Notes under the pieces: generated by a model | What the model was told of the DNA's origin: nothing | Databases searched by the model: none | The model's input: only the letters and a program-made list of their open reading frames with translations | Translations under genes and position numbers: made by a program | Shown: positions 1 through 64,000 of the stretch, one piece after another | Numbering within the stretch: position 1 is the first letter of the stretch | How the letters are laid out: each line of letters starts with the position of its first letter | Assembly: GCF_000473365.1 (NCBI RefSeq) | Contig: NZ_KI421517.1 | Span: 372,001-436,000, forward strand | Origin: Adhaeribacter aquaticus DSM 16391 | Lineage (GTDB): Bacteria; Bacteroidota; Bacteroidia; Cytophagales; Hymenobacteraceae | Length of the DNA stretch: 64,000 bases | Direction: 5' to 3'

Positions 1-124
1 AACGTGTTTTTTTCATTGCCACAATCCGGAAGCCACCTTCTTCAATCATTTGGGTAATTGCCCCAATGTGGTTATCCTGTACCGCATCCGGCTTAATCAT
101 GGTAAAAGTTCTGTTTGATGCCAT
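1..124 (-). CDS. ndk: Nucleoside diphosphate kinase, N-terminal part (cut by window edge)
   Basis: Translating the minus strand from the ATG at 124 gives [15 protein letters not shown] and then a segment with [12 protein letters not shown]. This is the canonical start of nucleoside diphosphate kinase, including the TMIKPD strand. The enzyme balances NTP pools by moving the gamma phosphate of ATP onto NDPs through a phospho-histidine. About 41 codons are visible; the catalytic histidine lies outside the window. The gene diverges from the DHH phosphoesterase gene. Identification is by family motif and is strong despite the truncation. Confidence 0.9.
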
Positions 125-275
125 ATTTCTATTTGATTATTATTAAAATATTTGGTTAATGATTAAATAAATCCCGAATAAAGTATTCCTTTTAAAGTTT
201 ACAATTTTTAGTTGTAAACCTAACATAATTCATTTTAAGCTTATGGCTCTACTTCTTTACTGTATACTATTGGTG

Positions 276-283
276 CAAAAGTA
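276..283 (-). promoter_or_regulatory. Candidate -7 element for ndk
   Basis: TACTTTTG on the minus strand is a perfect match to the Bacteroidota -7 consensus TAnnTTTG. It would give a leader of about 145 nt. No clear -33 TTG lies at the usual distance, so the call is tentative. Confidence 0.3.
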
Positions 284-366
284 ATAGAGTTTTATAAATA
301 TCCTTACCTGCTTACACGGATTCAAAAAGCTTATAAAAACTGATAATCCCGTATTTGAATTATTTT

Positions 367-398
367 TTTGTTTATGAAGTTATTAATTATGAATTTTG
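367..398 (+). promoter_or_regulatory. Candidate promoter of the DHH/FKBP operon
   Basis: TTTG at 367-370 and GAATTTTG at 391-398 are separated by 20 bp, the spacing expected for the Bacteroidota -33/-7 promoter. The -7 box has one mismatch (first T is G). The predicted start is near 404, about 40 nt before the ATG at 443. Confidence 0.4.
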
Positions 399-442
399 TG
401 TCTTGCACCTTAAGTAAAATCGGGTGCTTTTTATAGCTAAGA

Positions 443-1459
443 ATGCATAATATTGTTGCTCTTAAGGAGCTACTTCAGAATCCGAAACAAATCCTGATTA
501 CCACGCATCATAAACCTGATGCTGATGCTTTAGGATCTTCGCTTGGTTTAGCCGGTTACCTTAAAAAAAAGGGCCACCAAGTTACTGTTATTACGCCCTC
601 CGACTATCCAAGTTTCTTAAACTGGATGGAAGGCAACAGCGATGTACTTATTTATTCGCAGGAAAGCGATCCGTTGGTTCGCAAAATCATCAATCAGGTA
701 GACGTTATATTTTGTCTTGATTTTTCGGCTCTTTGCCGCATAAATGAAATGGGCGAATATATCCGTTTAGCACCGGCTACCAAGGTTTTGATTGATCACC
801 ACTTGGAGCCAGAAAATTTCGCGGATATTGTTTTTTCTGATACCTCTGCTGCTGCCACTGCCGAATTAATCTTTGAAGTAATTCGGGATTTAGGCGATCA
901 GGATTTGATTGATGTAAACATAGGCGAATGTTTGTATGCAGGGATTATGACCGACACTGGTTCTTTCCGGCACCCAAGCACTTCCCGAAATGTACATTTA
1001 ATCATTGCTGAACTACTTCATATAGGAGTAAATACTTCTAAGATTCACCGCTTAATTTATGATAGCCACACCGAATCGCGCCTGCGGTTTTTAGGTTATG
1101 CCCTAAAAGATAAATTAACCATTATCCGGGAGTTTAAAACAGCTTATATAGCCATTACTTCCGATGAATTAAAAGAATACGACTCCAGGACCGGTGATAC
1201 TGAAGGTTTAGTAAACTTTGCGCTTTCCATTGAAGGGGTAGTTTTTGCAGCCTTATTCATTGAACGAAATACATTGGTAAAAATGTCATTCCGGTCGGTT
1301 GGCGATTTCTCGGTAAATGACTTTGCCCGTAAACATTTTGAAGGTGGCGGCCACCGGAATGCGGCAGGAGGAGTTTCCTCTTTACCTATAACCGAAACGG
1401 TTCAAAAGTTCATCAGTTTACTCCCATTATATAAAAACGACCTAGTAAAAGATCAATAA
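443..1459 (+). CDS. DHH-family phosphoesterase, NrnA-like (nanoRNase / pAp phosphatase type)
   Basis: The 338-residue protein has the DHH/DHHA1 layout. HHKPDADALG near residue 22 gives the metal-binding DxD-type motif, a second aspartate lies in FCLDFSAL, IDHHLEP near residue 117 is the DHH motif, and the C-terminal GGGHRNAAGG loop is the DHHA1 substrate-binding signature. NrnA enzymes degrade 2-5 nt RNAs and dephosphorylate pAp; which activity dominates here cannot be read from sequence. It is the first gene of a tight operon, 21 bp before an FKBP lipoprotein. No signal peptide is seen, so it is cytoplasmic. Confidence 0.9.
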   Translation: MHNIVALKELLQNPKQILITTHHKPDADALGSSLGLAGYLKKKGHQVTVITPSDYPSFLNWMEGNSDVLIYSQESDPLVRKIINQVDVIFCLDFSALCRINEMGEYIRLAPATKVLIDHHLEPENFADIVFSDTSAAATAELIFEVIRDLGDQDLIDVNIGECLYAGIMTDTGSFRHPSTSRNVHLIIAELLHIGVNTSKIHRLIYDSHTESRLRFLGYALKDKLTIIREFKTAYIAITSDELKEYDSRTGDTEGLVNFALSIEGVVFAALFIERNTLVKMSFRSVGDFSVNDFARKHFEGGGHRNAAGGVSSLPITETVQKFISLLPLYKNDLVKDQ

Positions 1460-1480
1460 TAGTTATAACAATCCAACTCA

Positions 1481-2491
1481 ATGTTTAAAAACACAAAAGT
1501 AATACTTCCTGTATTAGCGGCTGGTATGCTGGCTTTTCAGGCATGTAATAAATTAGGTGGCAATTCTTTTAAGAAAACCGAAACCGGTTTAGAATACCAG
1601 CTTTTCGCTAAAAACAAAGATGGCAAATACGAAGCTAAGGAAGCACCTTCGGCCACAGACACTACCAAATTAAATAAAGAAGGTCAGATTTTACGCGTAC
1701 ATATGCGTTTTGACGGCCAGTTAGAAAAAGGAAGCAAAGATACCACGCTTACCAATTCTTTCACTTCCCTGCCAATTTACCTGCCTATCACAAAGCCATC
1801 TTTTAAAGGTAGCGTAGAAGAAGCTTTTGCCATGTTAGCTCCCGGCGATAGTGGTGTGTTTAAAGTAAACGCTGATTCTACTTTCTTAAAAACATTTAAG
1901 CAGCCTTCCATTCCTCCTAGGTTTAAAAAAGGTGGCACTTTTACTTTTTATCTGAAAGCTGAAAAAGTAATGAGCCAGCAGGAAGCTATGATGGACCAGC
2001 AAACAGAAATGATGGCCTTTATGGCGAAGCAGAATAAAATAGATGAGGGGGTCATTGAAAAATATTTGAAAGAAAATAAATTTAGCATGCAACCTCAGAA
2101 GACTAGCTCGGGTCTTTATTACGTTATAACCAAAGAAGGAACAGGTCCTAAACCAGAAGCAGGCAAAATGGTATCGGTACAATACACCGGAACTACTTTG
2201 GATGGCAAAGAATTTGATTCTTCTTACAAAAATCCGCAATTAGGAGGTAAACCAATTGAGTTCCCTATTGGTCAGGGTGCAGTAATCCGGGGATGGGATG
2301 AAGGTATTGCGCTTTTAAACAAAGGTACAAAAGCAACGCTTATTATTCCTTCTACCATGGCTTATGGTCCGCAGGAGCAGCCAAAGATACCGGCTAATTC
2401 TGTATTGCGGTTTGATGTTGAGTTAGTAGATATTAAAGATATGCCGCAGCAGCAAATGATGCAGCCGGGCTTACAACAACAACCACAATAG
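1481..2491 (+). CDS. FKBP-type peptidyl-prolyl isomerase lipoprotein
   Basis: The 336-residue protein starts with a lipoprotein signal ending in a lipobox (FQAC, Cys22). After a long N-terminal region it has a complete FKBP domain from about residue 205 to 318. The FKBP core residues are kept: VQYTGTTLDGKEFDSSY supplies the active-site Tyr, Phe and Asp, and VIRGWDEG supplies the conserved Trp. It should therefore be a periplasmic or membrane-anchored prolyl isomerase. A QQMMQPGLQQQPQ tail ends the protein. The next FKBP-like gene starts 10 bp downstream. Of the three FKBP proteins here it looks the most catalytically intact. Confidence 0.88.
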   Translation: MFKNTKVILPVLAAGMLAFQACNKLGGNSFKKTETGLEYQLFAKNKDGKYEAKEAPSATDTTKLNKEGQILRVHMRFDGQLEKGSKDTTLTNSFTSLPIYLPITKPSFKGSVEEAFAMLAPGDSGVFKVNADSTFLKTFKQPSIPPRFKKGGTFTFYLKAEKVMSQQEAMMDQQTEMMAFMAKQNKIDEGVIEKYLKENKFSMQPQKTSSGLYYVITKEGTGPKPEAGKMVSVQYTGTTLDGKEFDSSYKNPQLGGKPIEFPIGQGAVIRGWDEGIALLNKGTKATLIIPSTMAYGPQEQPKIPANSVLRFDVELVDIKDMPQQQMMQPGLQQQPQ

Positions 2492-2501
2492 TAATTTTAA
2501 A

Positions 2502-3110
2502 ATGTTAAATTTAAGTAAACTCAAAAGCGTAAAAAGTTCTAGTATTTTTTTCGGCTCTTTATTTTTAGTAATTTTTTCTTTCGTGTTTTCTAGTTGCGAT
2601 GTTAAACGGAACGATGATGCCATTCAGGAAATTGAAAAAGTAAGAGCAGATTTTTTAAAGCAGCTTGGTACTGACACCATGGCTATACGGCAATATTTAG
2701 GTGAAAACAATTTGCTAACGGAAGCTAAAAGCACTAAAACCGGTTTGTTTCAAATTGTACTTACGCCCGGTAATGGTATACAGCCTAATAGTGGTTATAC
2801 AGTTAATACGCATTATGTATTACGTAGGCTAAATGGTGATGTGCTACAGAGTTCTTATGAAGCCAGAAATGGGGTTGTGCAATCATTCCCATTTAACCTG
2901 AATCTTAATAATGTAAATCCTATTACTGATTACCCTAGTCCTATCTACGGCTATCAGCAAGGGGTATACATGATGAAAGTAGGTGGCAAATCTAGGTTTA
3001 TTTTACCATCTGGTTTAGCTTATAAGGCTTTTGGTAATCCAGCTGGAAAAATTGCGCCAAACGAGATACTTATTTTTGATATCGAGTTGCTGTCTGCAAA
3101 CCCTCAATAA
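2502..3110 (+). CDS. FKBP-like lipoprotein, probably without isomerase activity
   Basis: The 202-residue protein has a lipoprotein signal (FVFSSC, Cys32) and an FKBP-like C-terminal half (about residues 75-200) with the typical final strand NEILIFDIELL. Key isomerase positions differ from the family. Where FKBPs have FD after the GxxFDSS turn it has LQSSYE, and the conserved Trp region reads IYGYQQG. The fold is thus supported but catalysis is doubtful. It lies between two other FKBP lipoproteins with gaps of 10 and 9 bp, so the three should be co-transcribed. Confidence 0.75.
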   Translation: MLNLSKLKSVKSSSIFFGSLFLVIFSFVFSSCDVKRNDDAIQEIEKVRADFLKQLGTDTMAIRQYLGENNLLTEAKSTKTGLFQIVLTPGNGIQPNSGYTVNTHYVLRRLNGDVLQSSYEARNGVVQSFPFNLNLNNVNPITDYPSPIYGYQQGVYMMKVGGKSRFILPSGLAYKAFGNPAGKIAPNEILIFDIELLSANPQ

Positions 3111-3119
3111 TAAAGTTTT

Positions 3120-3629
3120 ATGCACAAACAATTCGTTCAGCACTATTTAAATTGCTTTTTGCTGATAAGCATTCTTCTCTTTGCATCTTGTAAAGATTCC
3201 ATGACCGAGATGGCAGAAAGAAGAGATGCCCTTGATGAAGAAATAATCAAGAAGCATATAATTGAAAAAAATATTACAAATGCTCAGCGGCAAGCTTCCG
3301 GACTCTACTATGTACCTAAAACTCCCGGAACCGGTGACCTGATACAAAAAGGTGACTCGGTAAGGGTGCATTATATAGGGAAGTTTTTAGATGGCTACAA
3401 ATTTGAATCTTCTTACGATAATAATCAGCCTTTACGAACTAAAGTAGGCGTAGTGGGAATGATTGTGAAAGGCATGGACGAAGGCTTACAATTAATGCGG
3501 AAAGACGAAGTAGCTACCTTGATACTTCCTTCCAATTTAGGTTACGGCATGTATGGAAATGGTGGCAGTATTCCGGGCCGCACCGTTATTCAGTTTGAAG
3601 TAAAAGTGCTTTCAGTAAAGAAAAACTAA
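3120..3629 (+). CDS. FKBP-type peptidyl-prolyl isomerase lipoprotein, GldI-like
   Basis: The 169-residue lipoprotein (lipobox FASC, Cys24) is followed by a single FKBP domain from about residue 55. VRVHYIGKFLDG, IVKGMDEG and ILPSNLGYG are clear FKBP landmarks. The active-site Asp is Glu (FESSY) and the Trp is Met (VKGMDEG). The size, lipoprotein anchor and single FKBP domain resemble GldI, a gliding-motility lipoprotein of Flavobacterium. Orthology is an inference, since Bacteroidota carry several such proteins. It is the last gene of the operon; a palindromic terminator follows at 3652. Confidence 0.72.
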   Translation: MHKQFVQHYLNCFLLISILLFASCKDSMTEMAERRDALDEEIIKKHIIEKNITNAQRQASGLYYVPKTPGTGDLIQKGDSVRVHYIGKFLDGYKFESSYDNNQPLRTKVGVVGMIVKGMDEGLQLMRKDEVATLILPSNLGYGMYGNGGSIPGRTVIQFEVKVLSVKKN

Positions 3630-3651
3630 CAGCATAAACGAACTACATTTT

Positions 3652-3684
3652 AAAAAAGCCTTACTAATTAGTAAGGCTTTTTTT
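3652..3684. terminator. Bidirectional terminator
   Basis: A perfect hairpin (AAAAAAGCCTTAC ... GTAAGGCTTTTTT) lies between the convergent FKBP operon and recO, with T runs on both strands. Confidence 0.9.
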
Positions 3685-3685
3685 A

Positions 3686-4399
3686 TTATTCAGCCAGCAC
3701 CTCTGATAAAACTTTAAGCGATCTAATTTCGCCTAAGCTGTCCATGTGTAACTGGTAATACCAAATAATTATCTGCAACATCTCGCGCCTCACTTTCCCA
3801 TTAGTAATTAAGGTGGCAGTAGGGTCATTTATCAGATTATCAAACAAATCCTCATACATTTGAAAATGAATGACAGCTGGTCGGCCATTAATCAAGTTCT
3901 GACTGCCCGAAAAAGCAATTTGAGAAGTTACATCCGCCCCTGAAGTAGGACCAAACCCTAAATAAGATGAAAGCTGGAGCAGAAAAATTAAATGAAAATT
4001 TTCAAAATGCTGTTCCTGCTGATCAAAAGCAATAATGGCATTATGCAGAAAATTGAATAGGTCCCGGTTTTCTTCTTCTTCTTTCACCGTGAAAGAAAGC
4101 ATCTCGGATAAAAAGAGTAACATACTACTTTTCCGGATATCGTAAGGAATAGAGGAAAAAGGATAATTGCACTTGTATTCTGATATGCGGGTTATGCCGC
4201 CTTTAGCTGATGTATAAACCACCATATCCAACAGGGTAAATGGCTGAAATAAAGCAATACGGGTAGTATTAGACTTTTGCCGGATACTGTTTACAATATA
4301 AGTTTGCAGGCCAAGCTCTTCGGTATAAATACGGGTAATAATAGATGTTTCCCGATATTTAATAAAGTTTAGGACAATACCCCGGGTTTTTACAAGCAC
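3686..4399 (-). CDS. recO: DNA repair protein RecO
   Basis: The 237-residue protein opens with MLVKTRGIVLNFIKYRETS, the typical RecO N-terminal OB-fold strand, followed by the ITRIYTEELG motif. RecO helps load RecA onto SSB-coated DNA in the RecF pathway. The start codon is GTG at 4397-4399, which gives the expected family N-terminus. Many RecO proteins carry a C-terminal zinc-binding cysteine set; it is not evident here, as is common in Bacteroidota. It is followed by a bidirectional terminator and lies downstream of the PorZ-like gene on the same strand, with a 110 bp gap. Confidence 0.9.
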   Translation of the reverse strand: MLVKTRGIVLNFIKYRETSIITRIYTEELGLQTYIVNSIRQKSNTTRIALFQPFTLLDMVVYTSAKGGITRISEYKCNYPFSSIPYDIRKSSMLLFLSEMLSFTVKEEEENRDLFNFLHNAIIAFDQQEQHFENFHLIFLLQLSSYLGFGPTSGADVTSQIAFSGSQNLINGRPAVIHFQMYEDLFDNLINDPTATLITNGKVRREMLQIIIWYYQLHMDSLGEIRSLKVLSEVLAE

Positions 4400-4509
4400 G
4401 ATTTATAAATTATTTTAGTAGTTACTATATTTAGGCGTGATACGCTGTATAAGCATGCTATACGATTAAATTAGGAGTTAATAGTTCAGGTAACTAAAAT
4501 TACAGTAAC

Positions 4510-6834
4510 TTATTCTACCACCGCAATTTTACTAATGCAACTCTGGCTTCCATCAGCAGTGGCACTGTAAGCCAAATAAACTCCGGCTTTTACCCGGTTA
4601 CCAGTTACATCCTTCAAATCCCAAGCCATTGTTCCTCCTGCGGCCTTTGCCTGGTAAACCAAATTGCCAGCGATATCAGTTATTTTAACCACTGCATTAT
4701 TCGGTAGGTTAGATAAACCCAGTAAACCGGTATAACCCGGCCTTACCGGATTAGGAAATACCAGGGCACATTCAGGTTTACCCATTGTTTCTGTGGCTCC
4801 ACCCCGGTAAGAGATCAATCCTGCATCTGTGGCTACAAATACTTCACCAGTACTGTGGTTAAGGGCAATATCCCTAATTTTATTTGAGGGCAAGGGACTA
4901 TTCTGAGTTGTAAAATAGGCTAATAACTGATCTCCTTCTTCGTTGAAATACCATAAGCCCGCTTCCGTTCCAATCCATTTTCGGTTTGCTCCATCTACGG
5001 CAATACTGGTGACTACCTGGTTTTCGAGTAAAGGTCGGCCGTTAATTAATGGCAGAACTGCAGAAAAGCTGTTATGGGTAAAAACATTCTCCGGCTCATG
5101 AAATACGGCCACCCCTTTGTCAGTCCCAACCCATACCAAGCCATTCTTATCTCTAGTCAAGGCATGCACCTCTGCCCCCGGTAAATTTCCGGACGAGGCC
5201 AGCGTGGTTAAGTACCTAAACTGATTTTTCTTTTCATTATAAACTAAAACCCCCTGGTTCCTGGTACTATTCCGGCTAACCGACATCCACTTGTACCCCT
5301 GGTTATCTATCAAAATTTTCTCTAAATTACTTCCGTCCGAAAACCCTGGAAAAGCAAAGGATTGCCAATTACCATCCTGTTTCAATACAAAAAGTCCAGG
5401 GGCATTAGCAAGTTGGGTTCGGTTAGTAACCCAATTATTACCTTCCTTGTCGACTGCTATTCCAGCAATACGGGTAGTGGAACTATTGCCAGGTTCAGCA
5501 CTTAATAAGGGAGAGTTAGCAGAATTATAAATTTTAAACTTGCCCAGCCCCTCCCACTCCAGCAGACCATAACCATAACTAGCTATATATAATTTGTTGT
5601 TGACAGGATTACGAACCGCTCCTACTAAATCCTGTATATTAGGAAAATCATTAGTACCCGGAAATTTTTGAGGATTGTAACTTTGCCAAAGGCCATTTTC
5701 ATAAACAGCAAAGCCCGTCTGCAGATTTTGCGGTTTGTAATTCTGATCGTACCCCCCTCCCAATACAAAAACTTTATCTTTATCCACATAAAGGCGAAAT
5801 GCACTATTGTACATCGGAGCATCAGTTATAAAATTCTGTGCTGTTGCCTCATCCAGCTTTACCAAACCATTTTTAAAATCAGCTACCCAAAACGTTTTGT
5901 TATTGTCGGGAACAGCATCTTTTGGGTTAACTACCAAACCGGCATATTTAACCTGAACCTGATTATTTTTATTTAAGGTTAGCAATTTTTCATCTCCTAC
6001 TATCAGCAGATAATCCAGGTAAGGTTTCAGTTGTTGAAAATCTTTATTAGGTAGGTTAATAGAAGCTGGAGACCATGTTTTGCCATTAAACCGGTACAAG
6101 CCTAGTCCGTTTATGCCAGCATAAACTTTATTGTTAAAAGCCGCAATGGTTCTATAATGTTGGGCAGGTGCATTAGGCAAATTATCTGCAATGGAAAAGG
6201 TACGCCAATTTCGGTAATCCAATAGGTTATTATTGCTGCGCCGGGCAGCCAATAACCCGTTGGAAGTCGCCAGATAAATACTATCGTTTAGAATAGTGGT
6301 GCTATAAATATCAAGGACCTGCCCATTAGGTCCCAAGTTACTGTACGTATCCTTAATTTCTTTTTTAACCAGGTCCAGCACCACCACCCCAAAGCTACAG
6401 GCTAGATAAGCTTTTTTATCTTGAAAGAAAATATGGTGGATTTGCTTTTCCCCCGGTATGGACTTCCGCAGAATATCGTTCAGGTTAATAATTTCATCCT
6501 CTTGTACCAGATCAATATTTGTATTTTGGTAGGCAATAAGTAGGGTTTTAGTTTGGGAGTCGTACGCCAGTGTACTAATATTACTATCACTAAAACCGTC
6601 TGCTTTAGATAAAACCTTTAGCTGATCGTAAGTTTGATCGTAGTAAAAGAAGCCATCTTCAGTAGCACAATATATCTTGTCTTCTACCTGAGAAACTGCT
6701 TTTGCTCGATTATTAGGCACATGTAATTTCCAGCTACCAATTGCCAATGAACCGGCTTGGTTTTGAGCCTGAACCGGAAGGAGCTTTAAGCTGATAGCCG
6801 CTAGAAAAAAAATTAAGGAAAATTTTGGAAACAT
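4510..6834 (-). CDS. Beta-propeller T9SS protein, PorZ-like
   Basis: The 774-residue protein has a signal peptide (cleavage near VQAQN), about 650 residues of two-component-regulator-type propeller repeats (for example GLVWVGTDKGVAVF, NRKWIGTEAGLWYF and VFVATDAGLISY) and a C-terminal T9SS type A sorting domain from about residue 690 (VFPNPV, KITDIAGNLV, VKAGVYL, KIAVVE). Length and layout match PorZ of Porphyromonas gingivalis, a surface T9SS component with two propellers and a retained C-terminal domain. From memory, PorZ-like genes often sit beside recO in Bacteroidota, as here. The assignment to PorZ rather than another propeller protein is an inference. Confidence 0.72.
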   Translation of the reverse strand: MFPKFSLIFFLAAISLKLLPVQAQNQAGSLAIGSWKLHVPNNRAKAVSQVEDKIYCATEDGFFYYDQTYDQLKVLSKADGFSDSNISTLAYDSQTKTLLIAYQNTNIDLVQEDEIINLNDILRKSIPGEKQIHHIFFQDKKAYLACSFGVVVLDLVKKEIKDTYSNLGPNGQVLDIYSTTILNDSIYLATSNGLLAARRSNNNLLDYRNWRTFSIADNLPNAPAQHYRTIAAFNNKVYAGINGLGLYRFNGKTWSPASINLPNKDFQQLKPYLDYLLIVGDEKLLTLNKNNQVQVKYAGLVVNPKDAVPDNNKTFWVADFKNGLVKLDEATAQNFITDAPMYNSAFRLYVDKDKVFVLGGGYDQNYKPQNLQTGFAVYENGLWQSYNPQKFPGTNDFPNIQDLVGAVRNPVNNKLYIASYGYGLLEWEGLGKFKIYNSANSPLLSAEPGNSSTTRIAGIAVDKEGNNWVTNRTQLANAPGLFVLKQDGNWQSFAFPGFSDGSNLEKILIDNQGYKWMSVSRNSTRNQGVLVYNEKKNQFRYLTTLASSGNLPGAEVHALTRDKNGLVWVGTDKGVAVFHEPENVFTHNSFSAVLPLINGRPLLENQVVTSIAVDGANRKWIGTEAGLWYFNEEGDQLLAYFTTQNSPLPSNKIRDIALNHSTGEVFVATDAGLISYRGGATETMGKPECALVFPNPVRPGYTGLLGLSNLPNNAVVKITDIAGNLVYQAKAAGGTMAWDLKDVTGNRVKAGVYLAYSATADGSQSCISKIAVVE

Positions 6835-7330
6835 GTATCCCGCCTTTGGGTAAGCAAGTTTAAAAAAATGAGGATATGAAATTTAAGATAACAAGCTATT
6901 TTTAACATCCCCTAACTAATCTGTTTACACCTTAAAGAAATTAAGGTGCCATTTATTAGATTTATTACAATTTAAATAAAATTATCAGTAATTAATTTAC
7001 TGACCCAATTGGGTATTGGTAGCCCCAGAGAATAAAGACCAATATCTTTAATTACACAATCAATAAAAGGCAATAAAAGCCGTAGAATCACAAGTATTTT
7101 AGAGGGTTTATGATTATCATTAATAATAACGCCCCCGTTTACCTATCTTCTACCCGCTACTATCACTTGCTCTTTATATAGTTGGGCATAAAAAGGTTAT
7201 CCAGAATTCAAAACGTATAAGCTAAAAGGCACTTCGTGATTCTTTGAATTTCCTGTTATGAGTAGCTTATTGGTAAGTCTTACCCAAAACAGAAAATTAT
7301 ATGCCTAACCCGTTTAACCTAAAATTCTAA
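6835..7330. other. Intergenic region, PorZ-like / tdk
   Basis: This AT-rich stretch of 496 bp has no ORF with coding character on either strand. A small palindrome, GGTAAGTCTTACC, lies at 7273-7285. No RNA gene was recognised. It should contain the promoter of the PorZ-like gene and the 3' end of the tdk transcript. Confidence 0.5.
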
Positions 7331-7927
7331 TTACTTCTGATTCTCTTTCATACCTTCCTGAAAACAGTGCCGGCACCGAGCTTCATACGTATCGGTTTCA
7401 CCTAGTACTATTCTTTCAACTGAAGCAGCTTTTCTAAAAGAATAAGAAGCAATATCCCCACAACTCATGCAAACGGCATGCACTTTGGTAACGTATTCGG
7501 CTATGGCCATAAGCGCCGGCATCGGCCCGAATGGCTTGCCTAAATAATCCATATCCAGGCCGGCAATAATTACGCGGGTACCATTGTTGGCTAGCCGCAC
7601 ACACACCTCTACTAATGCCTCATCAAAAAATTGAGCTTCATCAATTCCTACTACATCGCACCCACTAGCCAGCAACAGCATATCATTAGCTAACTTAACA
7701 GGTGTTGATCGGATGGCATTGGCATTATGCGAAACAACATCTACCTCGTGATATCGGGTATCAATGGCTGGTTTAAAAATTTCCACACATTGTTTAGCTA
7801 TTTTAGCTCTATTCAGGCGTCTGATTAGTTCTTCTGTTTTGCCGGAAAACATGGAGCCACAAATCACTTCAATCCAACCTCTTCTTGCTGAATAATTTTT
7901 ATTACCTACCCTTGGCTCTATAAACAT
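7331..7927 (-). CDS. tdk: Thymidine kinase (type II)
   Basis: The 198-residue protein has the class II thymidine kinase features: a P-loop [10 protein letters not shown] (residues 24-33), the DEAQFF Walker B motif and catalytic Glu, and a C-terminal zinc-binding lasso with two CxxC pairs (CMSC and CRHC). It phosphorylates thymidine with ATP for salvage into dTTP. Length matches the family. The next gene upstream, a ferredoxin on the same strand, is 82 bp away, and a candidate -7 element lies in the gap. Confidence 0.95.
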
Positions 7928-8004
7928 ATTTAAAATTGGTAGTTTGTGGTAAGCTAAGCATCACCAACAGGCTTATAACTTAATGACTTTATTATTGGCT
8001 GAAG

Positions 8005-8012
8005 CAAAATTA
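8005..8012 (-). promoter_or_regulatory. Candidate -7 element for tdk
   Basis: TAATTTTG on the minus strand matches TAnnTTTG perfectly, 78 bp before the tdk ATG, and overlaps the ferredoxin stop codon. No clear -33 box is seen. Confidence 0.3.
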
Positions 8013-8330
8013 ATGGGAATAAATTAGGTGCGGAAATTGCGTATCAGAAGGTACTTTAACGATAACATCAGTACGTAAATAGCTTTGACAGGCCAATCGT
8101 TCGTTTGCATTAAGGCGTCCGTTCTCCTGGTATTTTTGCTCCGGTAAGCTTAGAGCACCAAACCCCTCCATCCCTTTTATTACTATTAATCTGTAGGTGG
8201 TGCATCTTCCCTTGCCACCACAGGCTTTCATCCAATCCAGACCTGCGGCCTGAATAGCATCTAATACCTTTTGCGAAGGTGGCACATTAATTGCCCGCTC
8301 AAAGAGGTTTTGAACAATGAGTTTCGGCAT
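8010..8330 (-). CDS. 2Fe-2S ferredoxin-like protein lacking one cluster cysteine
   Basis: The 106-residue protein has the beta-grasp ferredoxin fold: a VLDAIQAAG helix, then ACGGKGRCTTY and a distal LACQ. Plant-type ferredoxins bind the [2Fe-2S] cluster with Cx5Cx2C plus a distant Cys. Here Cys37, Cys43 and Cys81 are present but the third ligand is Tyr46, encoded by TAC where TGC is expected. The protein may bind an altered cluster, be inactive, or reflect a base-call error. It is divergent from the 394-residue unknown gene with only 28 bp between starts. Confidence 0.75.
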   Translation of the reverse strand: MPKLIVQNLFERAINVPPSQKVLDAIQAAGLDWMKACGGKGRCTTYRLIVIKGMEGFGALSLPEQKYQENGRLNANERLACQSYLRTDVIVKVPSDTQFPHLIYSH

Positions 8331-8358
8331 ATTTTACTACCTTTACAAATAGATTTAG

Positions 8359-9543
8359 ATGGTAATGGAACACAAATATAATCAATTAAGCATAGAGCGG
8401 TATAGCGCTGATTTAGCTAAACTTTTGTGCGACCGCTATTTTGGGACAGCCACAGCTATCAACGGTCAGCAACTCATTGCTTTTATGCCAGTTAAGCAAG
8501 TTAATCTTTTTGTTATAAAAGAGCTGCTTTTAAACTGGAATAAGGAAATGGCTAACCTTAAAAGTCCTTATTTTGATTTTGAAAACGAGGAGGTTAAAGA
8601 GGCGTTGGTACAGTTTATGAATGTGCTTTCCCGGAAAATATTAATTAAACGGCCACATTTTGAACCTCTGTTAACAAAAGCAATAACAGATACTTTCCTT
8701 TGGGTGCTGGACCCGGCTAAGGTTTTTGAAGAGAAATTCCTGAAAGTCCAGGATACTATATCTGCCGATAAACTACAAACTCATTTAAAGTATATTGCTA
8801 TTCAGAAAGATTACCTGAAAGGGTTCTTGGAAAATTTAGTTTCAGGTCCACTTCCTTATGGCAATGTTTTAAATCAGTTTAAAACTTATTTACAACGGAA
8901 CAAACCAGAAACTAATCTTTTTGATACAGTAGCAGCAGAGTTCAACCAGATCTTGCCTTTCAACAAAGCTTCTTTTCTGGAAATGCCCAGTTGGGTAAAC
9001 GGTTTTGAAAAAGAAGATCCGTTTGCGCCTGAGCCCGAAAAACCACAGAATATAACGCCATCGTTTCCAGAGCAGTTGGTTGTAACACCTAAAGTGGAGC
9101 CGGCAACTCCGAAAGAAGAAGAACTTAAACCTGTATCGGTTTCTCCTACGCCTATTAACGGGCATATAAAGGATGAAACCATTCAAAACCTTCGGGTTGC
9201 CGAAGCCCGGTTAAATGATAAATTGCGGGTGGAGAAGTCTACTTTGAACGAGCGATTAGGAAAACCGGTAACTCCTTCGTTGCTTAGCAACCAAATGGAT
9301 AAAAAGATAGAATCCCTTAAGGACTCTATTTCTATAAACCAACGGTTTAGCTTCATTAATGAATTATTTAACGGCGAAAATATGGAATATTATAATGCCA
9401 TCCAGCGGTTAGATCAGTTTGGTGATGCAGAAAGTGCCAAGAACTTTGTAACACAAGACTTGGCAACTAAATATAAATGGGCTAAAAAAGAAGAGCACGT
9501 AAATAAGCTGCTTAAACTAATTGAGCGAAAATTTACTGCTTAA
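8359..9543 (+). CDS. Conserved unknown protein with Pro-rich linker
   Basis: The 394-residue protein has no signal peptide or membrane segment and is not recognised. An N-terminal helical region (1-210) is followed by a Pro/Glu/Lys-rich linker (about 215-270) and a C-terminal helical part. That part has a putative coiled coil (RVAEARLNDKLRVEKSTLNE) and a final block with SINQRFSFINELFNGEN and WAKKEEHVNKLLKLIE. The two-block layout looks like a cytoplasmic scaffold. Two start ATGs are possible, at 8359 and 8365. Codon use resembles its neighbours, and a strong terminator follows. No function can be given. Confidence 0.75.
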   Translation: MVMEHKYNQLSIERYSADLAKLLCDRYFGTATAINGQQLIAFMPVKQVNLFVIKELLLNWNKEMANLKSPYFDFENEEVKEALVQFMNVLSRKILIKRPHFEPLLTKAITDTFLWVLDPAKVFEEKFLKVQDTISADKLQTHLKYIAIQKDYLKGFLENLVSGPLPYGNVLNQFKTYLQRNKPETNLFDTVAAEFNQILPFNKASFLEMPSWVNGFEKEDPFAPEPEKPQNITPSFPEQLVVTPKVEPATPKEEELKPVSVSPTPINGHIKDETIQNLRVAEARLNDKLRVEKSTLNERLGKPVTPSLLSNQMDKKIESLKDSISINQRFSFINELFNGENMEYYNAIQRLDQFGDAESAKNFVTQDLATKYKWAKKEEHVNKLLKLIERKFTA

Positions 9544-9565
9544 ATCCTTAATAAAAATCATAAAT

Positions 9566-9600
9566 AAAAAAGGCGAATCTAATCTGGATTCGCCTTTTTT
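9566..9600. terminator. Bidirectional terminator
   Basis: A hairpin with GGCGAATC / GATTCGCC arms, a 7-nt loop and A/T runs on both sides separates the convergent unknown gene and rodA. Confidence 0.9.
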
Positions 9601-9635
9601 ATTTGTCCTGTTGAAGGATTATTCTTTCTTTAAAA

Positions 9636-10904
9636 TTATCGGGTTAAATCTTGTTTCCGGTTTGTATCAATGGCTAATAATATAAACAACAGTATGGTAA
9701 ATGACCATAAAGAAGAGCCGCCATAACTAAAGAATGGCAGCGGAATACCTACTACGGGTGCTAAACCAATGGTCATACCCACATTAACCAGGAAGTGAAA
9801 GAAAATGATAGAGGCAACACAATAACCATAAGACCGGCCAAATACTGTTTTCTGGCGTTCTGCAATAAATATAATTCGGGAAAGCAGAGCCATAAAAAGC
9901 CCTATTAAAACTAAAGCACCTATCCAGCCATGTTCTTCCCCAATGGTACAAAAAATAAAATCGGTACTTTGTTCCGGTACAAAATCAAACTTTGTTTGCG
10001 TTCCTTCTAAAAACCCTTTCCCAAAAAAGCCACCTGAACCAATAGCAATTTTGGACTGCGTTACATTCCACCCATAGCCCAAGGGGTCTGCTTCCGGATT
10101 GATTAATGCTTTAATTCTATTTTGCTGGTGCGGCTGCAGAATATCATTTACGAAAAAGTCAACACTAAAAATCATTCCAACCACGCCCACGTAAATAGCC
10201 AGAACAGTTTTTAGTTTGCGTAACAGGCGCTGATTAACCCAAATAAATAATCCAAACAGAACCGTAATAGCTATAATTAAATATAACTTAGGAATTAATA
10301 AGGTTAGAATAAACAAAGCCACTAAAACACTACCAATAATTAGTATTAGCGGCGACATCCCTTCCCGGAAAAAGGCCAGCAACAAAGACCCAAATACCAG
10401 AGCCGAACCCGTTTCGTTTGATAACAAAATCAGTAAAGGTGGCAACAAAGCAATACAAACCAATATTGCATGCTCTTTCCAGTTCTGATGCCGTAAATTA
10501 ATAGTGGCCATAAACCTGGAAACAGCTAAAGCGGTAGCAAACTTAGCAAACTCGGCCGGTTGTATTCTTATACTTCCGAACTCCAGCCAGGAACGGGAGC
10601 CAGCAATAGGCCGCGCAAATAAGAGCGTAAAAATCAGCAACAGAATCATTATCCCATAAATAAGGTATGCCACCGATTCGTAAGCTTTATAATCTATTAC
10701 TAATAAAATTATAATGATAATAATAGAGGTACCAATCCAAGCTAGTTGTTTGCCAGAGTTTATATCCCAGCTAAATATATTTACTACATTATCGGGGCTG
10801 TAAACCGCTGCATAAACATTAACCCAACCCAATATTACCATCGCGGCATACAGGAGTACAGTTATCCAATCTAAATTTCCGGACAATCTAAAAGATCTTT
10901 CCAT
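9636..10904 (-). CDS. rodA: Rod-shape protein RodA, SEDS peptidoglycan glycosyltransferase
   Basis: The 422-residue polytopic membrane protein (about 10 TM segments) has SEDS landmarks: GSRSWLEFGSIRIQPAEFAK near residue 100, a periplasmic loop with the QHQ-type LQPHQQNRI and GYGWNVTQSKIAIGSGG, and a C-terminal PLPFFSYGGSSLW. RodA polymerises lipid II into glycan strands during side-wall growth, with PBP2 as its partner. Its ATG overlaps the mrdA stop by one base (TAATG), implying translational coupling. It is the last gene of the mre/mrd operon. Confidence 0.95.
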   Translation of the reverse strand: MERSFRLSGNLDWITVLLYAAMVILGWVNVYAAVYSPDNVVNIFSWDINSGKQLAWIGTSIIIIIILLVIDYKAYESVAYLIYGIMILLLIFTLLFARPIAGSRSWLEFGSIRIQPAEFAKFATALAVSRFMATINLRHQNWKEHAILVCIALLPPLLILLSNETGSALVFGSLLLAFFREGMSPLILIIGSVLVALFILTLLIPKLYLIIAITVLFGLFIWVNQRLLRKLKTVLAIYVGVVGMIFSVDFFVNDILQPHQQNRIKALINPEADPLGYGWNVTQSKIAIGSGGFFGKGFLEGTQTKFDFVPEQSTDFIFCTIGEEHGWIGALVLIGLFMALLSRIIFIAERQKTVFGRSYGYCVASIIFFHFLVNVGMTIGLAPVVGIPLPFFSYGGSSLWSFTILLFILLAIDTNRKQDLTR

Positions 10905-12751
10905 TAGTGTGATGCTCCTTTATAAAATCCTCCAGTTTCTATATAATTCTCCCACCATTGCCGCTTTGGATTATCTGCAATAGTGCCGTTTATATATTTT
11001 TCAATCATTAATGTAGCTAAAGGTGCCGCCGAAGTTGAACCAAAACCAGCATTTTCTATATAAACAGCAATTGCAATTTTGGGATTCTGGCGAGGTGCAA
11101 AAGCGGCAAAAACTGCATGGTCGGCCCCATGCGGGTTCTGAACCGTTCCTGTTTTACCACATACTTCTATTCCTAAATGATTAATATTTGCATGCCAGCC
11201 TGTTCCCCACCGGGACGACATCACCTGAGACATTCCCTGAATAACTGGTTCAAAATGTTTAGGATCTACCGCTACATATTTTTTTTCCCTGTATTTAGAC
11301 AGTGGCTGATGTGTATTATCAATGCTTTTGATTAAATGAGGCACATAATAATAACCCCGGTTAGCAATGATGGCCATTAAGTTTGCTAATTGTAAAGGAG
11401 TGGCTCCTGTTTCTCCCTGCCCAATACTTAAGGAATAGAAAGTAGCATACTTCCACCCAGTTTTACCGTAAATTTTATCATATAACCTGGAGGAGGCAAT
11501 AATTCCGCGGTTTTCAAAAGGTAAATCAATCCCTAATTTATTAGCAAAACCAAAGGTTAATACCTTTTCCCGCCATTGATCTAGTCCCTTATGGGTATCT
11601 TCATAAATATTCCGGGATTGCCCACGATTAACTTCTGCTTGAAAAACCCGATAAAAATACGGGTTACAGGAGTTCTCAATTCCCAAGGCTAAACTAGCGG
11701 GATAGGGATGACCATGAGCACATTTAACTAACGACTGGTTGCAGGGAAACCCCGTTCCTGGTGTTATTACGCCGTCTTGTAAAGCAATAAGCGCCTGCAC
11801 CAATTTAAAAACAGAACCTGGCGGGTTGGTTGAATTGATAGGTCGGTTTAATAAAGGCTTACTTTTATCTTTCAGCAAAGCCATATAATTATTACCCAGA
11901 TCTTTTCCGGTTAACAAATTAGGATCATAAAACGGCGCCGAAACAAAGGCCAGTATTTCGCCGGTGCTGGGATCAATAGCTACCACTCCGCCTCGCTTTC
12001 CTTTCAACATGCGTTCAGCATATTGTTGCAAATCCAGATCAATAGAGGATATTAGGTTCTGGCCAGCGACCGAAGCCGTATCGTACATCCCGTTTTTAAA
12101 AGAACCCTTATCAATTCCCCTAACATTCACCATCCGGTACTTTACCCCTTTGCGTCCCATGAGTATTTTCTCATATTCCCGCTCTATCCCGCTGACTCCT
12201 ATATAATCGCCGGGATCATAGACTGCATAAGCACTATCCTCCAACTTCTGAGGACTAATTTCGCCAATATAACCTAAGGCATGGGATAAACTTTGGTGCG
12301 GATACCCCCGAACCGTGCGGGCATTTATATAAAACCCCGGAAATTCTACCAGATTATCCTGAATAGAGGCAAACTCTTCGGTATTTAATCGCTGTAAAAA
12401 GGGAGAAGCCTTAACGTAAGAGTATGCCTTCGCCGCTTTTATTTTGAGACGAAATTCTTCCAGAGGAATTTTAAATAATTGGCAGAAACGTAAGGTGTCA
12501 ATATTTTTTATTTCTTTAGGAACTACCATTACGTCATATACCGGCGTGTTCTGCACCAGTAACTTGCCTTTGCGGTCATAAATTAACCCCCGAAAAGGAT
12601 ACTCTATTACCCGCTTAATGGCATTAGCGTCTGCAGCATGTTTATATTCTGCGCTTAATACCTGGATAAAAAATAACTTTATTGCAAATACAGCTCCTAC
12701 TATAAAAAAGATAGCCTGAACAATGTATTTTCGATTCTCTAAATATTTCAA
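10904..12751 (-). CDS. mrdA: Penicillin-binding protein 2 (class B PBP transpeptidase)
   Basis: The 615-residue protein has one N-terminal TM anchor, a pedestal domain with FRGLIYDRKGKLL, and a transpeptidase domain. The active-site motifs are SVFK (Ser313/Lys316), SCN (361-363) and KTG (533-535). It cross-links peptidoglycan with RodA during elongation. The annotated start is a TTG at 12749-12751, and no ATG is available near the anchor. A 147 bp gap separates it from mreD upstream, unusually long within this operon. Confidence 0.95.
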   Translation of the reverse strand: MKYLENRKYIVQAIFFIVGAVFAIKLFFIQVLSAEYKHAADANAIKRVIEYPFRGLIYDRKGKLLVQNTPVYDVMVVPKEIKNIDTLRFCQLFKIPLEEFRLKIKAAKAYSYVKASPFLQRLNTEEFASIQDNLVEFPGFYINARTVRGYPHQSLSHALGYIGEISPQKLEDSAYAVYDPGDYIGVSGIEREYEKILMGRKGVKYRMVNVRGIDKGSFKNGMYDTASVAGQNLISSIDLDLQQYAERMLKGKRGGVVAIDPSTGEILAFVSAPFYDPNLLTGKDLGNNYMALLKDKSKPLLNRPINSTNPPGSVFKLVQALIALQDGVITPGTGFPCNQSLVKCAHGHPYPASLALGIENSCNPYFYRVFQAEVNRGQSRNIYEDTHKGLDQWREKVLTFGFANKLGIDLPFENRGIIASSRLYDKIYGKTGWKYATFYSLSIGQGETGATPLQLANLMAIIANRGYYYVPHLIKSIDNTHQPLSKYREKKYVAVDPKHFEPVIQGMSQVMSSRWGTGWHANINHLGIEVCGKTGTVQNPHGADHAVFAAFAPRQNPKIAIAVYIENAGFGSTSAAPLATLMIEKYINGTIADNPKRQWWENYIETGGFYKGASH

Positions 12752-12898
12752 CTTCTAACAGAATTGAATAAAATGGTTAATCCTTAACCAATTTAAGAGG
12801 CTACCAAGTTCAAAAGTAAAACTTGTGCCGCCACAAAGATACCAGAAATTTAAGGATAATATAAAAGGAGAAACAAAGCCTTTTAAAGAGATATATGG

Positions 12899-13417
12899 TT
12901 ATCTGCTTCTGCGCTCTGAGAAGAATAGTAATTGAATAATAACTAAAACCAGGAAAGTAAAAAGGGTGCTTAGAAAAACTTTGGCCAAGGTAAATCCTAT
13001 TTGCCGAAAACTTCCTAATTCCAGAAAAAACAAGAAGAAGTGGTGTATAAAAACCAAAAACAGCGCATATACCGAAAACCAACGCCACCCCATAATGTGA
13101 ACATTTACACTATCATTCAACTCGTAATCGTCCCGCGGAGTTAATACATACAAAACATAAGGCCGCAAAAAGGCTAGTAACACGCAGGATGCAGCATTTA
13201 TACCTATGGTATCGTAAAATATATCCACTGTTATTCCCGAAACAAATGCCATTACTAACAAAAAAACTTTGGGCATTTGAATGGGCAGAAATAACAGAAA
13301 GGCTATGTAAATAAAGCAAAATGCCATATTAAATAACACCATATTACGCATGAGCAATATCTGCATGGTCATAAAAATGACAAAATGGAAGATATGAGCA
13401 AATATGCGATTATTCAT
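12899..13417 (-). CDS. mreD: Rod-shape-determining membrane protein MreD
   Basis: The 172-residue hydrophobic protein has about five TM segments and lies between mreC and mrdA, the conserved position of mreD. The segment MAFVSGITVDIFYDTIGINAAS resembles the MreD GxxxDxxxxxxxG core. The start ATG overlaps the mreC 3' end by 8 bp. MreD links MreC to the elongasome. Sequence conservation in this family is low, so the call rests on topology, size and position. Confidence 0.88.
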   Translation of the reverse strand: MNNRIFAHIFHFVIFMTMQILLMRNMVLFNMAFCFIYIAFLLFLPIQMPKVFLLVMAFVSGITVDIFYDTIGINAASCVLLAFLRPYVLYVLTPRDDYELNDSVNVHIMGWRWFSVYALFLVFIHHFFLFFLELGSFRQIGFTLAKVFLSTLFTFLVLVIIQLLFFSERRSR

Positions 13418-14312
13418 TTTCTTCTGTAATTCCGCTTTTCAATTCTAAAGAGTCACGCTCAGTCCGGTGCAAATTTTTAATCACGTACACGTACGACAAC
13501 TTATCAAAATCAACTGCCAGACGCATTCGAATAGTATAAAAGCTCTGATCCGCTTCTTTGGCAACAGAAGTTACTCGTCCTACCATAACTCCTTCCGGAA
13601 AAACAGCATTGTACCCGGAAGTTACCACTGTATCACCTTTCATAACTTTTATATGGCGTGGAATGTAGTTAAGGTTAGCCATCAAGTAATTTTCGCCACC
13701 CCATTTAACTGACCCAATGGTGCCATTGCGCCTTATTTTAGATGATACTAACATTTGGGAGTGCAAGATAGATGTAACCGTAGCATAATGTTCGGAGGTA
13801 GCTTTTACCCGACCTATCACACCTTCACTGGATACTACACCCATACCCGGTTCTACGCCATCGGCACTGCCAACATTAATGGTTAAGTAATTATTAACCC
13901 GTCGAACGGAGTTATTAACGACTTTGCCAGGAATAAATTGAAAGGTTTTTAATAGTCCAAAATTGTTTAACTTTTCTTGAGCTAAAGCAAGGCTATCAGG
14001 TTTGGTTCTATAAGTAGAATCTGGCGCTGGGGGTATTTTTTCCAGAATACCGGAAGTCATGACCTTGGTTAACGATTCCTTTAATTCCCGATTTTCGTCG
14101 ACTAAGGCCCGGTTCACTTCTATCAGACGGAAATAATCAGAAACTTCCCGCTGGAATTCCATGACCCGCCCCGCATACATATTGGCAGAGTTATAGAAGG
14201 CCGCTCCCTGGTAATTGTTATTTTGAACAATGAGGTAGCCGCAAACTATTTCGAGCAATAAAAACACCAGGAATCCCCGGTACCGGTAAATAAAAGCAAA
14301 TAAATTGCGCAT
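13410..14312 (-). CDS. mreC: Rod-shape-determining protein MreC
   Basis: The 300-residue protein has one N-terminal TM helix, a coiled coil (VNRALVDENRELKESL) and the MreC beta-domain, with GVVSSEGVIGRV, ILHSQMLVSSKIRRNGTIG and GDTVVTSGYNAVFPEGVMVG. MreC is the periplasmic scaffold that activates PBP2. It is 9 bp downstream of mreB and overlaps mreD. Length is typical. Confidence 0.95.
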   Translation of the reverse strand: MRNLFAFIYRYRGFLVFLLLEIVCGYLIVQNNNYQGAAFYNSANMYAGRVMEFQREVSDYFRLIEVNRALVDENRELKESLTKVMTSGILEKIPPAPDSTYRTKPDSLALAQEKLNNFGLLKTFQFIPGKVVNNSVRRVNNYLTINVGSADGVEPGMGVVSSEGVIGRVKATSEHYATVTSILHSQMLVSSKIRRNGTIGSVKWGGENYLMANLNYIPRHIKVMKGDTVVTSGYNAVFPEGVMVGRVTSVAKEADQSFYTIRMRLAVDFDKLSYVYVIKNLHRTERDSLELKSGITEENE

Positions 14313-14321
14313 TGAACGCGA

Positions 14322-15347
14322 TTAGGTCAGAAGTACATTCTTGAAGCCATCGATGTTCTTAATAGCAGCACCTGTACCTCTTACTACCGCACGTAATGGA
14401 TCTTCCGCAATATGAATAGGCAATTTGGTTTTAGCTGCCAGACGCTTATCTAAGCCCCGCAACAAAGCGCCGCCGCCGGTTAAATGAATGCCGTTAACAT
14501 ATATATCCGCAGAAAGTTCAGGTGGCGAAATCTCCAGTGCCTTCAGCACCGCTTCTTCAATTTTAGAAACCGATTTATCTATAGCTGCAGCAATCTCTGT
14601 GTAAGTTACTTTTATAACTTTTGGAATGCCCGTCATCAAATCCCGGCCGCGGATTTCATAATCTTCTGGTGGGTTATCCAATTCCGGCAGGGCCGCCCCC
14701 ACCTCAATTTTAATTTTTTCAGCAGAACGTTCTCCAATCAATAAATTGTGCTGACGGCGCATATAATCCAGAATATCCTGGTTAAACACATCTCCAGCCA
14801 CTTTAATGGATTGATCGCATACAATACCCGATAAGGCAATCACGGCAATTTCAGTAGTTCCCCCTCCAATATCTACAATCATAGAGCCAATTGGTTGTTC
14901 TACATCAATGCCAATACCAATAGCCGCAGCCATTGGCTCCTGAATCATCCAAACTTCTTTGGCGCCAGCATGTTCTGCAGAGTCGCGCACAGCACGTTTT
15001 TCTACTTCAGTAATACCAGAGGGAATGCAAATAACCATACGGTGAGAAGGTTGAAATAACCGGCTCCGGGTATCTATCATCTTAATTAAACCCCTGATCA
15101 TTTGCTCAGCCGCATAAAAATCAGCTATAACTCCGTCCTTTAAAGGGCGAATTGTCTTGATATTATCGTGCGTTTTTTCGTGCATTTGCATGGCACTGCG
15201 CCCTACCGCTAACACTTTATTAGTAGTGCGGTCAACAGCAATGATTGAAGGCTCGTCAACAACAATCTTATCGTTATGAATAATAAGGGTATTGGCAGTA
15301 CCCAAATCTATGGCTATATCGCTAGTGAGAAAATTAAATAATCCCAT
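14322..15347 (-). CDS. mreB: Rod-shape-determining actin-like protein MreB
   Basis: The 341-residue protein is an actin-family ATPase. SDIAIDLGTANTLI is phosphate loop 1, IVDIGGGTTEIAVIALSGIV is phosphate loop 2, and HLTGGGALLRGLD is the adenosine motif. MreB filaments guide side-wall synthesis. It is the first gene of the mreB-mreC-mreD-mrdA-rodA operon, and a candidate -7 element lies 71 bp before its ATG. Confidence 0.97.
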   Translation of the reverse strand: MGLFNFLTSDIAIDLGTANTLIIHNDKIVVDEPSIIAVDRTTNKVLAVGRSAMQMHEKTHDNIKTIRPLKDGVIADFYAAEQMIRGLIKMIDTRSRLFQPSHRMVICIPSGITEVEKRAVRDSAEHAGAKEVWMIQEPMAAAIGIGIDVEQPIGSMIVDIGGGTTEIAVIALSGIVCDQSIKVAGDVFNQDILDYMRRQHNLLIGERSAEKIKIEVGAALPELDNPPEDYEIRGRDLMTGIPKVIKVTYTEIAAAIDKSVSKIEEAVLKALEISPPELSADIYVNGIHLTGGGALLRGLDKRLAAKTKLPIHIAEDPLRAVVRGTGAAIKNIDGFKNVLLT

Positions 15348-15417
15348 TCTGAAATGTTCTCTGGCTTATAAATGTGTATGCTTTGGGGCACACCAACATT
15401 TTGTGAATTTTTCAGCG

Positions 15418-15425
15418 CAAAACTA
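15418..15425 (-). promoter_or_regulatory. Candidate -7 element of the mreB operon
   Basis: TAGTTTTG on the minus strand matches TAnnTTTG perfectly and would give a leader of about 65 nt. The -33 box is not convincing. Confidence 0.4.
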
Positions 15426-15623
15426 CGTATTTTACATCAATTATTAATACTATTCTAATAAAACAAACTTTGTGTTCTAATTAATCTTCCCGTATTTTCT
15501 ATTGATTTATTATTAACAGCCTCATTTAACTCTTTCAAATAACTAATCGGCAAAATTCCTTCTCAGTAAAATGCCTGTACAACCTTATTTTACAAACCTT
15601 TATATTTAAAGCTTTAGATACCG

Positions 15624-16352
15624 TTAATCCACTCCAAACTCTAATTTAACAGTAATGGAAGCCGTTTTTTGTTTTGCGATGGTATTAAAAGTACCGCCAT
15701 AGCTAAAGCTTTCGGATGAGTTTTGGCCAGTAATTTGAAAAATACCCATATTCGCACTTTTTAGAGAACCAATCTCACTGCCGGCATTATCCGCAATTTT
15801 TGTGCCCCGTAACCGACCATCAGCGGTGGCTTTAGCCAACATTTCAATTTTTAACTCACTTAACCTGGTATAAAAATACTCTGGTGCCTGCGAATACAGT
15901 TCAATATCCAAATCAATTAATTCAGTAATTTCCCTTGATATCTTTTCTACTTTATCTACTTCTTTTGATTCGATGCTGATATTTTGTACTAATGTATAAC
16001 CATCGAATACTTCAGTACTCATATTTTCATTTAACCTTTCGCTGCGATAGTTTTTTTGAATATCTACCGCCGAGAATACGATCTCTTTTTCATTTACACC
16101 TTTCGACAGTAAATATTTGCGGATATTAGCTGCATCTTTTTTAAGCACCGTGTAGGCATCCTGTATGGATAAAGACTTTCTGGAAAATGAGGCGCGCCAA
16201 ACAATTAAATCAGAAGTAAAATCAGTGGATGCTGAACCAGTCACATTAATGGTTTCAGGAGGTCGTTTAGATTTAGTCCAGGAGTTTCCCAGAATAAGCG
16301 CCGTAATAATGACAGCTAGCGCCAGAATTGAGGTATTTAAAGCATTTTTCAT
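15624..16352 (-). CDS. SIMPL-domain periplasmic protein
   Basis: The 242-residue protein has an N-terminal signal anchor (about 5-25) followed by a SIMPL/DUF541 domain. Features are NVTGSASTDFTSDLIVW, the VSIESKEV-type strand and a C-terminal TASITVKLEFGVD strand. SIMPL proteins are periplasmic and poorly understood; some affect oxidative or envelope stress. It stands alone between the mre operon and purH, on the same strand as both. Confidence 0.8.
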   Translation of the reverse strand: MKNALNTSILALAVIITALILGNSWTKSKRPPETINVTGSASTDFTSDLIVWRASFSRKSLSIQDAYTVLKKDAANIRKYLLSKGVNEKEIVFSAVDIQKNYRSERLNENMSTEVFDGYTLVQNISIESKEVDKVEKISREITELIDLDIELYSQAPEYFYTRLSELKIEMLAKATADGRLRGTKIADNAGSEIGSLKSANMGIFQITGQNSSESFSYGGTFNTIAKQKTASITVKLEFGVD

Positions 16353-16456
16353 AATACAGGAATAATTTACAGCATAATATGTTTATTGCAAATCTCCGGC
16401 CACAAATATTAACTAATGAATATATTTTAGAGCAAATCTTCTTGAGCTTACTAAAA

Positions 16457-16488
16457 AAAATGCCTTGCTTTATAAAGCAAGGCATTTT
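16457..16488 (-). terminator. Terminator downstream of purH
   Basis: The hairpin AAAATGCCTTGCTT / AAGCAAGGCATTTT lies 30 bp after the purH stop, with flanking A/T runs that give a T tract on the minus strand. Confidence 0.88.
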
Positions 16489-16517
16489 ACAATTTATAAC
16501 TAAAGTTTTATTGCAAA

Positions 16518-18041
16518 TTAATGCTTAAAGTGACGCACACCGGTAAATACCATAGCCATGTTATTAGCATTACAATAATCAATAGAATCCTGATCCTTTA
16601 TGGAGCCACCTGGCTGTACTACTGCTTCAATTCCTACTTGGCTTGCAATTTCCACGCAATCCGGAAATGGAAAGAAAGCATCTGAGGCCATTACGGCACC
16701 TTGTAGTTCAAACCCAAAACTTTTAGCTTTTTCAATTGCCTGATTCAAGGCATCTACCCGGGAAGTTTGTCCTACTCCACTGGAAATTAACCGGTTTTCA
16801 GTAGAGAACACAATGGTATTAGATTTAGTATGCTTACAAACTTTCAAAGCAAAAACCAACGCTTTGTTTTGTTCAGGAGTGGTAGCGCGGTCTGTAACCA
16901 CTTTAAAATCTGCTTCTATTTCGGTAGCTAAATCTTTATCCTGCTCAATTACCCCATTTAATAAGGTTTTAAATTGTTTTACTGGCAAGTCAAGTGGTTT
17001 GCGACGAAGTAAAATCCGGTTCTTTTTAGTTTGTAAAATTTCTAACGCATCAGTTGCAAAATCTGGCGCAATCAATACTTCAAAAAATAATTTATTTAAT
17101 TCTTCTGCTGTCGCTTTATCTATTGTCTTATTAGAGATAATTACCCCGCCAAATGCAGAAACCGGATCACAGGCAAAGGCCGTTACATAAGCTTCATGTA
17201 AGGTTGGCGCAACCGCTACCCCACAGGCGTTGGTGTGTTTTAAAATAGCTACAGCCGGCTCTTCCTGAAATTCATCAATTAACGCTACGGCCGCATCTAC
17301 ATCTACCAGGTTATTATAAGATAACTGCTTTCCGTGTATCTGATCAAATAAATTGCTTAAATCTCCATAGAATACTCCTTTTTGGTGAGGATTCTCGCCG
17401 TAACGTAATGGAGTAGCCTCCCGCAGACTTTGCTTGAATACTTCTTCAGCACCATTATTTAAATAATTAAAAATATGGGTATCATAATGCGAAGAAATAT
17501 CAAATGCCTTAGCGGCAAAGCGCTTCCGGTCAGCTAAAGTTGTTCCGCCCTGGTTGTTACGCAAAATATCCACTACTTCAGTATATTGTTCGCGGGAAGA
17601 AACGACCAGCACGTCCTGGAAATTTTTAGCCGCCGCCCGGATTAGGGAAATACCGCCAATATCAATCTTTTCAATTACATCTGCCTCGGAAGCTCCTGAT
17701 TTTACAGTTTCTTCAAAAGGATATAAATCAACCACTACTAAATCAATAGTTGGGATTTCATAAGTCTGTACCTCTGCCTGATCATTTTCATGAGACCGAC
17801 GGTGCAGAATACCACCAAAAATTTTAGGATGAAGGGTTTTAACACGGCCTCCAAAAATAGCCGGATACTGCGTTAAGTCCTCTACGGCTGTTACCTGAGC
17901 GCCCAGGCCTTCCAGAAAACTTTGCGTACCGCCAGTAGAATAAATAGTAGCACCCTGTTCTTTCAGGAACTCAACAAGCGGCTCCAGGTGGTCTTTGTAA
18001 TAAACCGAAATTAAGGCTGATTTGATTTTTATGGTATCCAT
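16518..18041 (-). CDS. purH: Bifunctional AICAR transformylase / IMP cyclohydrolase
   Basis: The 507-residue protein has an N-terminal IMP cyclohydrolase (MGS-like) domain with SVYYKDHLEPLVEFL and STGGTQSFLE, and a C-terminal AICAR formyltransferase domain with LRYGENPHQKG, LKHTNACGVAV and GVGQTSRVDA. It catalyses the last two steps of IMP synthesis. It lies 75 bp after purN on the same strand, probably as a two-gene purine operon, and ends at a strong terminator. Confidence 0.97.
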   Translation of the reverse strand: MDTIKIKSALISVYYKDHLEPLVEFLKEQGATIYSTGGTQSFLEGLGAQVTAVEDLTQYPAIFGGRVKTLHPKIFGGILHRRSHENDQAEVQTYEIPTIDLVVVDLYPFEETVKSGASEADVIEKIDIGGISLIRAAAKNFQDVLVVSSREQYTEVVDILRNNQGGTTLADRKRFAAKAFDISSHYDTHIFNYLNNGAEEVFKQSLREATPLRYGENPHQKGVFYGDLSNLFDQIHGKQLSYNNLVDVDAAVALIDEFQEEPAVAILKHTNACGVAVAPTLHEAYVTAFACDPVSAFGGVIISNKTIDKATAEELNKLFFEVLIAPDFATDALEILQTKKNRILLRRKPLDLPVKQFKTLLNGVIEQDKDLATEIEADFKVVTDRATTPEQNKALVFALKVCKHTKSNTIVFSTENRLISSGVGQTSRVDALNQAIEKAKSFGFELQGAVMASDAFFPFPDCVEIASQVGIEAVVQPGGSIKDQDSIDYCNANNMAMVFTGVRHFKH

Positions 18042-18116
18042 GGGTATTTAATATAATTCTATTCTTTCTATAAGGTTCTGCCAGTAATGCGTTCCTATTA
18101 CACCCACTTCCGTTTT

Positions 18117-18701
18117 CTATTTTTGCTCTTGCAAAAGCATTTCTACTACCCGGGGCAGGTGTTCATGTTCCAGCGCCAGAACCCGTTTGGCTAATAATTC
18201 CGGCGTATCTTCTAATTCAACCGGGCAGACATGCTGGTAAATGGCAGCGCCCTGGTCATAATATTCATTCACATAATGAATGGTGATGCCTGATTCCTTT
18301 TCCTTTTGCTGCAGCACCGCTTCATGTACAAAATGGCCGTGCATTCCTTTACCGCCAAACTTAGGCAATAAGGCCGGATGAATGTTGATGATTTTGTTTG
18401 GGTAAGCTGCTATAAAATGAGCAGGCACCAGCCATAAAAAACCGGCTAAAACTACTAAATCAGGATTAAAAGTTTTTACTTGCTCTAGTACGGTTCCATT
18501 CCGGAAGGCTTCCCGAGTAAATACCTGGGCAGGTATGTTAAATTTCCTGGCCCGTTCTAAAGCAAAGGCCTCCGGATTATTGGAGAATAGCGCCACTATT
18601 CTTATAGAAGCATGATTATCAAAATATTCCATCAGGCGCTGAGCATTGCTGCCGGAGCCGGAAGCAAATATAACAACACGTTTAAAAGAGGAATCTGCCA
18701 T
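18117..18701 (-). CDS. purN: Phosphoribosylglycinamide formyltransferase
   Basis: The 194-residue protein has the GART fold. VIFASGSGSNAQRLMEY binds phosphate, LVVLAGFLWLVP precedes the catalytic region, NIHPALLPKFGGKGMHG holds the catalytic Asn and His, and GITIHYVNEYYDQG contains the catalytic Asp. It formylates GAR with 10-formyl-THF. It precedes purH, and a candidate -7 element lies 20 bp upstream. Confidence 0.96.
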   Translation of the reverse strand: MADSSFKRVVIFASGSGSNAQRLMEYFDNHASIRIVALFSNNPEAFALERARKFNIPAQVFTREAFRNGTVLEQVKTFNPDLVVLAGFLWLVPAHFIAAYPNKIINIHPALLPKFGGKGMHGHFVHEAVLQQKEKESGITIHYVNEYYDQGAAIYQHVCPVELEDTPELLAKRVLALEHEHLPRVVEMLLQEQK

Positions 18702-18720
18702 GGCGCTAAAAAAGAAAGCG

Positions 18721-18728
18721 CAAATATA
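18721..18728 (-). promoter_or_regulatory. Candidate -7 element for purN-purH
   Basis: TATATTTG on the minus strand matches TAnnTTTG perfectly. The leader to the purN ATG at 18701 would be only about 15 nt. No -33 box is obvious. Confidence 0.35.
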
Positions 18729-18928
18729 GATGATTAATATGGAATTGCACTGCCTATCTTAATCAAAATCCAGAATGACTTTATATTTCTTAGTATTTTA
18801 TTAACAAAACATTTCTGCAGCAGAATATTCTTAAATTTTATCCCGCCTTATGCTCAGCAAATTATAACTTTTAAACTATACAGGTCTTAGTTAAAAAATT
18901 TATCCAGCGGCCCAGACAATATAAAAAC

Positions 18929-18955
18929 AAAAGCCGGATTAGTAGTCCGGCTTTT
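18929..18955 (-). terminator. Terminator of the metzincin-like gene
   Basis: AAAAGCCGGA / TCCGGCTTTT hairpin with a 7-nt loop, 21 bp past the stop of the minus-strand gene above it. Confidence 0.85.
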
Positions 18956-18975
18956 CGCTTTCAGTTCTTTTCCAA

Positions 18976-19776
18976 TTATTTACCACCATTGGCCCGTAAA
19001 TCATTCAGGCAGTTAGCATCTAATTGTGGCATATTGCCCCCAAACAGGTTTTGTACCACATTACCGGTTTCTACGGTATAATGCATCAAACAATTAGAGT
19101 TTGTACAATGACGACCATGTGGTGCATCCTGATGATTGGTAACCATGGCTGTACCGGCATTAACTAAACCCAAAATATGAGCTAATTCATGCTGCCACAC
19201 TACAGTTTCCAATTTACTACGCTCAGGCTGGGTTATGCCACCTGATAGATCCCGGATAGTGCGTTCAAATAAAGCCATGGAGGTATTCCGGTAAGCCACG
19301 CCTAACACTTTGGCGTTATCTTTGTCTTCGGCATATTTGCTGTCAGCAAAAAAGAAATAAATAGCCATGGTATCCGGGCGAGTAAACTCTTTGCGGTTTC
19401 TGTCTTCAATAGCAGCTATATCAGCAGCTGTGTAGGACGTTTTACCTGGAGCCGGAATAGAACTTTGTTTTAAAATAATTCCTCCGGGTTTGTTCAGGCG
19501 TTGTTCCATAAAATTCTTCAGATTAGTAACGGCCTGAGAAGTTGGTTCAAAACCCTGAGCAGATTGAATCTCCACAATGACTTTGGTAAACTTTTCGGCT
19601 GATAATAAATCTCTAGCACTTTCCCCTACATTTTTCTTGTTCAGCACTCCATTTGGGTTGAAGTCCTTTTTGGGATCTGCCCCTTCTTTTTCTTCACAAC
19701 CAGCCAGGAATAAGGATTGACACACCACAGCCAGGAATAAAACTTTTTTTATACCAGATAAAAATCCTACGTTCAT
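18976..19776 (-). CDS. Secreted zinc-metalloprotease-like lipoprotein (metzincin type)
   Basis: The upstream-most in-frame ATG is at 19818, but the start is placed at the ATG at 19776, which yields a proper lipoprotein signal (lipobox FLAGC, Cys27). The 266-residue protein contains HELAHILGLVN near residue 196, matching the HExxHxxGxxN/H zinc site of metzincins. A Cys-flanked NSNCLMHYTVE block follows, in which Met is suited to a Met-turn. A NTSMALFERTIRD segment precedes it. It is predicted to be an outer-membrane or surface metalloprotease of unknown substrate. It has its own terminator and no operon partner. Confidence 0.7.
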   Translation of the reverse strand: MNVGFLSGIKKVLFLAVVCQSLFLAGCEEKEGADPKKDFNPNGVLNKKNVGESARDLLSAEKFTKVIVEIQSAQGFEPTSQAVTNLKNFMEQRLNKPGGIILKQSSIPAPGKTSYTAADIAAIEDRNRKEFTRPDTMAIYFFFADSKYAEDKDNAKVLGVAYRNTSMALFERTIRDLSGGITQPERSKLETVVWQHELAHILGLVNAGTAMVTNHQDAPHGRHCTNSNCLMHYTVETGNVVQNLFGGNMPQLDANCLNDLRANGGK

Positions 19777-19936
19777 ATTTAAATTTAAGTACAGTAAAAC
19801 ATCATTAATTCTGCTCAATAAAACGGAGAAGACTGGTAATTATTATTGATTTATAAAAATTACTACCTTAGCCAGTATATAACTTTTTAAATATTCTATT
19901 TTAAGCTATAACATCAAGTTAATTATTTTAAAACCA

Positions 19937-19964
19937 AAAAGGCCTTTCAAAAGAAAGGCCTTTT
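19937..19964 (-). terminator. Terminator of the UbiA gene
   Basis: AAAAGGCCTTTC / GAAAGGCCTTTT hairpin with a 4-nt loop, 85 bp past the prenyltransferase stop. Confidence 0.85.
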
Positions 19965-20048
19965 AATTGCAATCTTGAATCTTTATTTTACTTTGTAAGC
20001 GTTGAAACAAAGTTAACAGAAATTGAAATCTTTATTCTTTCACACCTA

Positions 20049-20897
20049 TTAGCGAAATAAAAGCATCGATAAAATACCCATTAGCATTATAGCTTTACAA
20101 TAGCGACTTAAAAAACTAAAATCCTTTTTACGATCAGCTTTTACTAAAAAATATAACAGTCCCATGCCCGGCAACAGCACCAGGATTACCATATGCAATG
20201 TAAAAAACAAGTCAACGAGGCGGTAAAGAATAGCCATGATAACGGTGGCAAAGAACGCTAACATTAGGGGGTATATCACCCATTTTGTTTTTGCAATCCC
20301 TAGCACAATGGGTAGGGTTCGGCAATCAAAAGAAGCATCGCCTTTTACATCTTCCATGTCTTTTATGATTTCACGAATAAGGGAAATAAGAAATGCAAAT
20401 ATGGCGTATGCCCAAATAGATTTATTTATGCTATTAAAATTTGCTGCCACTACTAATAGCATTAATGCTGATAATAAGGCAATAGTTAGGTTACCAACCA
20501 GAAAATATTTCTTTAACCTGGCAGAATACCCCCACAGCAACATCGTAGCGAAAAAATTTATAAATCCTACTTTCCAGTTTATAGCCAGACCTACTACAAT
20601 TCCAATTCCTGATAGAATAAGATGGGCAAGCATTGCTTGCCGCCGGTTTATCGTTTTACCAACTACTAACCTTTTCGGTTTATTGATAGCATCTATTTTA
20701 ATATCATAATAATCATTAATAATATAGCCGGCAGCAGCCACACAAAAGGTAGAAAGCAATAACAAATAAAAACGGTCATTCAGAATTATCCGCCAAATAA
20801 TAATATCTGGCTGCAGCAGGCATGCCTGAACCAAAAGTTGGCAAAAGGCAATCAGCAACAGGTTGGGAAACCGAATCAGGTTAAAAACTTTCTTCAA
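20049..20897 (-). CDS. UbiA-family prenyltransferase (geranylgeranylglycerol-phosphate geranylgeranyltransferase-like)
   Basis: The 282-residue membrane protein has about 8 TM segments and the two Asp-rich motifs of UbiA enzymes: NDYYDIKID (61-69) and DMEDVKGD (180-187). Both bind Mg and the prenyl diphosphate. Bacteroidota copies in this setting are usually named as digeranylgeranylglyceryl phosphate synthase-like; the real substrate is not known from sequence. The start is TTG at 20895-20897, with no nearby ATG. It lies in a loose cluster with csp, a KdsC-like gene and a DUF2520 gene. Confidence 0.85.
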   Translation of the reverse strand: MKKVFNLIRFPNLLLIAFCQLLVQACLLQPDIIIWRIILNDRFYLLLLSTFCVAAAGYIINDYYDIKIDAINKPKRLVVGKTINRRQAMLAHLILSGIGIVVGLAINWKVGFINFFATMLLWGYSARLKKYFLVGNLTIALLSALMLLVVAANFNSINKSIWAYAIFAFLISLIREIIKDMEDVKGDASFDCRTLPIVLGIAKTKWVIYPLMLAFFATVIMAILYRLVDLFFTLHMVILVLLPGMGLLYFLVKADRKKDFSFLSRYCKAIMLMGILSMLLFR

Positions 20898-20961
20898 GAA
20901 ATCTGGCTTATAAGATAAGGCACTAAGATTAATAACAAATCTACAGCTATTGCCTTAAAAT

Positions 20962-20989
20962 AAAAAAGCTCCCGGGCGGGAGCTTTTAT
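20962..20989 (-). terminator. Terminator of the cold-shock gene
   Basis: AAAAGCTCCCG / CGGGAGCTTTT hairpin followed by a T run on the minus strand, 28 bp past the csp stop. Confidence 0.85.
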
Positions 20990-21016
20990 TGATGGGAATG
21001 GAAATATTATATTGCA

Positions 21017-21211
21017 CTAAACTTTTTTCACGTTTACTGCATTGATGCCTTTTTTACCTTCTTGTGTGTCAAACTCAACTTTATCATTCTGCTGAATCTG
21101 AGTACCATTTAAACCAGTAATGTGTACGAAGAAGTCTTCTTTGCTAATGTCATCTGTAATAAATCCGTAGCCTTTTGATTCATTAAAGAATTTTACTGTT
21201 CCTGTTTTCAT
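21017..21211 (-). CDS. Cold-shock-domain protein (CspA family)
   Basis: The 64-residue protein is a complete cold-shock domain: GTVKFFNESKGYGFI is RNP-1, DFFVHIT is RNP-2, and GKKGINAVNVKKV is the last strand. It binds single-stranded RNA or DNA and may melt mRNA structure. It has its own terminator. Upstream (21244-21251) is a TATATTTA promoter-like box, preceded by three phased T tracts. Confidence 0.95.
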   Translation of the reverse strand: MKTGTVKFFNESKGYGFITDDISKEDFFVHITGLNGTQIQQNDKVEFDTQEGKKGINAVNVKKV

Positions 21212-21243
21212 AAAAAATTAAAAATTTGAATTTAAATATCCTG

Positions 21244-21301
21244 TAAATATAGGAGTATTTTATTTCCACACAACTTTTTAAACTTTTTTTTAAACTTTTT
21301 T
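21244..21301 (-). promoter_or_regulatory. csp promoter region with phased A/T tracts
   Basis: A near-consensus -7 box, TATATTTA (21244-21251, minus strand), lies 33 bp before the csp ATG. Upstream of it are three T tracts at 21275-21279, 21284-21291 and 21296-21301, spaced about 10.5-11 bp centre to centre. That arrangement predicts curved DNA or an UP-like element. Confidence 0.4.
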
Positions 21302-21333
21302 AAAATACCAGCATTTTTTACAAATCCTGTAAC

Positions 21334-21834
21334 TTACCAACGGCTCTGAGTTTTCATAACTAATTCTATCAATTCACGGGCTGCGCCTTTGCCTCCTGGT
21401 TTAGCAGCAATGTAATTAGCAACCGAAACTACATCTGAGACAGCATCTTCTGGGCAGGCCGCTACTCCACATTGCAGCATTACTTCCAAATCCGGCACAT
21501 CATCTCCCATATAAGCAATTTGCTCGGCCGTTAAGCCATACTTCTGCAGGTAGTCTGCAAACACTACTTTTTTATCTGGAATGCCGAGAAAAATATCGGT
21601 CACATCAAGTGATAATAACCGTTTCCGGACCCCTTCTTCCTGCCGGCCCGATATAATAGCAACCTTATAACCTTTATTTATAGCATGACGGATCGCAAAT
21701 CCATCTTTAATGTTGAAAGAACGGACCTGTTCTCCACTTTCCAGGGCTAATAAACTTCCATCAGTAAGTACGCCATCAACATCAAAAATAAAGGCTTTAA
21801 TCTGACTTAAATCTAAGGACGGGTGGTGGTGCAT
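21334..21834 (-). CDS. KdsC-like HAD phosphatase (3-deoxy-D-manno-octulosonate 8-phosphate phosphatase type)
   Basis: The 166-residue single-domain HAD protein has DVDGVLTDGSL (nucleophile and acid Asp), ISGRQEEGVRKR (motif II Ser) and YMGDDVPDLEVM (motif IV). The layout and the LTDG motif fit KdsC, which dephosphorylates KDO-8-P for lipopolysaccharide synthesis. The related NeuA-fused or generic HAD-IIIA members cannot be fully excluded. It has no cap domain and probably acts as a tetramer, as KdsC does. Confidence 0.88.
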   Translation of the reverse strand: MHHHPSLDLSQIKAFIFDVDGVLTDGSLLALESGEQVRSFNIKDGFAIRHAINKGYKVAIISGRQEEGVRKRLLSLDVTDIFLGIPDKKVVFADYLQKYGLTAEQIAYMGDDVPDLEVMLQCGVAACPEDAVSDVVSVANYIAAKPGGKGAARELIELVMKTQSRW

Positions 21835-21931
21835 AATTTTCTTGAATTAAAAATATTTAAATGTAGGAACCCTTATCTTTTATTAATTAAACTAAAGCAT
21901 TAAACTTTTATTTTTTTAACCTGTAGTACTT

Positions 21932-22195
21932 TTATTGATTTACGCGCCATTCACTAGTCCATTTTGGCTTAATATGTTTAGGATCACTTTCGTTAGCTTC
22001 CCATCTTTATTTTCAAAGGTATCTAATGCTAACACCCACTGTAGGAAACCGAATACAGGAAATTTTGACCTTATTAGATTTGATCCTAAAATATCAGCAG
22101 TAAGCTTTAATACAATCTTCTGGGCCTTTCCAATATTTATGTGGCTCGTTCAGGTTAATTTTAATATTGTATTTACTTAGCCACTCCTGATAACC
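21932..22195 (-). pseudogene. Decayed gene fragment with frameshifts
   Basis: No intact ORF exists on this strand, but coding-like sequence is spread over two frames. Frame one gives 33 stop-free codons (22195-22097) with EWLSKYNIKINLNEPHKYW. Frame two gives 69 stop-free codons (22149-21943) with LGSNLIRSKFPVFGFLQWV and LALDTFENKDGKLTK. Frame one resumes near the end with DPKHIKPKWTSEWRVNQ before a stop at 21932-21934. It has no start codon and begins at the fdx stop. It looks like the C-terminal part of an unrecognised gene. A plus-strand ORF over 21935-22180 is probably its shadow. Confidence 0.35.
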
Positions 22196-22200
22196 CTAGC

Positions 22201-22557
22201 TCATTTACCTAATATGTTCTCCCTATCTTGATGATTTGGAAAATCTTGTTCCGGAATGGTGACTACCAAATCTTCGTTCCCCTGCACTACACACTGACAA
22301 GCTAAGCGGGAATGTAACTTCGGATCTTTGGCCTGATTGATAAAATTTTTTTCCTTATCGGAAATTTCAGGTAAACCAGCCATTCCTGCTTCCACATAAA
22401 TATGACAGGTACTGCACTCACATATGCCACCGCAATTATGTTGCAATTTTAGTTTGTTATTAAGTGCGACATTCAGCACTGATTCGCCCTCCATAGCAGG
22501 ATACTTCTGATCAGGCTGGCCATCTACAAACTTAAAGGTTACATTGACAACTTTCAT
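22201..22557 (-). CDS. 2Fe-2S ferredoxin (adrenodoxin type)
   Basis: The 118-residue protein carries all four cluster ligands: Cys in NCGGICECSTC (Cx5Cx2C) and the distal LACQC. This is the ISC-type or adrenodoxin-like ferredoxin pattern. It probably donates electrons to Fe-S assembly or other oxidoreductases. It contrasts with the ferredoxin at 8010, which lacks the third Cys. It lies 112 bp after the DUF2520 gene on the same strand. Confidence 0.9.
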   Translation of the reverse strand: MKVVNVTFKFVDGQPDQKYPAMEGESVLNVALNNKLKLQHNCGGICECSTCHIYVEAGMAGLPEISDKEKNFINQAKDPKLHSRLACQCVVQGNEDLVVTIPEQDFPNHQDRENILGK

Positions 22558-22669
22558 TGTACTTCTAGCTAATATTAGTCGGTAAAAGTAGTAAAGCAGG
22601 TCCCCAGTACAAATAATATTTTATAGTACGGGCCAACCCAAACTTCGGGACCAGCTAAAAACTTTCCAT

Positions 22670-23476
22670 TTATTTCTTTTGATTCTGAATGCTTAGCGAA
22701 ATCAACTTATATAATTGCTGGTAATTGGTGTTGGGTGCTAAGAATTGCATCTGCGCTTGCATAATGTTCTGATCTCCACGAACAGCTGGTCCTGTTTGCA
22801 CCTCATAAGGGTTGTTTTTCATTGCTTTGGTGATGGTACTTTCTACCAAAGGTTTAAGCAGAACAGGATCCAAACCATGACCTTGCAAAATTTCCTGGCT
22901 TATGCCTAATAAGTGGTTAGTAAAATTACAAGCAAAAACAGCGGCCAGGTGCAGTATCTTTCGGTCTTGGCTTGATAAGCTAAAAACCGAAGATGAAATA
23001 CTGTGTGCTAAATCCTGTAAAATTCTTACCGTTGTATCATCTTCTGCTTCAATTGCAATGGGAGTATTGGCAAGATCTACAGCCTGGTTTTTGCTAAAAG
23101 TTTGGACAGGGTAAAAAACCCCTTTTTTAAATTTTTGCGTGGTAAATAAGACGTTCATTGATAAACTTCCGGAAGTATGTACCACCAAACTATCAGGAGG
23201 AAATTGCATTTGGTTAATAACCTCCGGAATAGCAGCATCGTTTAGACACAGCAGGTAAATATCAGCAGGCTGGGAACTACTAAAATTAAGCGAATCGGAA
23301 GCAACAGCATTTTGTAGTTTTCGTGCCAACGCTTGTGCATGGGCTAATTGGCGGGAATACACTGCCTGTACCGCGTGCCCTGCTTTTTCGAAAGCAATAC
23401 TTAAATGCGTGGCTACATTCCCGGACCCAACCATTGTTATAAGCAAGGGTTTTGTAACTTGAGCAGGTATTTTCAA
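22670..23476 (-). CDS. Rossmann-fold DUF2520 protein (F420/NADP-oxidoreductase-like)
   Basis: The 268-residue protein has an N-terminal nucleotide-binding loop MVGSGNVATHLS and a C-terminal helical DUF2520 domain with FACNFTNHLLGIS and LKPLVESTITKAM. The annotated start is TTG at 23474-23476. The first ATG (residue 15) would cut the first Rossmann strand, so the TTG is preferred. Substrate unknown. In Bacteroidota this family often lies next to a KdsC-like phosphatase and a UbiA enzyme (from memory), and both are found within 3 kb here. Confidence 0.8.
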   Translation of the reverse strand: MKIPAQVTKPLLITMVGSGNVATHLSIAFEKAGHAVQAVYSRQLAHAQALARKLQNAVASDSLNFSSSQPADIYLLCLNDAAIPEVINQMQFPPDSLVVHTSGSLSMNVLFTTQKFKKGVFYPVQTFSKNQAVDLANTPIAIEAEDDTTVRILQDLAHSISSSVFSLSSQDRKILHLAAVFACNFTNHLLGISQEILQGHGLDPVLLKPLVESTITKAMKNNPYEVQTGPAVRGDQNIMQAQMQFLAPNTNYQQLYKLISLSIQNQKK

Positions 23477-23502
23477 TATTTCTAAATATTTACTAAAACA
23501 AA

Positions 23503-23526
23503 AAGCTCCCTTGCAGGAGGGAGCTT
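23503..23526 (-). terminator. Terminator of the ccm cluster
   Basis: AAGCTCCCT / AGGGAGCTT hairpin followed by a T-rich run on the minus strand, 21 bp past the ccmF stop. Confidence 0.85.
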
Positions 23527-23546
23527 AAAGTAATTTCAAATGTAGG

Positions 23547-26153
23547 TTATACGTTTGCTACTTGTTTAGATCGGGTTGCCCGTTGTTTGGCTGAACCTTT
23601 ATCCGGAGCAGCATCCGTAACGGAGCTACCTTCTTTATACCGACGAACAATAGCCATCACAAATCCGATACTCATTAAGATGGTTCCTATCCAAAGAACA
23701 TTAATAAAGGGTTTCTCCATCGCCTTCAGAATAATATAATCTTTTTGCGTTGTGTTTACGCCTATTTTGAAGCGGTTAGCTTTTGTATCAATGTTCATAA
23801 AAGTAAGGCGTAAACCTAAATCTTCTATCTCATCCGGAATACGACCAACCATACTATCTTTTATTACAAAGATTGGGTGCCCGTGGTACTCCTTATTATT
23901 CTCACCATAAATTTTCAGGTCAGCTTGTACAGCTACATCAGTTTCTCCTAACTGTACACCTTCTATTTTACGGGTTGGTTCAATGCCTTTCAACACGGCA
24001 AAATAATCGTTCAGAAATAAGGTATCGCCTATGGCTAAATCAAACTCTTTCAGTTCGCTCCACTCCCGCTCCTCTTCATTTCCAACTGCCGAAACGTGGG
24101 TATATAAATCAGATGTTAAACCATTCTTTATAGAAGGAGAAGCAATAAAACCCATTTCCCGGTTTACTTGGGCCCGAGGATACAATTCAAATGTTTTACC
24201 AGATTCTTTTTCCAGGTATTGTACTTGGTAGTAAGTATTCTCAGGATAGATACCTACTGTGTCGCCGGTTTTAAAATACAATTTATCTTTATATTTTAAA
24301 TCAGTACGTGCCAAAGCCCGGTGCTCATCTTCTAACCGGAACAACAATTCCCGGTTAACATACTCCGGAAAATCTTTCACTTCTAAAAACTTGCCTTTGT
24401 AGGTAAGCTTATATTTACCCATATCCGCATCATCGTTACGGAAAAGCAGTACGTTGTCACGGTTAATGTCTTCTGGGAACTCGCGGGAATAAAGCAATCC
24501 AGACGTGTTCATGGAAACAATACTGGAATAGCCGGAAGAGTAAAGTATTCCAATAAGCATTAAGGCAATACCTATGTGCGCAACAGCTCCACCTGTTAGT
24601 ACAGCTTTCCGTTTCACTAAGGTAAATATCATACCTAGATTAGCTATTACCGCAAAGAACGAGGCCACCAATAAAATAATGTAAATTGGATTATCAATTT
24701 TAGGTCCTATGCCCATTTTACCTAATACTAATATCAGACTTACAAACAGCAAGGTTAAAATAAGTGGTACGGCTAAAGCATTCGCTAATTTTTCCTTATC
24801 GTTTTTTTGCCACCACATTAATTGCGCAAAACCAGATAATATGGCAATAGCTACTCCCATCCAAAGCTGGAATTTAGTGTAGTGCGCAATCTGATCAGCT
24901 GGCAGGGCCAGATTAGTTTTGATACCGATAAAGCCCATGAAAGCATTATATACCGGAATGGATGTAGTAACTAACACCTGGAAAGCCCCTAAACATAAAA
25001 CTGCTGCCCCTATAAAAACCCAGAACTCACTGTTATAAGTAGTAAGTTCTTTTTGGGTAGCAGGAATAGCCTTCCAGCGCCAGATTAAAAGCACAATTGC
25101 TAATACCACAAAGGCTGCCAGGTACGAAAATAACTGACCCGATAAACCTAAGTCTGTAAAAGAGTGAACAGAGGCGTTGCCTAAAATACCGCTTCTGGTT
25201 AAGAAGGTAGCATATAAAACTAACAGAAAAGTAGTTATTACTAATATAAAAGTGGTATGTAAAGCAGATTTACTACGCTTATAGATAACCATAGTATGGA
25301 TACCAGCCACCAATACCAACCACGGAATATACACCGCGTTTTCTACCGGGTCCCAGTTCCAGTAACCGCCAAAGTTAAGGGTTTCATAAGCCCAGTAGGC
25401 TCCCATCATTATACCAACGCCTAAAACCACACCTCCAAACAAAGCCCAGGGTAAGGCTGGCTTTATCCACTCCTTAAATTCATTTTTCCATAAACCAGCA
25501 ATGGCAAAAGCAAAAGGCACTAATGTAATGGCAAAACCTAAGAATAAGGTTGGCGGGTGAATAACCATCCAATAGTTCTGTAACAAAGGATTCAAGCCAG
25601 TGCCATCGCTAGGGATATAATTAGGATTAAGCTTAAATACCGGAGCATCCGGCATAAAGTCACGCAACAGGATAAAGGGAGAAGAACCAATTTTCAGGTC
25701 TCCTACAACTATTCCCAAAATCATGGAAGCCAGGAATATTTGCACAAAAGCGAAAACAGCCATTGTAGGCGCTTCCCACTTTTTGTTAAATTTGATAATA
25801 GCCAGTCCTAATAAGGTATGCCAGAAAATCCACAACAAGAAACTCCCTTCCTGACCTTCCCAAAAGCAGGAAATCATAAAGTGAGTAGGCAGGTAGTTAG
25901 AAGAATGACTCCAGGCGTAATAATATTCGTAGCGGTGGGTATAAATAATGGTAAACAAAGCTGCTATAATACCCATTACCGCTAAAGTATGTACAAAAAA
26001 TGCTCCCCGGCCTAATCTTTGCCAGTTAGCATCAACCATACCCAGCGGCTGCTTCAGGGTTGCCATAAAATAAGAAAGTGCCGAAACAATGGCCGCTACA
26101 AAAGCCAGTATAACGCAAAAGTGCCCCAGGTCACCAATAAATGTATTTATCAC
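23547..26153 (-). CDS. ccmF: Cytochrome c haem lyase component CcmF (CcsA-type)
   Basis: The 868-residue polytopic protein has the CcmF/CcsA core. WEGQEGSFLLWIFWH and GGYWNWDPVENAVYIPW is the tryptophan-rich WWD haem-handling region, followed by further TM segments and a large periplasmic domain (about 560-820). It transfers haem from holo-CcmE to apocytochrome c. The start codon is GTG at 26151-26153, which gives the usual MINTFIGDLGH start. The C-terminus is basic and cytoplasmic. It is the last gene of the ccmB-ccmC-ccmD-like-ccmE-ccmF cluster. Confidence 0.93.
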   Translation of the reverse strand: MINTFIGDLGHFCVILAFVAAIVSALSYFMATLKQPLGMVDANWQRLGRGAFFVHTLAVMGIIAALFTIIYTHRYEYYYAWSHSSNYLPTHFMISCFWEGQEGSFLLWIFWHTLLGLAIIKFNKKWEAPTMAVFAFVQIFLASMILGIVVGDLKIGSSPFILLRDFMPDAPVFKLNPNYIPSDGTGLNPLLQNYWMVIHPPTLFLGFAITLVPFAFAIAGLWKNEFKEWIKPALPWALFGGVVLGVGIMMGAYWAYETLNFGGYWNWDPVENAVYIPWLVLVAGIHTMVIYKRSKSALHTTFILVITTFLLVLYATFLTRSGILGNASVHSFTDLGLSGQLFSYLAAFVVLAIVLLIWRWKAIPATQKELTTYNSEFWVFIGAAVLCLGAFQVLVTTSIPVYNAFMGFIGIKTNLALPADQIAHYTKFQLWMGVAIAILSGFAQLMWWQKNDKEKLANALAVPLILTLLFVSLILVLGKMGIGPKIDNPIYIILLVASFFAVIANLGMIFTLVKRKAVLTGGAVAHIGIALMLIGILYSSGYSSIVSMNTSGLLYSREFPEDINRDNVLLFRNDDADMGKYKLTYKGKFLEVKDFPEYVNRELLFRLEDEHRALARTDLKYKDKLYFKTGDTVGIYPENTYYQVQYLEKESGKTFELYPRAQVNREMGFIASPSIKNGLTSDLYTHVSAVGNEEEREWSELKEFDLAIGDTLFLNDYFAVLKGIEPTRKIEGVQLGETDVAVQADLKIYGENNKEYHGHPIFVIKDSMVGRIPDEIEDLGLRLTFMNIDTKANRFKIGVNTTQKDYIILKAMEKPFINVLWIGTILMSIGFVMAIVRRYKEGSSVTDAAPDKGSAKQRATRSKQVANV

Positions 26154-26301
26154 TTCTTTTATTTTTAAGTGGTAAGTTTAAAGTTATAAGTTGACATTAC
26201 TACTTTGATACTTTTTGCAACTTTTAACTTCAATTAAATTTAAATTTCCTTTTAAGTAACTAGCAGCAAAACTTACCACCTATTACTTAAAACTATTAAT
26301 T

Positions 26302-26727
26302 TTATAATCCGGCGGTTTCGGCTTTTATTTCGTTCTCCACGTATTTAGACGGGCACTTCAGCAATATTTTATCAGCTACGAAAATATCTCTATTCATTTT
26401 GCCAATAATTACTACCTGCTCCGACCGTTCAAAATCCTGGGGTTTCGGTTTAAAATAAACCACCTGTTGCTCTATTCTATTGGTATCAACCAAGGTAAAG
26501 GTAAAGTAGTTCGGGTCCAGCAACGGATCGTATTTCATCCCCAAAATATGATTGTTTGGGTCTTTCTTCAGTCGCCCAACCACGTGCACCGCATTATTAT
26601 TTCCTTCAGAAGCCAATTCGCGCGCTTCTTTAAAAGAAACATAAGAACTGGCATCGCCTGCCGTAGAAACTATAATAGCTATTGCCATGGCAATAATGGC
26701 GATTCCGATTATATGTGTTTTTTTCAT
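26302..26727 (-). CDS. ccmE: Cytochrome c maturation haem chaperone CcmE
   Basis: The 141-residue protein has one N-terminal TM anchor and the CcmE OB fold with VHVVGRLKKD, FTLVDTNRIEQQVVYF and VVIIGKMNRDIFVADKILLKCPSKY. The LLKCPSKY end is the family signature. In classical CcmE haem is bound by a His in the HDENY motif. That motif is not seen here, as in other Bacteroidota CcmE, which end at KCPSKY. It lies between the CcmD-like and ccmF genes. Confidence 0.85.
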   Translation of the reverse strand: MKKTHIIGIAIIAMAIAIIVSTAGDASSYVSFKEARELASEGNNNAVHVVGRLKKDPNNHILGMKYDPLLDPNYFTFTLVDTNRIEQQVVYFKPKPQDFERSEQVVIIGKMNRDIFVADKILLKCPSKYVENEIKAETAGL

Positions 26728-26824
26728 TTTAACTTTTATTCAAATGAATTTGCTTCCTTTTAACAAGAAAAAAGATAATTAAAATCCAATAAACTGAAAT
26801 AATTTACAGGCTTTATTGTGTTTA

Positions 26825-27091
26825 TTAGCTTTTGTATTGCTTTTCCAGCCGGGAAATTTTTTTATCTATTGCTACTAAATAAATAATCATACCCACCAAA
26901 ACTACCAATACACACCCTACAACCACGTAAATTTTACCATCACTGCGCAACTTATCTGCCATTTCCACTTCCTGAGCTCCGGCATTTGCTTCTACCATAA
27001 CAGTGCTTTCAGACTGGGCCACACTTACATTGGCCACTAATAAACTAAGCAAAAGGCAAACCAATAATGCCCACTTCTTAAACATTTTCAT
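26825..27091 (-). CDS. CcmD-like small membrane protein
   Basis: The 88-residue protein has a signal peptide (cleaved near VSVAQS), an acidic linker and one TM helix (about 54-74) followed by a basic tail with KKISRLEKQYKS. Its size, topology and position between ccmC and ccmE match the CcmD role of holding CcmC and CcmE together. Its 5' end overlaps ccmC by 14 bp, implying coupling. The CcmD assignment is positional. Confidence 0.65.
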   Translation of the reverse strand: MKMFKKWALLVCLLLSLLVANVSVAQSESTVMVEANAGAQEVEMADKLRSDGKIYVVVGCVLVVLVGMIIYLVAIDKKISRLEKQYKS

Positions 27092-27743
27092 ATAATTTTT
27101 GTCTCAGAATTTCGAATCTAGATTTAACATTTAATATCCAAATGCCCAGCAAGGTCCAGCCTATTACTGCCGGATAAAATACTTTGCGCATATTACTATC
27201 CATGTCGTAAGTACCAAAACCCGGATTGCCGCCATTACCAGGATGTAAAGAATCAGTCAGGCGAGGCAGAATAAACAATAAAGGGATTAAAGCCGCGTAA
27301 GCAAAAATATTATACACCGCACTTATGCGGGCACGCTGCTGGTGATCTACAAAGGAACCGCGCAGTACGAAATAAGCAAAATACATAAGTAGGCCAATTG
27401 CTGAAGCATTTTGCTTCGGATCATTGCTCCAGTATTCACCCCAGGTTATCCGGGCCCATCCCATACCTGTTATCATTCCTAGTACGCCAAAAAGCAAACC
27501 AATCTGGGCTGCTTCCATAGAAATGATATCATTTCGCAAAGTGGGAGTTCTTAAATATTTAATGGCGTAAACTACTGAAACACCCAATAATATAATCATC
27601 CCAAACCACATGGGCACGTGAAAATAAGTATTGCGGATACTCTCATTGAGTATAGGCAAATGCGGGACTTCGTTCAGGAAACCAGCTATTAACACGTATA
27701 GCAGTAATACTACAGTTAATATTTTCCACCAGGCGTTTTTCAT
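27078..27743 (-). CDS. ccmC: Haem handling protein CcmC (CcsA family)
   Basis: The 221-residue protein has six predicted TM segments and the CcmC/CcsA tryptophan-rich motif WARITWGEYWSNDPKQN near residue 97, plus flanking His residues (NTYFHVPMWFGM near 38 and LRGSFVDHQQR). CcmC loads haem onto CcmE. The order ccmB-ccmC-ccmD-like follows the usual layout. It overlaps the CcmD-like gene. Confidence 0.9.
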   Translation of the reverse strand: MKNAWWKILTVVLLLYVLIAGFLNEVPHLPILNESIRNTYFHVPMWFGMIILLGVSVVYAIKYLRTPTLRNDIISMEAAQIGLLFGVLGMITGMGWARITWGEYWSNDPKQNASAIGLLMYFAYFVLRGSFVDHQQRARISAVYNIFAYAALIPLLFILPRLTDSLHPGNGGNPGFGTYDMDSNMRKVFYPAVIGWTLLGIWILNVKSRFEILRQKLYENV

Positions 27744-27785
27744 TTATATATACAACTATAAAAACTATAAATAATTTAAAATTAA

Positions 27786-28427
27786 CTAATTACGCCATAA
27801 GTAAGGATACAAAATAAAAGAAATTGTAACCACTATGGCATTTATAGCTAATAAAGTAATTAATTCATCCAAACTTGCCGACCGATCCAGGCCATCTATT
27901 GCATTCTTCGACATTTTCATCAGCATCAACAACATGGGAATAATGATGGGAAAACCTAAAATGGCCATCAAGGTACCACTATTTGAGGCTTTGGCCGCAA
28001 TGCCCGATACCATAGTTAAACTGGTAGAGAACCCAATAGCACCCAGCAAAATAGTAGCTAAGAATAAATAATCATCCTGAACCGGGTTTCCAATAACAAT
28101 GGTGTAGAATAAATAACACATTAAAGCCAAAATCAGCATCAGGCAAGTATTATAGGCTATTTTAGCTAAAATAACTCCTTGCGGACTTACCAAAGAATAA
28201 AGGTATAGTAAGCGCCCTTTACTTTCCTGAGTGAAGCTTTTGGCTATGGCATTAACTGATGTAAAGAGAAGAATAATCCAGAAGAGGGCATTCCAAACCG
28301 GCACACCTAACGTACCACCCCGTAAGCCAAAACTAAGGTAACAAATAAATACCGTACTGCTTACATACAACAGCATGCCATTGAAAGCATATTTTTGCCT
28401 CCATTCGAGCACAAAATCCTTTTGCAT
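27786..28427 (-). CDS. ccmB: Haem exporter permease CcmB
   Basis: The start is set at the ATG at 28427 (213 residues), giving MQKDFVLEWRQKYAFNG, the typical CcmB N-terminus. A longer reading from a TTG at 28472 is unlikely because that TTG is the last part of a consensus -7 box. Six TM segments follow. CcmB is the membrane subunit of the CcmAB ABC complex that releases holo-CcmE. The ATPase gene ccmA is not in this window. The gene is the first of the minus-strand ccm cluster. Confidence 0.87.
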   Translation of the reverse strand: MQKDFVLEWRQKYAFNGMLLYVSSTVFICYLSFGLRGGTLGVPVWNALFWIILLFTSVNAIAKSFTQESKGRLLYLYSLVSPQGVILAKIAYNTCLMLILALMCYLFYTIVIGNPVQDDYLFLATILLGAIGFSTSLTMVSGIAAKASNSGTLMAILGFPIIIPMLLMLMKMSKNAIDGLDRSASLDELITLLAINAIVVTISFILYPYLWRN

Positions 28428-28469
28428 CAGGTATAGAACTTCTCGCAGCAGCACTTTATTATTTTGCCG

Positions 28470-28477
28470 CAAAGTTA
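28470..28477 (-). promoter_or_regulatory. Candidate -7 element of the ccm cluster
   Basis: TAACTTTG on the minus strand is a perfect TAnnTTTG match. The predicted transcript start near 28464 leaves about 37 nt before the ATG at 28427 and rules out the upstream TTG as a start. Confidence 0.5.
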
Positions 28478-28632
28478 CAACAGAAAAAAATAGAATGGTA
28501 ATAAATAAAATCTATGTTATAATCTCAGGTGCTTTCAAGGGTAAACTTCTTATTCAAATAATTGCTCTATATAGATAGAACTTAATATTGGCATAGTTTT
28601 AGCAAGAAAATAAAGCATTAAAATTAAACTAT

Positions 28633-30063
28633 ATGCGATTCTTTACTATACTATTCCTGTTGTTTTCTTTTTCGGCCTTTGCCCAACAAAAAATTCTGAT
28701 TCAATCTATCCGAATTACTAATAATTATGATGAAGTAGCCGCTAATCCGTTCTTAAAGCAGGAAAATGAAAACAAGTTTTTAAATATTCTGGAACAGAAA
28801 ATCCAAAACCATTTTGGTTCGGGGACCATTTACTACTTAACAGATAAAAAAATACTTTTTACCGACCGGGGTCGAGATAAACATCCATCCACCTTGATTA
28901 ATGACCATCAAAATATGTTATTAGCCAAGCGCCAGCTGGACCGGCAAAAATATGATATATTTTTAGACATAGCCCTAGATATTAACGATTTCTGGAAAGG
29001 CAAAAATGACAACTTTATATTAGTCGCCAAGGTGAAAGCTCGTGATAAAGCCAAACATAAACTGGAGAAAAATACAGGAAAAATAAAGGTCATGATACCG
29101 GCCATTCCGTTTACGGAAAGCCAGTTTAATGCCACTGAAGCCACTGTATATGAAAGTTTTCCCTTAACCGAAGATAAACTTATAGAAGCGTTTGCTGAAA
29201 GTATTGCTTCGGCCTTCAATAAGGAGAAAAAGGTAAAAACCCTTACCGTAAGCCGCCAGCCATTTACGGACTATGCCTCTTTTATGCAAGATGCCACCTC
29301 CTACCGGTTAATAGTTCGAAATGATTATGGCGAGACCAACTCCACAAGCAGACTGTTTAATATTTTTACTTTAGTAAAATTTAAACCTATACCCGTTGTA
29401 CGGCAACATGATAATCGGGCTTTGCTTTTAGGTTTTCAGGATCGTAGGATAACTGACGTTGATCTTAAATTAGGTGTACCCAAATATTTTTATACCTCCC
29501 GATTTAACAAGAATTATGTACTTTCCGCACAATCTTCTCCGGAAGAGAAACAAACCTATTTTTTACATAGCTCTCAGGTAGATAATCTTACTTTAGGCCG
29601 GTTAAACGGGCGCAATGCCTTACAGTTTAAATTAAGGAATGAGCAACATCAAGTTATTGGAAATTTTAAATTTGAAGTAAATGATTTTATGGCTAAATCT
29701 GCCATGAATTATGCGCGTTCGCTAAGCCGGATTTACCACCCTTGGGCTAATTTAAACGGCACTTTAGAAGGCAAACCCTTTTCTATTAGCACAAATCCGT
29801 ATGCTCTTAATGCTGTAGAAATAAAATGGGATGGACAAGTGCTTGGGGTTATAACACACGCCGCAGCCTCCAAGAAATACCTTCGGAAAGAAAGAAAAAA
29901 GCTACCTTATTACGTTTATTTTTCACCAGAATGCTCCGCAGCGCAACAACAACTTTTATTAAATATGGTGCAGGTATTTCATATCGGGCATGCGCTGGAA
30001 AACGAGCGGGATAGGCGAAATCAATTTTCGCCTTTTAATAATGTGGCAAACAATACGTTATGA
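28633..30063 (+). CDS. Secreted protein of unknown function
   Basis: The 476-residue protein has a clear signal peptide (cleavage near AFAQQ) and no TM segment. It contains a region rich in charged residues with VKARDKAKHKLEKN, a central stretch with RNDYGETNSTSRLFNIF, and KWDGQVLGVITHA near the end. Several segments look beta-rich. It is not recognised. It diverges from ccmB across a 205 bp gap and ends at a terminator shared with phoU. No function is offered. Confidence 0.7.
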   Translation: MRFFTILFLLFSFSAFAQQKILIQSIRITNNYDEVAANPFLKQENENKFLNILEQKIQNHFGSGTIYYLTDKKILFTDRGRDKHPSTLINDHQNMLLAKRQLDRQKYDIFLDIALDINDFWKGKNDNFILVAKVKARDKAKHKLEKNTGKIKVMIPAIPFTESQFNATEATVYESFPLTEDKLIEAFAESIASAFNKEKKVKTLTVSRQPFTDYASFMQDATSYRLIVRNDYGETNSTSRLFNIFTLVKFKPIPVVRQHDNRALLLGFQDRRITDVDLKLGVPKYFYTSRFNKNYVLSAQSSPEEKQTYFLHSSQVDNLTLGRLNGRNALQFKLRNEQHQVIGNFKFEVNDFMAKSAMNYARSLSRIYHPWANLNGTLEGKPFSISTNPYALNAVEIKWDGQVLGVITHAAASKKYLRKERKKLPYYVYFSPECSAAQQQLLLNMVQVFHIGHALENERDRRNQFSPFNNVANNTL

Positions 30064-30079
30064 TAACAACCCGTCAAAC

Positions 30080-30113
30080 AAAAAAGCCAGAGTTTATAAA
30101 CTCCGGCTTTTTT
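30080..30113. terminator. Bidirectional terminator
   Basis: Hairpin with GCC-A-GAGTTT / AAACTC-C-GGC arms and A/T runs on both sides, between the convergent secreted-protein gene and phoU. Confidence 0.88.
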
Positions 30114-30133
30114 GTTTAGAAATCAGTTTTCTG

Positions 30134-30808
30134 CTACTCCTTCCGCTTTTTGACTTTCTGTTGATGTTTAACCACTTTGGCATCCACATAAAAAACTATT
30201 TCCTCCGCTATATTGGTTATCTGATCACCAATTCGTTCTAGTTTCCTAATTATACCAGATACCTTCAAACTTTGGGCTATATTATCCGGATGGGTCTGAA
30301 TATAATCTACCAGCACTTTATCTGTTTTCCGGTGAATCTTATTTAACAGTTTATCTTTTTTAATCAGCTCATGGGCCAATTCCGAGCTTTCTTCATTGAA
30401 GGCTTTCTGCACATCGACCAGCATACTTACCGCTCCATCGTACATTTCAATTACCCGCGTAGCTTCCAGCAAATCATTTTCTAAAGGTCCGGCTTCTTGT
30501 ATTAACCGGGCAACACCCTCTGCCGAATCGCCAATTCTTTCCAGGTTAGCGTTTATCTTTAACACAGCTAACACCAGGCGCAAATCAACCGCCACCGGAT
30601 TAAATAAAGCAAACAAGTTTTCGCACATTCGATCTATCTTTACATCGAAGGCATTTACTTTTTTACCTCTTTTAATTATTTTCTTAGCTAATTCTTTATC
30701 AGCATTTATCAGAGCATCTTTTCCGCTGAGTACCTGAAACTCAACTAAACTCCACATCTCGTTTACTTTATCTTTAATGCGGGAAAGCTCTTTTTCTAAT
30801 TGGTTCAT
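30134..30808 (-). CDS. phoU: Phosphate signalling protein PhoU
   Basis: The 224-residue protein consists of two three-helix PhoU repeats. Each has the metal-binding E/DxxxD pattern: VNAFDVKIDRMCENL in the first and NKIHRKTDKVLVDY in the second. Also present are VDLRLVLAVLKINANLERIGD and the equivalent RKLERIGDQITNIAEE. PhoU restrains the Pho response and Pst transport when phosphate is plentiful. It is the last gene of the porin-pstSCAB-phoU unit, 73 bp after pstB. Confidence 0.95.
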   Translation of the reverse strand: MNQLEKELSRIKDKVNEMWSLVEFQVLSGKDALINADKELAKKIIKRGKKVNAFDVKIDRMCENLFALFNPVAVDLRLVLAVLKINANLERIGDSAEGVARLIQEAGPLENDLLEATRVIEMYDGAVSMLVDVQKAFNEESSELAHELIKKDKLLNKIHRKTDKVLVDYIQTHPDNIAQSLKVSGIIRKLERIGDQITNIAEEIVFYVDAKVVKHQQKVKKRKE

Positions 30809-30881
30809 AAAGGTGATTCAAATCTGAAAACTGGGCAAAAAATTGGAAAGCTAACGTTAAAAATACCTAAAACTGACCAAA

Positions 30882-31634
30882 TTACCCGAAACGGCCGGTA
30901 ATATAGTTTTGTGTACGCTGGTCTTTAGGGCTTGTAAATAAGGTCTTGGTTTTGGCATATTCTACCAGCTCCCCTAAATAAAAGAAGGCTGTGGAATCGC
31001 TAACTCTACCGGCCTGTTGCATGTTATGCGTTACAATTACAATGGTGTAATTTTCTTTTAACTCATAAATTAGCTCCTCTATCTTAGCCGTTGAAATAGG
31101 ATCCAAGGCAGAAGCTGGTTCGTCCATTAATAATACAGACGGTTCAATGGCTAACGCGCGGGCAATACAAAGACGTTGTTGCTGACCTCCTGATAATTCA
31201 AAAGCCGATTTCTTGAGTTTGTCCTTTACTTCCTCCCAAAGTGCTGCCTGCCGTAACGATTTTTCTACCCGCTCTTCAATAAGCGTTTTATCCTTGGTGC
31301 CATTTACCCGCAGACCGTAGGCTACATTTTCGAAAATAGATTTGGGAAATGGATTTGGCTTCTGAAATACCATTCCGACGTGTTTGCGAAGGTCATCCAC
31401 CAAAATATTTTTGTTATTGATATCTACTTCATCAATCAGAATTTCTCCTTCGATGCGAACGCCATCAATCAGGTCATTCATCCGGTTAAAACACCGCAGA
31501 TAAGTAGATTTACCACAACCGGAAGGACCAATAAAAGCCGTTACTTGGTTTTTCTTCATAGCCATGGAAATACCTTTCAGGGCATGAAAATCACCATAAT
31601 ACAAGTGAACGTCTTTGGTTTCTATACTATTCAT
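30882..31634 (-). CDS. pstB: Phosphate ABC transporter ATPase PstB
   Basis: The 250-residue ABC ATPase has GPSGCGKST (Walker A, 36-44), [16 protein letters not shown] (signature), [13 protein letters not shown] (Walker B) and the switch His in IVTHNM. Its N-terminal [12 protein letters not shown] and the DLVDGVRIEG segment fit PstB. It powers phosphate import by PstC and PstA. The gap to pstA is 150 bp, but orientation and order support co-transcription. Confidence 0.97.
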
Positions 31635-31784
31635 TTAGATATATTCAATATTAAAGCTTAAGCTTTTAGCAGTTAGTACTACATAAACTGCAACTTATAA
31701 ACTAGTTAACTTCTAATACTTATTTATTACGTTAGTAGCACCTTACTTCTGCCAGCATATAAGATACCATTTTACTACTTAAAT

Positions 31785-32669
31785 TTATTGCATTTTTACT
31801 TTTTTGCTAAAGTAGCGGCGAAGCCAGTTTGCTAATAGGTTTACTATTAATACAATCAGAATTAAAATAAATGCCGTTCCATAGGCCATAGATCTGGATG
31901 CCTCAATATTGGTCCCACTCGTGGAAATTACATACAAGTGATACGGCAAGGCCATTACCTGATCAAAAATACTGGTTGGCAATTTTGGCAAGAAATACGC
32001 CGCCACAGTAAATAAGATAGGAGCTGTTTCTCCGGAAACCCGTCCGACTGATAAAATTAAGCCCGTTATAATGTTGGGAAAAGCCATGGGCAACACTACC
32101 CGGCTGGTTGTTTGCCATTTGGTGGCACCTAAGGCTAAACTACCAATTCTAAAAGATTTATCTATGGCTTTCAAAGACTCCTCGGTTGTCCGGATTACAA
32201 CAGGTAGCGCCAGCAAACCTAAAGTTAAGGAACCCGCCAGAATGGAATCCCCAAAACCAAAACGGTTTACAAATAAGGCCATACCGAATAAACCGAAAAC
32301 GATGGATGGTATACCTGCCAGGTTATTGGTCATAAGTTTAATAAAACGCTTAAACCAGCCATCTTTGGAGTATTCATTAATATAAATTCCTGATAGTACT
32401 CCTATTGGAAAAGCAAACAGCATACTGCCTGCTACCAAACACAAAGTACCTACAATGGCCGGGAAAATACCGCCTGCCGTCATGCCTTCTTTGGGCATTT
32501 CGGTTAAAAATTCCCAACTGATTACCGACGCACCATTTACCAGAATAAAGCCCAGAATAACAATAAGAATAGCTACTACCAAAAAACTAAGCAGCTTAAA
32601 AATTGTAAATGCAACGCTTTGAGCTAGCCGCTTGGAATTATTTATACTTTGATTTTGACTAAAGCTCAT
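31785..32669 (-). CDS. pstA: Phosphate ABC transporter permease PstA
   Basis: The 294-residue permease has six TM segments and the ABC permease EAA-type loop LALGATKWQTTSRVVLPMAFP. It also carries GIYINEYSK and NLAGIPSIVFGLFGMALF. It pairs with PstC to form the phosphate channel. It starts 3 bp after the pstC stop, indicating tight coupling. Confidence 0.96.
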   Translation of the reverse strand: MSFSQNQSINNSKRLAQSVAFTIFKLLSFLVVAILIVILGFILVNGASVISWEFLTEMPKEGMTAGGIFPAIVGTLCLVAGSMLFAFPIGVLSGIYINEYSKDGWFKRFIKLMTNNLAGIPSIVFGLFGMALFVNRFGFGDSILAGSLTLGLLALPVVIRTTEESLKAIDKSFRIGSLALGATKWQTTSRVVLPMAFPNIITGLILSVGRVSGETAPILFTVAAYFLPKLPTSIFDQVMALPYHLYVISTSGTNIEASRSMAYGTAFILILIVLIVNLLANWLRRYFSKKVKMQ

Positions 32670-32672
32670 GAC

Positions 32673-33878
32673 TTACCGGTTTGCTTTTCTTTTTGCTGAA
32701 ACAAAATCAACAGAAAGGTTGATAATAAGGGTCATTAGAAATAAGATACAGCCCAAGGCAAATAAAGCCTGGTAATGCATGCCACCCTGCGGAGCTTCTC
32801 CCAATTCTGCCGCAATAGTAGCCGGTATAGTACGTACCGGTGCCAGAAAGGTATGCGGAATAACGGAGGCATTACCTGTTACCATAAGCACGGCCATGGT
32901 TTCGCCAATCGCCCGACCAATACCTAATATTGCGGCTGTTGAAATACCAGACATAGAATAAGGAACAACTACCTTATAAATAGTTTGCCATTTGGTAGCT
33001 CCCAGGGCCAGACTTGCTTCTTTCATAGCCCGTGGCGTGGTCCGCATGGCATCCTCCGAAACTGAAATAATGGTAGGTAAAGCCATAATGCCCAGAATAA
33101 TACTTCCGGCTAAAGCTGTTTCGCCAACGGGTAAGCCAAATAAATCCTGAATAAGCGGCACAATTACTACTAAACCAAAGAATCCGTAAACCACCGACGG
33201 AATTCCCGCCAGTAATTCAATAACCGGTTTCAAAAGGTTCCGAACTCTTTTGTCAGCAATTTCGGCTAAGTAAATAGAGGTGGCCAAACCTAACGGCAAG
33301 GCTATTAAGATGGCTCCTAAACTTACCCAAAGAGTACCTAATATTAAAGGCAGCACCCCCATTTGCACCGCTGGCTGAATGGTGGGGTACCATTCAGTGC
33401 CACCTAAAAATTCCGAAACAGAAATATTCTCCAGATTTATTCTGTGGCCTTGGAAATCCTTAGCCAAATACTGCTCAGGGAAAAAAGCTACTATAGTTGG
33501 CTCTTTGGCTACTACTTCACTAAGCCGTTGCGGCAAATATTCAAAGTCCTTTCCAATTTGCTCTTCGGTGTAGTAGTCGGTTATATCGTCAATGCGAAAT
33601 AACTTTATGGGAGCATCCTGACCACCTACTTGTTTCCAATTGGTGATATTCTGATCAAAAATTTCTTTTAATTCTTTCGCTGAAAGTTCTTTTACCGGAT
33701 TCTGGTTATTAACCACAATAGCTGAACCTTCGGCAACTGGTGACTGGTTAAAAATGCCTAACCCTTCTTTAAATAAAAAGAAAACGATTAGAAGCACAGT
33801 TAAACTGGTAACTGTACCACTAATCGTTAGAACTCCTTCTATTACGCGCTCACCAAAGTTATGGAAGTACCGTTTCAA
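32673..33878 (-). CDS. pstC: Phosphate ABC transporter permease PstC with PstS-like periplasmic insert
   Basis: The 401-residue permease has one TM helix (about 19-37), a periplasmic insert of about 120 residues, and then the PstC permease core with LAEIADKRVRNLLKP, LAGIPSVVYGFFGLV and LALGATKWQTIYKVVVPYS. The insert (about 50-95) contains NPVKELSAKELKEIFDQNI and TNWKQVGG, closely resembling a PstS segment (NKVSQLTREQIESIFTGKV ... SNWKEVGG in the adjacent pstS). The start is TTG at 33876-33878; no earlier or close later ATG is available. It lies 23 bp after pstS. Confidence 0.93.
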   Translation of the reverse strand: MKRYFHNFGERVIEGVLTISGTVTSLTVLLIVFFLFKEGLGIFNQSPVAEGSAIVVNNQNPVKELSAKELKEIFDQNITNWKQVGGQDAPIKLFRIDDITDYYTEEQIGKDFEYLPQRLSEVVAKEPTIVAFFPEQYLAKDFQGHRINLENISVSEFLGGTEWYPTIQPAVQMGVLPLILGTLWVSLGAILIALPLGLATSIYLAEIADKRVRNLLKPVIELLAGIPSVVYGFFGLVVIVPLIQDLFGLPVGETALAGSIILGIMALPTIISVSEDAMRTTPRAMKEASLALGATKWQTIYKVVVPYSMSGISTAAILGIGRAIGETMAVLMVTGNASVIPHTFLAPVRTIPATIAAELGEAPQGGMHYQALFALGCILFLMTLIINLSVDFVSAKRKANR

Positions 33879-33901
33879 GGATATGATTTTTAAAAGCTGA
33901 G

Positions 33902-34807
33902 TTATTTACTTACCGGAACATAACCTGTTTCCAGCACAATTTTCTGACCTTCATCAGAAGTTATAAAGTCAATAAATGGTTTTACTTTTCCTTCTACAGA
34001 AGCATCATAAAAGAAATACAAAGGCCGGGACACCGGGTATGTTTTATTTTTTGCGGCTTCTACACTTGGCGCTACAAAAGTTTTGCCCTGGTCGTAAGAA
34101 ACTGCTAAAGATTTAACTTCTTTGGTTTGATACGCTAAGCCAATATAACCAATGGCTCCTTTTGTCTGGCTAACAGATTGCACAATAGAACCAGTAGCCG
34201 GCATCATTAAAATACCCTGGGCATAATTCTTTTTATCTAAAACATGTTCTTTAAAAAACTCATATGTTCCAGAGCTTGTTTCGCGGGAGTAAGCTACAAT
34301 TTTTTCATCAGACCCACCTACTTCTTTCCAGTTAGAAACTTTTCCGGTAAAAATGCTTTCTATTTGTTCACGCGTTAGTTGGCTTACTTTATTACCCGGG
34401 TTTACGATCACCGATAAAGCATCATAAGCAATAAGCGTTTCTTTGATATCTTTTTTTGCTCCCTGTAATTTTAGTTTTTCGCCGGTTTTCATTTCCCGGG
34501 AAGCCATAGCTATATCGGTAGTTCCTTCTTCTAATGCTGAAAGGCCTACACCAGTACCACCACCCACTACGGTTATAGAAGCACCAGAATTTTTAGCCAT
34601 GAATTTTTCAGCTTCCTGCTGCGCTAATGGCAAAACGGTATCGCTGCCTTTTAAAGTCATGGTAGCGCCACTGGCTGCCCCTGATTTATCAGCTTCGGTA
34701 TTTTCTTTTTTACCATCTCCACTTTGGCCACAGGCTCCCAAAAGAAAAACGGAAAGAAATAATCCTGCTAATTGTGTTTTGAATGAATTCACTTTGTTAA
34801 TTTTCAT
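33902..34807 (-). CDS. pstS: Phosphate-binding lipoprotein PstS
   Basis: The 301-residue lipoprotein (lipobox LLGAC, Cys26) has the PBP-like phosphate-binding fold. TLKGSDTVLPLAQQ is the first phosphate-binding loop, VVGGGTGVGLSALEEGTTDIAMASR is the second, and YSRETSSGTYEFF is the third. It captures phosphate in the periplasm for PstC/PstA. It lies 28 bp after the porin gene. Confidence 0.95.
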   Translation of the reverse strand: MKINKVNSFKTQLAGLFLSVFLLGACGQSGDGKKENTEADKSGAASGATMTLKGSDTVLPLAQQEAEKFMAKNSGASITVVGGGTGVGLSALEEGTTDIAMASREMKTGEKLKLQGAKKDIKETLIAYDALSVIVNPGNKVSQLTREQIESIFTGKVSNWKEVGGSDEKIVAYSRETSSGTYEFFKEHVLDKKNYAQGILMMPATGSIVQSVSQTKGAIGYIGLAYQTKEVKSLAVSYDQGKTFVAPSVEAAKNKTYPVSRPLYFFYDASVEGKVKPFIDFITSDEGQKIVLETGYVPVSK

Positions 34808-34835
34808 AGGTATTTAAAAGTATTTTCAGTAAGGC

Positions 34836-36143
34836 TTAGAAGTTAAATTGAGCCTGAATGCGCAACAAATTACCAAACTGTCTGTTATTTACTGCTTTGC
34901 CGTCACTTGTAGTTCTGTCAGAAATAGTATACTGAGTTACTAACTCAAATGCTGGTATTGGCTGCCACTCTACCCCAATTTCTGTTTCATAAACCTTGCT
35001 GTAGCGGGCATCTAATTCGCTTTTCTTCCCGCCTTCGTAATATTGGGCTTTTACAAATGGTATCAGCGTATGTCCTTTTACTTTTAAATTATACATAGCC
35101 TGGGCATACCCGCCTTTTAAAGATTTTACTTGAATGGTCCTGGTGGCAGCATCAAACTGAGGACCTTGCCCTACGTTATATTCAGCCTGAAACCCGAGCG
35201 GTTGCGGATAAACAACTAAGCTTCCTGCAATTCTTCTGTCATCAAAAGTTCCACCTTTTATTCCGGTCAGCTCTCTGGAAGCAGCTGTTAATTGGTCGGC
35301 CGTAACGGTGTATTTCCCGGTATAGGCTTGTATGCCTGGTTCAATTATTTGTCCGTTAGGCAAGGCAATCGGGTAAGAGAAGCGGGTTACGACGTGTTGA
35401 TTATTATTTGCTTCTTGCTTATTGGTAGTTTGGCCGTTGTATGCCCCTACACCAAATACGCCGTAGTCACCACTGCCTTTCAATCCTTTAGCTATTAACT
35501 CGCTAAACCGGGCCCTGATTTTAGCTGGTGCCCAGTAGAAAAACACGCCTAGATCCCGCTCATTAGGTACAGCGCTATTTAATGCATCATTCCGATCTAA
35601 TGTTAAACGATTCTGACTAGATTGCATGTTTTCGAATCCATAAGGCACCTTACTTTGTCCCACTCTAAACCTGAATTCTTTCGCTTTATCTAAAGACAAA
35701 TCAAAGTAGGCATCCCGAATCTGGGCAAAGTGAATCAAGGAGCTTCCTGTTGGTGTAGAAGCCAAATCTGGTTGAATATAAATATATACGCGGTCATGAA
35801 CATTTCCGCTGAATACTAACCGTGCCCGACGAATAAGAAAACCGCCATTTTCACCAACCGATCGGTCATAATCAGTTCTTAAACTCGGATTAGTTTCCAG
35901 CAGGCGGTTATAACGTAATTGCACGTAACCTCTTAATGAAATTTTATCGTACCAGTGGGCAGACTTTTTCACCGCTTCCGGCTTAGTATCGGCAATAGGT
36001 TTTGGCACCGTGGCCGTAGTTTTGTTTGTAGCTGTTGTATCAATCTGAGAAAAAGCGACTTCTCCTGAAAGCAGGAATACACAAACTACACATAATTTCC
36101 GGAAAATAGATTTTCCAAAAACTCTGTTTATGGGTGAGAACAT
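34836..36143 (-). CDS. Phosphate-selective porin (OprO/OprP-like)
   Basis: The 435-residue protein has a signal peptide and outer-membrane beta-barrel sequence with GYVQLRYNRLLE, GGFLIRRARLVFSGNV, QIRDAYFDLSL, FRVGQSKVPYGFEN and a final aromatic strand ending IQAQFNF. These match the OprO/OprP family. A proline/lysine-rich linker follows the signal. As the first gene of the pst operon it should pass phosphate across the outer membrane. Whether the pore is truly phosphate-selective is an inference from family and context. Confidence 0.88.
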   Translation of the reverse strand: MFSPINRVFGKSIFRKLCVVCVFLLSGEVAFSQIDTTATNKTTATVPKPIADTKPEAVKKSAHWYDKISLRGYVQLRYNRLLETNPSLRTDYDRSVGENGGFLIRRARLVFSGNVHDRVYIYIQPDLASTPTGSSLIHFAQIRDAYFDLSLDKAKEFRFRVGQSKVPYGFENMQSSQNRLTLDRNDALNSAVPNERDLGVFFYWAPAKIRARFSELIAKGLKGSGDYGVFGVGAYNGQTTNKQEANNNQHVVTRFSYPIALPNGQIIEPGIQAYTGKYTVTADQLTAASRELTGIKGGTFDDRRIAGSLVVYPQPLGFQAEYNVGQGPQFDAATRTIQVKSLKGGYAQAMYNLKVKGHTLIPFVKAQYYEGGKKSELDARYSKVYETEIGVEWQPIPAFELVTQYTISDRTTSDGKAVNNRQFGNLLRIQAQFNF

Positions 36144-36295
36144 AAACGAATTTTAAGGTTAATATTAAAGTTTAGTTTTACGCTAACAGGCTGATTTAGT
36201 CAGAATCACCCCATTTTTTTAAACAGCTACCCGATATTTTACTCCTGGCAACTTTGAAAAATTATTAGTTAGTCTCTCCTAATAATTTCACGCTG

Positions 36296-36303
36296 CAAAA
36301 CTA
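36296..36303 (-). promoter_or_regulatory. -7 element of the porin-pst-phoU operon
   Basis: TAGTTTTG on the minus strand is a perfect TAnnTTTG match. Start near 36290 gives a leader of about 145 nt. The -33 region overlaps the promoter-proximal part of the Pho-box-like array, which fits an activator-dependent promoter. Confidence 0.5.
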
Positions 36304-36310
36304 CCTCCTT

Positions 36311-36365
36311 AATATTATCTGAATATTACGCCATGTTGCCCCAATGTTAACAAATTGTTAACCTT
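36311..36365 (-). promoter_or_regulatory. Pho-box-like direct repeats, 11-bp period
   Basis: On the minus strand TTAACA (36361-36356), TTAACA (36350-36345) and GCAACA (36339-36334) recur exactly every 11 bp, with weaker units at 36322 and 36311. PhoB/PhoP boxes in other phyla are direct repeats with an 11-bp period; in Bacillus the unit is TT(A/C/T)A(C/T)A. Position just upstream of the -7 box of the phosphate operon supports the call. Confidence 0.6.
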
Positions 36366-36588
36366 TTATACTTTTACAAAACCCCAAATAATCTTTTCCT
36401 TTTTTCTGGCAGAGTTAGCTGATAACATTTTTATGATAGCCTTACAAAAACCAACAAATAAAAATTTAATTATACATTAACTCAAAAAAGCATAGGCAAA
36501 ATTGAATAATTCACTTAAGCTACCTGCTTGGAAAGCAAATATTATGAAGGTATATATAAGCTACTACTATAATCAGGGCCATAGAACC

Positions 36589-37569
36589 TTACCGCCCCAG
36601 GTTCTGATGCATATATACCTGCATTAACCGCTTTAAAAATTCGTCTGTTTTAATGGACACCCCTATTTGGCTGTTAGGAGCCTTACCCGCATCAACTATG
36701 GTATAACCTTCATCATCTACATACATAAAAGCTGGCTTCGTAGTAAATAAATCGGGCCAAAGAACCATGCCAACGGCCACCGCATCAAATAATGTTGGCG
36801 TTTTTTCATACCCCCAAAGTGTCTTTAAGCCAACTAAAGCATTAGTAAGCGGAGACTGCCGTAATAGTATTTGCTTCTGCCTGGCCTCATCCCATTTTAC
36901 AAAGGTGGTTACATCTAATCCGGCATAAACAATAGGCACGCCTGCCGAAGTATATGCTTTAGAAGCCGGAATATCTACCCGCACATTCCATTCTTTATCA
37001 ATTTTAGGACTACCATTATACCCAATGTAAAAGGAGCCAAACATAGCATAAATATCTTTAGCCAGTTTTAGTGCTCCCGGATCTTTTTTAAGCACGTCCT
37101 GCATGTTCTGCACCGGCCCTACTGTAATAATAGTTACCTGATTCGGATATTTACGAAGGTTCTCTATTATAAAATCAACAGCATTTTGTTTAATGGGCTT
37201 CACTTTATTAAATCCTTTAGCATAATAATATTGCTCAGAATAAGGGGCCGGCTTTCCCCAAGGATCATCTGTGGCCCTCCCTACTGCCACCGGAATTTTT
37301 TCTTGACCAGTTTCATATAGCATTTTACAGGCTAATTCGGCCCGATCCCTTGTTCTGCCATAGGCTGTAGTAATACCCAATATTTCTATTTCCTCCTGAC
37401 TAGCTAATAATAAGGCCAAAGCATAAGCATCATCAATATCATCTCCTAAATCACAATCAAAAATTACCTTCTTCTTTGCAGCTGCATTAGTAGCAGTTTT
37501 GGTTTGAGCTAACACCAGCTGGTTTGTAAAACACAAAATAATAGAAAGGCAGAGTATGCTGAGTTTCAT
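36589..37569 (-). CDS. Secreted inosine-uridine-type nucleoside hydrolase
   Basis: The 326-residue protein has a signal peptide (cleaved near LVLAQ) and the nucleoside hydrolase fold. DCDLGDDIDDAYALAL (about residues 39-54) is the calcium-binding Asp cluster, and VTIITVGPVQNMQDVL, SFYIGYNGSPKIDKEWNVR and TPTLFDAVAVGMV contain further conserved residues. It should hydrolyse the N-glycosidic bond of ribonucleosides in the periplasm. Substrate range is unknown. It is convergent with no gene and lies alone upstream of the riboswitch region. Confidence 0.9.
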   Translation of the reverse strand: MKLSILCLSIILCFTNQLVLAQTKTATNAAAKKKVIFDCDLGDDIDDAYALALLLASQEEIEILGITTAYGRTRDRAELACKMLYETGQEKIPVAVGRATDDPWGKPAPYSEQYYYAKGFNKVKPIKQNAVDFIIENLRKYPNQVTIITVGPVQNMQDVLKKDPGALKLAKDIYAMFGSFYIGYNGSPKIDKEWNVRVDIPASKAYTSAGVPIVYAGLDVTTFVKWDEARQKQILLRQSPLTNALVGLKTLWGYEKTPTLFDAVAVGMVLWPDLFTTKPAFMYVDDEGYTIVDAGKAPNSQIGVSIKTDEFLKRLMQVYMHQNLGR

Positions 37570-37773
37570 AAGGGACCCTTTTTGTTAGATTTAGAAAAGT
37601 TAATAATAGGGAATCTTATACTTCTTTACAAAAGGATTTTGGCAGCCTTACCTTTTGGGAAAATGGATAACCCTAACTGGTCGATAAAAAATTTATGGAG
37701 AAACTATTTTATTTAGGTCTTAAAGAAAAGAAATAAGTCAAATATTGTCACTTATTTACCCTGGAGCATGCTA

Positions 37774-37805
37774 TTTGCAGATTAAAAACTATCTTATTAC
37801 CTTTG
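37774..37805 (+). promoter_or_regulatory. metH promoter (-33/-7)
   Basis: TTTG at 37774-37777 and TACCTTTG at 37798-37805 are separated by 20 bp and match the Bacteroidota consensus. Expected initiation is at about 37811, exactly where the riboswitch 5' P1 strand begins. Confidence 0.7.
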
Positions 37806-37810
37806 CTAAA

Positions 37811-37921
37811 CTTATCAAGAAAGACGGAGGGATATGGCCCATTGATGTCTTAGCAACCCTGGCAAGCAGGGTGCTACTTCCATCCCTTAAGCGGTACACG
37901 GCCGTGGGGAAGATGAGATAA
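37811..37921 (+). promoter_or_regulatory. SAM-I (S-box) riboswitch aptamer
   Basis: The aptamer shows the S-box landmarks in order: the CTTATCAAGA 5' P1/core strand, GGAGGGATATGGCCC, TTAGCAACCC, then GGGTGCTACTTCCATCCC closing P2/P3, a P4 stem, and a 3' P1 strand GATAA (37917-37921) pairing with TTATC (37812-37816). SAM-I riboswitches bind S-adenosylmethionine and usually repress methionine genes. Here it controls metH and probably metF. Confidence 0.92.
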
Positions 37922-37956
37922 ACTGATTTTCTGAATCCGAAACCTCACCTAAACAT

Positions 37957-38001
37957 TCTTGATAAGCAAAACTGGCTTTTAAAGAGGCTATTATTTTGCT
38001 T
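37957..38001 (+). promoter_or_regulatory. Predicted expression platform of the metH riboswitch
   Basis: TCTTGATAAG (37957-37966) is the exact reverse complement of the aptamer's first ten bases (37811-37820). Overlapping it, AAGCAAAA (37964-37971) can pair with TTTTGCTT (37994-38001), 5 nt before the metH ATG. The two pairings exclude each other, suggesting control of translation start. Confidence 0.55.
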
Positions 38002-38006
38002 GATAC

Positions 38007-41000
38007 ATGACTACTGTACAAACTGAAGCGGCAATTACGCCAATTGAAGAAGAGATTAAGAAGCGCATTCTGGTATTAGATGGCGCCATGGGCACCATGA
38101 TTCAGCAGTATAAGCTGGAAGAGGCCGATTACCGGGGCGAGCGCTTTAAAGATTACCCATCCGATTTAAAAGGTAATAATGATTTACTTTCGCTTACGCA
38201 GCCCCATATTATAAAAGAAATTCACTGCCAATATTTTGAAGCGGGCGCTGATATTGCCGAAACCAACACCTTTAGTGCCACTACTATTGGTATGGCGGAT
38301 TATGGCATGGAAAGCCTGGCCTATGAACTCAATTACGAATCAGCCAGATTAGCCCGCGAAGCCGCTGATGAATTTACGGCCCGCGAACCGCATAAGCCAC
38401 GCTTTGTTGCTGGTGCTATTGGCCCAACCAACCGCACCGCCTCCATGTCGCCGGATGTAAATAACCCGGCTTACCGGGCTATAACTTATGATGATTTAGT
38501 TATTGCTTATACCGAGCAGATTGAAGGGCTGGTAGATGGTGGCGTGGATGCTTTATTGGTAGAAACCATTTTTGATACGCTTAACGCCAAAGCCGCTCTA
38601 TTTGCCATCGACCAGTACTCGCAGCGCACCGGCAAACGCTTACCTATAATGGTTTCGGGTACTATTACCGATGCCAGTGGCCGGACCTTATCGGGCCAAA
38701 CAGTAGAAGCCTTCTTATATTCCATTTCGCATTTGCCTTTATTAAGTGTAGGCTTGAATTGTGCATTGGGGGCCAAGCAGCTACGGCCTCATATTCAAAC
38801 CTTATCTAAATCAGCTAAGTTTTATGTGAGTGCCTACCCTAATGCTGGCTTGCCAAATGCTTTTGGCGAATACGATGAAAGCCCACAACAGATGGGCGAG
38901 CATATCCGCGATTTCCTGGAGCATAACTTTGTAAATATTGTAGGTGGTTGTTGCGGCACTACGCCGCCACACATAAAAGAAATTGCCCGTATTGCGGCCG
39001 AGTATTCCCCGCGTCAGAAACCACAATTACCCGCCGTACCTAAATACAGCGGCCTGGAGCCTTTAACCATTTTCGAAGGTTCTACTTTTATAAATATCGG
39101 CGAACGTACTAACGTAACCGGTTCTAAGAAATTCGCCCGTTTAATCCTGAACGATAATTACGACGAAGCCCTTTCCATTGCCCGCGAGCAGGTAGAAAAC
39201 GGTGCGCAGATTATTGATATCAACATGGACGAAGGCATGTTAGATTCAGAGAAAGCCATGACGCACTTCCTGAACCTGATTGCTTCGGAACCCGATATTT
39301 CGCGGGTACCCGTGATGATTGACTCTTCCAAATGGAGCGTGATTGAAGCCGGATTGAAATGTGTGCAGGGTAAATGTATTGTTAACTCCATCAGCTTAAA
39401 AGAAGGCGAAGAAAAATTTAAAGAAGTAGCCCGTAAAGTGCGCAGCTACGGTGCTGCGGTAGTGGTAATGGCTTTCGATGAACAAGGCCAGGCCGATAAC
39501 TACGAACGTCGGATCCAAATATGTGAACGTGCTTACAACATATTAACTAAAGAAGTAGGCTTTGCACCCGAAGACATCATTTTTGACCCGAATATTTTAA
39601 CGGTTGCTACCGGTATTGAGGAGCACAATAACTACGCTGTAGATTTTATTAATGCTACCCGCTGGATAAAAGAAAACCTACCGGGCGTAAAAGTAAGTGG
39701 TGGGGTAAGTAACATTTCTTTCTCTTTTAGAGGCAATGATACCGTGCGTGAGGCCATGCATACCGCTTTCCTGTACCACGCCATTAAAGCTGGTTTAGAT
39801 ATGGGTATTGTAAATGCTGGTCAGATTGAGGTATATGAAGAAATTCCCAAAGACCTGTTAGAGCGCGTAGAAGATGTACTGCTAAACCGCCGCCCGGATG
39901 CTACCGAAAGGATGCTGGAGTTTGCCGAACAGGTAAAAAATAAAGGTAAAGTAGTAGTAAAAGACGAAGCCTGGCGGAATGCGCCGGTTCAGGAACGCCT
40001 CACCCACTCTTTGGTAAAAGGCATTACCGACTACATAGATATTGATATTGAAGAAGCCCGTCAGCAAGCCGAACGCCCGCTACACGTAATTGAAGGTCCG
40101 TTAATGACCGGCATGAACGTAGTGGGTGATTTGTTTGGAGAAGGTAAAATGTTCTTACCACAGGTAGTAAAGAGCGCCCGCGTAATGAAAAAAGCGGTGG
40201 CTTATTTATTACCTTACATTGAAGCTGAAAAACAGCCCGGCGACGAAAGCAGAAATGCGGGCAAAGTGTTATTAGCCACTGTTAAAGGCGATGTACACGA
40301 TATCGGAAAAAATATTGTGGGCGTAGTACTAGCCTGCAACAACTACGAAATTGTAGACCTGGGTGTAATGGTGCCCACCGAAAAGATCCTGCAAACGGCA
40401 TTAGAAATTGGCGCGGATGTTATTGGCCTAAGTGGTTTAATTACTCCATCGCTGGATGAAATGGTGCACGTAGCCAAAGAAATGGAACGTCTTAAATTTA
40501 ATGTGCCATTATTAATTGGCGGTGCTACTACGTCTAAAGCCCATACAGCCGTAAAAATAGATCAGAACTACAGCGGCCCGGTCGTGCACGTTCTGGATGC
40601 GTCGCGCAGTGTGCCGGTGGTAGGTAGCCTACTACAGCCCGAGCAAAAAGCTGAATACGCTAAGAAAATTAAAGCCGAATATGAAATTTTGCGCGAGAGC
40701 TATGCCAACCGCAAAAAAGACCGCAATTATTTAACAATAGAAGCTGCCCGCGAAAACATGTTCAAGATAGACTGGACGCCGGAATTGGTTTACACACCAA
40801 AATATATCGGCACCAAAGTTTTTGAAGAATACCCGCTAAGCGAAATTGTTAACTACATAGACTGGACCCCATTTTTCCAGGCTTGGGAGTTGCACGGGAA
40901 ATACCCTAAAATTTTAACCGACGAAGTTGTTGGAGCCGAAGCCACGCGCTTAATGAACGATGCGCAGGCTATGCTGAAGAAAATAGTGAAAGAGAAATGG

Positions 41001-41708
41001 CTGAAAGCCCGGGCGGTAGTTGGCTTGTATCCGGCTAATACGGTTAATTCCGATGATATTGAAGTGTACAACAAAGAGCGCACTGAAATATTGGCTACTT
41101 TCCGGAATTTACGCCAGCAAGGTCAAAAAGGCAATGGTGTTCCAAATATTTCATTAGCTGATTTTGTAGCCCCCAAAGAAAGCGGTATACAAGATTATAT
41201 CGGCGGCTTTGCCGTAACCGCCGGCATTGGCATCGACGAGATTGTGCAGAAGTTTGAAGCTGAACACGACGACTACAGCAGCATTATGGTGAAAGCCCTG
41301 GCCGACCGTTTGGCTGAAGCATTTGCTGAATTGTTGCACGAACGCGTGCGTCGGGAATTCTGGGGCTACGCACCGGAAGAACAATTTTCTAATGACCAAT
41401 TAATCAAAGAAGATTACCAGGGCATTCGCCCGGCACCAGGCTACCCAGCCTGCCCGGATCATACCGAAAAAACAACTTTATTCCAGCTGCTGGATGTGGA
41501 GAAGAATACTGGTATTACCTTAACCGAAAGCATGGCCATGTTCCCAACCGCCGCAGTTTCGGGGATGTACTTTGCGAACAAGCATGCCCGCTATTTTGGC
41601 TTAGGTAAGATAAACAAAGACCAGGTAAAAAGCTATGCCCAACGAAAAAACATGACCATAACCGAAGTGGAACGCTGGCTGGCGCCAAACCTGGGATACG
41701 ATAATTAA
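38007..41708 (+). CDS. metH: Cobalamin-dependent methionine synthase
   Basis: The 1233-residue protein carries all four MetH modules. The homocysteine domain (1-330) has GAMGTMIQQ and the zinc ligands GGCCGTT (Cys315/316). The methyl-THF domain (355-615) has [13 protein letters not shown]. The cobalamin domain has DVHDIGKNI, with the cobalt-ligating His at 764. The C-terminal AdoMet activation domain (900-1233) has [12 protein letters not shown]. It makes methionine from homocysteine and 5-methyl-THF and needs vitamin B12. A SAM-I riboswitch precedes it and metF follows after 111 bp. GC content is slightly higher than neighbouring genes, without other signs of transfer. Confidence 0.98.
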
Positions 41709-41819
41709 TGTATGAATGAGTGATTGAATAAAGGAGTAGCTTGCAAAATAAACTCTGTTCCTACTCGCTCCTTCAAAATTTACGCATTCAAAATTTAAAA
41801 ACGCCCTCATTTTATTTAA

Positions 41820-42773
41820 ATGAAAGTTACTGAACATATAAGAAACGCGAAGAGCACCTTATTTTCTTTTGAGATATTACCACCCGTTAAAGGTACCAGC
41901 ATCCAATCTATTTATGATGGCATAGACCCTTTGATGGAATTCAACCCTCCCTTTATAAATGTTACCTATCATCGGGAAGAATATGTATTTAAAGAGCGGG
42001 AAAACGGATTACTAGAAAAGATTTCGATCCGGAAGCGGCCTGGTACAGTAGGTATTTGTGCTGCTTTAATGAATAAATATAAAGTAGATGCGGTGCCCCA
42101 TATTATTTGTGGTGGTTTCAGCAAGGAAGAAACCGAAAATGCCCTAATTGATCTAAACTTTTTGGGGATTGATAATTTATTGGTGTTACGCGGTGATTCC
42201 ATAAAAACGGAATCTACGTTCCGGCCTCATCCGGACGGCCATGCTTATGCCTGCGATTTATTAGAGCACGTAGTTAACCTAAACCATGGCAAATACTTGG
42301 ATGAAGATATTGCCAATCCGCTACCTACTAATTTTTGTCCGGGAGTAGCCGGTTACCCCGAAAAACATGCCGAAGCACCTAACATGGCTACCGATTTAAA
42401 ATATTTGAAGAAAAAGGTTGACATGGGAGCCGAGTACATAATTACCCAAATGTTTTTCGATAACCAAAAGTATTATGACTTTGTAAACGCTTGCAGAGAA
42501 GCCGGCATTAATGTACCAATCATTCCAGGTATTAAGCCACTTACCACTAAAAACCAGTTGAAACTATTACCAAACTTGTTTCACATTGATTTTCCGGATG
42601 ATCTGGTAAATGCCATTGAAGACGCAGAAACGCCGCAAGGCGTAAGACAGGTAGGTATAGAATGGGCTATTCAGCAATCTAAAGACTTGATGAAATTTGG
42701 TGTGCCCTGCCTTCACTTTTATACCATGAGTAAATCGGATGCCGTAGTAAAAATAGCCAAAGAGGTCTTTTAA
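41820..42773 (+). CDS. metF: Methylenetetrahydrofolate reductase
   Basis: The 317-residue TIM-barrel flavoprotein has FSFEILPPVKGTS (catalytic Glu), NVTYHREE, IDNLLVLRGDS and EYIITQMFFDNQ, all typical of MetF. It reduces 5,10-methylene-THF to the 5-methyl-THF used by MetH. The gap of 111 bp to metH holds no terminator, so both may respond to the riboswitch upstream. A strong terminator follows. Confidence 0.96.
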   Translation: MKVTEHIRNAKSTLFSFEILPPVKGTSIQSIYDGIDPLMEFNPPFINVTYHREEYVFKERENGLLEKISIRKRPGTVGICAALMNKYKVDAVPHIICGGFSKEETENALIDLNFLGIDNLLVLRGDSIKTESTFRPHPDGHAYACDLLEHVVNLNHGKYLDEDIANPLPTNFCPGVAGYPEKHAEAPNMATDLKYLKKKVDMGAEYIITQMFFDNQKYYDFVNACREAGINVPIIPGIKPLTTKNQLKLLPNLFHIDFPDDLVNAIEDAETPQGVRQVGIEWAIQQSKDLMKFGVPCLHFYTMSKSDAVVKIAKEVF

Positions 42774-43275
42774 TAACATCTAACTCCTTCACATAAAAAA
42801 GCCAATACCCACCCCGGTGTTGGCTTTTTTATTTATTCTTTTTAAAGCTATACCACCTTTTCAACTTTGTTCTGACTCCAGGTAAAAGCTTAATTGGGTA
42901 ATTCAATTAATTATTGTTGTTAAGCAATATTGCCTGCCTCAATTTCTTCTCTAGTCTTGTAGAACTTACACCTAACTATTTCAAATACTTTGATAAAAAG
43001 TAGAATCATTTGGCTTAAAAAAATTTAGCTCTGCATTAATAAAAAGAGAAAGGATTATTTAAAGCTTTTTACTTTCTAATGAGAATAAAAAATATCCAAT
43101 AAAATTTAAATAATTATAAACTTTCTAATAAATCGATATAATTATTTTTTTTTAAATCATTAAAAATTACCTTTATAACAATTCAAATAAAGTTTTTAAT
43201 GATTATCGAATCAAAATAATTAAAAACCTTAATAGTGAATGAAAAATAGGAAAATATCTATATAATATAAATCAG
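42774..43275. other. AT-rich intergenic region
   Basis: Apart from the metF terminator, this stretch of about 500 bp is very AT-rich, with long A and T runs near 43140-43250. No ORF, RNA gene or consensus promoter was recognised. Confidence 0.5.
42795..42830 (+). terminator. Terminator of metH-metF
   Basis: Hairpin GCCAATACC / GGTGTTGGC with a T6 run, 22 bp past the metF stop. Confidence 0.9.
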
Positions 43276-44037
43276 ATGAATCGGGTAAATATTCTGCTAG
43301 GGTTAATTTTAACAGGCTCCACTTGTTTCGCCAAAACTAACGATAACGTTAATACTACTTCTCAGTTAGCATTAGTTTCTTACAGTGTTGATGCCAGCAA
43401 TATTCCTAACACCTTAACTCCTGCAACTGCTCCTTCAAATAAAAAAGAACTATTAAAAGAGTTAAATCTACGGTTAAAAAATAATCCGGCAGATGAGGAA
43501 ACCTATTTTGAGCGTGCTCAATTAAAACTAAAATTAAATGATGCTGCCGGGTCCATCAAAGATTTAAATCACCTAATTAAGCTTTCGCCTAACGTGGCTA
43601 ATTACTATCAGTTACGGGGAGAGGCCAAATTGGTGAAAGAAGATTTTCTGGGAGCGTTATTAGATTTTAACGTTTTGGTTAATACTAACCCTTCCGCCGA
43701 GGCTTATACTTTACGGGCTAAATCAAAAGCATTTTTAGGCGATGTACAAGGGGCCATAATAGACAATACCCAGGCTATTGAGTTAGATAAGGCCAATTAT
43801 ATAGCTTACTTTAACAGAGCTATGGAAAACTTTTATTTAGAAAAATATTCCTTAGCCGTTACGGATTTAAACCAGGTATTAACCTTAACCACCAGCAATG
43901 CCGAGGAAGTATACTATAACTTGGGCTTAGCTAAATATTTATTAGGTGATAAAAAAGGCGCTATGGTTGATTTAGTTAAAGCCGAAGAAATGGGTTACAC
44001 GGAAGCCTTAGCAACAATTAAAGCTTTAAAGAAATAA
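43276..44037 (+). CDS. Periplasmic TPR-repeat protein
   Basis: The 253-residue protein has a short signal peptide (cleaved near CFA) and then about five tetratricopeptide repeats from residue 65 on. Examples are EETYFERAQLKLKLNDAAG, NYYQLRGEAKLVKEDFLGA, AYTLRAKSKAFLGDVQGA and VYYNLGLAKYLLGDKKGA. TPR arrays bind other proteins; no partner is evident. It is monocistronic, with a terminator 88 bp after the stop. Confidence 0.85.
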   Translation: MNRVNILLGLILTGSTCFAKTNDNVNTTSQLALVSYSVDASNIPNTLTPATAPSNKKELLKELNLRLKNNPADEETYFERAQLKLKLNDAAGSIKDLNHLIKLSPNVANYYQLRGEAKLVKEDFLGALLDFNVLVNTNPSAEAYTLRAKSKAFLGDVQGAIIDNTQAIELDKANYIAYFNRAMENFYLEKYSLAVTDLNQVLTLTTSNAEEVYYNLGLAKYLLGDKKGAMVDLVKAEEMGYTEALATIKALKK

Positions 44038-44124
44038 TCATCGGGTTGTTTCCTGCTGTTATAGAGAGACATTAGCAGGTAATATAACCCCAGCGTCCAT
44101 ACATATTAATAGTTCAACATAATT

Positions 44125-44161
44125 AAAAGGCAGATAAGGAGTATTCTTTATCTGCCTTTTT
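44125..44161 (+). terminator. Terminator of the TPR gene
   Basis: AAAGGCAGATAA / TTATCTGCCTTT hairpin followed by T5, between the TPR and LEA-2-like genes. Confidence 0.85.
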
Positions 44162-44312
44162 ACTTCCTAATTCAGGGCTTTTCTTAAACCAACTTCTTCT
44201 AAAACAGTTATCTCTATTCCCGTATAAGGAGCTAATATTTTTATGGCCTGTAACATAACAGTTCATACTAAGGGAAGAAAAGAGAAAGAGGGTTAAATAA
44301 AGTAAATTAGAT

Positions 44313-44822
44313 ATGAAGAAGGTATTAGTGGCTTTAGGAATTCTATTAAGCCTTTTAGTTTTGGCGGGAGCATTGATATTTTATTTTATTCCGCGTGAGA
44401 AATTATTACCCTACGTTACGCCAGAGGTGAAGTATGTAACGGTAACAAATGCCATTATAGGTGATACTACGGCTACCATGGATGTACAATTAGAGGTTAC
44501 CTCCAAACTAATCCCTGTATTTGTAGATAGTATTGTTTATAATTTTCATGTGTATAATCAAAGCCTGGCGCAGGGAAATCAGAAATTTTCTCCTGATTCT
44601 AAAGTGGGCAAGGTTCAGACGTTAAGCATTCCTGTTAAAGTAGAACATACTAAAGCGCAGCCATTAGTAAAACAACAAATAGCTGACGGCAAAAAAATAC
44701 AGGCTAATGTAGAAGCCCATTGCCGATTACCTCTTGTGGGTATAAGGCGTTTTAATTTTAGCCGCGAAGTAGATATGGCTGTTCCGGTAATGCCAGGAAC
44801 CGATATTATAAGTGCGAAATAA
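44313..44822 (+). CDS. LEA-2 / WHy-domain-like membrane-anchored protein
   Basis: The 169-residue protein has one N-terminal TM anchor (6-27) and a single beta-rich domain. TATMDVQLEVTSKLIPVFVDSIVYNFHVYNQS and the following VQTLSIPVKV strand fit the water-stress/LEA type 2 pattern of lipid-associated periplasmic proteins. Function unknown. After its TAA stop the same frame stays open for 38 further codons ending at 44935 (see findings). A hairpin terminator follows at 44957. Confidence 0.6.
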   Translation: MKKVLVALGILLSLLVLAGALIFYFIPREKLLPYVTPEVKYVTVTNAIIGDTTATMDVQLEVTSKLIPVFVDSIVYNFHVYNQSLAQGNQKFSPDSKVGKVQTLSIPVKVEHTKAQPLVKQQIADGKKIQANVEAHCRLPLVGIRRFNFSREVDMAVPVMPGTDIISAK

Positions 44823-44956
44823 TCTTTTATAAAAAGACACAAATCAGCGCACATTTGCCTAAAAAAAACAATAATCAGAAATTTAAACAGCATAAGTGGT
44901 ATTGTAGATAAAGTAAAAGATGCTTTAGATTAATTAATCAACCTTGATAACTAGTA

Positions 44957-44988
44957 AAGCCCTGACTTTTTCTCATAGATCAGGGCTT
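44957..44988 (+). terminator. Terminator of the LEA-2-like gene
   Basis: AAGCCCTGA / TCAGGGCTT hairpin followed by a T5 run after two bases. Confidence 0.8.
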
Positions 44989-45111
44989 ACTTTTTATAGT
45001 AGCAACTTTACAAATTTGCTTTTCAATATTTAGGCTTAAATTTTACTTTTTGAACAGGCTTTTGTTAGTTGCAAGTATAATAACAGTAGGTTTATCTCTA
45101 AACTGCCCTTT

Positions 45112-45840
45112 ATGCTAGAAGAATTCCTGGAGCGAGCCATTCCCAGTAAAGAACTGATTTTTCTCACCGGTCCTTTCATTTTTATTTATGTGTTATTGGT
45201 AGCCATTTTAGTCAGTTATTTAAAAAAATACCGGCAGGTCCGCACGCCCTATACCCGTAAAATATTTCACTTTTTAATATTTTCCACGGCCGGTGTGTTC
45301 CAATTCCAGTTTGGTTTGCCGCTGGTAGTTTTATTTGGTTCTATTGTAAGTTTATTTGTGCTGGGAGCAGTATTAGCTGGTGAGGGATTTGTTTTTTATG
45401 AGGTAATGGCCAGAGAAACTGATCGACCGTATCGCACCTTATTCATTATAATTCCTTTAATTACTACAGCTCTGGGGGGTGTTCTGATAAATATGTTCTT
45501 TGGCCAGTTTGCCTTTATTGGCTACTTGGTAGGTGGTTGGGGCGATGCCGTAGGCGAACCAGTAGGCACCCGTTGGGGCAAACATCGCTATGCCGTGCCT
45601 TCGCTTATGGGTGTGCCAGCGCAGCGTAGCCTGGAAGGTTCTGCCGCGGTGGTGGTAGTAAGTTCATTAGTTGCTTTTGCTGGCTTCTTTTTTTTAGGCT
45701 ATCCGGTTCTCACGGCCTTAGGAACAGCTTTGTTATGCGGCATTGGAAGTGCCGCCGTAGAAGCGATCAGTAATCATGGGTTAGATAATTTAACTATTCA
45801 GGTAGCAGCTGCTGGTATTGCTTATGCTGTTTTAGCTTAA
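45112..45840 (+). CDS. Phytol/dolichol kinase-like membrane protein (CTP-dependent prenol kinase family)
   Basis: The 242-residue protein has about seven TM segments and the VTE5/SEC59/DGK1 family motifs: YTRKIFHFLIF near residue 46, GGWGDAVGEPVGTRWGKH near 143 and RSLEGSAAV near 177. Family members phosphorylate phytol, dolichol or diacylglycerol with CTP. The substrate here is unknown. It lies upstream of the NIPSNAP and ebo genes on the same strand; a link to prenyl handling by EboC is speculative. Confidence 0.8.
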   Translation: MLEEFLERAIPSKELIFLTGPFIFIYVLLVAILVSYLKKYRQVRTPYTRKIFHFLIFSTAGVFQFQFGLPLVVLFGSIVSLFVLGAVLAGEGFVFYEVMARETDRPYRTLFIIIPLITTALGGVLINMFFGQFAFIGYLVGGWGDAVGEPVGTRWGKHRYAVPSLMGVPAQRSLEGSAAVVVVSSLVAFAGFFFLGYPVLTALGTALLCGIGSAAVEAISNHGLDNLTIQVAAAGIAYAVLA

Positions 45841-45974
45841 TTTTTTTGTTTCAAGCTATTTCATTCCTGTAGTAATTTTTACTTATTTATTAATATTGTA
45901 ATACTAACGATTACCAACTTACAACTATAAATTGTAGATTAGTCGCTGATTTCTTTTAAACATACACACACCAC

Positions 45975-46760
45975 ATGAAAAACTTTTTCCGTGTACTAAC
46001 CCTTACCCTAACTTTAATTGGTTACATGACAATTTCTGACACCACAGCAGCTACACCACCTGCAAATGATGGCAAATTTTACGAAATGCGTATTTATTAT
46101 GCAGCGCCCGGTAAATTAGAAGATTTACAAAGCCGTTTCCGGAACCATACCACCAAAATTTTTGAAAAGCATGGTATGACCAATGTTGGTTACTGGGTGC
46201 CGGTTGAAAATACAGATAATAAATTAATCTACATTTTATCGTATCCGAGCAAAGAAGCCCGTGATGCCTCCTGGAAGGCTTTTGGTGCTGATCCGGAATG
46301 GCAGGCCGTTGCCAAAGCTTCGGAAGCGAATGGTAAACTGGTAACTAAAGTCGACAGCTGGTATTTGGAAACAACGGGTTATTCACCAGCCGTTAAAACC
46401 ACTGGAAACAAAAAAGACCAACGGATATTTGAATTGCGCACTTACACCGCTTCGCCGAATAATGCTGACAATTTACACGACCGCTTCCGGAACCATACCT
46501 TAAAAATGTTTAAGAAGCATGGCATGTCCAGCATTGGCTACTGGAAACCAACCGACAAAGACAGCGACAAAAACAATATGATTTTATATATCCTGGCTTA
46601 TAAAAACCGGGATGCTGCTACCGCTTCCTGGAAAGCGTTCCAGGGCGATTCAGCTTGGGCCGCTGCTAAGAAAGCTTCGGAAGAAAAAGGCGGAGGCTCC
46701 CTTACCAGCAAAGTAGAATCTGTTTACATGACACCAACTGATTACTCTCCTATTAAATAA
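45975..46760 (+). CDS. Secreted protein with two NIPSNAP domains
   Basis: The 261-residue protein has a signal peptide (cleaved near DTTAA) and two NIPSNAP domains, about 37-135 and 147-258. Both repeat FELRTYTA-type starts (FYEMRIYYAA; FELRTYTASP), RFRNHT, KHGM and the ASWKAF motif. NIPSNAP domains are ferredoxin-like dimeric folds with no settled function. The two domains are clearly duplicates of each other. Separated from eboA by a hairpin region. Confidence 0.88.
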   Translation: MKNFFRVLTLTLTLIGYMTISDTTAATPPANDGKFYEMRIYYAAPGKLEDLQSRFRNHTTKIFEKHGMTNVGYWVPVENTDNKLIYILSYPSKEARDASWKAFGADPEWQAVAKASEANGKLVTKVDSWYLETTGYSPAVKTTGNKKDQRIFELRTYTASPNNADNLHDRFRNHTLKMFKKHGMSSIGYWKPTDKDSDKNNMILYILAYKNRDAATASWKAFQGDSAWAAAKKASEEKGGGSLTSKVESVYMTPTDYSPIK

Positions 46761-46820
46761 GTAGTTGGTTTCTAGCTGGTAGTTAAACCAGAATCAGCAA
46801 TAAAGTTTAGATTATTATTT

Positions 46821-46856
46821 AAATATAGCTGCTTCCGAAAGAGGCAGCTATATTTG
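46821..46856 (+). promoter_or_regulatory. Inverted repeat overlapping the candidate eboA -7 box
   Basis: AAATATAGCTGC (46821-46832) and GCAGCTATATTT (46844-46855) form a perfect 12-bp inverted repeat with an 11-nt loop. TATATTTG (46849-46856), a perfect TAnnTTTG match, lies in the right arm, 62 bp before eboA. It may be a terminator of the NIPSNAP gene, an operator for ebo, or both. Confidence 0.45.
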
Positions 46857-46918
46857 TATTATAGCACCCATTATTTCAGTCTAGTACTGAGTTAACGTTT
46901 TATTGAGAACCTATTTTT

Positions 46919-47788
46919 ATGTCTGCTGAAGCGTATAAACAATTTTTGTCTGGTTTAGTACAAACCCAGCTTCCCCCCCAAGGGCAGAACTGGCTGGAGA
47001 AACAGTTAAATCAAATTAAATCAGAGAAAGAATTTTACCTCGCGTTTAGTATGGCTCCCCGGTTCACAGGCAAGAAACAACTAATACTTACCGAGGAGGA
47101 GCTTCAGCAGGCAACACAACTACGAGAAGGTTTTAATCCTAATAATTGGACTGTTGATCAGGTAGCCAGAACGCTATTGGTTCTCGCCATTCCACACCAG
47201 ACTCCGGAACAATTTATAGCCATCCTTAACAAAATATTTTCAACCGCCGACCTAGGGGAACTGACTGCTTTATATGCTGCCTTACCTTTATTGCCTTACC
47301 AAGAGCTCCACGTGAAACGGGCGGCAGAAGGTGTTCGCACCACCATGACGCAAGTGTTTGATGCGATTGCTTTAAATAACCCCTACCCGCACGATTATTT
47401 ACCAGAGGAAGCCTGGAATCAGATGGTTTTAAAATCAGTGTTTAATGTAAGACCGTTGTACCAGATTTACGGCTTAGATGCCCGTCGGAATGAAACCTTA
47501 GCGCGTATAGCTATAGATTATGCGCATGAGCGCTGGTCAGCCAACCGGACCCTTACGCCAGAACTATGGCGTTTAGTAGCACCCTTTATTAATGGAAATA
47601 ATCTTGCTGATGTACAACGCTTACTTAAAAGCTCTGAGCAAATCCAACTGCACGCAGCGGCTCTTGCCTTAACCGAAAGTAATTTACCGGAAGCTCAACA
47701 TATATTAGCTCAATACCCTGAGATAGTTAAGGGTATACAAGAAGGTAAAATCACCTGGAATTTAATTGGAAAACAATCTTATTCTTAA
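46919..47788 (+). CDS. eboA: EboA-domain protein
   Basis: The 289-residue soluble, helix-rich protein resembles EboA: a repeated LxxALxxxL alpha-solenoid-like pattern, FYLAFSMAPRFTGKK near residue 38 and a central FDAIALNNPYPHDYLPEEAWNQMVLKSVF block. EboA has no known enzymatic activity. It is the first gene of a cluster whose next genes match EboB, EboC and EboD in order, which makes the call firm. No signal peptide is present. Confidence 0.8.
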   Translation: MSAEAYKQFLSGLVQTQLPPQGQNWLEKQLNQIKSEKEFYLAFSMAPRFTGKKQLILTEEELQQATQLREGFNPNNWTVDQVARTLLVLAIPHQTPEQFIAILNKIFSTADLGELTALYAALPLLPYQELHVKRAAEGVRTTMTQVFDAIALNNPYPHDYLPEEAWNQMVLKSVFNVRPLYQIYGLDARRNETLARIAIDYAHERWSANRTLTPELWRLVAPFINGNNLADVQRLLKSSEQIQLHAAALALTESNLPEAQHILAQYPEIVKGIQEGKITWNLIGKQSYS

Positions 47789-47827
47789 TTTAGAAGTAAT
47801 AATCTTTAAAATTAACAAAGAAGAAAT

Positions 47828-48748
47828 ATGTTATTTATAGATCCACACGTACACATGACCTCTCGCACCACCGATGATTACGAAGCAATGCGTAAAGCCG
47901 GTGTGGTAGCCATGATTGAACCTGCCTTTTGGATGGGCCAACCCCGCACCGAGGCTGGCACTTTTAAAGATTATTACAGCCACTTAATTGGTTTTGAACG
48001 GTTCCGGGCCAGCCAGTTCGGCATTAAACATTATTGTACAATTGGCCTAAATTCCAAAGAAGCCAATAATGAGCCTCTGGCCGAAGAAGTAATGGAATTA
48101 TTACCCTTATTTGTCATGAAAGAAGGTGTGGTTGGGATAGGAGAAATTGGCTATGACGACCAAACTGCCGCTGAAGACAAATATTACCGTTTACAATTGG
48201 AATTAGCCAAAGAAGTAAACCTGCCGGTACAAATTCATACCCCGCACCGTGATAAAAAGACAGGCACCATCCGCAGCATGGAAGTTGCCCTGGAACACGG
48301 TTTGGACCCTGCCTTGGTAATTGTGGACCATAATAATGAAGAAACAGTAAAAGAAGTACTGGACAGAGGCTTCTGGGCAGCTTTTACCATATACCCGCAT
48401 ACTAAAATGGGTAATGAGCGCATGACAGAAATTGTGAGGCAGTATGGCCACGAGCGCATCATGATTAATAGTGCTGCCGACTGGGGCATTAGCGATCCTT
48501 TAGCGGTACCAAAAACAGCCCAGCTAATGTTAGAACGGGGTATCTCAGAGGAATCTGTGCACATGGTTACTTACCAAAATGCACTGGCGGCTTTCGGGCA
48601 AAGTGGGCAAATGCAGGAAAGCGACTGGCTGGAAGTTACCCCAATTGACCAGAGCCAGAAATTTTCCGGTAATTCTATTTTACGTGGCGGACAAACTCCC
48701 CGTGTTGATACCGGTGAAAACAAAAACGAATCCAATATTATCCGATAG
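47828..48748 (+). CDS. eboB: EboB, TatD-like metal-dependent hydrolase
   Basis: The 306-residue TIM-barrel hydrolase has the TatD-type metal ligands: DPHVHM (His7/His9), GIGEIGYDD (Glu), VQIHTPH (His), VDHNNEET (His) and the SAADWG Asp. Substrate unknown; TatD relatives are nucleases or amidohydrolases. It starts 39 bp after eboA and ends 9 bp before eboC. Confidence 0.85.
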   Translation: MLFIDPHVHMTSRTTDDYEAMRKAGVVAMIEPAFWMGQPRTEAGTFKDYYSHLIGFERFRASQFGIKHYCTIGLNSKEANNEPLAEEVMELLPLFVMKEGVVGIGEIGYDDQTAAEDKYYRLQLELAKEVNLPVQIHTPHRDKKTGTIRSMEVALEHGLDPALVIVDHNNEETVKEVLDRGFWAAFTIYPHTKMGNERMTEIVRQYGHERIMINSAADWGISDPLAVPKTAQLMLERGISEESVHMVTYQNALAAFGQSGQMQESDWLEVTPIDQSQKFSGNSILRGGQTPRVDTGENKNESNIIR

Positions 48749-48757
48749 TCCCGCTAC

Positions 48758-49669
48758 ATGAACCGAATATACGCGCACCTGGTGCTGATGCGTCCTGCCA
48801 ACATTATTACTGCTATCGCCGATATTATGCTGGGTTTTGCCGCATCGGGTTCCGTCATGATGCTGCTAGAAAGTAATAACATTCAAATTGGGAGTCCGCA
48901 GTTGCGTTTGCTCTTTTGGCTTATTTTAGCCACCATCGGATTATATGGTGGTGGTGTAGTTTTTAACGATGTATTTGACGCCGACCTGGACCGGGTAGAA
49001 CGGCCGGAGCGTCCAATTCCAAGTGGGGCTGCCTCGCGTACCAGCGCAACAGTACTTGGTGCTCTTTTATTAATTGGGGGTATTGGTGCCGCTTTCCAGG
49101 TATCTATGCTTAGTGGTGCCCTAGCAGTAATTACGGCTATTCTGGCGCTAGTATATAATGCCTTAGCTAAGTCCCATCCTATTCTGGGCCCGCTCAATAT
49201 GGGTATGTGCCGGGGCTTTAATTTATTACTGGGTTTAAGTGCCGTACCATCGGCCGTTCAGGTTTATTGGTATATGGCACTTATCCCTATTGTTTACATT
49301 GCAGCCATTACAGTTATTAGTCGCGGCGAAGTACACGGGGGGGATAAAAGAATTTTAAAAGGTGCTTTTTGCTTGTACTTAGTAGTGATTGCCGGAATAT
49401 TCATCCTGGACCGATTGCAGCAATATAATCTATTATATGCTTTACCTTTTTTAGCTTTATTTATTTACTTTATTTTTCCGGCATTACTACAAGCCATTAA
49501 AACCCTGGAGCCGCTTCATATTCGCTTGGCAGTAAAAGCAGGTGTAATAGCCCTTATTGTAATGGATGCCACCATTGCTGCCGGATTTGCCGGCTGGCAG
49601 TATGGCTTAATTGTATTGGCCTTATTTCCAATTTCCCGCTTTCTGGCCAAGCAATTTGCAGTTACTTAA
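48758..49669 (+). CDS. eboC: EboC, UbiA-family prenyltransferase
   Basis: The 303-residue polytopic protein has the first Asp-rich UbiA motif NDVFDADLDRVERPERP near residue 70 and a second conserved segment with SRGEVHGGDKR near residue 188. It should transfer a prenyl group onto an unknown acceptor in the membrane. It is clearly distinct from the UbiA protein at 20049. Spacing of 9 bp to eboB implies coupling. Confidence 0.85.
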   Translation: MNRIYAHLVLMRPANIITAIADIMLGFAASGSVMMLLESNNIQIGSPQLRLLFWLILATIGLYGGGVVFNDVFDADLDRVERPERPIPSGAASRTSATVLGALLLIGGIGAAFQVSMLSGALAVITAILALVYNALAKSHPILGPLNMGMCRGFNLLLGLSAVPSAVQVYWYMALIPIVYIAAITVISRGEVHGGDKRILKGAFCLYLVVIAGIFILDRLQQYNLLYALPFLALFIYFIFPALLQAIKTLEPLHIRLAVKAGVIALIVMDATIAAGFAGWQYGLIVLALFPISRFLAKQFAVT

Positions 49670-49808
49670 ATAATGGCGCAACAGAAATTATTTATTTTAA
49701 TTTTGTCTAAAAAATGAGCATGAATAACGCTTATTTTATACTTAGTTTTGTACTATAACTGGTATGGCTTTTGAGTTATACGTTATAGTTTTAGCGCTTT
49801 AAAATTAA
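49670..49808. other. eboC-eboD intergenic gap with candidate promoter
   Basis: 139 bp, large for this cluster. TAGTTTTG at 49743-49750 matches TAnnTTTG and could start a separate eboD transcript. No terminator-like hairpin is present, so readthrough from eboC is also possible. Confidence 0.4.
49743..49750 (+). promoter_or_regulatory. Candidate internal -7 element before eboD
   Basis: TAGTTTTG, perfect TAnnTTTG match, 58 bp before the eboD ATG. No convincing -33 box lies 19-21 bp upstream. Confidence 0.3.
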
Positions 49809-50972
49809 ATGCAGATAGCTCCTATTTACCAACAGTTTCAGATAACCTTTAAATATACCGTTCATTTTACCGAAGGCTTATTTAATTTATCTAACCCCCT
49901 ACTTCGCAATGTAATATTAGAGGACCGTACTGAGGAGGCCCCTAAAGTACTTTTTGTTATCGATCATCACGTAGCAGAAGCTGTACCGGCCTTGGTTTCG
50001 GACATTCAGGCTTACTCTCAGCAAAATGCTGATGCTTTCCAATTAGTAACAGAACCAGTTATTATTCCGGGAGGCGAACAATGCAAGAATGATCCAACTT
50101 ATGTGCAACAGGTTTTAGATATTATTAATGATCATGGCATAGATCGCCACTCTTATATAATAGTTATTGGGGGTGGTGCTATTTTAGATATGGTTGGTTA
50201 TGCCGCTTCTATTGCGCACCGGGGCATCCGTCATATTCGCATACCCACTACCGTATTGGCCCAAGACGATTCAGGAGTTGGGGTAAAAAACAGCATCAAT
50301 GCTTTTGGTAAAAAAAATTTCCTGGGCTGTTTTACACCGCCCAATGCCGTTATTAACGATTTTAACTTTTTACTAACCCTCTCCGATCGCGAATGGCGGG
50401 CAGGTATTGCCGAAGCCATAAAAGTAGCGTTAATTAAAGATGCTTCTTTCTTCCAGTTTATTCAGGAAAATGCTGCAAAGTTGGCGCAGCGCGATATGGC
50501 CGCTATGCAATATCTGATTCGGAGAAGTGCCGAAATGCACGTCCAACACATTGGCAGCGGCGACCCCTTCGAGAAAGGTTCGTCCCGACCGTTGGATTTC
50601 GGTCATTGGTCGGCGCATAAAATTGAACCATTGAGTAATTACCGCATTCGGCACGGCGAAGCAGTTGCCATGGGTATTGCATTGGATTCAGTTTATTCTC
50701 ATTTAATAGGCTGGCTAACCGAAGCAGAGGTAAACCAAATTATTTCGGTTATCAAAGCATTAGGTTTTGAGCTGTATGCAACAGAAATGACGTCTCACTT
50801 AGATGATGCCTCTCACCCCGACAGCTTATTACACGGCTTACAGGAATTCCGGGAGCATTTAGGTGGCCAGTTAACCATTATGCTGTTAGAAAAAATAGGG
50901 TACGGAGTAGAAGTGCATGAGATAGATGATAAATTGGTGATAGAAGCTATAAAAAAATTGCAAACCTATTAA
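49809..50972 (+). CDS. eboD: EboD, 3-dehydroquinate-synthase-like protein
   Basis: The 387-residue protein has the DHQ-synthase fold. GGGAILDMVGYAA binds NAD, and PTTVLAQDDSGVGVKNSINAFGKKNFLG is the substrate region. The metal ligands are kept: Glu in AEAIKVAL, His in DFGHWSAHKIE and His in RHGEAVAMG. It should act as a sugar-phosphate cyclase. That it is EboD rather than AroB rests on its cluster neighbours and on the WSAHKIE and ITMLLEKIGYGVEVHEID features. Housekeeping AroB was not found in this window. Confidence 0.82.
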   Translation: MQIAPIYQQFQITFKYTVHFTEGLFNLSNPLLRNVILEDRTEEAPKVLFVIDHHVAEAVPALVSDIQAYSQQNADAFQLVTEPVIIPGGEQCKNDPTYVQQVLDIINDHGIDRHSYIIVIGGGAILDMVGYAASIAHRGIRHIRIPTTVLAQDDSGVGVKNSINAFGKKNFLGCFTPPNAVINDFNFLLTLSDREWRAGIAEAIKVALIKDASFFQFIQENAAKLAQRDMAAMQYLIRRSAEMHVQHIGSGDPFEKGSSRPLDFGHWSAHKIEPLSNYRIRHGEAVAMGIALDSVYSHLIGWLTEAEVNQIISVIKALGFELYATEMTSHLDDASHPDSLLHGLQEFREHLGGQLTIMLLEKIGYGVEVHEIDDKLVIEAIKKLQTY

Positions 50973-51037
50973 AAAGTTTTATTAACCAGGTTTTCTTCTG
51001 CCTCCGCTCCAAAAAGAAATAGTCCTTTAACTTATTT

Positions 51038-51082
51038 AAAAGCCTTTAGCTAAAGATAATACTTATAGTTAAAGGCTTTTTT
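51038..51082 (+). terminator. Terminator of the ebo cluster
   Basis: AAAGCCTTTAGCTA / TAGTTAAAGGCTTT hairpin with T run, 66 bp past the eboD stop. Confidence 0.88.
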
Positions 51083-51235
51083 ATTGATTTACTTCCGAAA
51101 AACATTTACCTTTTTGCAGCTGCATCCCATTCTTTTTTCTCCGAATTTCAAGAATTCAGGAATTAGAACAACCTCTTTGTTGTATGTTAGTATGTAAAAC
51201 AAAATAAATTTTCAAGTTTTAGCGTACATTTTTCT

Positions 51236-51802
51236 ATGCATACCATAGAGCCTTATTATAACTGGATAGACCAATACAGTGCTTCAGAAGACCCTAAATC
51301 ACCGCTCTATGGAGCGGAGAATAGCTTAATGGAGTTTACAAACACTATCTATGGGTATTATATTCATCCCCAGTGGGACGATATAGAATCTGAAACCCTG
51401 TTCCTGAAAATACTATTCGTAGATTACGATATGGGTTTTGGTATTATTGAATTCATTGGCGAATGGAATGATACCTTACATAACGATATTATGCAACTGA
51501 AAAGAAACATAATAGACCCGATGCTGCAGGAAGGTATCCACCGTTATATTCTTATCGGGGAGAACGTGTTTAATTTTCATGGTTCAGACGATTCTTATTA
51601 TGAAGAATGGTTCGAAGACGTAGAGGATGGCTGGATTACGGCCATTTGCTTCCAGGATTTTGTACTGGACGAGATGAAAAAATTTAACCTGGATTATTAT
51701 ATAAATTTTGGTGGCACGTTAGAAGATATTAATTGGCGCACCTTAGAACCGCGTGTTTTGTATAACAGAATAAGCAATTTGATTCAAAAAAGAATTGGAT
51801 AA
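51236..51802 (+). CDS. Unknown acidic cytoplasmic protein
   Basis: The 188-residue protein is acidic and rich in Trp, Tyr and Asp/Glu, without signal peptide or TM segment. Features are YYNWIDQYSASEDPKSPLYG at the start and YYEEWFEDVEDGWITAICFQ near residue 122. It is not recognised. It follows the ebo terminator and ends at a bidirectional terminator, so it is its own transcript. It is not EboE or EboF, which are larger enzymes. Confidence 0.7.
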   Translation: MHTIEPYYNWIDQYSASEDPKSPLYGAENSLMEFTNTIYGYYIHPQWDDIESETLFLKILFVDYDMGFGIIEFIGEWNDTLHNDIMQLKRNIIDPMLQEGIHRYILIGENVFNFHGSDDSYYEEWFEDVEDGWITAICFQDFVLDEMKKFNLDYYINFGGTLEDINWRTLEPRVLYNRISNLIQKRIG

Positions 51803-51855
51803 AAAATTAAAGGAATGGGTTAACCCTATTTGCTAGATCCAAATAAATTTTAAAT

Positions 51856-51888
51856 AAAAAAAGGCATCTATTAACAGATGCCTTTTTT
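51856..51888. terminator. Bidirectional terminator
   Basis: AAAAAAAGGCATCT / AGATGCCTTTTTT hairpin with a 6-nt loop between convergent genes. Confidence 0.9.
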
Positions 51889-51904
51889 ATTTTTAAACCA
51901 TAAA

Positions 51905-52105
51905 TTATTTTTTTGTTGAATCAGGCGCTATCAAGGCTAAGGAATCAGGCACCATTGAAGCCGTTTCCGCCATATCGGTAGCTGTGGATCCTTCCAAAAC
52001 ATCTTCCGATGGCATGGAAATATTTACCCCATCCGCATTACGCGGCTGACAAGCATAAAAGCTAATACTATTAAAGATGATCAGTAGAGCACCAAGCTTT
52101 TTCAT
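51905..52105 (-). CDS. Small lipoprotein of unknown function
   Basis: The 66-residue protein has a lipoprotein signal with lipobox FYAC (Cys19) and a Ser/Asp/Thr-rich acidic tail ending PDSTKK. It is probably a small envelope lipoprotein. It lies downstream of der on the same strand with a 46 bp gap. No family recognised; it is kept because of the clear signal and terminator placement. Confidence 0.55.
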   Translation of the reverse strand: MKKLGALLIIFNSISFYACQPRNADGVNISMPSEDVLEGSTATDMAETASMVPDSLALIAPDSTKK

Positions 52106-52151
52106 TTTTATGTTATAAAAGAATAAATATTTTTAAATTATTCGCTACAAA

Positions 52152-53465
52152 TTACTTCTTTCTGAAAACAATATTAATTGGCACGCCTTCAAATCCAAAA
52201 TGTTGTCGAATCTTGTTTTCCAAATACCGGGTGTAAGACTCCCGAATATATTGCGGTAAATTACAGAAAAAAGCAAATGTTGGGTTGTGCGTTGGCAATT
52301 GGGTAACATATTTTATTTTAATAAACTTCCCTTTAATTGCCGGCGGCGGATAGGTCTCTATCTCTTTCAGGATAACATCATTTAATTTAGATGTAGGTAT
52401 CTTTTGCGTTTTATTTTTATAAACCTGTACCGCTGCTTCAATAGCTTTATGTACACGTTGTTTCGTTAAAACCGAAGTAAAGATAATTGGCATATACGTC
52501 ATTGGAGCCAACTTCTCCCGAATCTGGTCTTCCAGTTGCTTCATGGTGTTAGTTTCCTTATTTTCGATAAGGTCCCATTTATTTACCAGTATGATAGTAC
52601 CTTTCCGGTTCTTATCTGCTAAACCTATAATGTTTACGTCCTGTGCTTCTAAACCACGGGTAGCATCAATCATAACAATACACACATCTGATTCTTCCAT
52701 AGCCCGGATAGAACGCAACACAGAATAAAATTCAATATCCTCGTGCACTTTGGATTTACGGCGCAAACCAGCAGTATCAATAATAATTAAATCATTGCCA
52801 AAGGCATTATACCGGGAGTGAATCGCATCCCTGGTAGTACCCGCAATATCGGTTACTATATTCCGCTCTTCCCCTAATAATAAGTTTACAAAAGAAGATT
52901 TACCTACGTTCGGACGCCCTAATACTGCAATTCTGGGAACACCTTCATCCGGATCTTCTAAATCTTCGGTTTCAAAATGTTTTACTACTTCATCTAATAA
53001 ATCACCGGTACCAGAACCATTGGCGGCAGAAATTGGAAAAATTTCTTCTCCCAGGCCCATCGCATAAAACTCACCGGTAAGGTTAGCCCGCAGGTTTGTA
53101 TCAGCTTTGTTTGCTACAATATAAATAGGTTTATCGGTGCGGCGTAATACGTCAGCAAACTCTTCGTCCAAGCCTGTTAAACCCGCATCCACATCTACCA
53201 TAAATAAAATAACGGTAGCCTCTTTTATTGCCAGTTCTACCTGCTTCCGGATTTCACCTTCAAAAATATCTTCCGAGCCATGTACATATCCACCAGTATC
53301 AATAACGGTATAAAATTTACCGCACCACTCGCCATAACCATAATGCCGGTCGCGGGTTACGCCGCTTACGTTATCCATGATGGCTTTACGTTCGCCAACC
53401 AGGCGGTTAAAAAGCGTGGATTTCCCGACGTTTGGCCGGCCTACAATAGCTACAATATTTGCCAT
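52152..53465 (-). CDS. der: Ribosome-assembly GTPase Der (EngA)
   Basis: The 437-residue protein has two tandem GTPase domains: GRPNVGKSTLFNRLVGERKA (residues 8-27) and GRPNVGKSSFVNLLLGEERN (about 178-197), each followed by DTGGY or DTAGL and NKAD or NKWD. A KH-like C-terminal domain (about 352-437) completes it. Der acts in 50S maturation. It lies 229 bp after era on the same strand. Confidence 0.97.
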   Translation of the reverse strand: MANIVAIVGRPNVGKSTLFNRLVGERKAIMDNVSGVTRDRHYGYGEWCGKFYTVIDTGGYVHGSEDIFEGEIRKQVELAIKEATVILFMVDVDAGLTGLDEEFADVLRRTDKPIYIVANKADTNLRANLTGEFYAMGLGEEIFPISAANGSGTGDLLDEVVKHFETEDLEDPDEGVPRIAVLGRPNVGKSSFVNLLLGEERNIVTDIAGTTRDAIHSRYNAFGNDLIIIDTAGLRRKSKVHEDIEFYSVLRSIRAMEESDVCIVMIDATRGLEAQDVNIIGLADKNRKGTIILVNKWDLIENKETNTMKQLEDQIREKLAPMTYMPIIFTSVLTKQRVHKAIEAAVQVYKNKTQKIPTSKLNDVILKEIETYPPPAIKGKFIKIKYVTQLPTHNPTFAFFCNLPQYIRESYTRYLENKIRQHFGFEGVPINIVFRKK

Positions 53466-53694
53466 TTAATTTTAAGTTGTTGTTTCAGCCCGGTTTTGTT
53501 GCATCCGGGTATCCGAAACAGTTTTAGAAATTTATTTAACTGTTGCCTCAGCTCTTTCTTTCGTCAGAACTTCCGGCTATCCTGTATACTTCTCTGCAGG
53601 GAAAGAAGTCTGAATACTAAATTACAAGCTTAATAGCCTGAATATATTTATGAACAAAGAATAACTTGTTTAAATTCTATTTAAGAAAAATAAA

Positions 53695-54585
53695 CTATTC
53701 CTGGTTATACCCAAAGCGGTTTAACGCTTTTTGGTTGGTGCGCCAATTTTCATTTACGCGCACATATAATTCAATGTGTACCTGCTTTCCGAAAAATTCT
53801 TCTAAATCCTTCCGGGCCATTGTACCCACCTTTTTCAGCATTTCGCCTTTGTGCCCAATAATAATGCCTTTTTGGCTTTTCCGCTCCACATTAATATCAG
53901 CCCGCATCCGGATGATTTTCTCGTCTTCCTTAAACTCTTCTACTACTACCTCGCAACTGTAGGGTACTTCTTTTTTATAAAGAAGGAATATTTTTTCGCG
54001 AATAATTTCGGCCGCAAAAAAGCGCTCCGGCTTGTCCGTCAGCTCATCTTTATCATAAAAAGCGGGGTGTTCTGGCAGGTATTGCAATATTAATTCAAAT
54101 ATCTTATCCGTTCCTTTTTTCTCTAAGGCAGAAATAGGCAGAATTTCTTTAGCCGGAACTTTATCTTTCCAATATTCAATTTTCAGCAATACATCATCCT
54201 GGGTGGCCTGATCTATTTTATTTATCAGCAGCAAAATGGGTACGCTTGTTTTTTGCAACCGGGCTACAATCTCTTCTTCGTCGTGCTTTTCGTAAATATC
54301 GGTTACAAATAAAATAACATCAGCATCCTCCAACGAAGCATGCACAAATCGCATCATGGATTGGTGCAGTTCATATTTTGGCTGAATGATACCTGGCGTA
54401 TCAGAATAAACAATCTGGAAATCATCGCCATTCAGAATACCCATTATCCGGTGCCGGGTGGTCTGAGCTTTGGAAGTAATAATAGAAAGGCGCTCACCTA
54501 CCATCACGTTCATGAGCGTAGATTTACCTACATTAGGTTTCCCAATGATACTGACAAAACCGGCTTTGTGGGGAGTTTGGCTCAT
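53695..54585 (-). CDS. era: GTPase Era
   Basis: The 296-residue protein has one GTPase domain with GKPNVGKSTLMNVMVGERLS, DTPGI and NKID, and a C-terminal KH domain with IIGHKGEMLKKVGTMARKDLEEFFGKQV. Era binds the 3' end of 16S rRNA and assists 30S maturation. It diverges from hemH and precedes der. Confidence 0.97.
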   Translation of the reverse strand: MSQTPHKAGFVSIIGKPNVGKSTLMNVMVGERLSIITSKAQTTRHRIMGILNGDDFQIVYSDTPGIIQPKYELHQSMMRFVHASLEDADVILFVTDIYEKHDEEEIVARLQKTSVPILLLINKIDQATQDDVLLKIEYWKDKVPAKEILPISALEKKGTDKIFELILQYLPEHPAFYDKDELTDKPERFFAAEIIREKIFLLYKKEVPYSCEVVVEEFKEDEKIIRMRADINVERKSQKGIIIGHKGEMLKKVGTMARKDLEEFFGKQVHIELYVRVNENWRTNQKALNRFGYNQE

Positions 54586-54656
54586 GAATGACAGAAAGTT
54601 ATTTTTCTTCTTCCTTAGATACTTAAAAACAGAAGAAGCTGTTTTATTTGCGGGTG

Positions 54657-54664
54657 CAAAAGTA
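54657..54664 (-). promoter_or_regulatory. Candidate -7 element for era
   Basis: TACTTTTG on the minus strand, perfect TAnnTTTG match, 71 bp before the era ATG. -33 box unclear. Confidence 0.35.
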
Positions 54665-54811
54665 CAACAATAAAACGAAATTAACTGTACCCTTCTAAAT
54701 ATTATAGAAGTTTTGCTAATCAGGTACTTATATTTAGAAACTTGCAGAAGTAACTTTAAACCTTTTTCTCCTTAATTAAATAAGTGTAAAACAAATGCAG
54801 CAAAGACTTGT

Positions 54812-54819
54812 TATCTTTG
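54812..54819 (+). promoter_or_regulatory. Candidate -7 element for hemH
   Basis: TATCTTTG, perfect TAnnTTTG match, 22 bp before the hemH ATG. Leader would be about 17 nt. No -33 TTG at the expected distance. Confidence 0.4.
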
Positions 54820-54841
54820 CATTTTGAAATTTAACTAAACT

Positions 54842-55870
54842 ATGGCCTCTTCACCTTTCGGTAAAATAGGTGTTTTACTTATAAATCTGGGCACACCTGA
54901 TACGCCCGAAACGCCGGATGTACGTAAATACTTACGCGAGTTCTTAATGGATAAGCGCGTAATTGATATACCTGCTCTGCAACGTTATTTTTTAATTAAC
55001 GGCATTATTGCTCCTTTTCGGGCACCTAAGTCAGCTAAAGTGTATAAAGAGCTTTGGGACGAACGGGGGTCGCCGTTGCTTTACTACGGCCACGACTTGC
55101 GCGATTTGGTACAGCAGGAATTAGGTGATCAATATATAGTAGTGCTTGGTATGCGGTACCAAAGCCCAAGCATTAAAAGTGCCTTGGAAGAATTACGCGA
55201 CCAGCAGGTAGAACGCATTATAGTTTTACCGCTTTATCCGCAATATGCTTCAGCTTCTACCGGCACCTCCCACGATAAAGTAATGGAAGTGGTAAAGGAC
55301 TGGTGGGTGGTACCAAGTATTAGCTTTATTAGCAACTTCTGCGACGATCCTTTATTTATTAAAGCATTTGCTGAATTAGGACGTAAACACCTGGAAGCCC
55401 GCAAATACGACCATGTAGTATTTAGTTATCATGGTATACCCGAGCGGCATGTATTAAAAGGTAGCCAAAAGAATTACTGTAAATTGGGTAGTTGCTGCAA
55501 CACGTACCATAAGTTAAACCGATACTGTTACCGCGCCCAATGTTTCGAAACATCTCGCTTGTTAGCGAAGGAATTGGGGTTAACCGAAGAGCAGTATACT
55601 GTTTCTTTCCAATCCAGATTAGGCAAAGATCCGTGGTTAAAACCTTATACCGACGAGATCTTAAAAGAACTGCCAGCTAAGGGCTTTAAGAATGTACTGG
55701 CTTACAGCCCGGCTTTTGTGGCTGACTGCTTAGAAACGACCATTGAGGTTGGCCAGGAATTTAAAGAAATGTTTGAACAAGCCGGCGGCGAACACTGGCA
55801 ATTAGTGGAAAGTCTGAATACGCATCCGCTCTGGGTGGAAGCAGTAAAGCAAATGATACTAAGAAACTAA
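54842..55870 (+). CDS. hemH: Ferrochelatase
   Basis: The 342-residue protein has VLLINLGTPDTPE, the YPQYASASTG loop, SYHGIPERH with the catalytic His, and FVADCLETTIEVG. It inserts Fe2+ into protoporphyrin IX, the last step of haem synthesis. A Cys-rich stretch (Cys213, Cys218, Cys219, Cys229, Cys234) follows the active-site His and could bind a metal or an Fe-S cluster, as is known for some bacterial ferrochelatases. It diverges from era and ends at a shared terminator. Confidence 0.96.
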   Translation: MASSPFGKIGVLLINLGTPDTPETPDVRKYLREFLMDKRVIDIPALQRYFLINGIIAPFRAPKSAKVYKELWDERGSPLLYYGHDLRDLVQQELGDQYIVVLGMRYQSPSIKSALEELRDQQVERIIVLPLYPQYASASTGTSHDKVMEVVKDWWVVPSISFISNFCDDPLFIKAFAELGRKHLEARKYDHVVFSYHGIPERHVLKGSQKNYCKLGSCCNTYHKLNRYCYRAQCFETSRLLAKELGLTEEQYTVSFQSRLGKDPWLKPYTDEILKELPAKGFKNVLAYSPAFVADCLETTIEVGQEFKEMFEQAGGEHWQLVESLNTHPLWVEAVKQMILRN

Positions 55871-55872
55871 AT

Positions 55873-55907
55873 AAAAAAGCCTTATCTACATCAGATAAGG
55901 CTTTTTT
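55873..55907. terminator. Bidirectional terminator
   Basis: AAAAAAGCCTTATCT / AGATAAGGCTTTTTT hairpin with a 5-nt loop between convergent hemH and the outer-membrane protein gene. Confidence 0.9.
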
Positions 55908-55910
55908 ATG

Positions 55911-56387
55911 TTAATCAAACAGATCGTCCCAATCCGTATCACCATCACTCCCATTATTTAAACCACTCCCCAAGAAAGGATATTTAGCATAAATACCAGG
56001 GGCAAAAATGCTTTGCTTATTGATCCTACGCCAGCGCAAATTTGCCCCGACAAAATAATTAGCCCAGATATTTGTCTGCCAACCTACGTGCATCGGCTCA
56101 TCATTCTTTTTTTCCAGCACTGGCCCGGCTGCCAATCCGGCCAGAACAGCCCCGACCTGACCTTCTAAATAAACGCGTTTGGCGCCCTTCTGAAATTCCA
56201 GCCCCAAATCGAAGCCAACCGGAACGTTATCTAAATTCCAATAAGCCGCCTCCAATCCATAACTCAATTTGTTTGGAATATTCTTGCCAATATTATAATG
56301 CAACATTGGCCCAAGGGTAAAGACATTCTGAGCCTGGCTTACAAAAGCAACAAAAAGAGAAAAAAGCAGCGTAAAAGTATATCTCAC
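55911..56387 (-). CDS. Probable small outer-membrane beta-barrel protein
   Basis: The 158-residue protein has a signal peptide (cleavage near SQAQN) and alternating aromatic beta strands with LSYGLEAAYWNLDNVPVGFD and YLEGQVGAVLAG. It ends in an acidic Asp-rich tail, DGDTDWDDLFD, rather than a typical aromatic last strand. The start is GTG at 56385-56387. No family is recognised. It could be a periplasmic or barrel protein; barrel is an inference from strand pattern. Confidence 0.6.
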   Translation of the reverse strand: MRYTFTLLFSLFVAFVSQAQNVFTLGPMLHYNIGKNIPNKLSYGLEAAYWNLDNVPVGFDLGLEFQKGAKRVYLEGQVGAVLAGLAAGPVLEKKNDEPMHVGWQTNIWANYFVGANLRWRRINKQSIFAPGIYAKYPFLGSGLNNGSDGDTDWDDLFD

Positions 56388-56472
56388 GTCAGTATTGAAA
56401 TTTAGGAGTAAATAATTAGAAATTGAAATATAGAAATAATATTTAGTAATTTAAATATACTTAAAATTTAAT

Positions 56473-57054
56473 TTATACTTGGTTTAAACGCATCCATTGG
56501 GGAGTAGGCAATGGCTGATAATTTTTCATTTTATGTAGTAAGTCTGCTTCGTCGGCGGTTACAATAAGGTTACTCAATCGTTCCTCTCTTACAAATCCTT
56601 CCTCCACACAAGTTTGAAACATTTGGATTAGATAACTATAAAAGCCATTGGTATTCAGAAAAGCACAAGGATGGTTGATAATACCTAATTGGTTCCAGGT
56701 AAGAATTTCACAAATTTCATCAAAGGTCCCCCAGCCACCCGGCAAAGCAACAAAACCTTCCGATAATTCCGCTATCAAAGCTTTTCGCTCGTGCATGGTT
56801 TCGACTACGTGCAGTTGAGTTAAATTCGGATGAGCCACTTCGCGCGCTACTAAAGCTCTGGGAATTACGCCAACTGCCTTCCCACCAGTTTCCAGAACGG
56901 CATCTGCAATTGCTCCCATAATACCAACCTTCCCGCCTCCAAATACCAGAGTTATACCCTGTTCCGCCAATAATTTACCTAGGGCTCTGGCTGCGGTTAC
57001 ATAGACAGGATTATTACCAGTACTGGCACCGCAAAAAACTGCCAAACTTTTCAT
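56473..57054 (-). CDS. LOG-family protein (TIGR00730 type)
   Basis: The 193-residue Rossmann-like protein carries the LOG motif PGGWGTFDEI near residue 105 and VFGGGKVGIMGAIADAVLETGG near 38. Plant and bacterial LOG enzymes cleave cytokinin riboside 5'-monophosphates or other nucleotide monophosphates. In bacteria the physiological substrate is often unclear. It lies 71 bp after the Sua5-like gene on the same strand. Confidence 0.9.
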   Translation of the reverse strand: MKSLAVFCGASTGNNPVYVTAARALGKLLAEQGITLVFGGGKVGIMGAIADAVLETGGKAVGVIPRALVAREVAHPNLTQLHVVETMHERKALIAELSEGFVALPGGWGTFDEICEILTWNQLGIINHPCAFLNTNGFYSYLIQMFQTCVEEGFVREERLSNLIVTADEADLLHKMKNYQPLPTPQWMRLNQV

Positions 57055-57125
57055 ATTTAATAAATTTTATCTTTAGTAAAAAAGTAAGCTGTGATATAAG
57101 CTCTTTAGAAGAGAAAATCGGACTG

Positions 57126-58082
57126 TTAATGAGCGGCCCGGCGTAATCTATCATTTACTGCCCGGCCCAAACCTTCATCCGGAACTAATTCTGTTAGAAT
57201 AAGATCAATAGGCTGCAAATCCAAATGGCGCAGAGCAGAGAATAAATTACGAGCAGCCTCCTGTAAATTACCAGATAGCGATAATTGCACCTGTTGATTT
57301 CCCGGAACTTCTTTGTAGTGTTTCTCAAAAGACAAAATACCAACTTTGGCATCCTTGTAATCAGCGAGTAAGGCATCTATCTGGCCCAAAATTACTTTTT
57401 TACGGGGAGCATAGTGGCTGCTAAGCATACCCGGAGCTGTTGGGTTAGAACTGGAAGTTTTAATCTTTATAATTTTTTCGCCTATAACTGCTTCAATTTC
57501 TTCTAAAGCCAGCCCCCCTAACCGCAGTATCTCTACTTCATTATTTACAACATGAATAATAGTAGACTCAATACCTACACTACAAGTACCACCATCTAAT
57601 ATATAAGGTATCTTTTGGCCGAGCTGTTGGTTTACGTGCTGAGCCGTGGTAGGACTAACATAACCAAATGGATTAGCACTAGGCGCGGCTAATGGAAAAT
57701 CTAATGCACGTAACAGTGCTAAGGTTAAGGAATGATTGGGAATTCGAACGCCTACCGAATCGTTGCCAGAGGTAACTAAAAGTGGAATTTCAGGTGATTT
57801 GGGCAATATCAAAGTTAGAGGTCCAGGCATAAAAGCCTCTGCCAACTGATACGCTTTGTCCGGAATATTAGTAGCAATCGTTGAAAAAGCCGCTACACTA
57901 TGGGTATGAACAATCAAAGGATCGAAAGCCGGACGGTCTTTCGCAGCAAAAATTTTTACCACTGCATCATCAGCGTAGGCATTGGCGGCTAATCCATATA
58001 CGGTTTCCGTAGGAATGGCTATCAATTCGCCATTCTTCAATAATGAAACTGCTTTTTCTATATCGGTACCTATTGCTGCCAT
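57126..58082 (-). CDS. L-threonylcarbamoyladenylate synthase (Sua5/YwlC type)
   Basis: The start is set at the ATG at 58082 (318 residues), because the ATG 18 bp upstream adds only MHLNLE. The YrdC domain (1-190) has IPTETVYGLAANAY, PAFDPLIVHTHS and the PLAAPSANPFGYVSPT loop. A C-terminal Sua5 domain follows. It makes the threonylcarbamoyl-AMP used for t6A37 modification of tRNA. The length fits Sua5 rather than short TsaC. Confidence 0.93.
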   Translation of the reverse strand: MAAIGTDIEKAVSLLKNGELIAIPTETVYGLAANAYADDAVVKIFAAKDRPAFDPLIVHTHSVAAFSTIATNIPDKAYQLAEAFMPGPLTLILPKSPEIPLLVTSGNDSVGVRIPNHSLTLALLRALDFPLAAPSANPFGYVSPTTAQHVNQQLGQKIPYILDGGTCSVGIESTIIHVVNNEVEILRLGGLALEEIEAVIGEKIIKIKTSSSNPTAPGMLSSHYAPRKKVILGQIDALLADYKDAKVGILSFEKHYKEVPGNQQVQLSLSGNLQEAARNLFSALRHLDLQPIDLILTELVPDEGLGRAVNDRLRRAAH

Positions 58083-58128
58083 TTCTAAATTTAGGTGCAA
58101 AGCTATTATATTTCTGGTATCTGTACCT

Positions 58129-58162
58129 AAAAAAAGCCTATTGGGTTAGCAACAGGCTTTTT
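58129..58162 (-). terminator. Terminator of the cysteine desulfurase gene
   Basis: AAAAAGCCT / AGGCTTTTT arms around a 14-nt loop, 32 bp past the stop on the minus strand. Confidence 0.75.
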
Positions 58163-58193
58163 AATTAATTAAATTTTTAAACCGGCGTTATTT

Positions 58194-59321
58194 CTAATAT
58201 AAGGACGCTAGCTTTTCCACTACATAATCAATCTCTTCGGGCGTATTGTATTTGCTCATGGAGAAACGAACGGCTCCTCGGTTAGGATCGGAATGAATAC
58301 CCTGCAAAACGTGTGACCCAATATTAGAGCCACTGGTACAAGCACTTCCGCCTGAAACTGATATTTTATTGATATCAAGTTTAAACAACAACATTTCATT
58401 AATATCAGAAACGGGCAAACTTACATTCAGCACGGTATATAAACTTTTATCTGCCTCGGCAGAATAGCCATTAAAGGATACATCCGGTACTTGTTCCTTT
58501 AACTTATGGATGAGCCTATCCTTTAACCCCTGAATGTACTGCTGATGCTGATCCATGTCGCGGTAAGCAATTTCTAATGCTTTTGCTAAGCCCACAATGC
58601 CGTAGACATTTTCGGTACCACCCCGCATGTTGCGTTCTTGAGAGCCACCATGAATGAGGGGTGGCACTTTTACGGCCGGATTGGTGTAAATAAACCCGAC
58701 ACCTTTTGGCCCATGAAACTTGTGTGCCGATCCTACTATAAAATGTACCGGCAGCTTTTGTAAATCATGGCGGTAGTGCCCCATTGTCTGCACGGTATCC
58801 GCATGAAAAATAGCGCCGTAGGTCTGGCAAATTTCACCGATAGTCTGGATATCGTTTAAATTACCAATTTCATTATTCGCATGCATCAGGGATACGAAAG
58901 AAGTTGGTTTCGTTGCCAGCAACTGTTCCAGGTGTTCTAAATCCAAACCACCTTTGTCATCATGGTGCAAGAAGCTTAGCTCTAGTTCTCCATTTTTAGC
59001 CAGGCTTTCCAAGGTATGCAAAACTGCATGATGCTCCAATGGGGAGGTAATAGCATGTTTTATTCCCAAACTGCGAATGGTCCCAAAAATAGCAGCATTA
59101 TCCGCTTCAGTTCCGCCCGAAGTAAAGAATATTTCAGCAGGTGAGGTATTTAATAACCCAGCTATTGTTTTGCGGGCTTTTTCAATGGCAGATCTTACTT
59201 GCCGCCCATGGGCATGTATAGAAGATGGATTGCCAAAATGCTCCAGCATATAAGGCATCATGGTTTCCAGTACCTCTTTATCTAAAGGCGTAGTAGCCGC
59301 ATTGTCTAGGTAAACCTGCAT
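58194..59321 (-). CDS. Cysteine desulfurase (NifS/IscS family)
   Basis: The 375-residue fold-type I PLP enzyme has the PLP-binding lysine in GSAHKFHGPKG (Lys201) and the catalytic cysteine loop SGGSACTSGS (Cys328). The long catalytic loop marks it as group I (IscS/NifS). It supplies sulfur for Fe-S clusters and tRNA thiolation. It lies between glmM and the Sua5-like gene on the same strand. Whether it is iscS or nifS by name cannot be settled here. Confidence 0.95.
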   Translation of the reverse strand: MQVYLDNAATTPLDKEVLETMMPYMLEHFGNPSSIHAHGRQVRSAIEKARKTIAGLLNTSPAEIFFTSGGTEADNAAIFGTIRSLGIKHAITSPLEHHAVLHTLESLAKNGELELSFLHHDDKGGLDLEHLEQLLATKPTSFVSLMHANNEIGNLNDIQTIGEICQTYGAIFHADTVQTMGHYRHDLQKLPVHFIVGSAHKFHGPKGVGFIYTNPAVKVPPLIHGGSQERNMRGGTENVYGIVGLAKALEIAYRDMDQHQQYIQGLKDRLIHKLKEQVPDVSFNGYSAEADKSLYTVLNVSLPVSDINEMLLFKLDINKISVSGGSACTSGSNIGSHVLQGIHSDPNRGAVRFSMSKYNTPEEIDYVVEKLASLY

Positions 59322-59365
59322 GTTATTACTTTTTAAGGTAAATGCTTAAATACATATGTCTATAA

Positions 59366-59410
59366 AAAGAAAATACTTAAACCAGACTGTCCGATTTAAG
59401 TATTTTCTTT
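59366..59410 (-). terminator. Terminator of glmM
   Basis: A 16-bp perfect but AT-rich inverted repeat (AAAGAAAATACTTAAA and its complement) with a 13-nt loop, 18 bp past the glmM stop. Confidence 0.7.
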
Positions 59411-59427
59411 CAAATTAGTAGGCCTTA

Positions 59428-60813
59428 CTAACTATTGATTATCTCTTTTATATCGGCAATAATTTTATTAGCCAAATGATCGGCGGTGGCAATCGCATCT
59501 GACTCGGCGTAAATTCGGATAATAGGTTCTGTATTAGATTTACGCAAGTGTACCCATTCCTTTTCAAACTCGATCTTTACCCCATCAATAGTATTAATTG
59601 GGTGTTTGGCATATTTCTCCTGCACTTTTACCAACACGGCATCCACGTCTATTTCAGGAGTTAACTCAATTTTATTTTTAGATATATAATAGTTAGGATA
59701 TGTACCCCGCAAACGGCTGGTGGTTTTACCTGATTTAGCTAGAAGGGACAGAAATAAAGCAATACCTACCAGAGCATCGCGACCATAATGCAGTTCCGGA
59801 TAGATAATACCACCATTGCCTTCCCCCCCAATTACGGCATTGGTTGCTTTCATCATATTTACTACATTTACTTCGCCTACCGCTGCCGCCGAGTATTCGC
59901 CACCGGCTTTTTCGGTTACATCGCGCAAAGCACGGGTAGAAGATAAGTTTGAAACAGTATTACCTTTGGTATGTTGTAAAACATAATCTGCTACGGCTAC
60001 CAGGGTATATTCTTCGCCAAACATGCTGCCATCTTCACAGATTAAGGCCAACCGGTCTACATCCGGATCCACGACAATACCTAAATCAAACCGACCTTTT
60101 TCTATAAGCTTAGAAATATCGCGCAGGTTTTCTGGTAAAGGCTCCGGATTATGCGGAAAATTACCATCTGGTTCACAGTACAACTTTTCTATATGCTCTA
60201 CCCCTAAAGCCTCTAGTAGCATAGGTACAGCAAAACCACCACAAGAATTTACGGCATCAACTACAACCCGAAAGTCTTTAGCCTTTATAGCTTCTACATC
60301 TACCAAAGGTAAATCCAGAATGGCTTTGATATGACGCCGCAGCGCATTTTCACTTTGGGTATATTTCCCAAGTTTATTTACTCCTTCAAACTCAAAAGCC
60401 TCTTTATCGGCTAGCTCCAGTATTAATTTACCATCAGCATCCGATATAAATTCGCCCTGATTATTTAATAATTTAAGTGCATTCCATTGTTTAGGGTTAT
60501 GGCTGGCTGTTAAAATAATACCCCCACCGGCTTTTTTAGCAGGCACTGCCATTTCCACAGTTGGCGTAGTAGAAAGTCCTACATCTATTACATTTATTCC
60601 TAAACCTTGAAGTGTAGCGCACACTAATTTATTTACCATCTCACCAGATAAACGCGCATCCCGCCCTACTACAATCGTATTGTTTTGCGTAGTTTGCAAC
60701 ACCCAAGTTCCAAAGGCTGCGGTAAATTTTACTACATCCAAAGGTGTAAGAGCTTCACCAGCCTTACCACCAATTGTACCTCTAATCCCTGAAATTGATT
60801 TTATTAATGCCAC
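59428..60813 (-). CDS. glmM: Phosphoglucosamine mutase
   Basis: The start is set at GTG 60811-60813 (461 residues), giving MALIKSISGIRGTIGG, the usual Bacteroidota start. A reading from a TTG at 60837 would place the start inside a -7 promoter box. The active-site phosphoserine loop is TASHNPKQWNA (Ser104), the metal-binding loop is DPDVDRL, and EGNGGIIYPELHYGRD is the sugar-binding loop. It converts GlcN-6-P to GlcN-1-P for peptidoglycan and LPS. A phosphomannomutase activity cannot be excluded, since these alpha-D-phosphohexomutases are similar. Confidence 0.88.
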   Translation of the reverse strand: MALIKSISGIRGTIGGKAGEALTPLDVVKFTAAFGTWVLQTTQNNTIVVGRDARLSGEMVNKLVCATLQGLGINVIDVGLSTTPTVEMAVPAKKAGGGIILTASHNPKQWNALKLLNNQGEFISDADGKLILELADKEAFEFEGVNKLGKYTQSENALRRHIKAILDLPLVDVEAIKAKDFRVVVDAVNSCGGFAVPMLLEALGVEHIEKLYCEPDGNFPHNPEPLPENLRDISKLIEKGRFDLGIVVDPDVDRLALICEDGSMFGEEYTLVAVADYVLQHTKGNTVSNLSSTRALRDVTEKAGGEYSAAAVGEVNVVNMMKATNAVIGGEGNGGIIYPELHYGRDALVGIALFLSLLAKSGKTTSRLRGTYPNYYISKNKIELTPEIDVDAVLVKVQEKYAKHPINTIDGVKIEFEKEWVHLRKSNTEPIIRIYAESDAIATADHLANKIIADIKEIINS

Positions 60814-60834
60814 TTCTGTTTTCTTGATTTTTTG

Positions 60835-60842
60835 CAAAAGTA
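60835..60842 (-). promoter_or_regulatory. Candidate -7 element of glmM
   Basis: TACTTTTG on the minus strand, perfect TAnnTTTG match. The upstream TTG of the longer ORF is part of this box, which supports the GTG start 22 bp downstream. Confidence 0.4.
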
Positions 60843-61095
60843 CTTAATTCCTACTTATTAAATGTACTACCGGGAATATTTCTCTTTTCCAACCTTAAAA
60901 AGGACGCATAAACCTGCTTGAATAAAGAAAATTGGGACTTCACCTTTTCTTAAAAATTATTAAAAAGATTTATGGAAATTTTACCGGCCCTGCATCTAAA
61001 TAATATAAATTGCACCCAATGCTACATTCAAGAGTATTTTGCTTCCAGGCCTAAAGCATGAAATCCTTGATGGCAAGAAATGTAATTTATATACA

Positions 61096-61899
61096 ATGTC
61101 GACTACTAGTAGAGAAACAAGAGAACAGCAACTACAGGCTTTCAACCGGCTGCTGGATATTATGGATGACCTGCGGGAGAAATGTCCCTGGGACCGTAAA
61201 CAAACCATTGAAAGCTTACGGCATTTAACCATTGAAGAAACCTACGAGCTTTCGGATGCCATAATGAGGCAGGATATGCAGGACCTGAAAAAGGAAATTG
61301 GAGATTTAATGCTGCACCTGGTATTTTATGCAAAGATAGCTTCTGAAACAAACACGTTTGACGTTGCCGATGTACTGAATGCATTATGTGAAAAATTAAT
61401 CTTCAGGCATCCGCATATTTATGGAGATGTAGAAGTACAATCAGAAGAGGAGGTAAAACAAAATTGGGAAAAACTTAAAATAAAAGAAGGTAATAAATCG
61501 GTATTGGGCGGAGTTCCGGTTTCATTGCCCGCATTGGTAAAAGCCATGCGTATTCAGGAAAAAGCCCGTGGCGCAGGTTTTGATTGGGAGGAAAAAAGTC
61601 AGGTTTGGCAAAAGGTAGAAGAAGAGTTGCAGGAATTCGAAGAAGAATTTAATGTAACAGATACTACTACCATAGACCAGCAAAAAGCAACAGATGAATT
61701 TGGTGATTTATTGTTTTCATTGGTAAACTTTGCCCGGTTTATTGACATAAATCCGGAAGAAGCATTGGAACGCACTAATCTTAAATTTATTAAGCGTTTC
61801 CAATTTATGGAACAGGCCTCGGCAAAGGATGGCAAATCTTTATCGTCGCTTACGCTGGCAGAAATGGATAAATACTGGGAACAGGCTAAACAATTTTAA
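61096..61899 (+). CDS. mazG: Nucleoside triphosphate pyrophosphohydrolase MazG
   Basis: The start is set at the ATG at 61096 (267 residues); the ATG at 61039 adds a 19-residue tail unlike the family. The first MazG repeat has LREKCPWDRKQTIESLRHL and EETYELSDAI with EIGDLMLHLVFYA. The second has ELQEFEEEF and DEFGDLLFSLVNFAR. The ExxE12-28ExxD metal motifs are intact in both. It hydrolyses non-canonical NTPs to NMPs. It diverges from glmM. Confidence 0.93.
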   Translation: MSTTSRETREQQLQAFNRLLDIMDDLREKCPWDRKQTIESLRHLTIEETYELSDAIMRQDMQDLKKEIGDLMLHLVFYAKIASETNTFDVADVLNALCEKLIFRHPHIYGDVEVQSEEEVKQNWEKLKIKEGNKSVLGGVPVSLPALVKAMRIQEKARGAGFDWEEKSQVWQKVEEELQEFEEEFNVTDTTTIDQQKATDEFGDLLFSLVNFARFIDINPEEALERTNLKFIKRFQFMEQASAKDGKSLSSLTLAEMDKYWEQAKQF

Positions 61900-62410
61900 T
61901 TGGTTACTAACCGTTTAGAATTTACTTTTAGAAAAACCATTAAAATCAATCCCTGATTTTGGTAATTTTCAACTCAATTTTGTAAAAAGTACAAAGTTAT
62001 AAGGATGTAGTAATGGAGAATGGCTTAAAATGCCTGGTTTTATTCCTTATAAAATTTATAAATATTTCTTGCAAATCTGAGTTATTTCTTAAAAAAACCA
62101 AAACCCTGTTAGCATAAAACCAAGCTTTTATGTTTATTATTGAATATGATCAAAACAGGCAAATTTGTTGATTTTGAAGGAAAATTGATTTTAATTAGGT
62201 TTGTATAATGGTATAGGCTAAAAAAAAATTAAAAAGAGATTAAAAAACTACTTTGATTTTTCGTTTCGATTTAGATATTTGCATAAACGATACATCTAAA
62301 ATTTAGAATTTACGCTAGCATCTAAACAACTTGGTCAAGCAAAATCTTAAAACAAACAATTAAAATCTAAAACCAAACACAAACAACTTAACAATTAAAT
62401 TACAACAACA
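61900..62410. other. AT-rich intergenic region upstream of exbB
   Basis: 511 bp with no coding ORF. The last 71 nt before the ATG (62340-62410) contain no G on the plus strand, a striking unstructured leader. No consensus TAnnTTTG promoter was found; a near-match, GATATTTG, lies near 62274-62281. Confidence 0.55.
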
Positions 62411-63298
62411 ATGGAAAAAAAGAATGCCGTAGTTACAAATGCGCCAAAGCCAGCAGCAACTGCAAACAAGAACACGGGTAAAGTTGAAGGAAAATCAGGT
62501 GGTGCTTTTGCCAGCTTTGCTATTCCAATTGCAATTTTAGCCGGTATATTAATTTACACATTCATTTTAGGTAACGGATCTAACTTTGAAGGTGGCGATA
62601 ATGCCAACCACCCACTACCAGGAAACATGTTAGGCCAGGTTTATAAAGGTGGACCAATTGTGGCAGTTTTGATTGCCGTAAACATTATGATCATTTTATT
62701 TGCTATCGAGCGTTTCTTAACCATCAACAAAGCTAAAGGTAGCAAAGGTGTTGAGTCTTTTGTAAGAACTATCCGTCAGAAATTAAATGCCCATGATATT
62801 AACGGTGCTCTTGCTGCCTGCGATACTCAAAGAGGTTCTGTAGCCAACGTAGTGCGTGCTGGTTTATTAAAATACCAAGAAATGCAAAAAGACACTACTT
62901 TAGCAAAAGATCAAAAAGTATTAGCTATTCAGAAAGAAATTGAAGAATCTACTGCTTTAGAATTACCAATGTTAGAGAAAAACTTAGTAATTATATCTAC
63001 AATTGCTTCCGTTTCTACTCTGATTGGTCTTATCGGTACAGTACGTGGTATGATCGTGGCTTTCGCCGCTCTTGCAACTGCTGGTACTCCTGATGCAACT
63101 GCTCTTGCGAACGGTATCTCTGAGGCTTTGATTAACACAGCTCTTGGTATTACTGGTTCTACTATTGCAATTATTGCATATAACTTCTTCACTAGCAAAA
63201 TTGACCAACTGACACACAGCATCGATGAAACTGGTTTCAGCATCATTCAAACATTTGCTTCTCAAGAAGGTAATACTGCAACTACTTCTCACGTTTAA
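62411..63298 (+). CDS. exbB: ExbB/TolQ/MotA-type proton channel protein
   Basis: The 295-residue protein has an N-terminal TM (about 33-52), a second TM (80-100), a long cytoplasmic loop and a C-terminal pair (about 193-215 and 233-258). The ExbB core is present: STIASVSTLIGLIGTVRGMI and ALINTALGITGSTIAIIAYN. It forms the proton channel of the TonB energy complex. An exbD gene follows after 27 bp and a second one after that. Confidence 0.93.
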   Translation: MEKKNAVVTNAPKPAATANKNTGKVEGKSGGAFASFAIPIAILAGILIYTFILGNGSNFEGGDNANHPLPGNMLGQVYKGGPIVAVLIAVNIMIILFAIERFLTINKAKGSKGVESFVRTIRQKLNAHDINGALAACDTQRGSVANVVRAGLLKYQEMQKDTTLAKDQKVLAIQKEIEESTALELPMLEKNLVIISTIASVSTLIGLIGTVRGMIVAFAALATAGTPDATALANGISEALINTALGITGSTIAIIAYNFFTSKIDQLTHSIDETGFSIIQTFASQEGNTATTSHV

Positions 63299-63325
63299 TT
63301 AAAATAATTAGAACAAAAGAACAAA

Positions 63326-63931
63326 ATGCCAAAAATAAAAACACATAGAGCAGCTCCTTCTCTGGACATGACACCTATGGTGGATTTGGCCTTTCTTTTG
63401 GTAACTTTCTTTATGTTGATTTCACAGTTCCAACCGGAAGAGGTTGTAACTGTAACAACACCATCATCAACATCTCAGATTAAGATCCCAGAATCAAATG
63501 TTATCACACTTACCGTGGATAAAGGTGGTCGGGTATTTTTCGGAGTAGATGGTAAGAATACCAAGGCTGAATTACTGGACAAGATGGCGGCTAAATACAA
63601 TGTTACTTTCTCTGAACAAGAAAGAGCAAAGTTTGCAAACTTACCAAGTTTTGGAGTACCTATCACTCAGTTAAAGTCTTTATTGGCCCTACCAAAGGAG
63701 CAGCTTAAAAAAGCTAACCAACCGGGCGTACCAATGGATTCTTTAAATAATGAACTGGGTAACTGGGTGCACCAGACTCGTATGGCTAATCCGCAAACAG
63801 TTATAGCCATAAAAGGTGACGAAGGAGCCGACGTGCCAACAATCAAAAAAGTAATTAAAACACTTCAAGATTATAAGGTGAACCGGTTTAACCTGATCAC
63901 TTCTCAAGAAGGCGGACCAAGTTCCATTTAA
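63326..63931 (+). CDS. exbD: ExbD/TolR-type biopolymer transporter
   Basis: The 201-residue protein has the ExbD start: KTHRAAPSLDMTPMVDLAF with the proton-coupling Asp in VDLAFLLVTFFML, one TM helix and a periplasmic domain with VITLTVDKGGRVFFG and VPTIKKVIKTLQDYKVNRF. It works with ExbB to energise TonB. It is longer than the classical ExbD (about 140 residues), owing to a spacer of about 60 residues near 85-150 typical of Bacteroidota. A second exbD starts 15 bp later. Confidence 0.93.
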   Translation: MPKIKTHRAAPSLDMTPMVDLAFLLVTFFMLISQFQPEEVVTVTTPSSTSQIKIPESNVITLTVDKGGRVFFGVDGKNTKAELLDKMAAKYNVTFSEQERAKFANLPSFGVPITQLKSLLALPKEQLKKANQPGVPMDSLNNELGNWVHQTRMANPQTVIAIKGDEGADVPTIKKVIKTLQDYKVNRFNLITSQEGGPSSI

Positions 63932-63946
63932 TTAAATAGTAAGAAA

Positions 63947-64000
63947 ATGGCAGAAATACAAGCAAAGGATAGCGGCGGTAAGGGTGGGAAACCAAAAGCG
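63947..64000 (+). CDS. Second ExbD-like gene, N-terminus only
   Basis: An ATG at 63947 opens MAEIQAKDSGGKGGKPKA before the window ends. The position 15 bp after exbD, with a basic Gly/Lys-rich N-terminus, fits the second ExbD commonly found in Bacteroidota exbB-exbD-exbD-tonB clusters. Only 18 codons are visible, so the family call is positional. Confidence 0.55.
   Translation, partial: MAEIQAKDSGGKGGKPKA

Follow-up and report, generated by a model that had tools for sequence, protein, structure and literature searches.

In Nostoc, deleting any one of five ebo genes leaves the scytonemin monomer in the cytoplasm, and the ebo cluster of Nostoc punctiforme is needed for transfer of this monomer to the periplasm (PMC6282210). 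The same source describes the EDB locus of Pseudomonas fluorescens NZI7, a full ebo set in which insertions in the homologue of eboA, eboD or eboE give rise to an edible phenotype. Among Bacteroidota, Hymenobacter, Pontibacter, Rufibacter and Algoriphagus carry contiguous eboABCDEF operons. For one species, Adhaeribacter aquaticus, Yurchenko et al. (2016, PMC5133447) have described an eboE–eboF pair that is detached from the other ebo genes.

The window analysed here is a stretch of 64,000 nucleotides, positions 372001-436000 of a 4.83-Mb contig, C1. Its ebo genes, considered together with those found elsewhere in the genome, have the EboA, EboB, EboC, EboE and EboF families in common with the Nostoc punctiforme cluster (PMC6282210); the host group differs. 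They encode the same six protein families as the contiguous Bacteroidota operons, but from two loci, and show the same detached eboE–eboF pair in a Bacteroidetes genome as the Adhaeribacter aquaticus report (PMC5133447). Whereas that report describes the separation in one species, we observed the break in all eight sampled genomes of the window's genus, probably Adhaeribacter, and breaks at different points in further lineages of the order. In addition, we propose a new lead, TMEM220 (PF15071), as an ebo partner.

The eboABCD genes and their flanks

Positions 46919-50972 hold intact eboA, eboB, eboC and eboD, all on the + strand (Table 1). These are the names and coordinates given by a first-pass annotation; the ORFs are at the stated positions, and profile searches bore out the names (NF035938, PF01026, NF035940 and NF004852, respectively). 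The annotation had made its naming depend on the 46919 protein belonging to the EboA family and the 49809 protein lying outside housekeeping AroB, and both held.

Table 1. Features of the ebo region, in window coordinates
Feature	Position	Strand	Length	Remarks
242-aa ORF	45112-45840	+	242 aa	earlier label VTE5-like kinase; genus-level neighbour 5' of eboA, possible accessory
NIPSNAP-family protein	45975-46760	+		PF07978, 117 bits; signal peptide by eye; genus-level 5' neighbour, possible accessory
eboA	46919-47788	+	289 aa	EboA-domain profile; predicted all-helical, solenoid-like
eboB	47828-48748	+	306 aa	TatD-like metallo-hydrolase
eboC	48758-49669	+	303 aa	UbiA-type membrane prenyltransferase
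eboD	49809-50972	+	387 aa	sugar phosphate cyclase superfamily, distinct from housekeeping AroB
188-aa acidic protein	51236-51802	+	188 aa	flanking gene outside ebo
Terminator-like hairpin with T run	51857-51888	+		3' of 188-aa ORF, between eboD and der
der	52152-53465	-		name taken from first-pass annotation

The EboA domain model NF035938 gave 170 bits on the 46919 protein against a cut-off of 50, which places it in the EboA family. The subfamily model NF035937 scored 288 bits, short of its cut-off of 320, a cut-off that was likewise missed by all eight other Bacteroidota EboA proteins tested. A structure predicted from the window protein and 46 relatives was all-helical and solenoid-like, with a mean pLDDT of 96.9; comparison of this fold with solved structures returned no significant match (best E 0.6), and a search of the PDB with the EboA sequence profile returned nothing up to E 1. 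The 47828 protein is identified as EboB by its match to PF01026 (71 bits) and its clustering with eboA and eboC. It shares 76-93% identity with the EboB proteins of 18 relatives, from split and contiguous clusters alike, and 3guw was the sole solved chain at E 1e-6. EboC matched NF035940 with 397 bits (cut-off 250), and its top solved chain was 6m31, a digeranylgeranylglyceryl phosphate synthase.

The 49809 protein could instead be a second dehydroquinate synthase (DHQS) of the shikimate pathway. The model that it passed with 591 bits against a cut-off of 333, NF004852/PRK06203, is labelled '3-dehydroquinate synthase' in NCBIfam, and residues E202, H266 and H282, which we take to align with the DHQS metal ligands, are invariant in the alignment. 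However, NF004852 likewise names EboD within a complete ABCDEF operon of Aureibacter, and with the aroB model TIGR01357 the protein reached 242 bits, under the cut-off of 305. A separate AroB, encoded on the same contig, does pass TIGR01357 (315 bits) and adjoins aroA, a neighbour named by eye. The motifs also depart from those of the DHQS chains shown: EboD has LDFGH where these have LN[FL]GH, and KNSIN where both these and ValA have KT[GA][IV]N. By profile, ValA (4p53) is no nearer to EboD than DHQS is. A shikimate-pathway assignment is thus very unlikely.

Upstream of eboA, the earlier NIPSNAP assignment held, whereas the motif-based kinase label of its neighbour gained no support: the 242-aa protein and six homologues had no relevant Pfam match up to E 10, and the protein matched no CTP-dependent polyprenol kinase profile in NCBIfam. 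Both genes lie directly 5' of eboA in all seven genus genomes with enough flank (the window's and six others), and this pair stays in place in G014, G019 and G024 while the genes farther upstream vary. The suggestion that the pair is accessory to ebo therefore has limited support within the genus, but neither gene was detected at 13 ebo loci of other genera of the family or at 80 named loci. The same conservation might be read as specialisation, with eboABCD and these two genes making a product different from that of the six-gene pathway. Given that neither gene was detected near ebo outside the genus, and that conservation inside one genus may equal plain descent, we find this unlikely.

Downstream of eboD are the 188-aa ORF and then der, and neither eboE nor eboF. 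The terminator, acidic protein and der previously listed here are all present, except that the terminator-like site follows the 188-aa ORF instead of preceding it. Such sites number 5 between 44000 and 54000 against a shuffle mean of 9.3, and are thus not commoner than in shuffles. Profile searches with the 188-aa protein gave only a sub-cut-off match to DUF4948, and no homologues were detected in the other mapped ebo loci.

A second locus and the joint retention of EboC and EboE

A profile search of the genome located eboE, the gene for a TIM-barrel protein, at C1:768457-769629 (NF035939, 513 bits against a cut-off of 250). Directly after it, at C1:769738-770835, is a gene for a phosphodiesterase-like protein, which we assigned as EboF from its match to PF01663 (206 bits), its adjacency to eboE and its 63-83% identity to eboF of mapped relatives. 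The ebo gene set of this genome is complete, in two loci, with 345 kb between eboD and eboE on the same contig. Hence the statement that the cluster is 'without eboE and eboF' is true only locally, after eboD, and the annotation's alternative that the two genes lie elsewhere proved correct. The arrangement of six ebo genes in one operon does not apply here; the published ebo description admits split cases. We rejected an assembly artefact as the cause of the split, as both halves are on one 4.83-Mb contig and the split falls within a single contig in 5/8 genus genomes.

The neighbourhood comparison across Cytophagales that had been recommended showed eboE detached from eboC–eboD in all eight sampled genomes of the genus, while EboC and EboE are 1.25-1.94 kb apart in 45/45 ebo-bearing genomes of three other genera. 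Contiguous ABCDEF was mapped at 67 of the 80 named loci. Across 341 genomes of the order, EboC was found in 136 and EboE in 140; EboE is retained in every EboC-positive genome (136/136, E 1e-60), and none has EboC only. Among these 136, EboE lies within 6 kb of EboC in 89, apart on one contig in 17 and on different contigs in 30. Break points vary among lineages, as in the ABC/DEF break of G267.

These counts bear on two further readings of the locus. One, also raised in the first-pass annotation, holds that eboABCD is a self-sufficient, reduced pathway in this lineage, and it would fit both the absence of eboE and eboF after eboD in the window and the genus's own conserved two-gene block upstream of eboA. 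Yet the same genome carries eboE and eboF, and EboE is kept in all eight sampled genus genomes. Since none of the 341 genomes of the order has EboC without EboE, ABCD alone is not a sufficient core, and since other lineages break elsewhere, ABCD is not a natural unit; we regard self-sufficiency as extremely improbable. The other reading is decay: eboABCD would be what remains of a pathway undergoing loss. Split genes were indeed seen, which may reflect decay or sequencing error: in G196 (genus g5), eboC, eboE and TMEM220 are all split in two, and eboD of G003, in the window's genus, consists of two overlapping ORFs, through a frameshift or sequencing error. Against this, all six ebo ORFs are intact in the window's genome, its EboB is 92-93% identical to EboB of two genus members, and 8/8 sampled genus genomes retain both EboC and EboE, so that decay has very little to recommend it.

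Trees were built from concatenated ABCD and EF for 24 taxa, with eboD absent for G014 and partial for G003 in the input. In the ABCD tree, g5 joins the window's genome, G019 and G024, separate from the other four members of the genus (support 100). In the EF tree, the window's genome, G019 and G024 are separate from g5 and the rest (support 83), and g5 groups with the other four genus genomes (support 59). Because g5 is placed differently, the two halves may have had different histories, and one single splitting event is unsupported. EboE also matches 48 plasmid records.

TMEM220 as a candidate partner

In the window's genome, a TMEM220 protein, a small membrane protein, is encoded 2.2 kb from eboF and matches PF15071 with 74.6 bits against a gathering score of 27, a family also matched by all 16 ebo-flanking TMEM220 proteins scanned. 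TMEM220 flanks ebo in 23 of the 80 named loci (24 copies) and was not found at the other 57. Twenty-three copies are within 225 bp of eboA or eboF, and 14 times the gene is immediately 5' of eboA on the same strand. By genome content, 128/140 EboE-positive genomes of the order carry TMEM220 compared to 17/201 others (raw counts, kinship ignored); counted by genus, the figures are 42/46 and 9/75. Thus, TMEM220 is missing from 12 EboE-positive genomes and present in 17 that lack EboE. A fold search gave no significant match (best E 1.6), and a literature search returned no paper pairing TMEM220 with 'ebo operon' or 'scytonemin'. Human TMEM220 is described as Golgi-resident and as affecting glycoprotein secretion (PMC6979480).

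We propose that TMEM220 is likely an unrecognised ebo partner in Bacteroidota. It might instead be a chance or lifestyle-correlated neighbour outside the ebo system. Consistent with this, genomes with both TMEM220 and EboE mostly have them unlinked (10/128 within 5 kb, partly by eye), and ebo-free genomes carry TMEM220 in genera g3 (9/16), g4 (3/8) and g6 (8/14); in g6, where 1/2 EboE-positive genomes have it, there is no association. TMEM220 was also not found beside ebo in five plasmid loci, four of them from other phyla, and a tblastn search of plasmids with TMEM220 from the window's genome had no hits at E 0.01. On the other hand, TMEM220 is the commonest ebo flank cluster, directly adjoining ebo on either side in 13 of 48 taxon labels with a median gap of 38 bp, compared to 6 labels for the next cluster, and at class level it occurs in 9/9 EboE-positive genomes versus 10/174 others. 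We therefore think a chance or lifestyle-correlated neighbour not very likely. As for its role as an ebo partner, we lean slightly towards TMEM220, an orphan family shared with animals, being a seventh ebo component in Bacteroidota, acting on the membrane side as a late membrane enzyme or a translocator of the prenylated product, a part that is missing from the published six-gene scheme. The ebo system would then be dispersed but co-retained and not operon-bound.

A probable single pathway from two loci

The window probably represents the eboABCD half of a complete pathway whose eboEF genes are 345 kb away, so that one pathway is served by two loci, with TMEM220 assisting. Because relatives keep both EboC and EboE in the genome despite gene rearrangement, we infer that the six Ebo proteins would act as a single pathway, encoded in at least two transcription units. 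The putative catalytic steps and product follow published proposals: EboD would form a cyclitol-like core by cyclising a heptulose phosphate, tailoring of this core would fall to EboE and EboB, EboF would remove or rearrange a phosphate and EboC would prenylate the core in the membrane. EboA, as a helical repeat protein, may hold the enzymes together. The membrane product could then aid small-molecule export to the periplasm, and TMEM220 may work with the pathway at the membrane in Bacteroidota. Two published results temper this scheme. In a farnesylation assay of EboC homologues with aromatic acceptors, quinoline acids were favoured (PMC9235831), a preference that does not suggest a cyclitol, and some phyla have EboG in place of EboA (PMC5133447), making a fixed scaffold role for EboA less likely.

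As the four genes do not amount to a minimal pathway, lipid and exometabolite work in this group must track six genes at two loci. That the genes are scattered in several lineages while EboC and EboE are retained jointly is stronger evidence of shared function than operon structure alone. If the TMEM220 partnership is true, it would add a membrane part to a 'metabolite traffic' system in which the ebo literature cited here assigns no protein to the transport step, and a human orphan protein with a reported effect on secretion could be approached through bacteria.

Distribution of the ebo genes in the window genome

The four genes eboABCD were found where the first-pass annotation had placed them, uninterrupted and on one strand. 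Their naming is backed by NCBIfam and Pfam profiles: EboB is TatD-like (Pfam), EboC scores 397 bits (NCBIfam cut-off 250) and EboD passes cyclase model NF004852 with 591 bits (cut-off 333). That model's name, '3-dehydroquinate synthase', is a label; the model assigns it equally to the EboD encoded in a full ebo operon of Aureibacter. EboA scores 170 bits against a cut-off of 50 with the NCBIfam domain model and falls below the stricter subfamily model (288 versus 320). Because all eight other Bacteroidota EboA proteins tested, some from full ABCDEF operons, also miss the latter cut-off, the shortfall probably reflects calibration of the model.

The annotation had proposed that either the four-gene core suffices in this lineage or eboE and eboF lie elsewhere. 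A search of the 5.17-Mb genome (4 contigs) with the EboE model and PF01663 settled on the second proposal, locating eboE-eboF on the same contig, approximately 345 kb from eboD. The EboE model had a single match (513 bits, cut-off 250), and one of three PF01663 proteins lies directly behind it; on this contig the window spans C1:372001-436000. The eboE-eboF pair of Adhaeribacter aquaticus is described as detached in published work (PMC5133447). The ebo pathway of this genome is thus intact and complete, split at the D|E junction; its content is ordinary and its layout unusual but with precedent. A separate AroB is also encoded (TIGR01357, 315 bits, cut-off 305), adjoined by an aroA-like ORF.

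Coordinates of features (C1, contig; L007, eboEF stretch of the window genome; L015, stretch of genome G003; G196, a g5 genome)
Feature	Coordinates	Remark
Long ORF and second ORF	window 38007-42773	
242-aa ORF	window 45112-45840	
NIPSNAP gene	window 45975-46760	
eboABCD	window 46919-50972 (+)	
eboC-eboD gap	window 49670-49808	139 bp
eboD end	C1:422972	
eboE ORF	C1:768433-769656	ORF call, converted coordinates
EboE model match	C1:768457-769629	
eboF ORF	C1:769729-771117	ORF call, converted coordinates
PF01663 match behind EboE	C1:769738-770835	
AraC-type regulator gene	L007:8267-9217	
ORF pair	L007:12916-14015	
TMEM220 gene	L007:14329-14679 (-) = C1:773328-773678	
eboD of G003	L015:11001-12175	two overlapping ORFs
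eboC, eboE, TMEM220 of G196	C1:696995-702318	each in two pieces

An AraC-type regulator gene lies immediately 5' of eboE. Elsewhere this slot holds a DEAD-box helicase (G003, G014), a same-size ORF (G009, G029) or an esterase-like gene (G024, G034), so the regulator is not conserved there across the genus. Two ORFs, presumably IS3-like from their layout, lie between the eboF side and TMEM220; the second carries an integrase core (PF13683), and the pair was not seen in four relatives mapped on both flanks (L009-L012).

The 242-aa ORF and the NIPSNAP gene, earlier suggested to be accessory to ebo, lie directly 5' of eboA in 7/7 window-genus genomes whose mapped stretch reaches far enough (that of the eighth does not); in three of the seven the genes farther upstream differ. 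Neither was detected in 13 family loci from other genera or in 80 named loci. They may be genus-level accessories, and the label 'VTE5-like kinase' for the 242-aa ORF received no support from Pfam or NCBIfam profiles. Ahead of this block are a long ORF and a second, presumably metF-like ORF; both hold this place in G003, G009 and G029 as well, and were not seen upstream in G014, G019 and G024. The eboC-eboD gap (134-145 bp in six genus relatives) exceeds that of 12 of 13 loci from other genera; an internal promoter is possible.

Predicted structures and the putative pathway

The EboA model, of high confidence (mean pLDDT 96.9), is all-helical and repeat-like, with no significant match among solved structures; the predicted fold agrees with the scaffold idea of Klicki et al. 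(PMC6282210). The solved chain nearest to EboC is a lipid prenyltransferase. EboD retains residues aligning with the metal ligands of DHQS, at positions that we assume for that enzyme. EboD has LDFGH and ValA VDFGH, whereas the DHQS chains shown have LN[FL]GH; EboD keeps the second histidine, which ValA lacks there. The putative pathway is modelled on those of Yurchenko et al. (PMC5133447) and Klicki et al. (PMC6282210). In a farnesylation assay reported for EboC homologues, quinoline acids were favoured (PMC9235831).

Arrangement across genus, family and order

By EboC and EboE profile search, ebo is present in 53 of 200 family genomes: EboC is above cut-off in 52 and in two pieces in one more, and all 53 have EboE, which is likewise in two pieces in the latter genome. 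All eight window-genus genomes have eboC and eboE split, on the same contig in five (9 kb to 4.3 Mb apart) and on different contigs in three. There eboD lies behind eboC in 8/8 and eboF behind eboE in seven, the G034 contig ending at that point. For the broken eboD of G003 a sequencing error is suggested by a long upstream ORF in that stretch being in two as well. In G014 (L017), 9 kb separates eboEF from eboABCD, the two halves being on opposite strands with helicase, amidohydrolase and pfkB-kinase genes between them, possibly through later rearrangement. In all 45 ebo-bearing genomes of the other three family genera, a distance of 1.25-1.94 kb separates EboC from EboE, and 12 of 13 mapped have ABCDEF in a row. 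G002 (genus g3) shows another kind of split, CDEF in a row, with eboA and eboB not found in its 20-kb stretch L023. The Hymenobacter-like genus g5 carries ebo patchily (9/116 genomes) and is placed differently by the ABCD and EF trees; the two-piece genes of G196 reflect joint decay or sequencing errors.

Among 341 order genomes, at E 1e-60, EboC is present in 136 and EboE in 140, and EboC never occurs without EboE. Four have EboE only: in one the EboC match is full-scoring but interrupted, two contain EboC-like pieces, and the last, whose assembly is 72% complete, gives weak EboC matches only. The 136 with both comprise 89 within 6 kb, 17 farther apart on one contig (five families) and 30 on different contigs, to which assembly breaks may contribute. 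Ten split genomes were mapped more closely: A..BC|DEF (G433); DEF apart from C, with A and B not in the mapped stretch (G395); ABC|DEF (G267); ABC|EF, D not seen (G245); eboC by itself, and eboE next to eboF save for one intervening gene (G240); and five genomes in which no further ebo gene was detected near either EboC or EboE (G203, G264, G202, G250, G218). Among the best 80 named loci by EboB similarity, the window's close relatives excluded, 67 are ABCDEF and 13 deviate, some owing to contig ends or ORF calling; three with full flanks have A and B only.

The neighbourhood comparison suggested earlier thus finds the D|E split in all eight window-genus genomes sampled and breaks elsewhere in other lineages. 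Since break points vary, 'ABCD' is no natural unit, although the ebo parts are retained jointly in the genome; together with EboC never standing alone, this speaks against a sufficient four-gene core. EboE matches also occur on 48 plasmid records, four predicted conjugative; Ketogulonicigenium plasmid pKvSKV1 (L142) carries the other ebo genes besides.

TMEM220 as a proposed ebo partner

In the window genome TMEM220 (PF15071, 74.6 bits, cut-off 27) lies 2.2 kb 3' of eboF and is encoded on the other strand. When 477 ORFs inside or ≤3 kb from ebo in the 80 named loci were clustered without supervision, TMEM220 formed the top flank cluster (23 loci under 13 of 48 taxon labels, on both ebo sides, median gap 38 bp), followed by clusters with 6 and then 3 labels; 16/16 ebo-flanking proteins scanned matched PF15071. 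An HMM search gave 24 copies, spread over 23 of these loci, with no match in the remaining 57: 14 immediately 5' of eboA on the same strand, three upstream and divergent, three after eboF on the same strand, three convergent there, and a second copy, convergent, 613 bp after eboF. A Segetibacter MAG (L081) has one on each side of the cluster. Five plasmid loci, of which four come from outside Bacteroidota, showed no TMEM220 next to ebo.

The model has four helices (mean pLDDT 86.9) and no significant match among solved structures. Invariant residues cluster mostly near the first loop (N21, D22, D24, W28, Y32) and where the last helix begins (E87, R90, E91); should all four helices cross the membrane, these would lie on the same face of it. 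Human TMEM220, according to a CRISPR study, is Golgi-resident and affects glycoprotein secretion (PMC6979480), a parallel that is only suggestive. Our literature search found no pairing of TMEM220 with 'ebo operon' or 'scytonemin'.

Within genera the pattern is mixed: TMEM220 occurs in 5/9 ebo-positive versus 0/107 ebo-negative genomes of g5, where it is linked, 29/34 versus 9/16 in g3, 1/2 versus 8/14 in g6, 3/8 in g4 (all without ebo) and 7/8 in g1. Across the order it is present in 145/341 genomes, 128/140 with EboE versus 17/201 without, and by genus in 42/46 EboE-positive versus 9/75 others (Fisher tests ignoring phylogeny). The class sample gave 9/9 versus 10/174, three of the nine being shared with the order sample. 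Only 10 of the 128 have TMEM220 ≤5 kb from EboE or EboC (18 assessed by computation, the others by eye), so the co-occurrence is not accounted for by physical linkage. The order-wide co-retention of ebo genes, together with TMEM220, is the part worth following.
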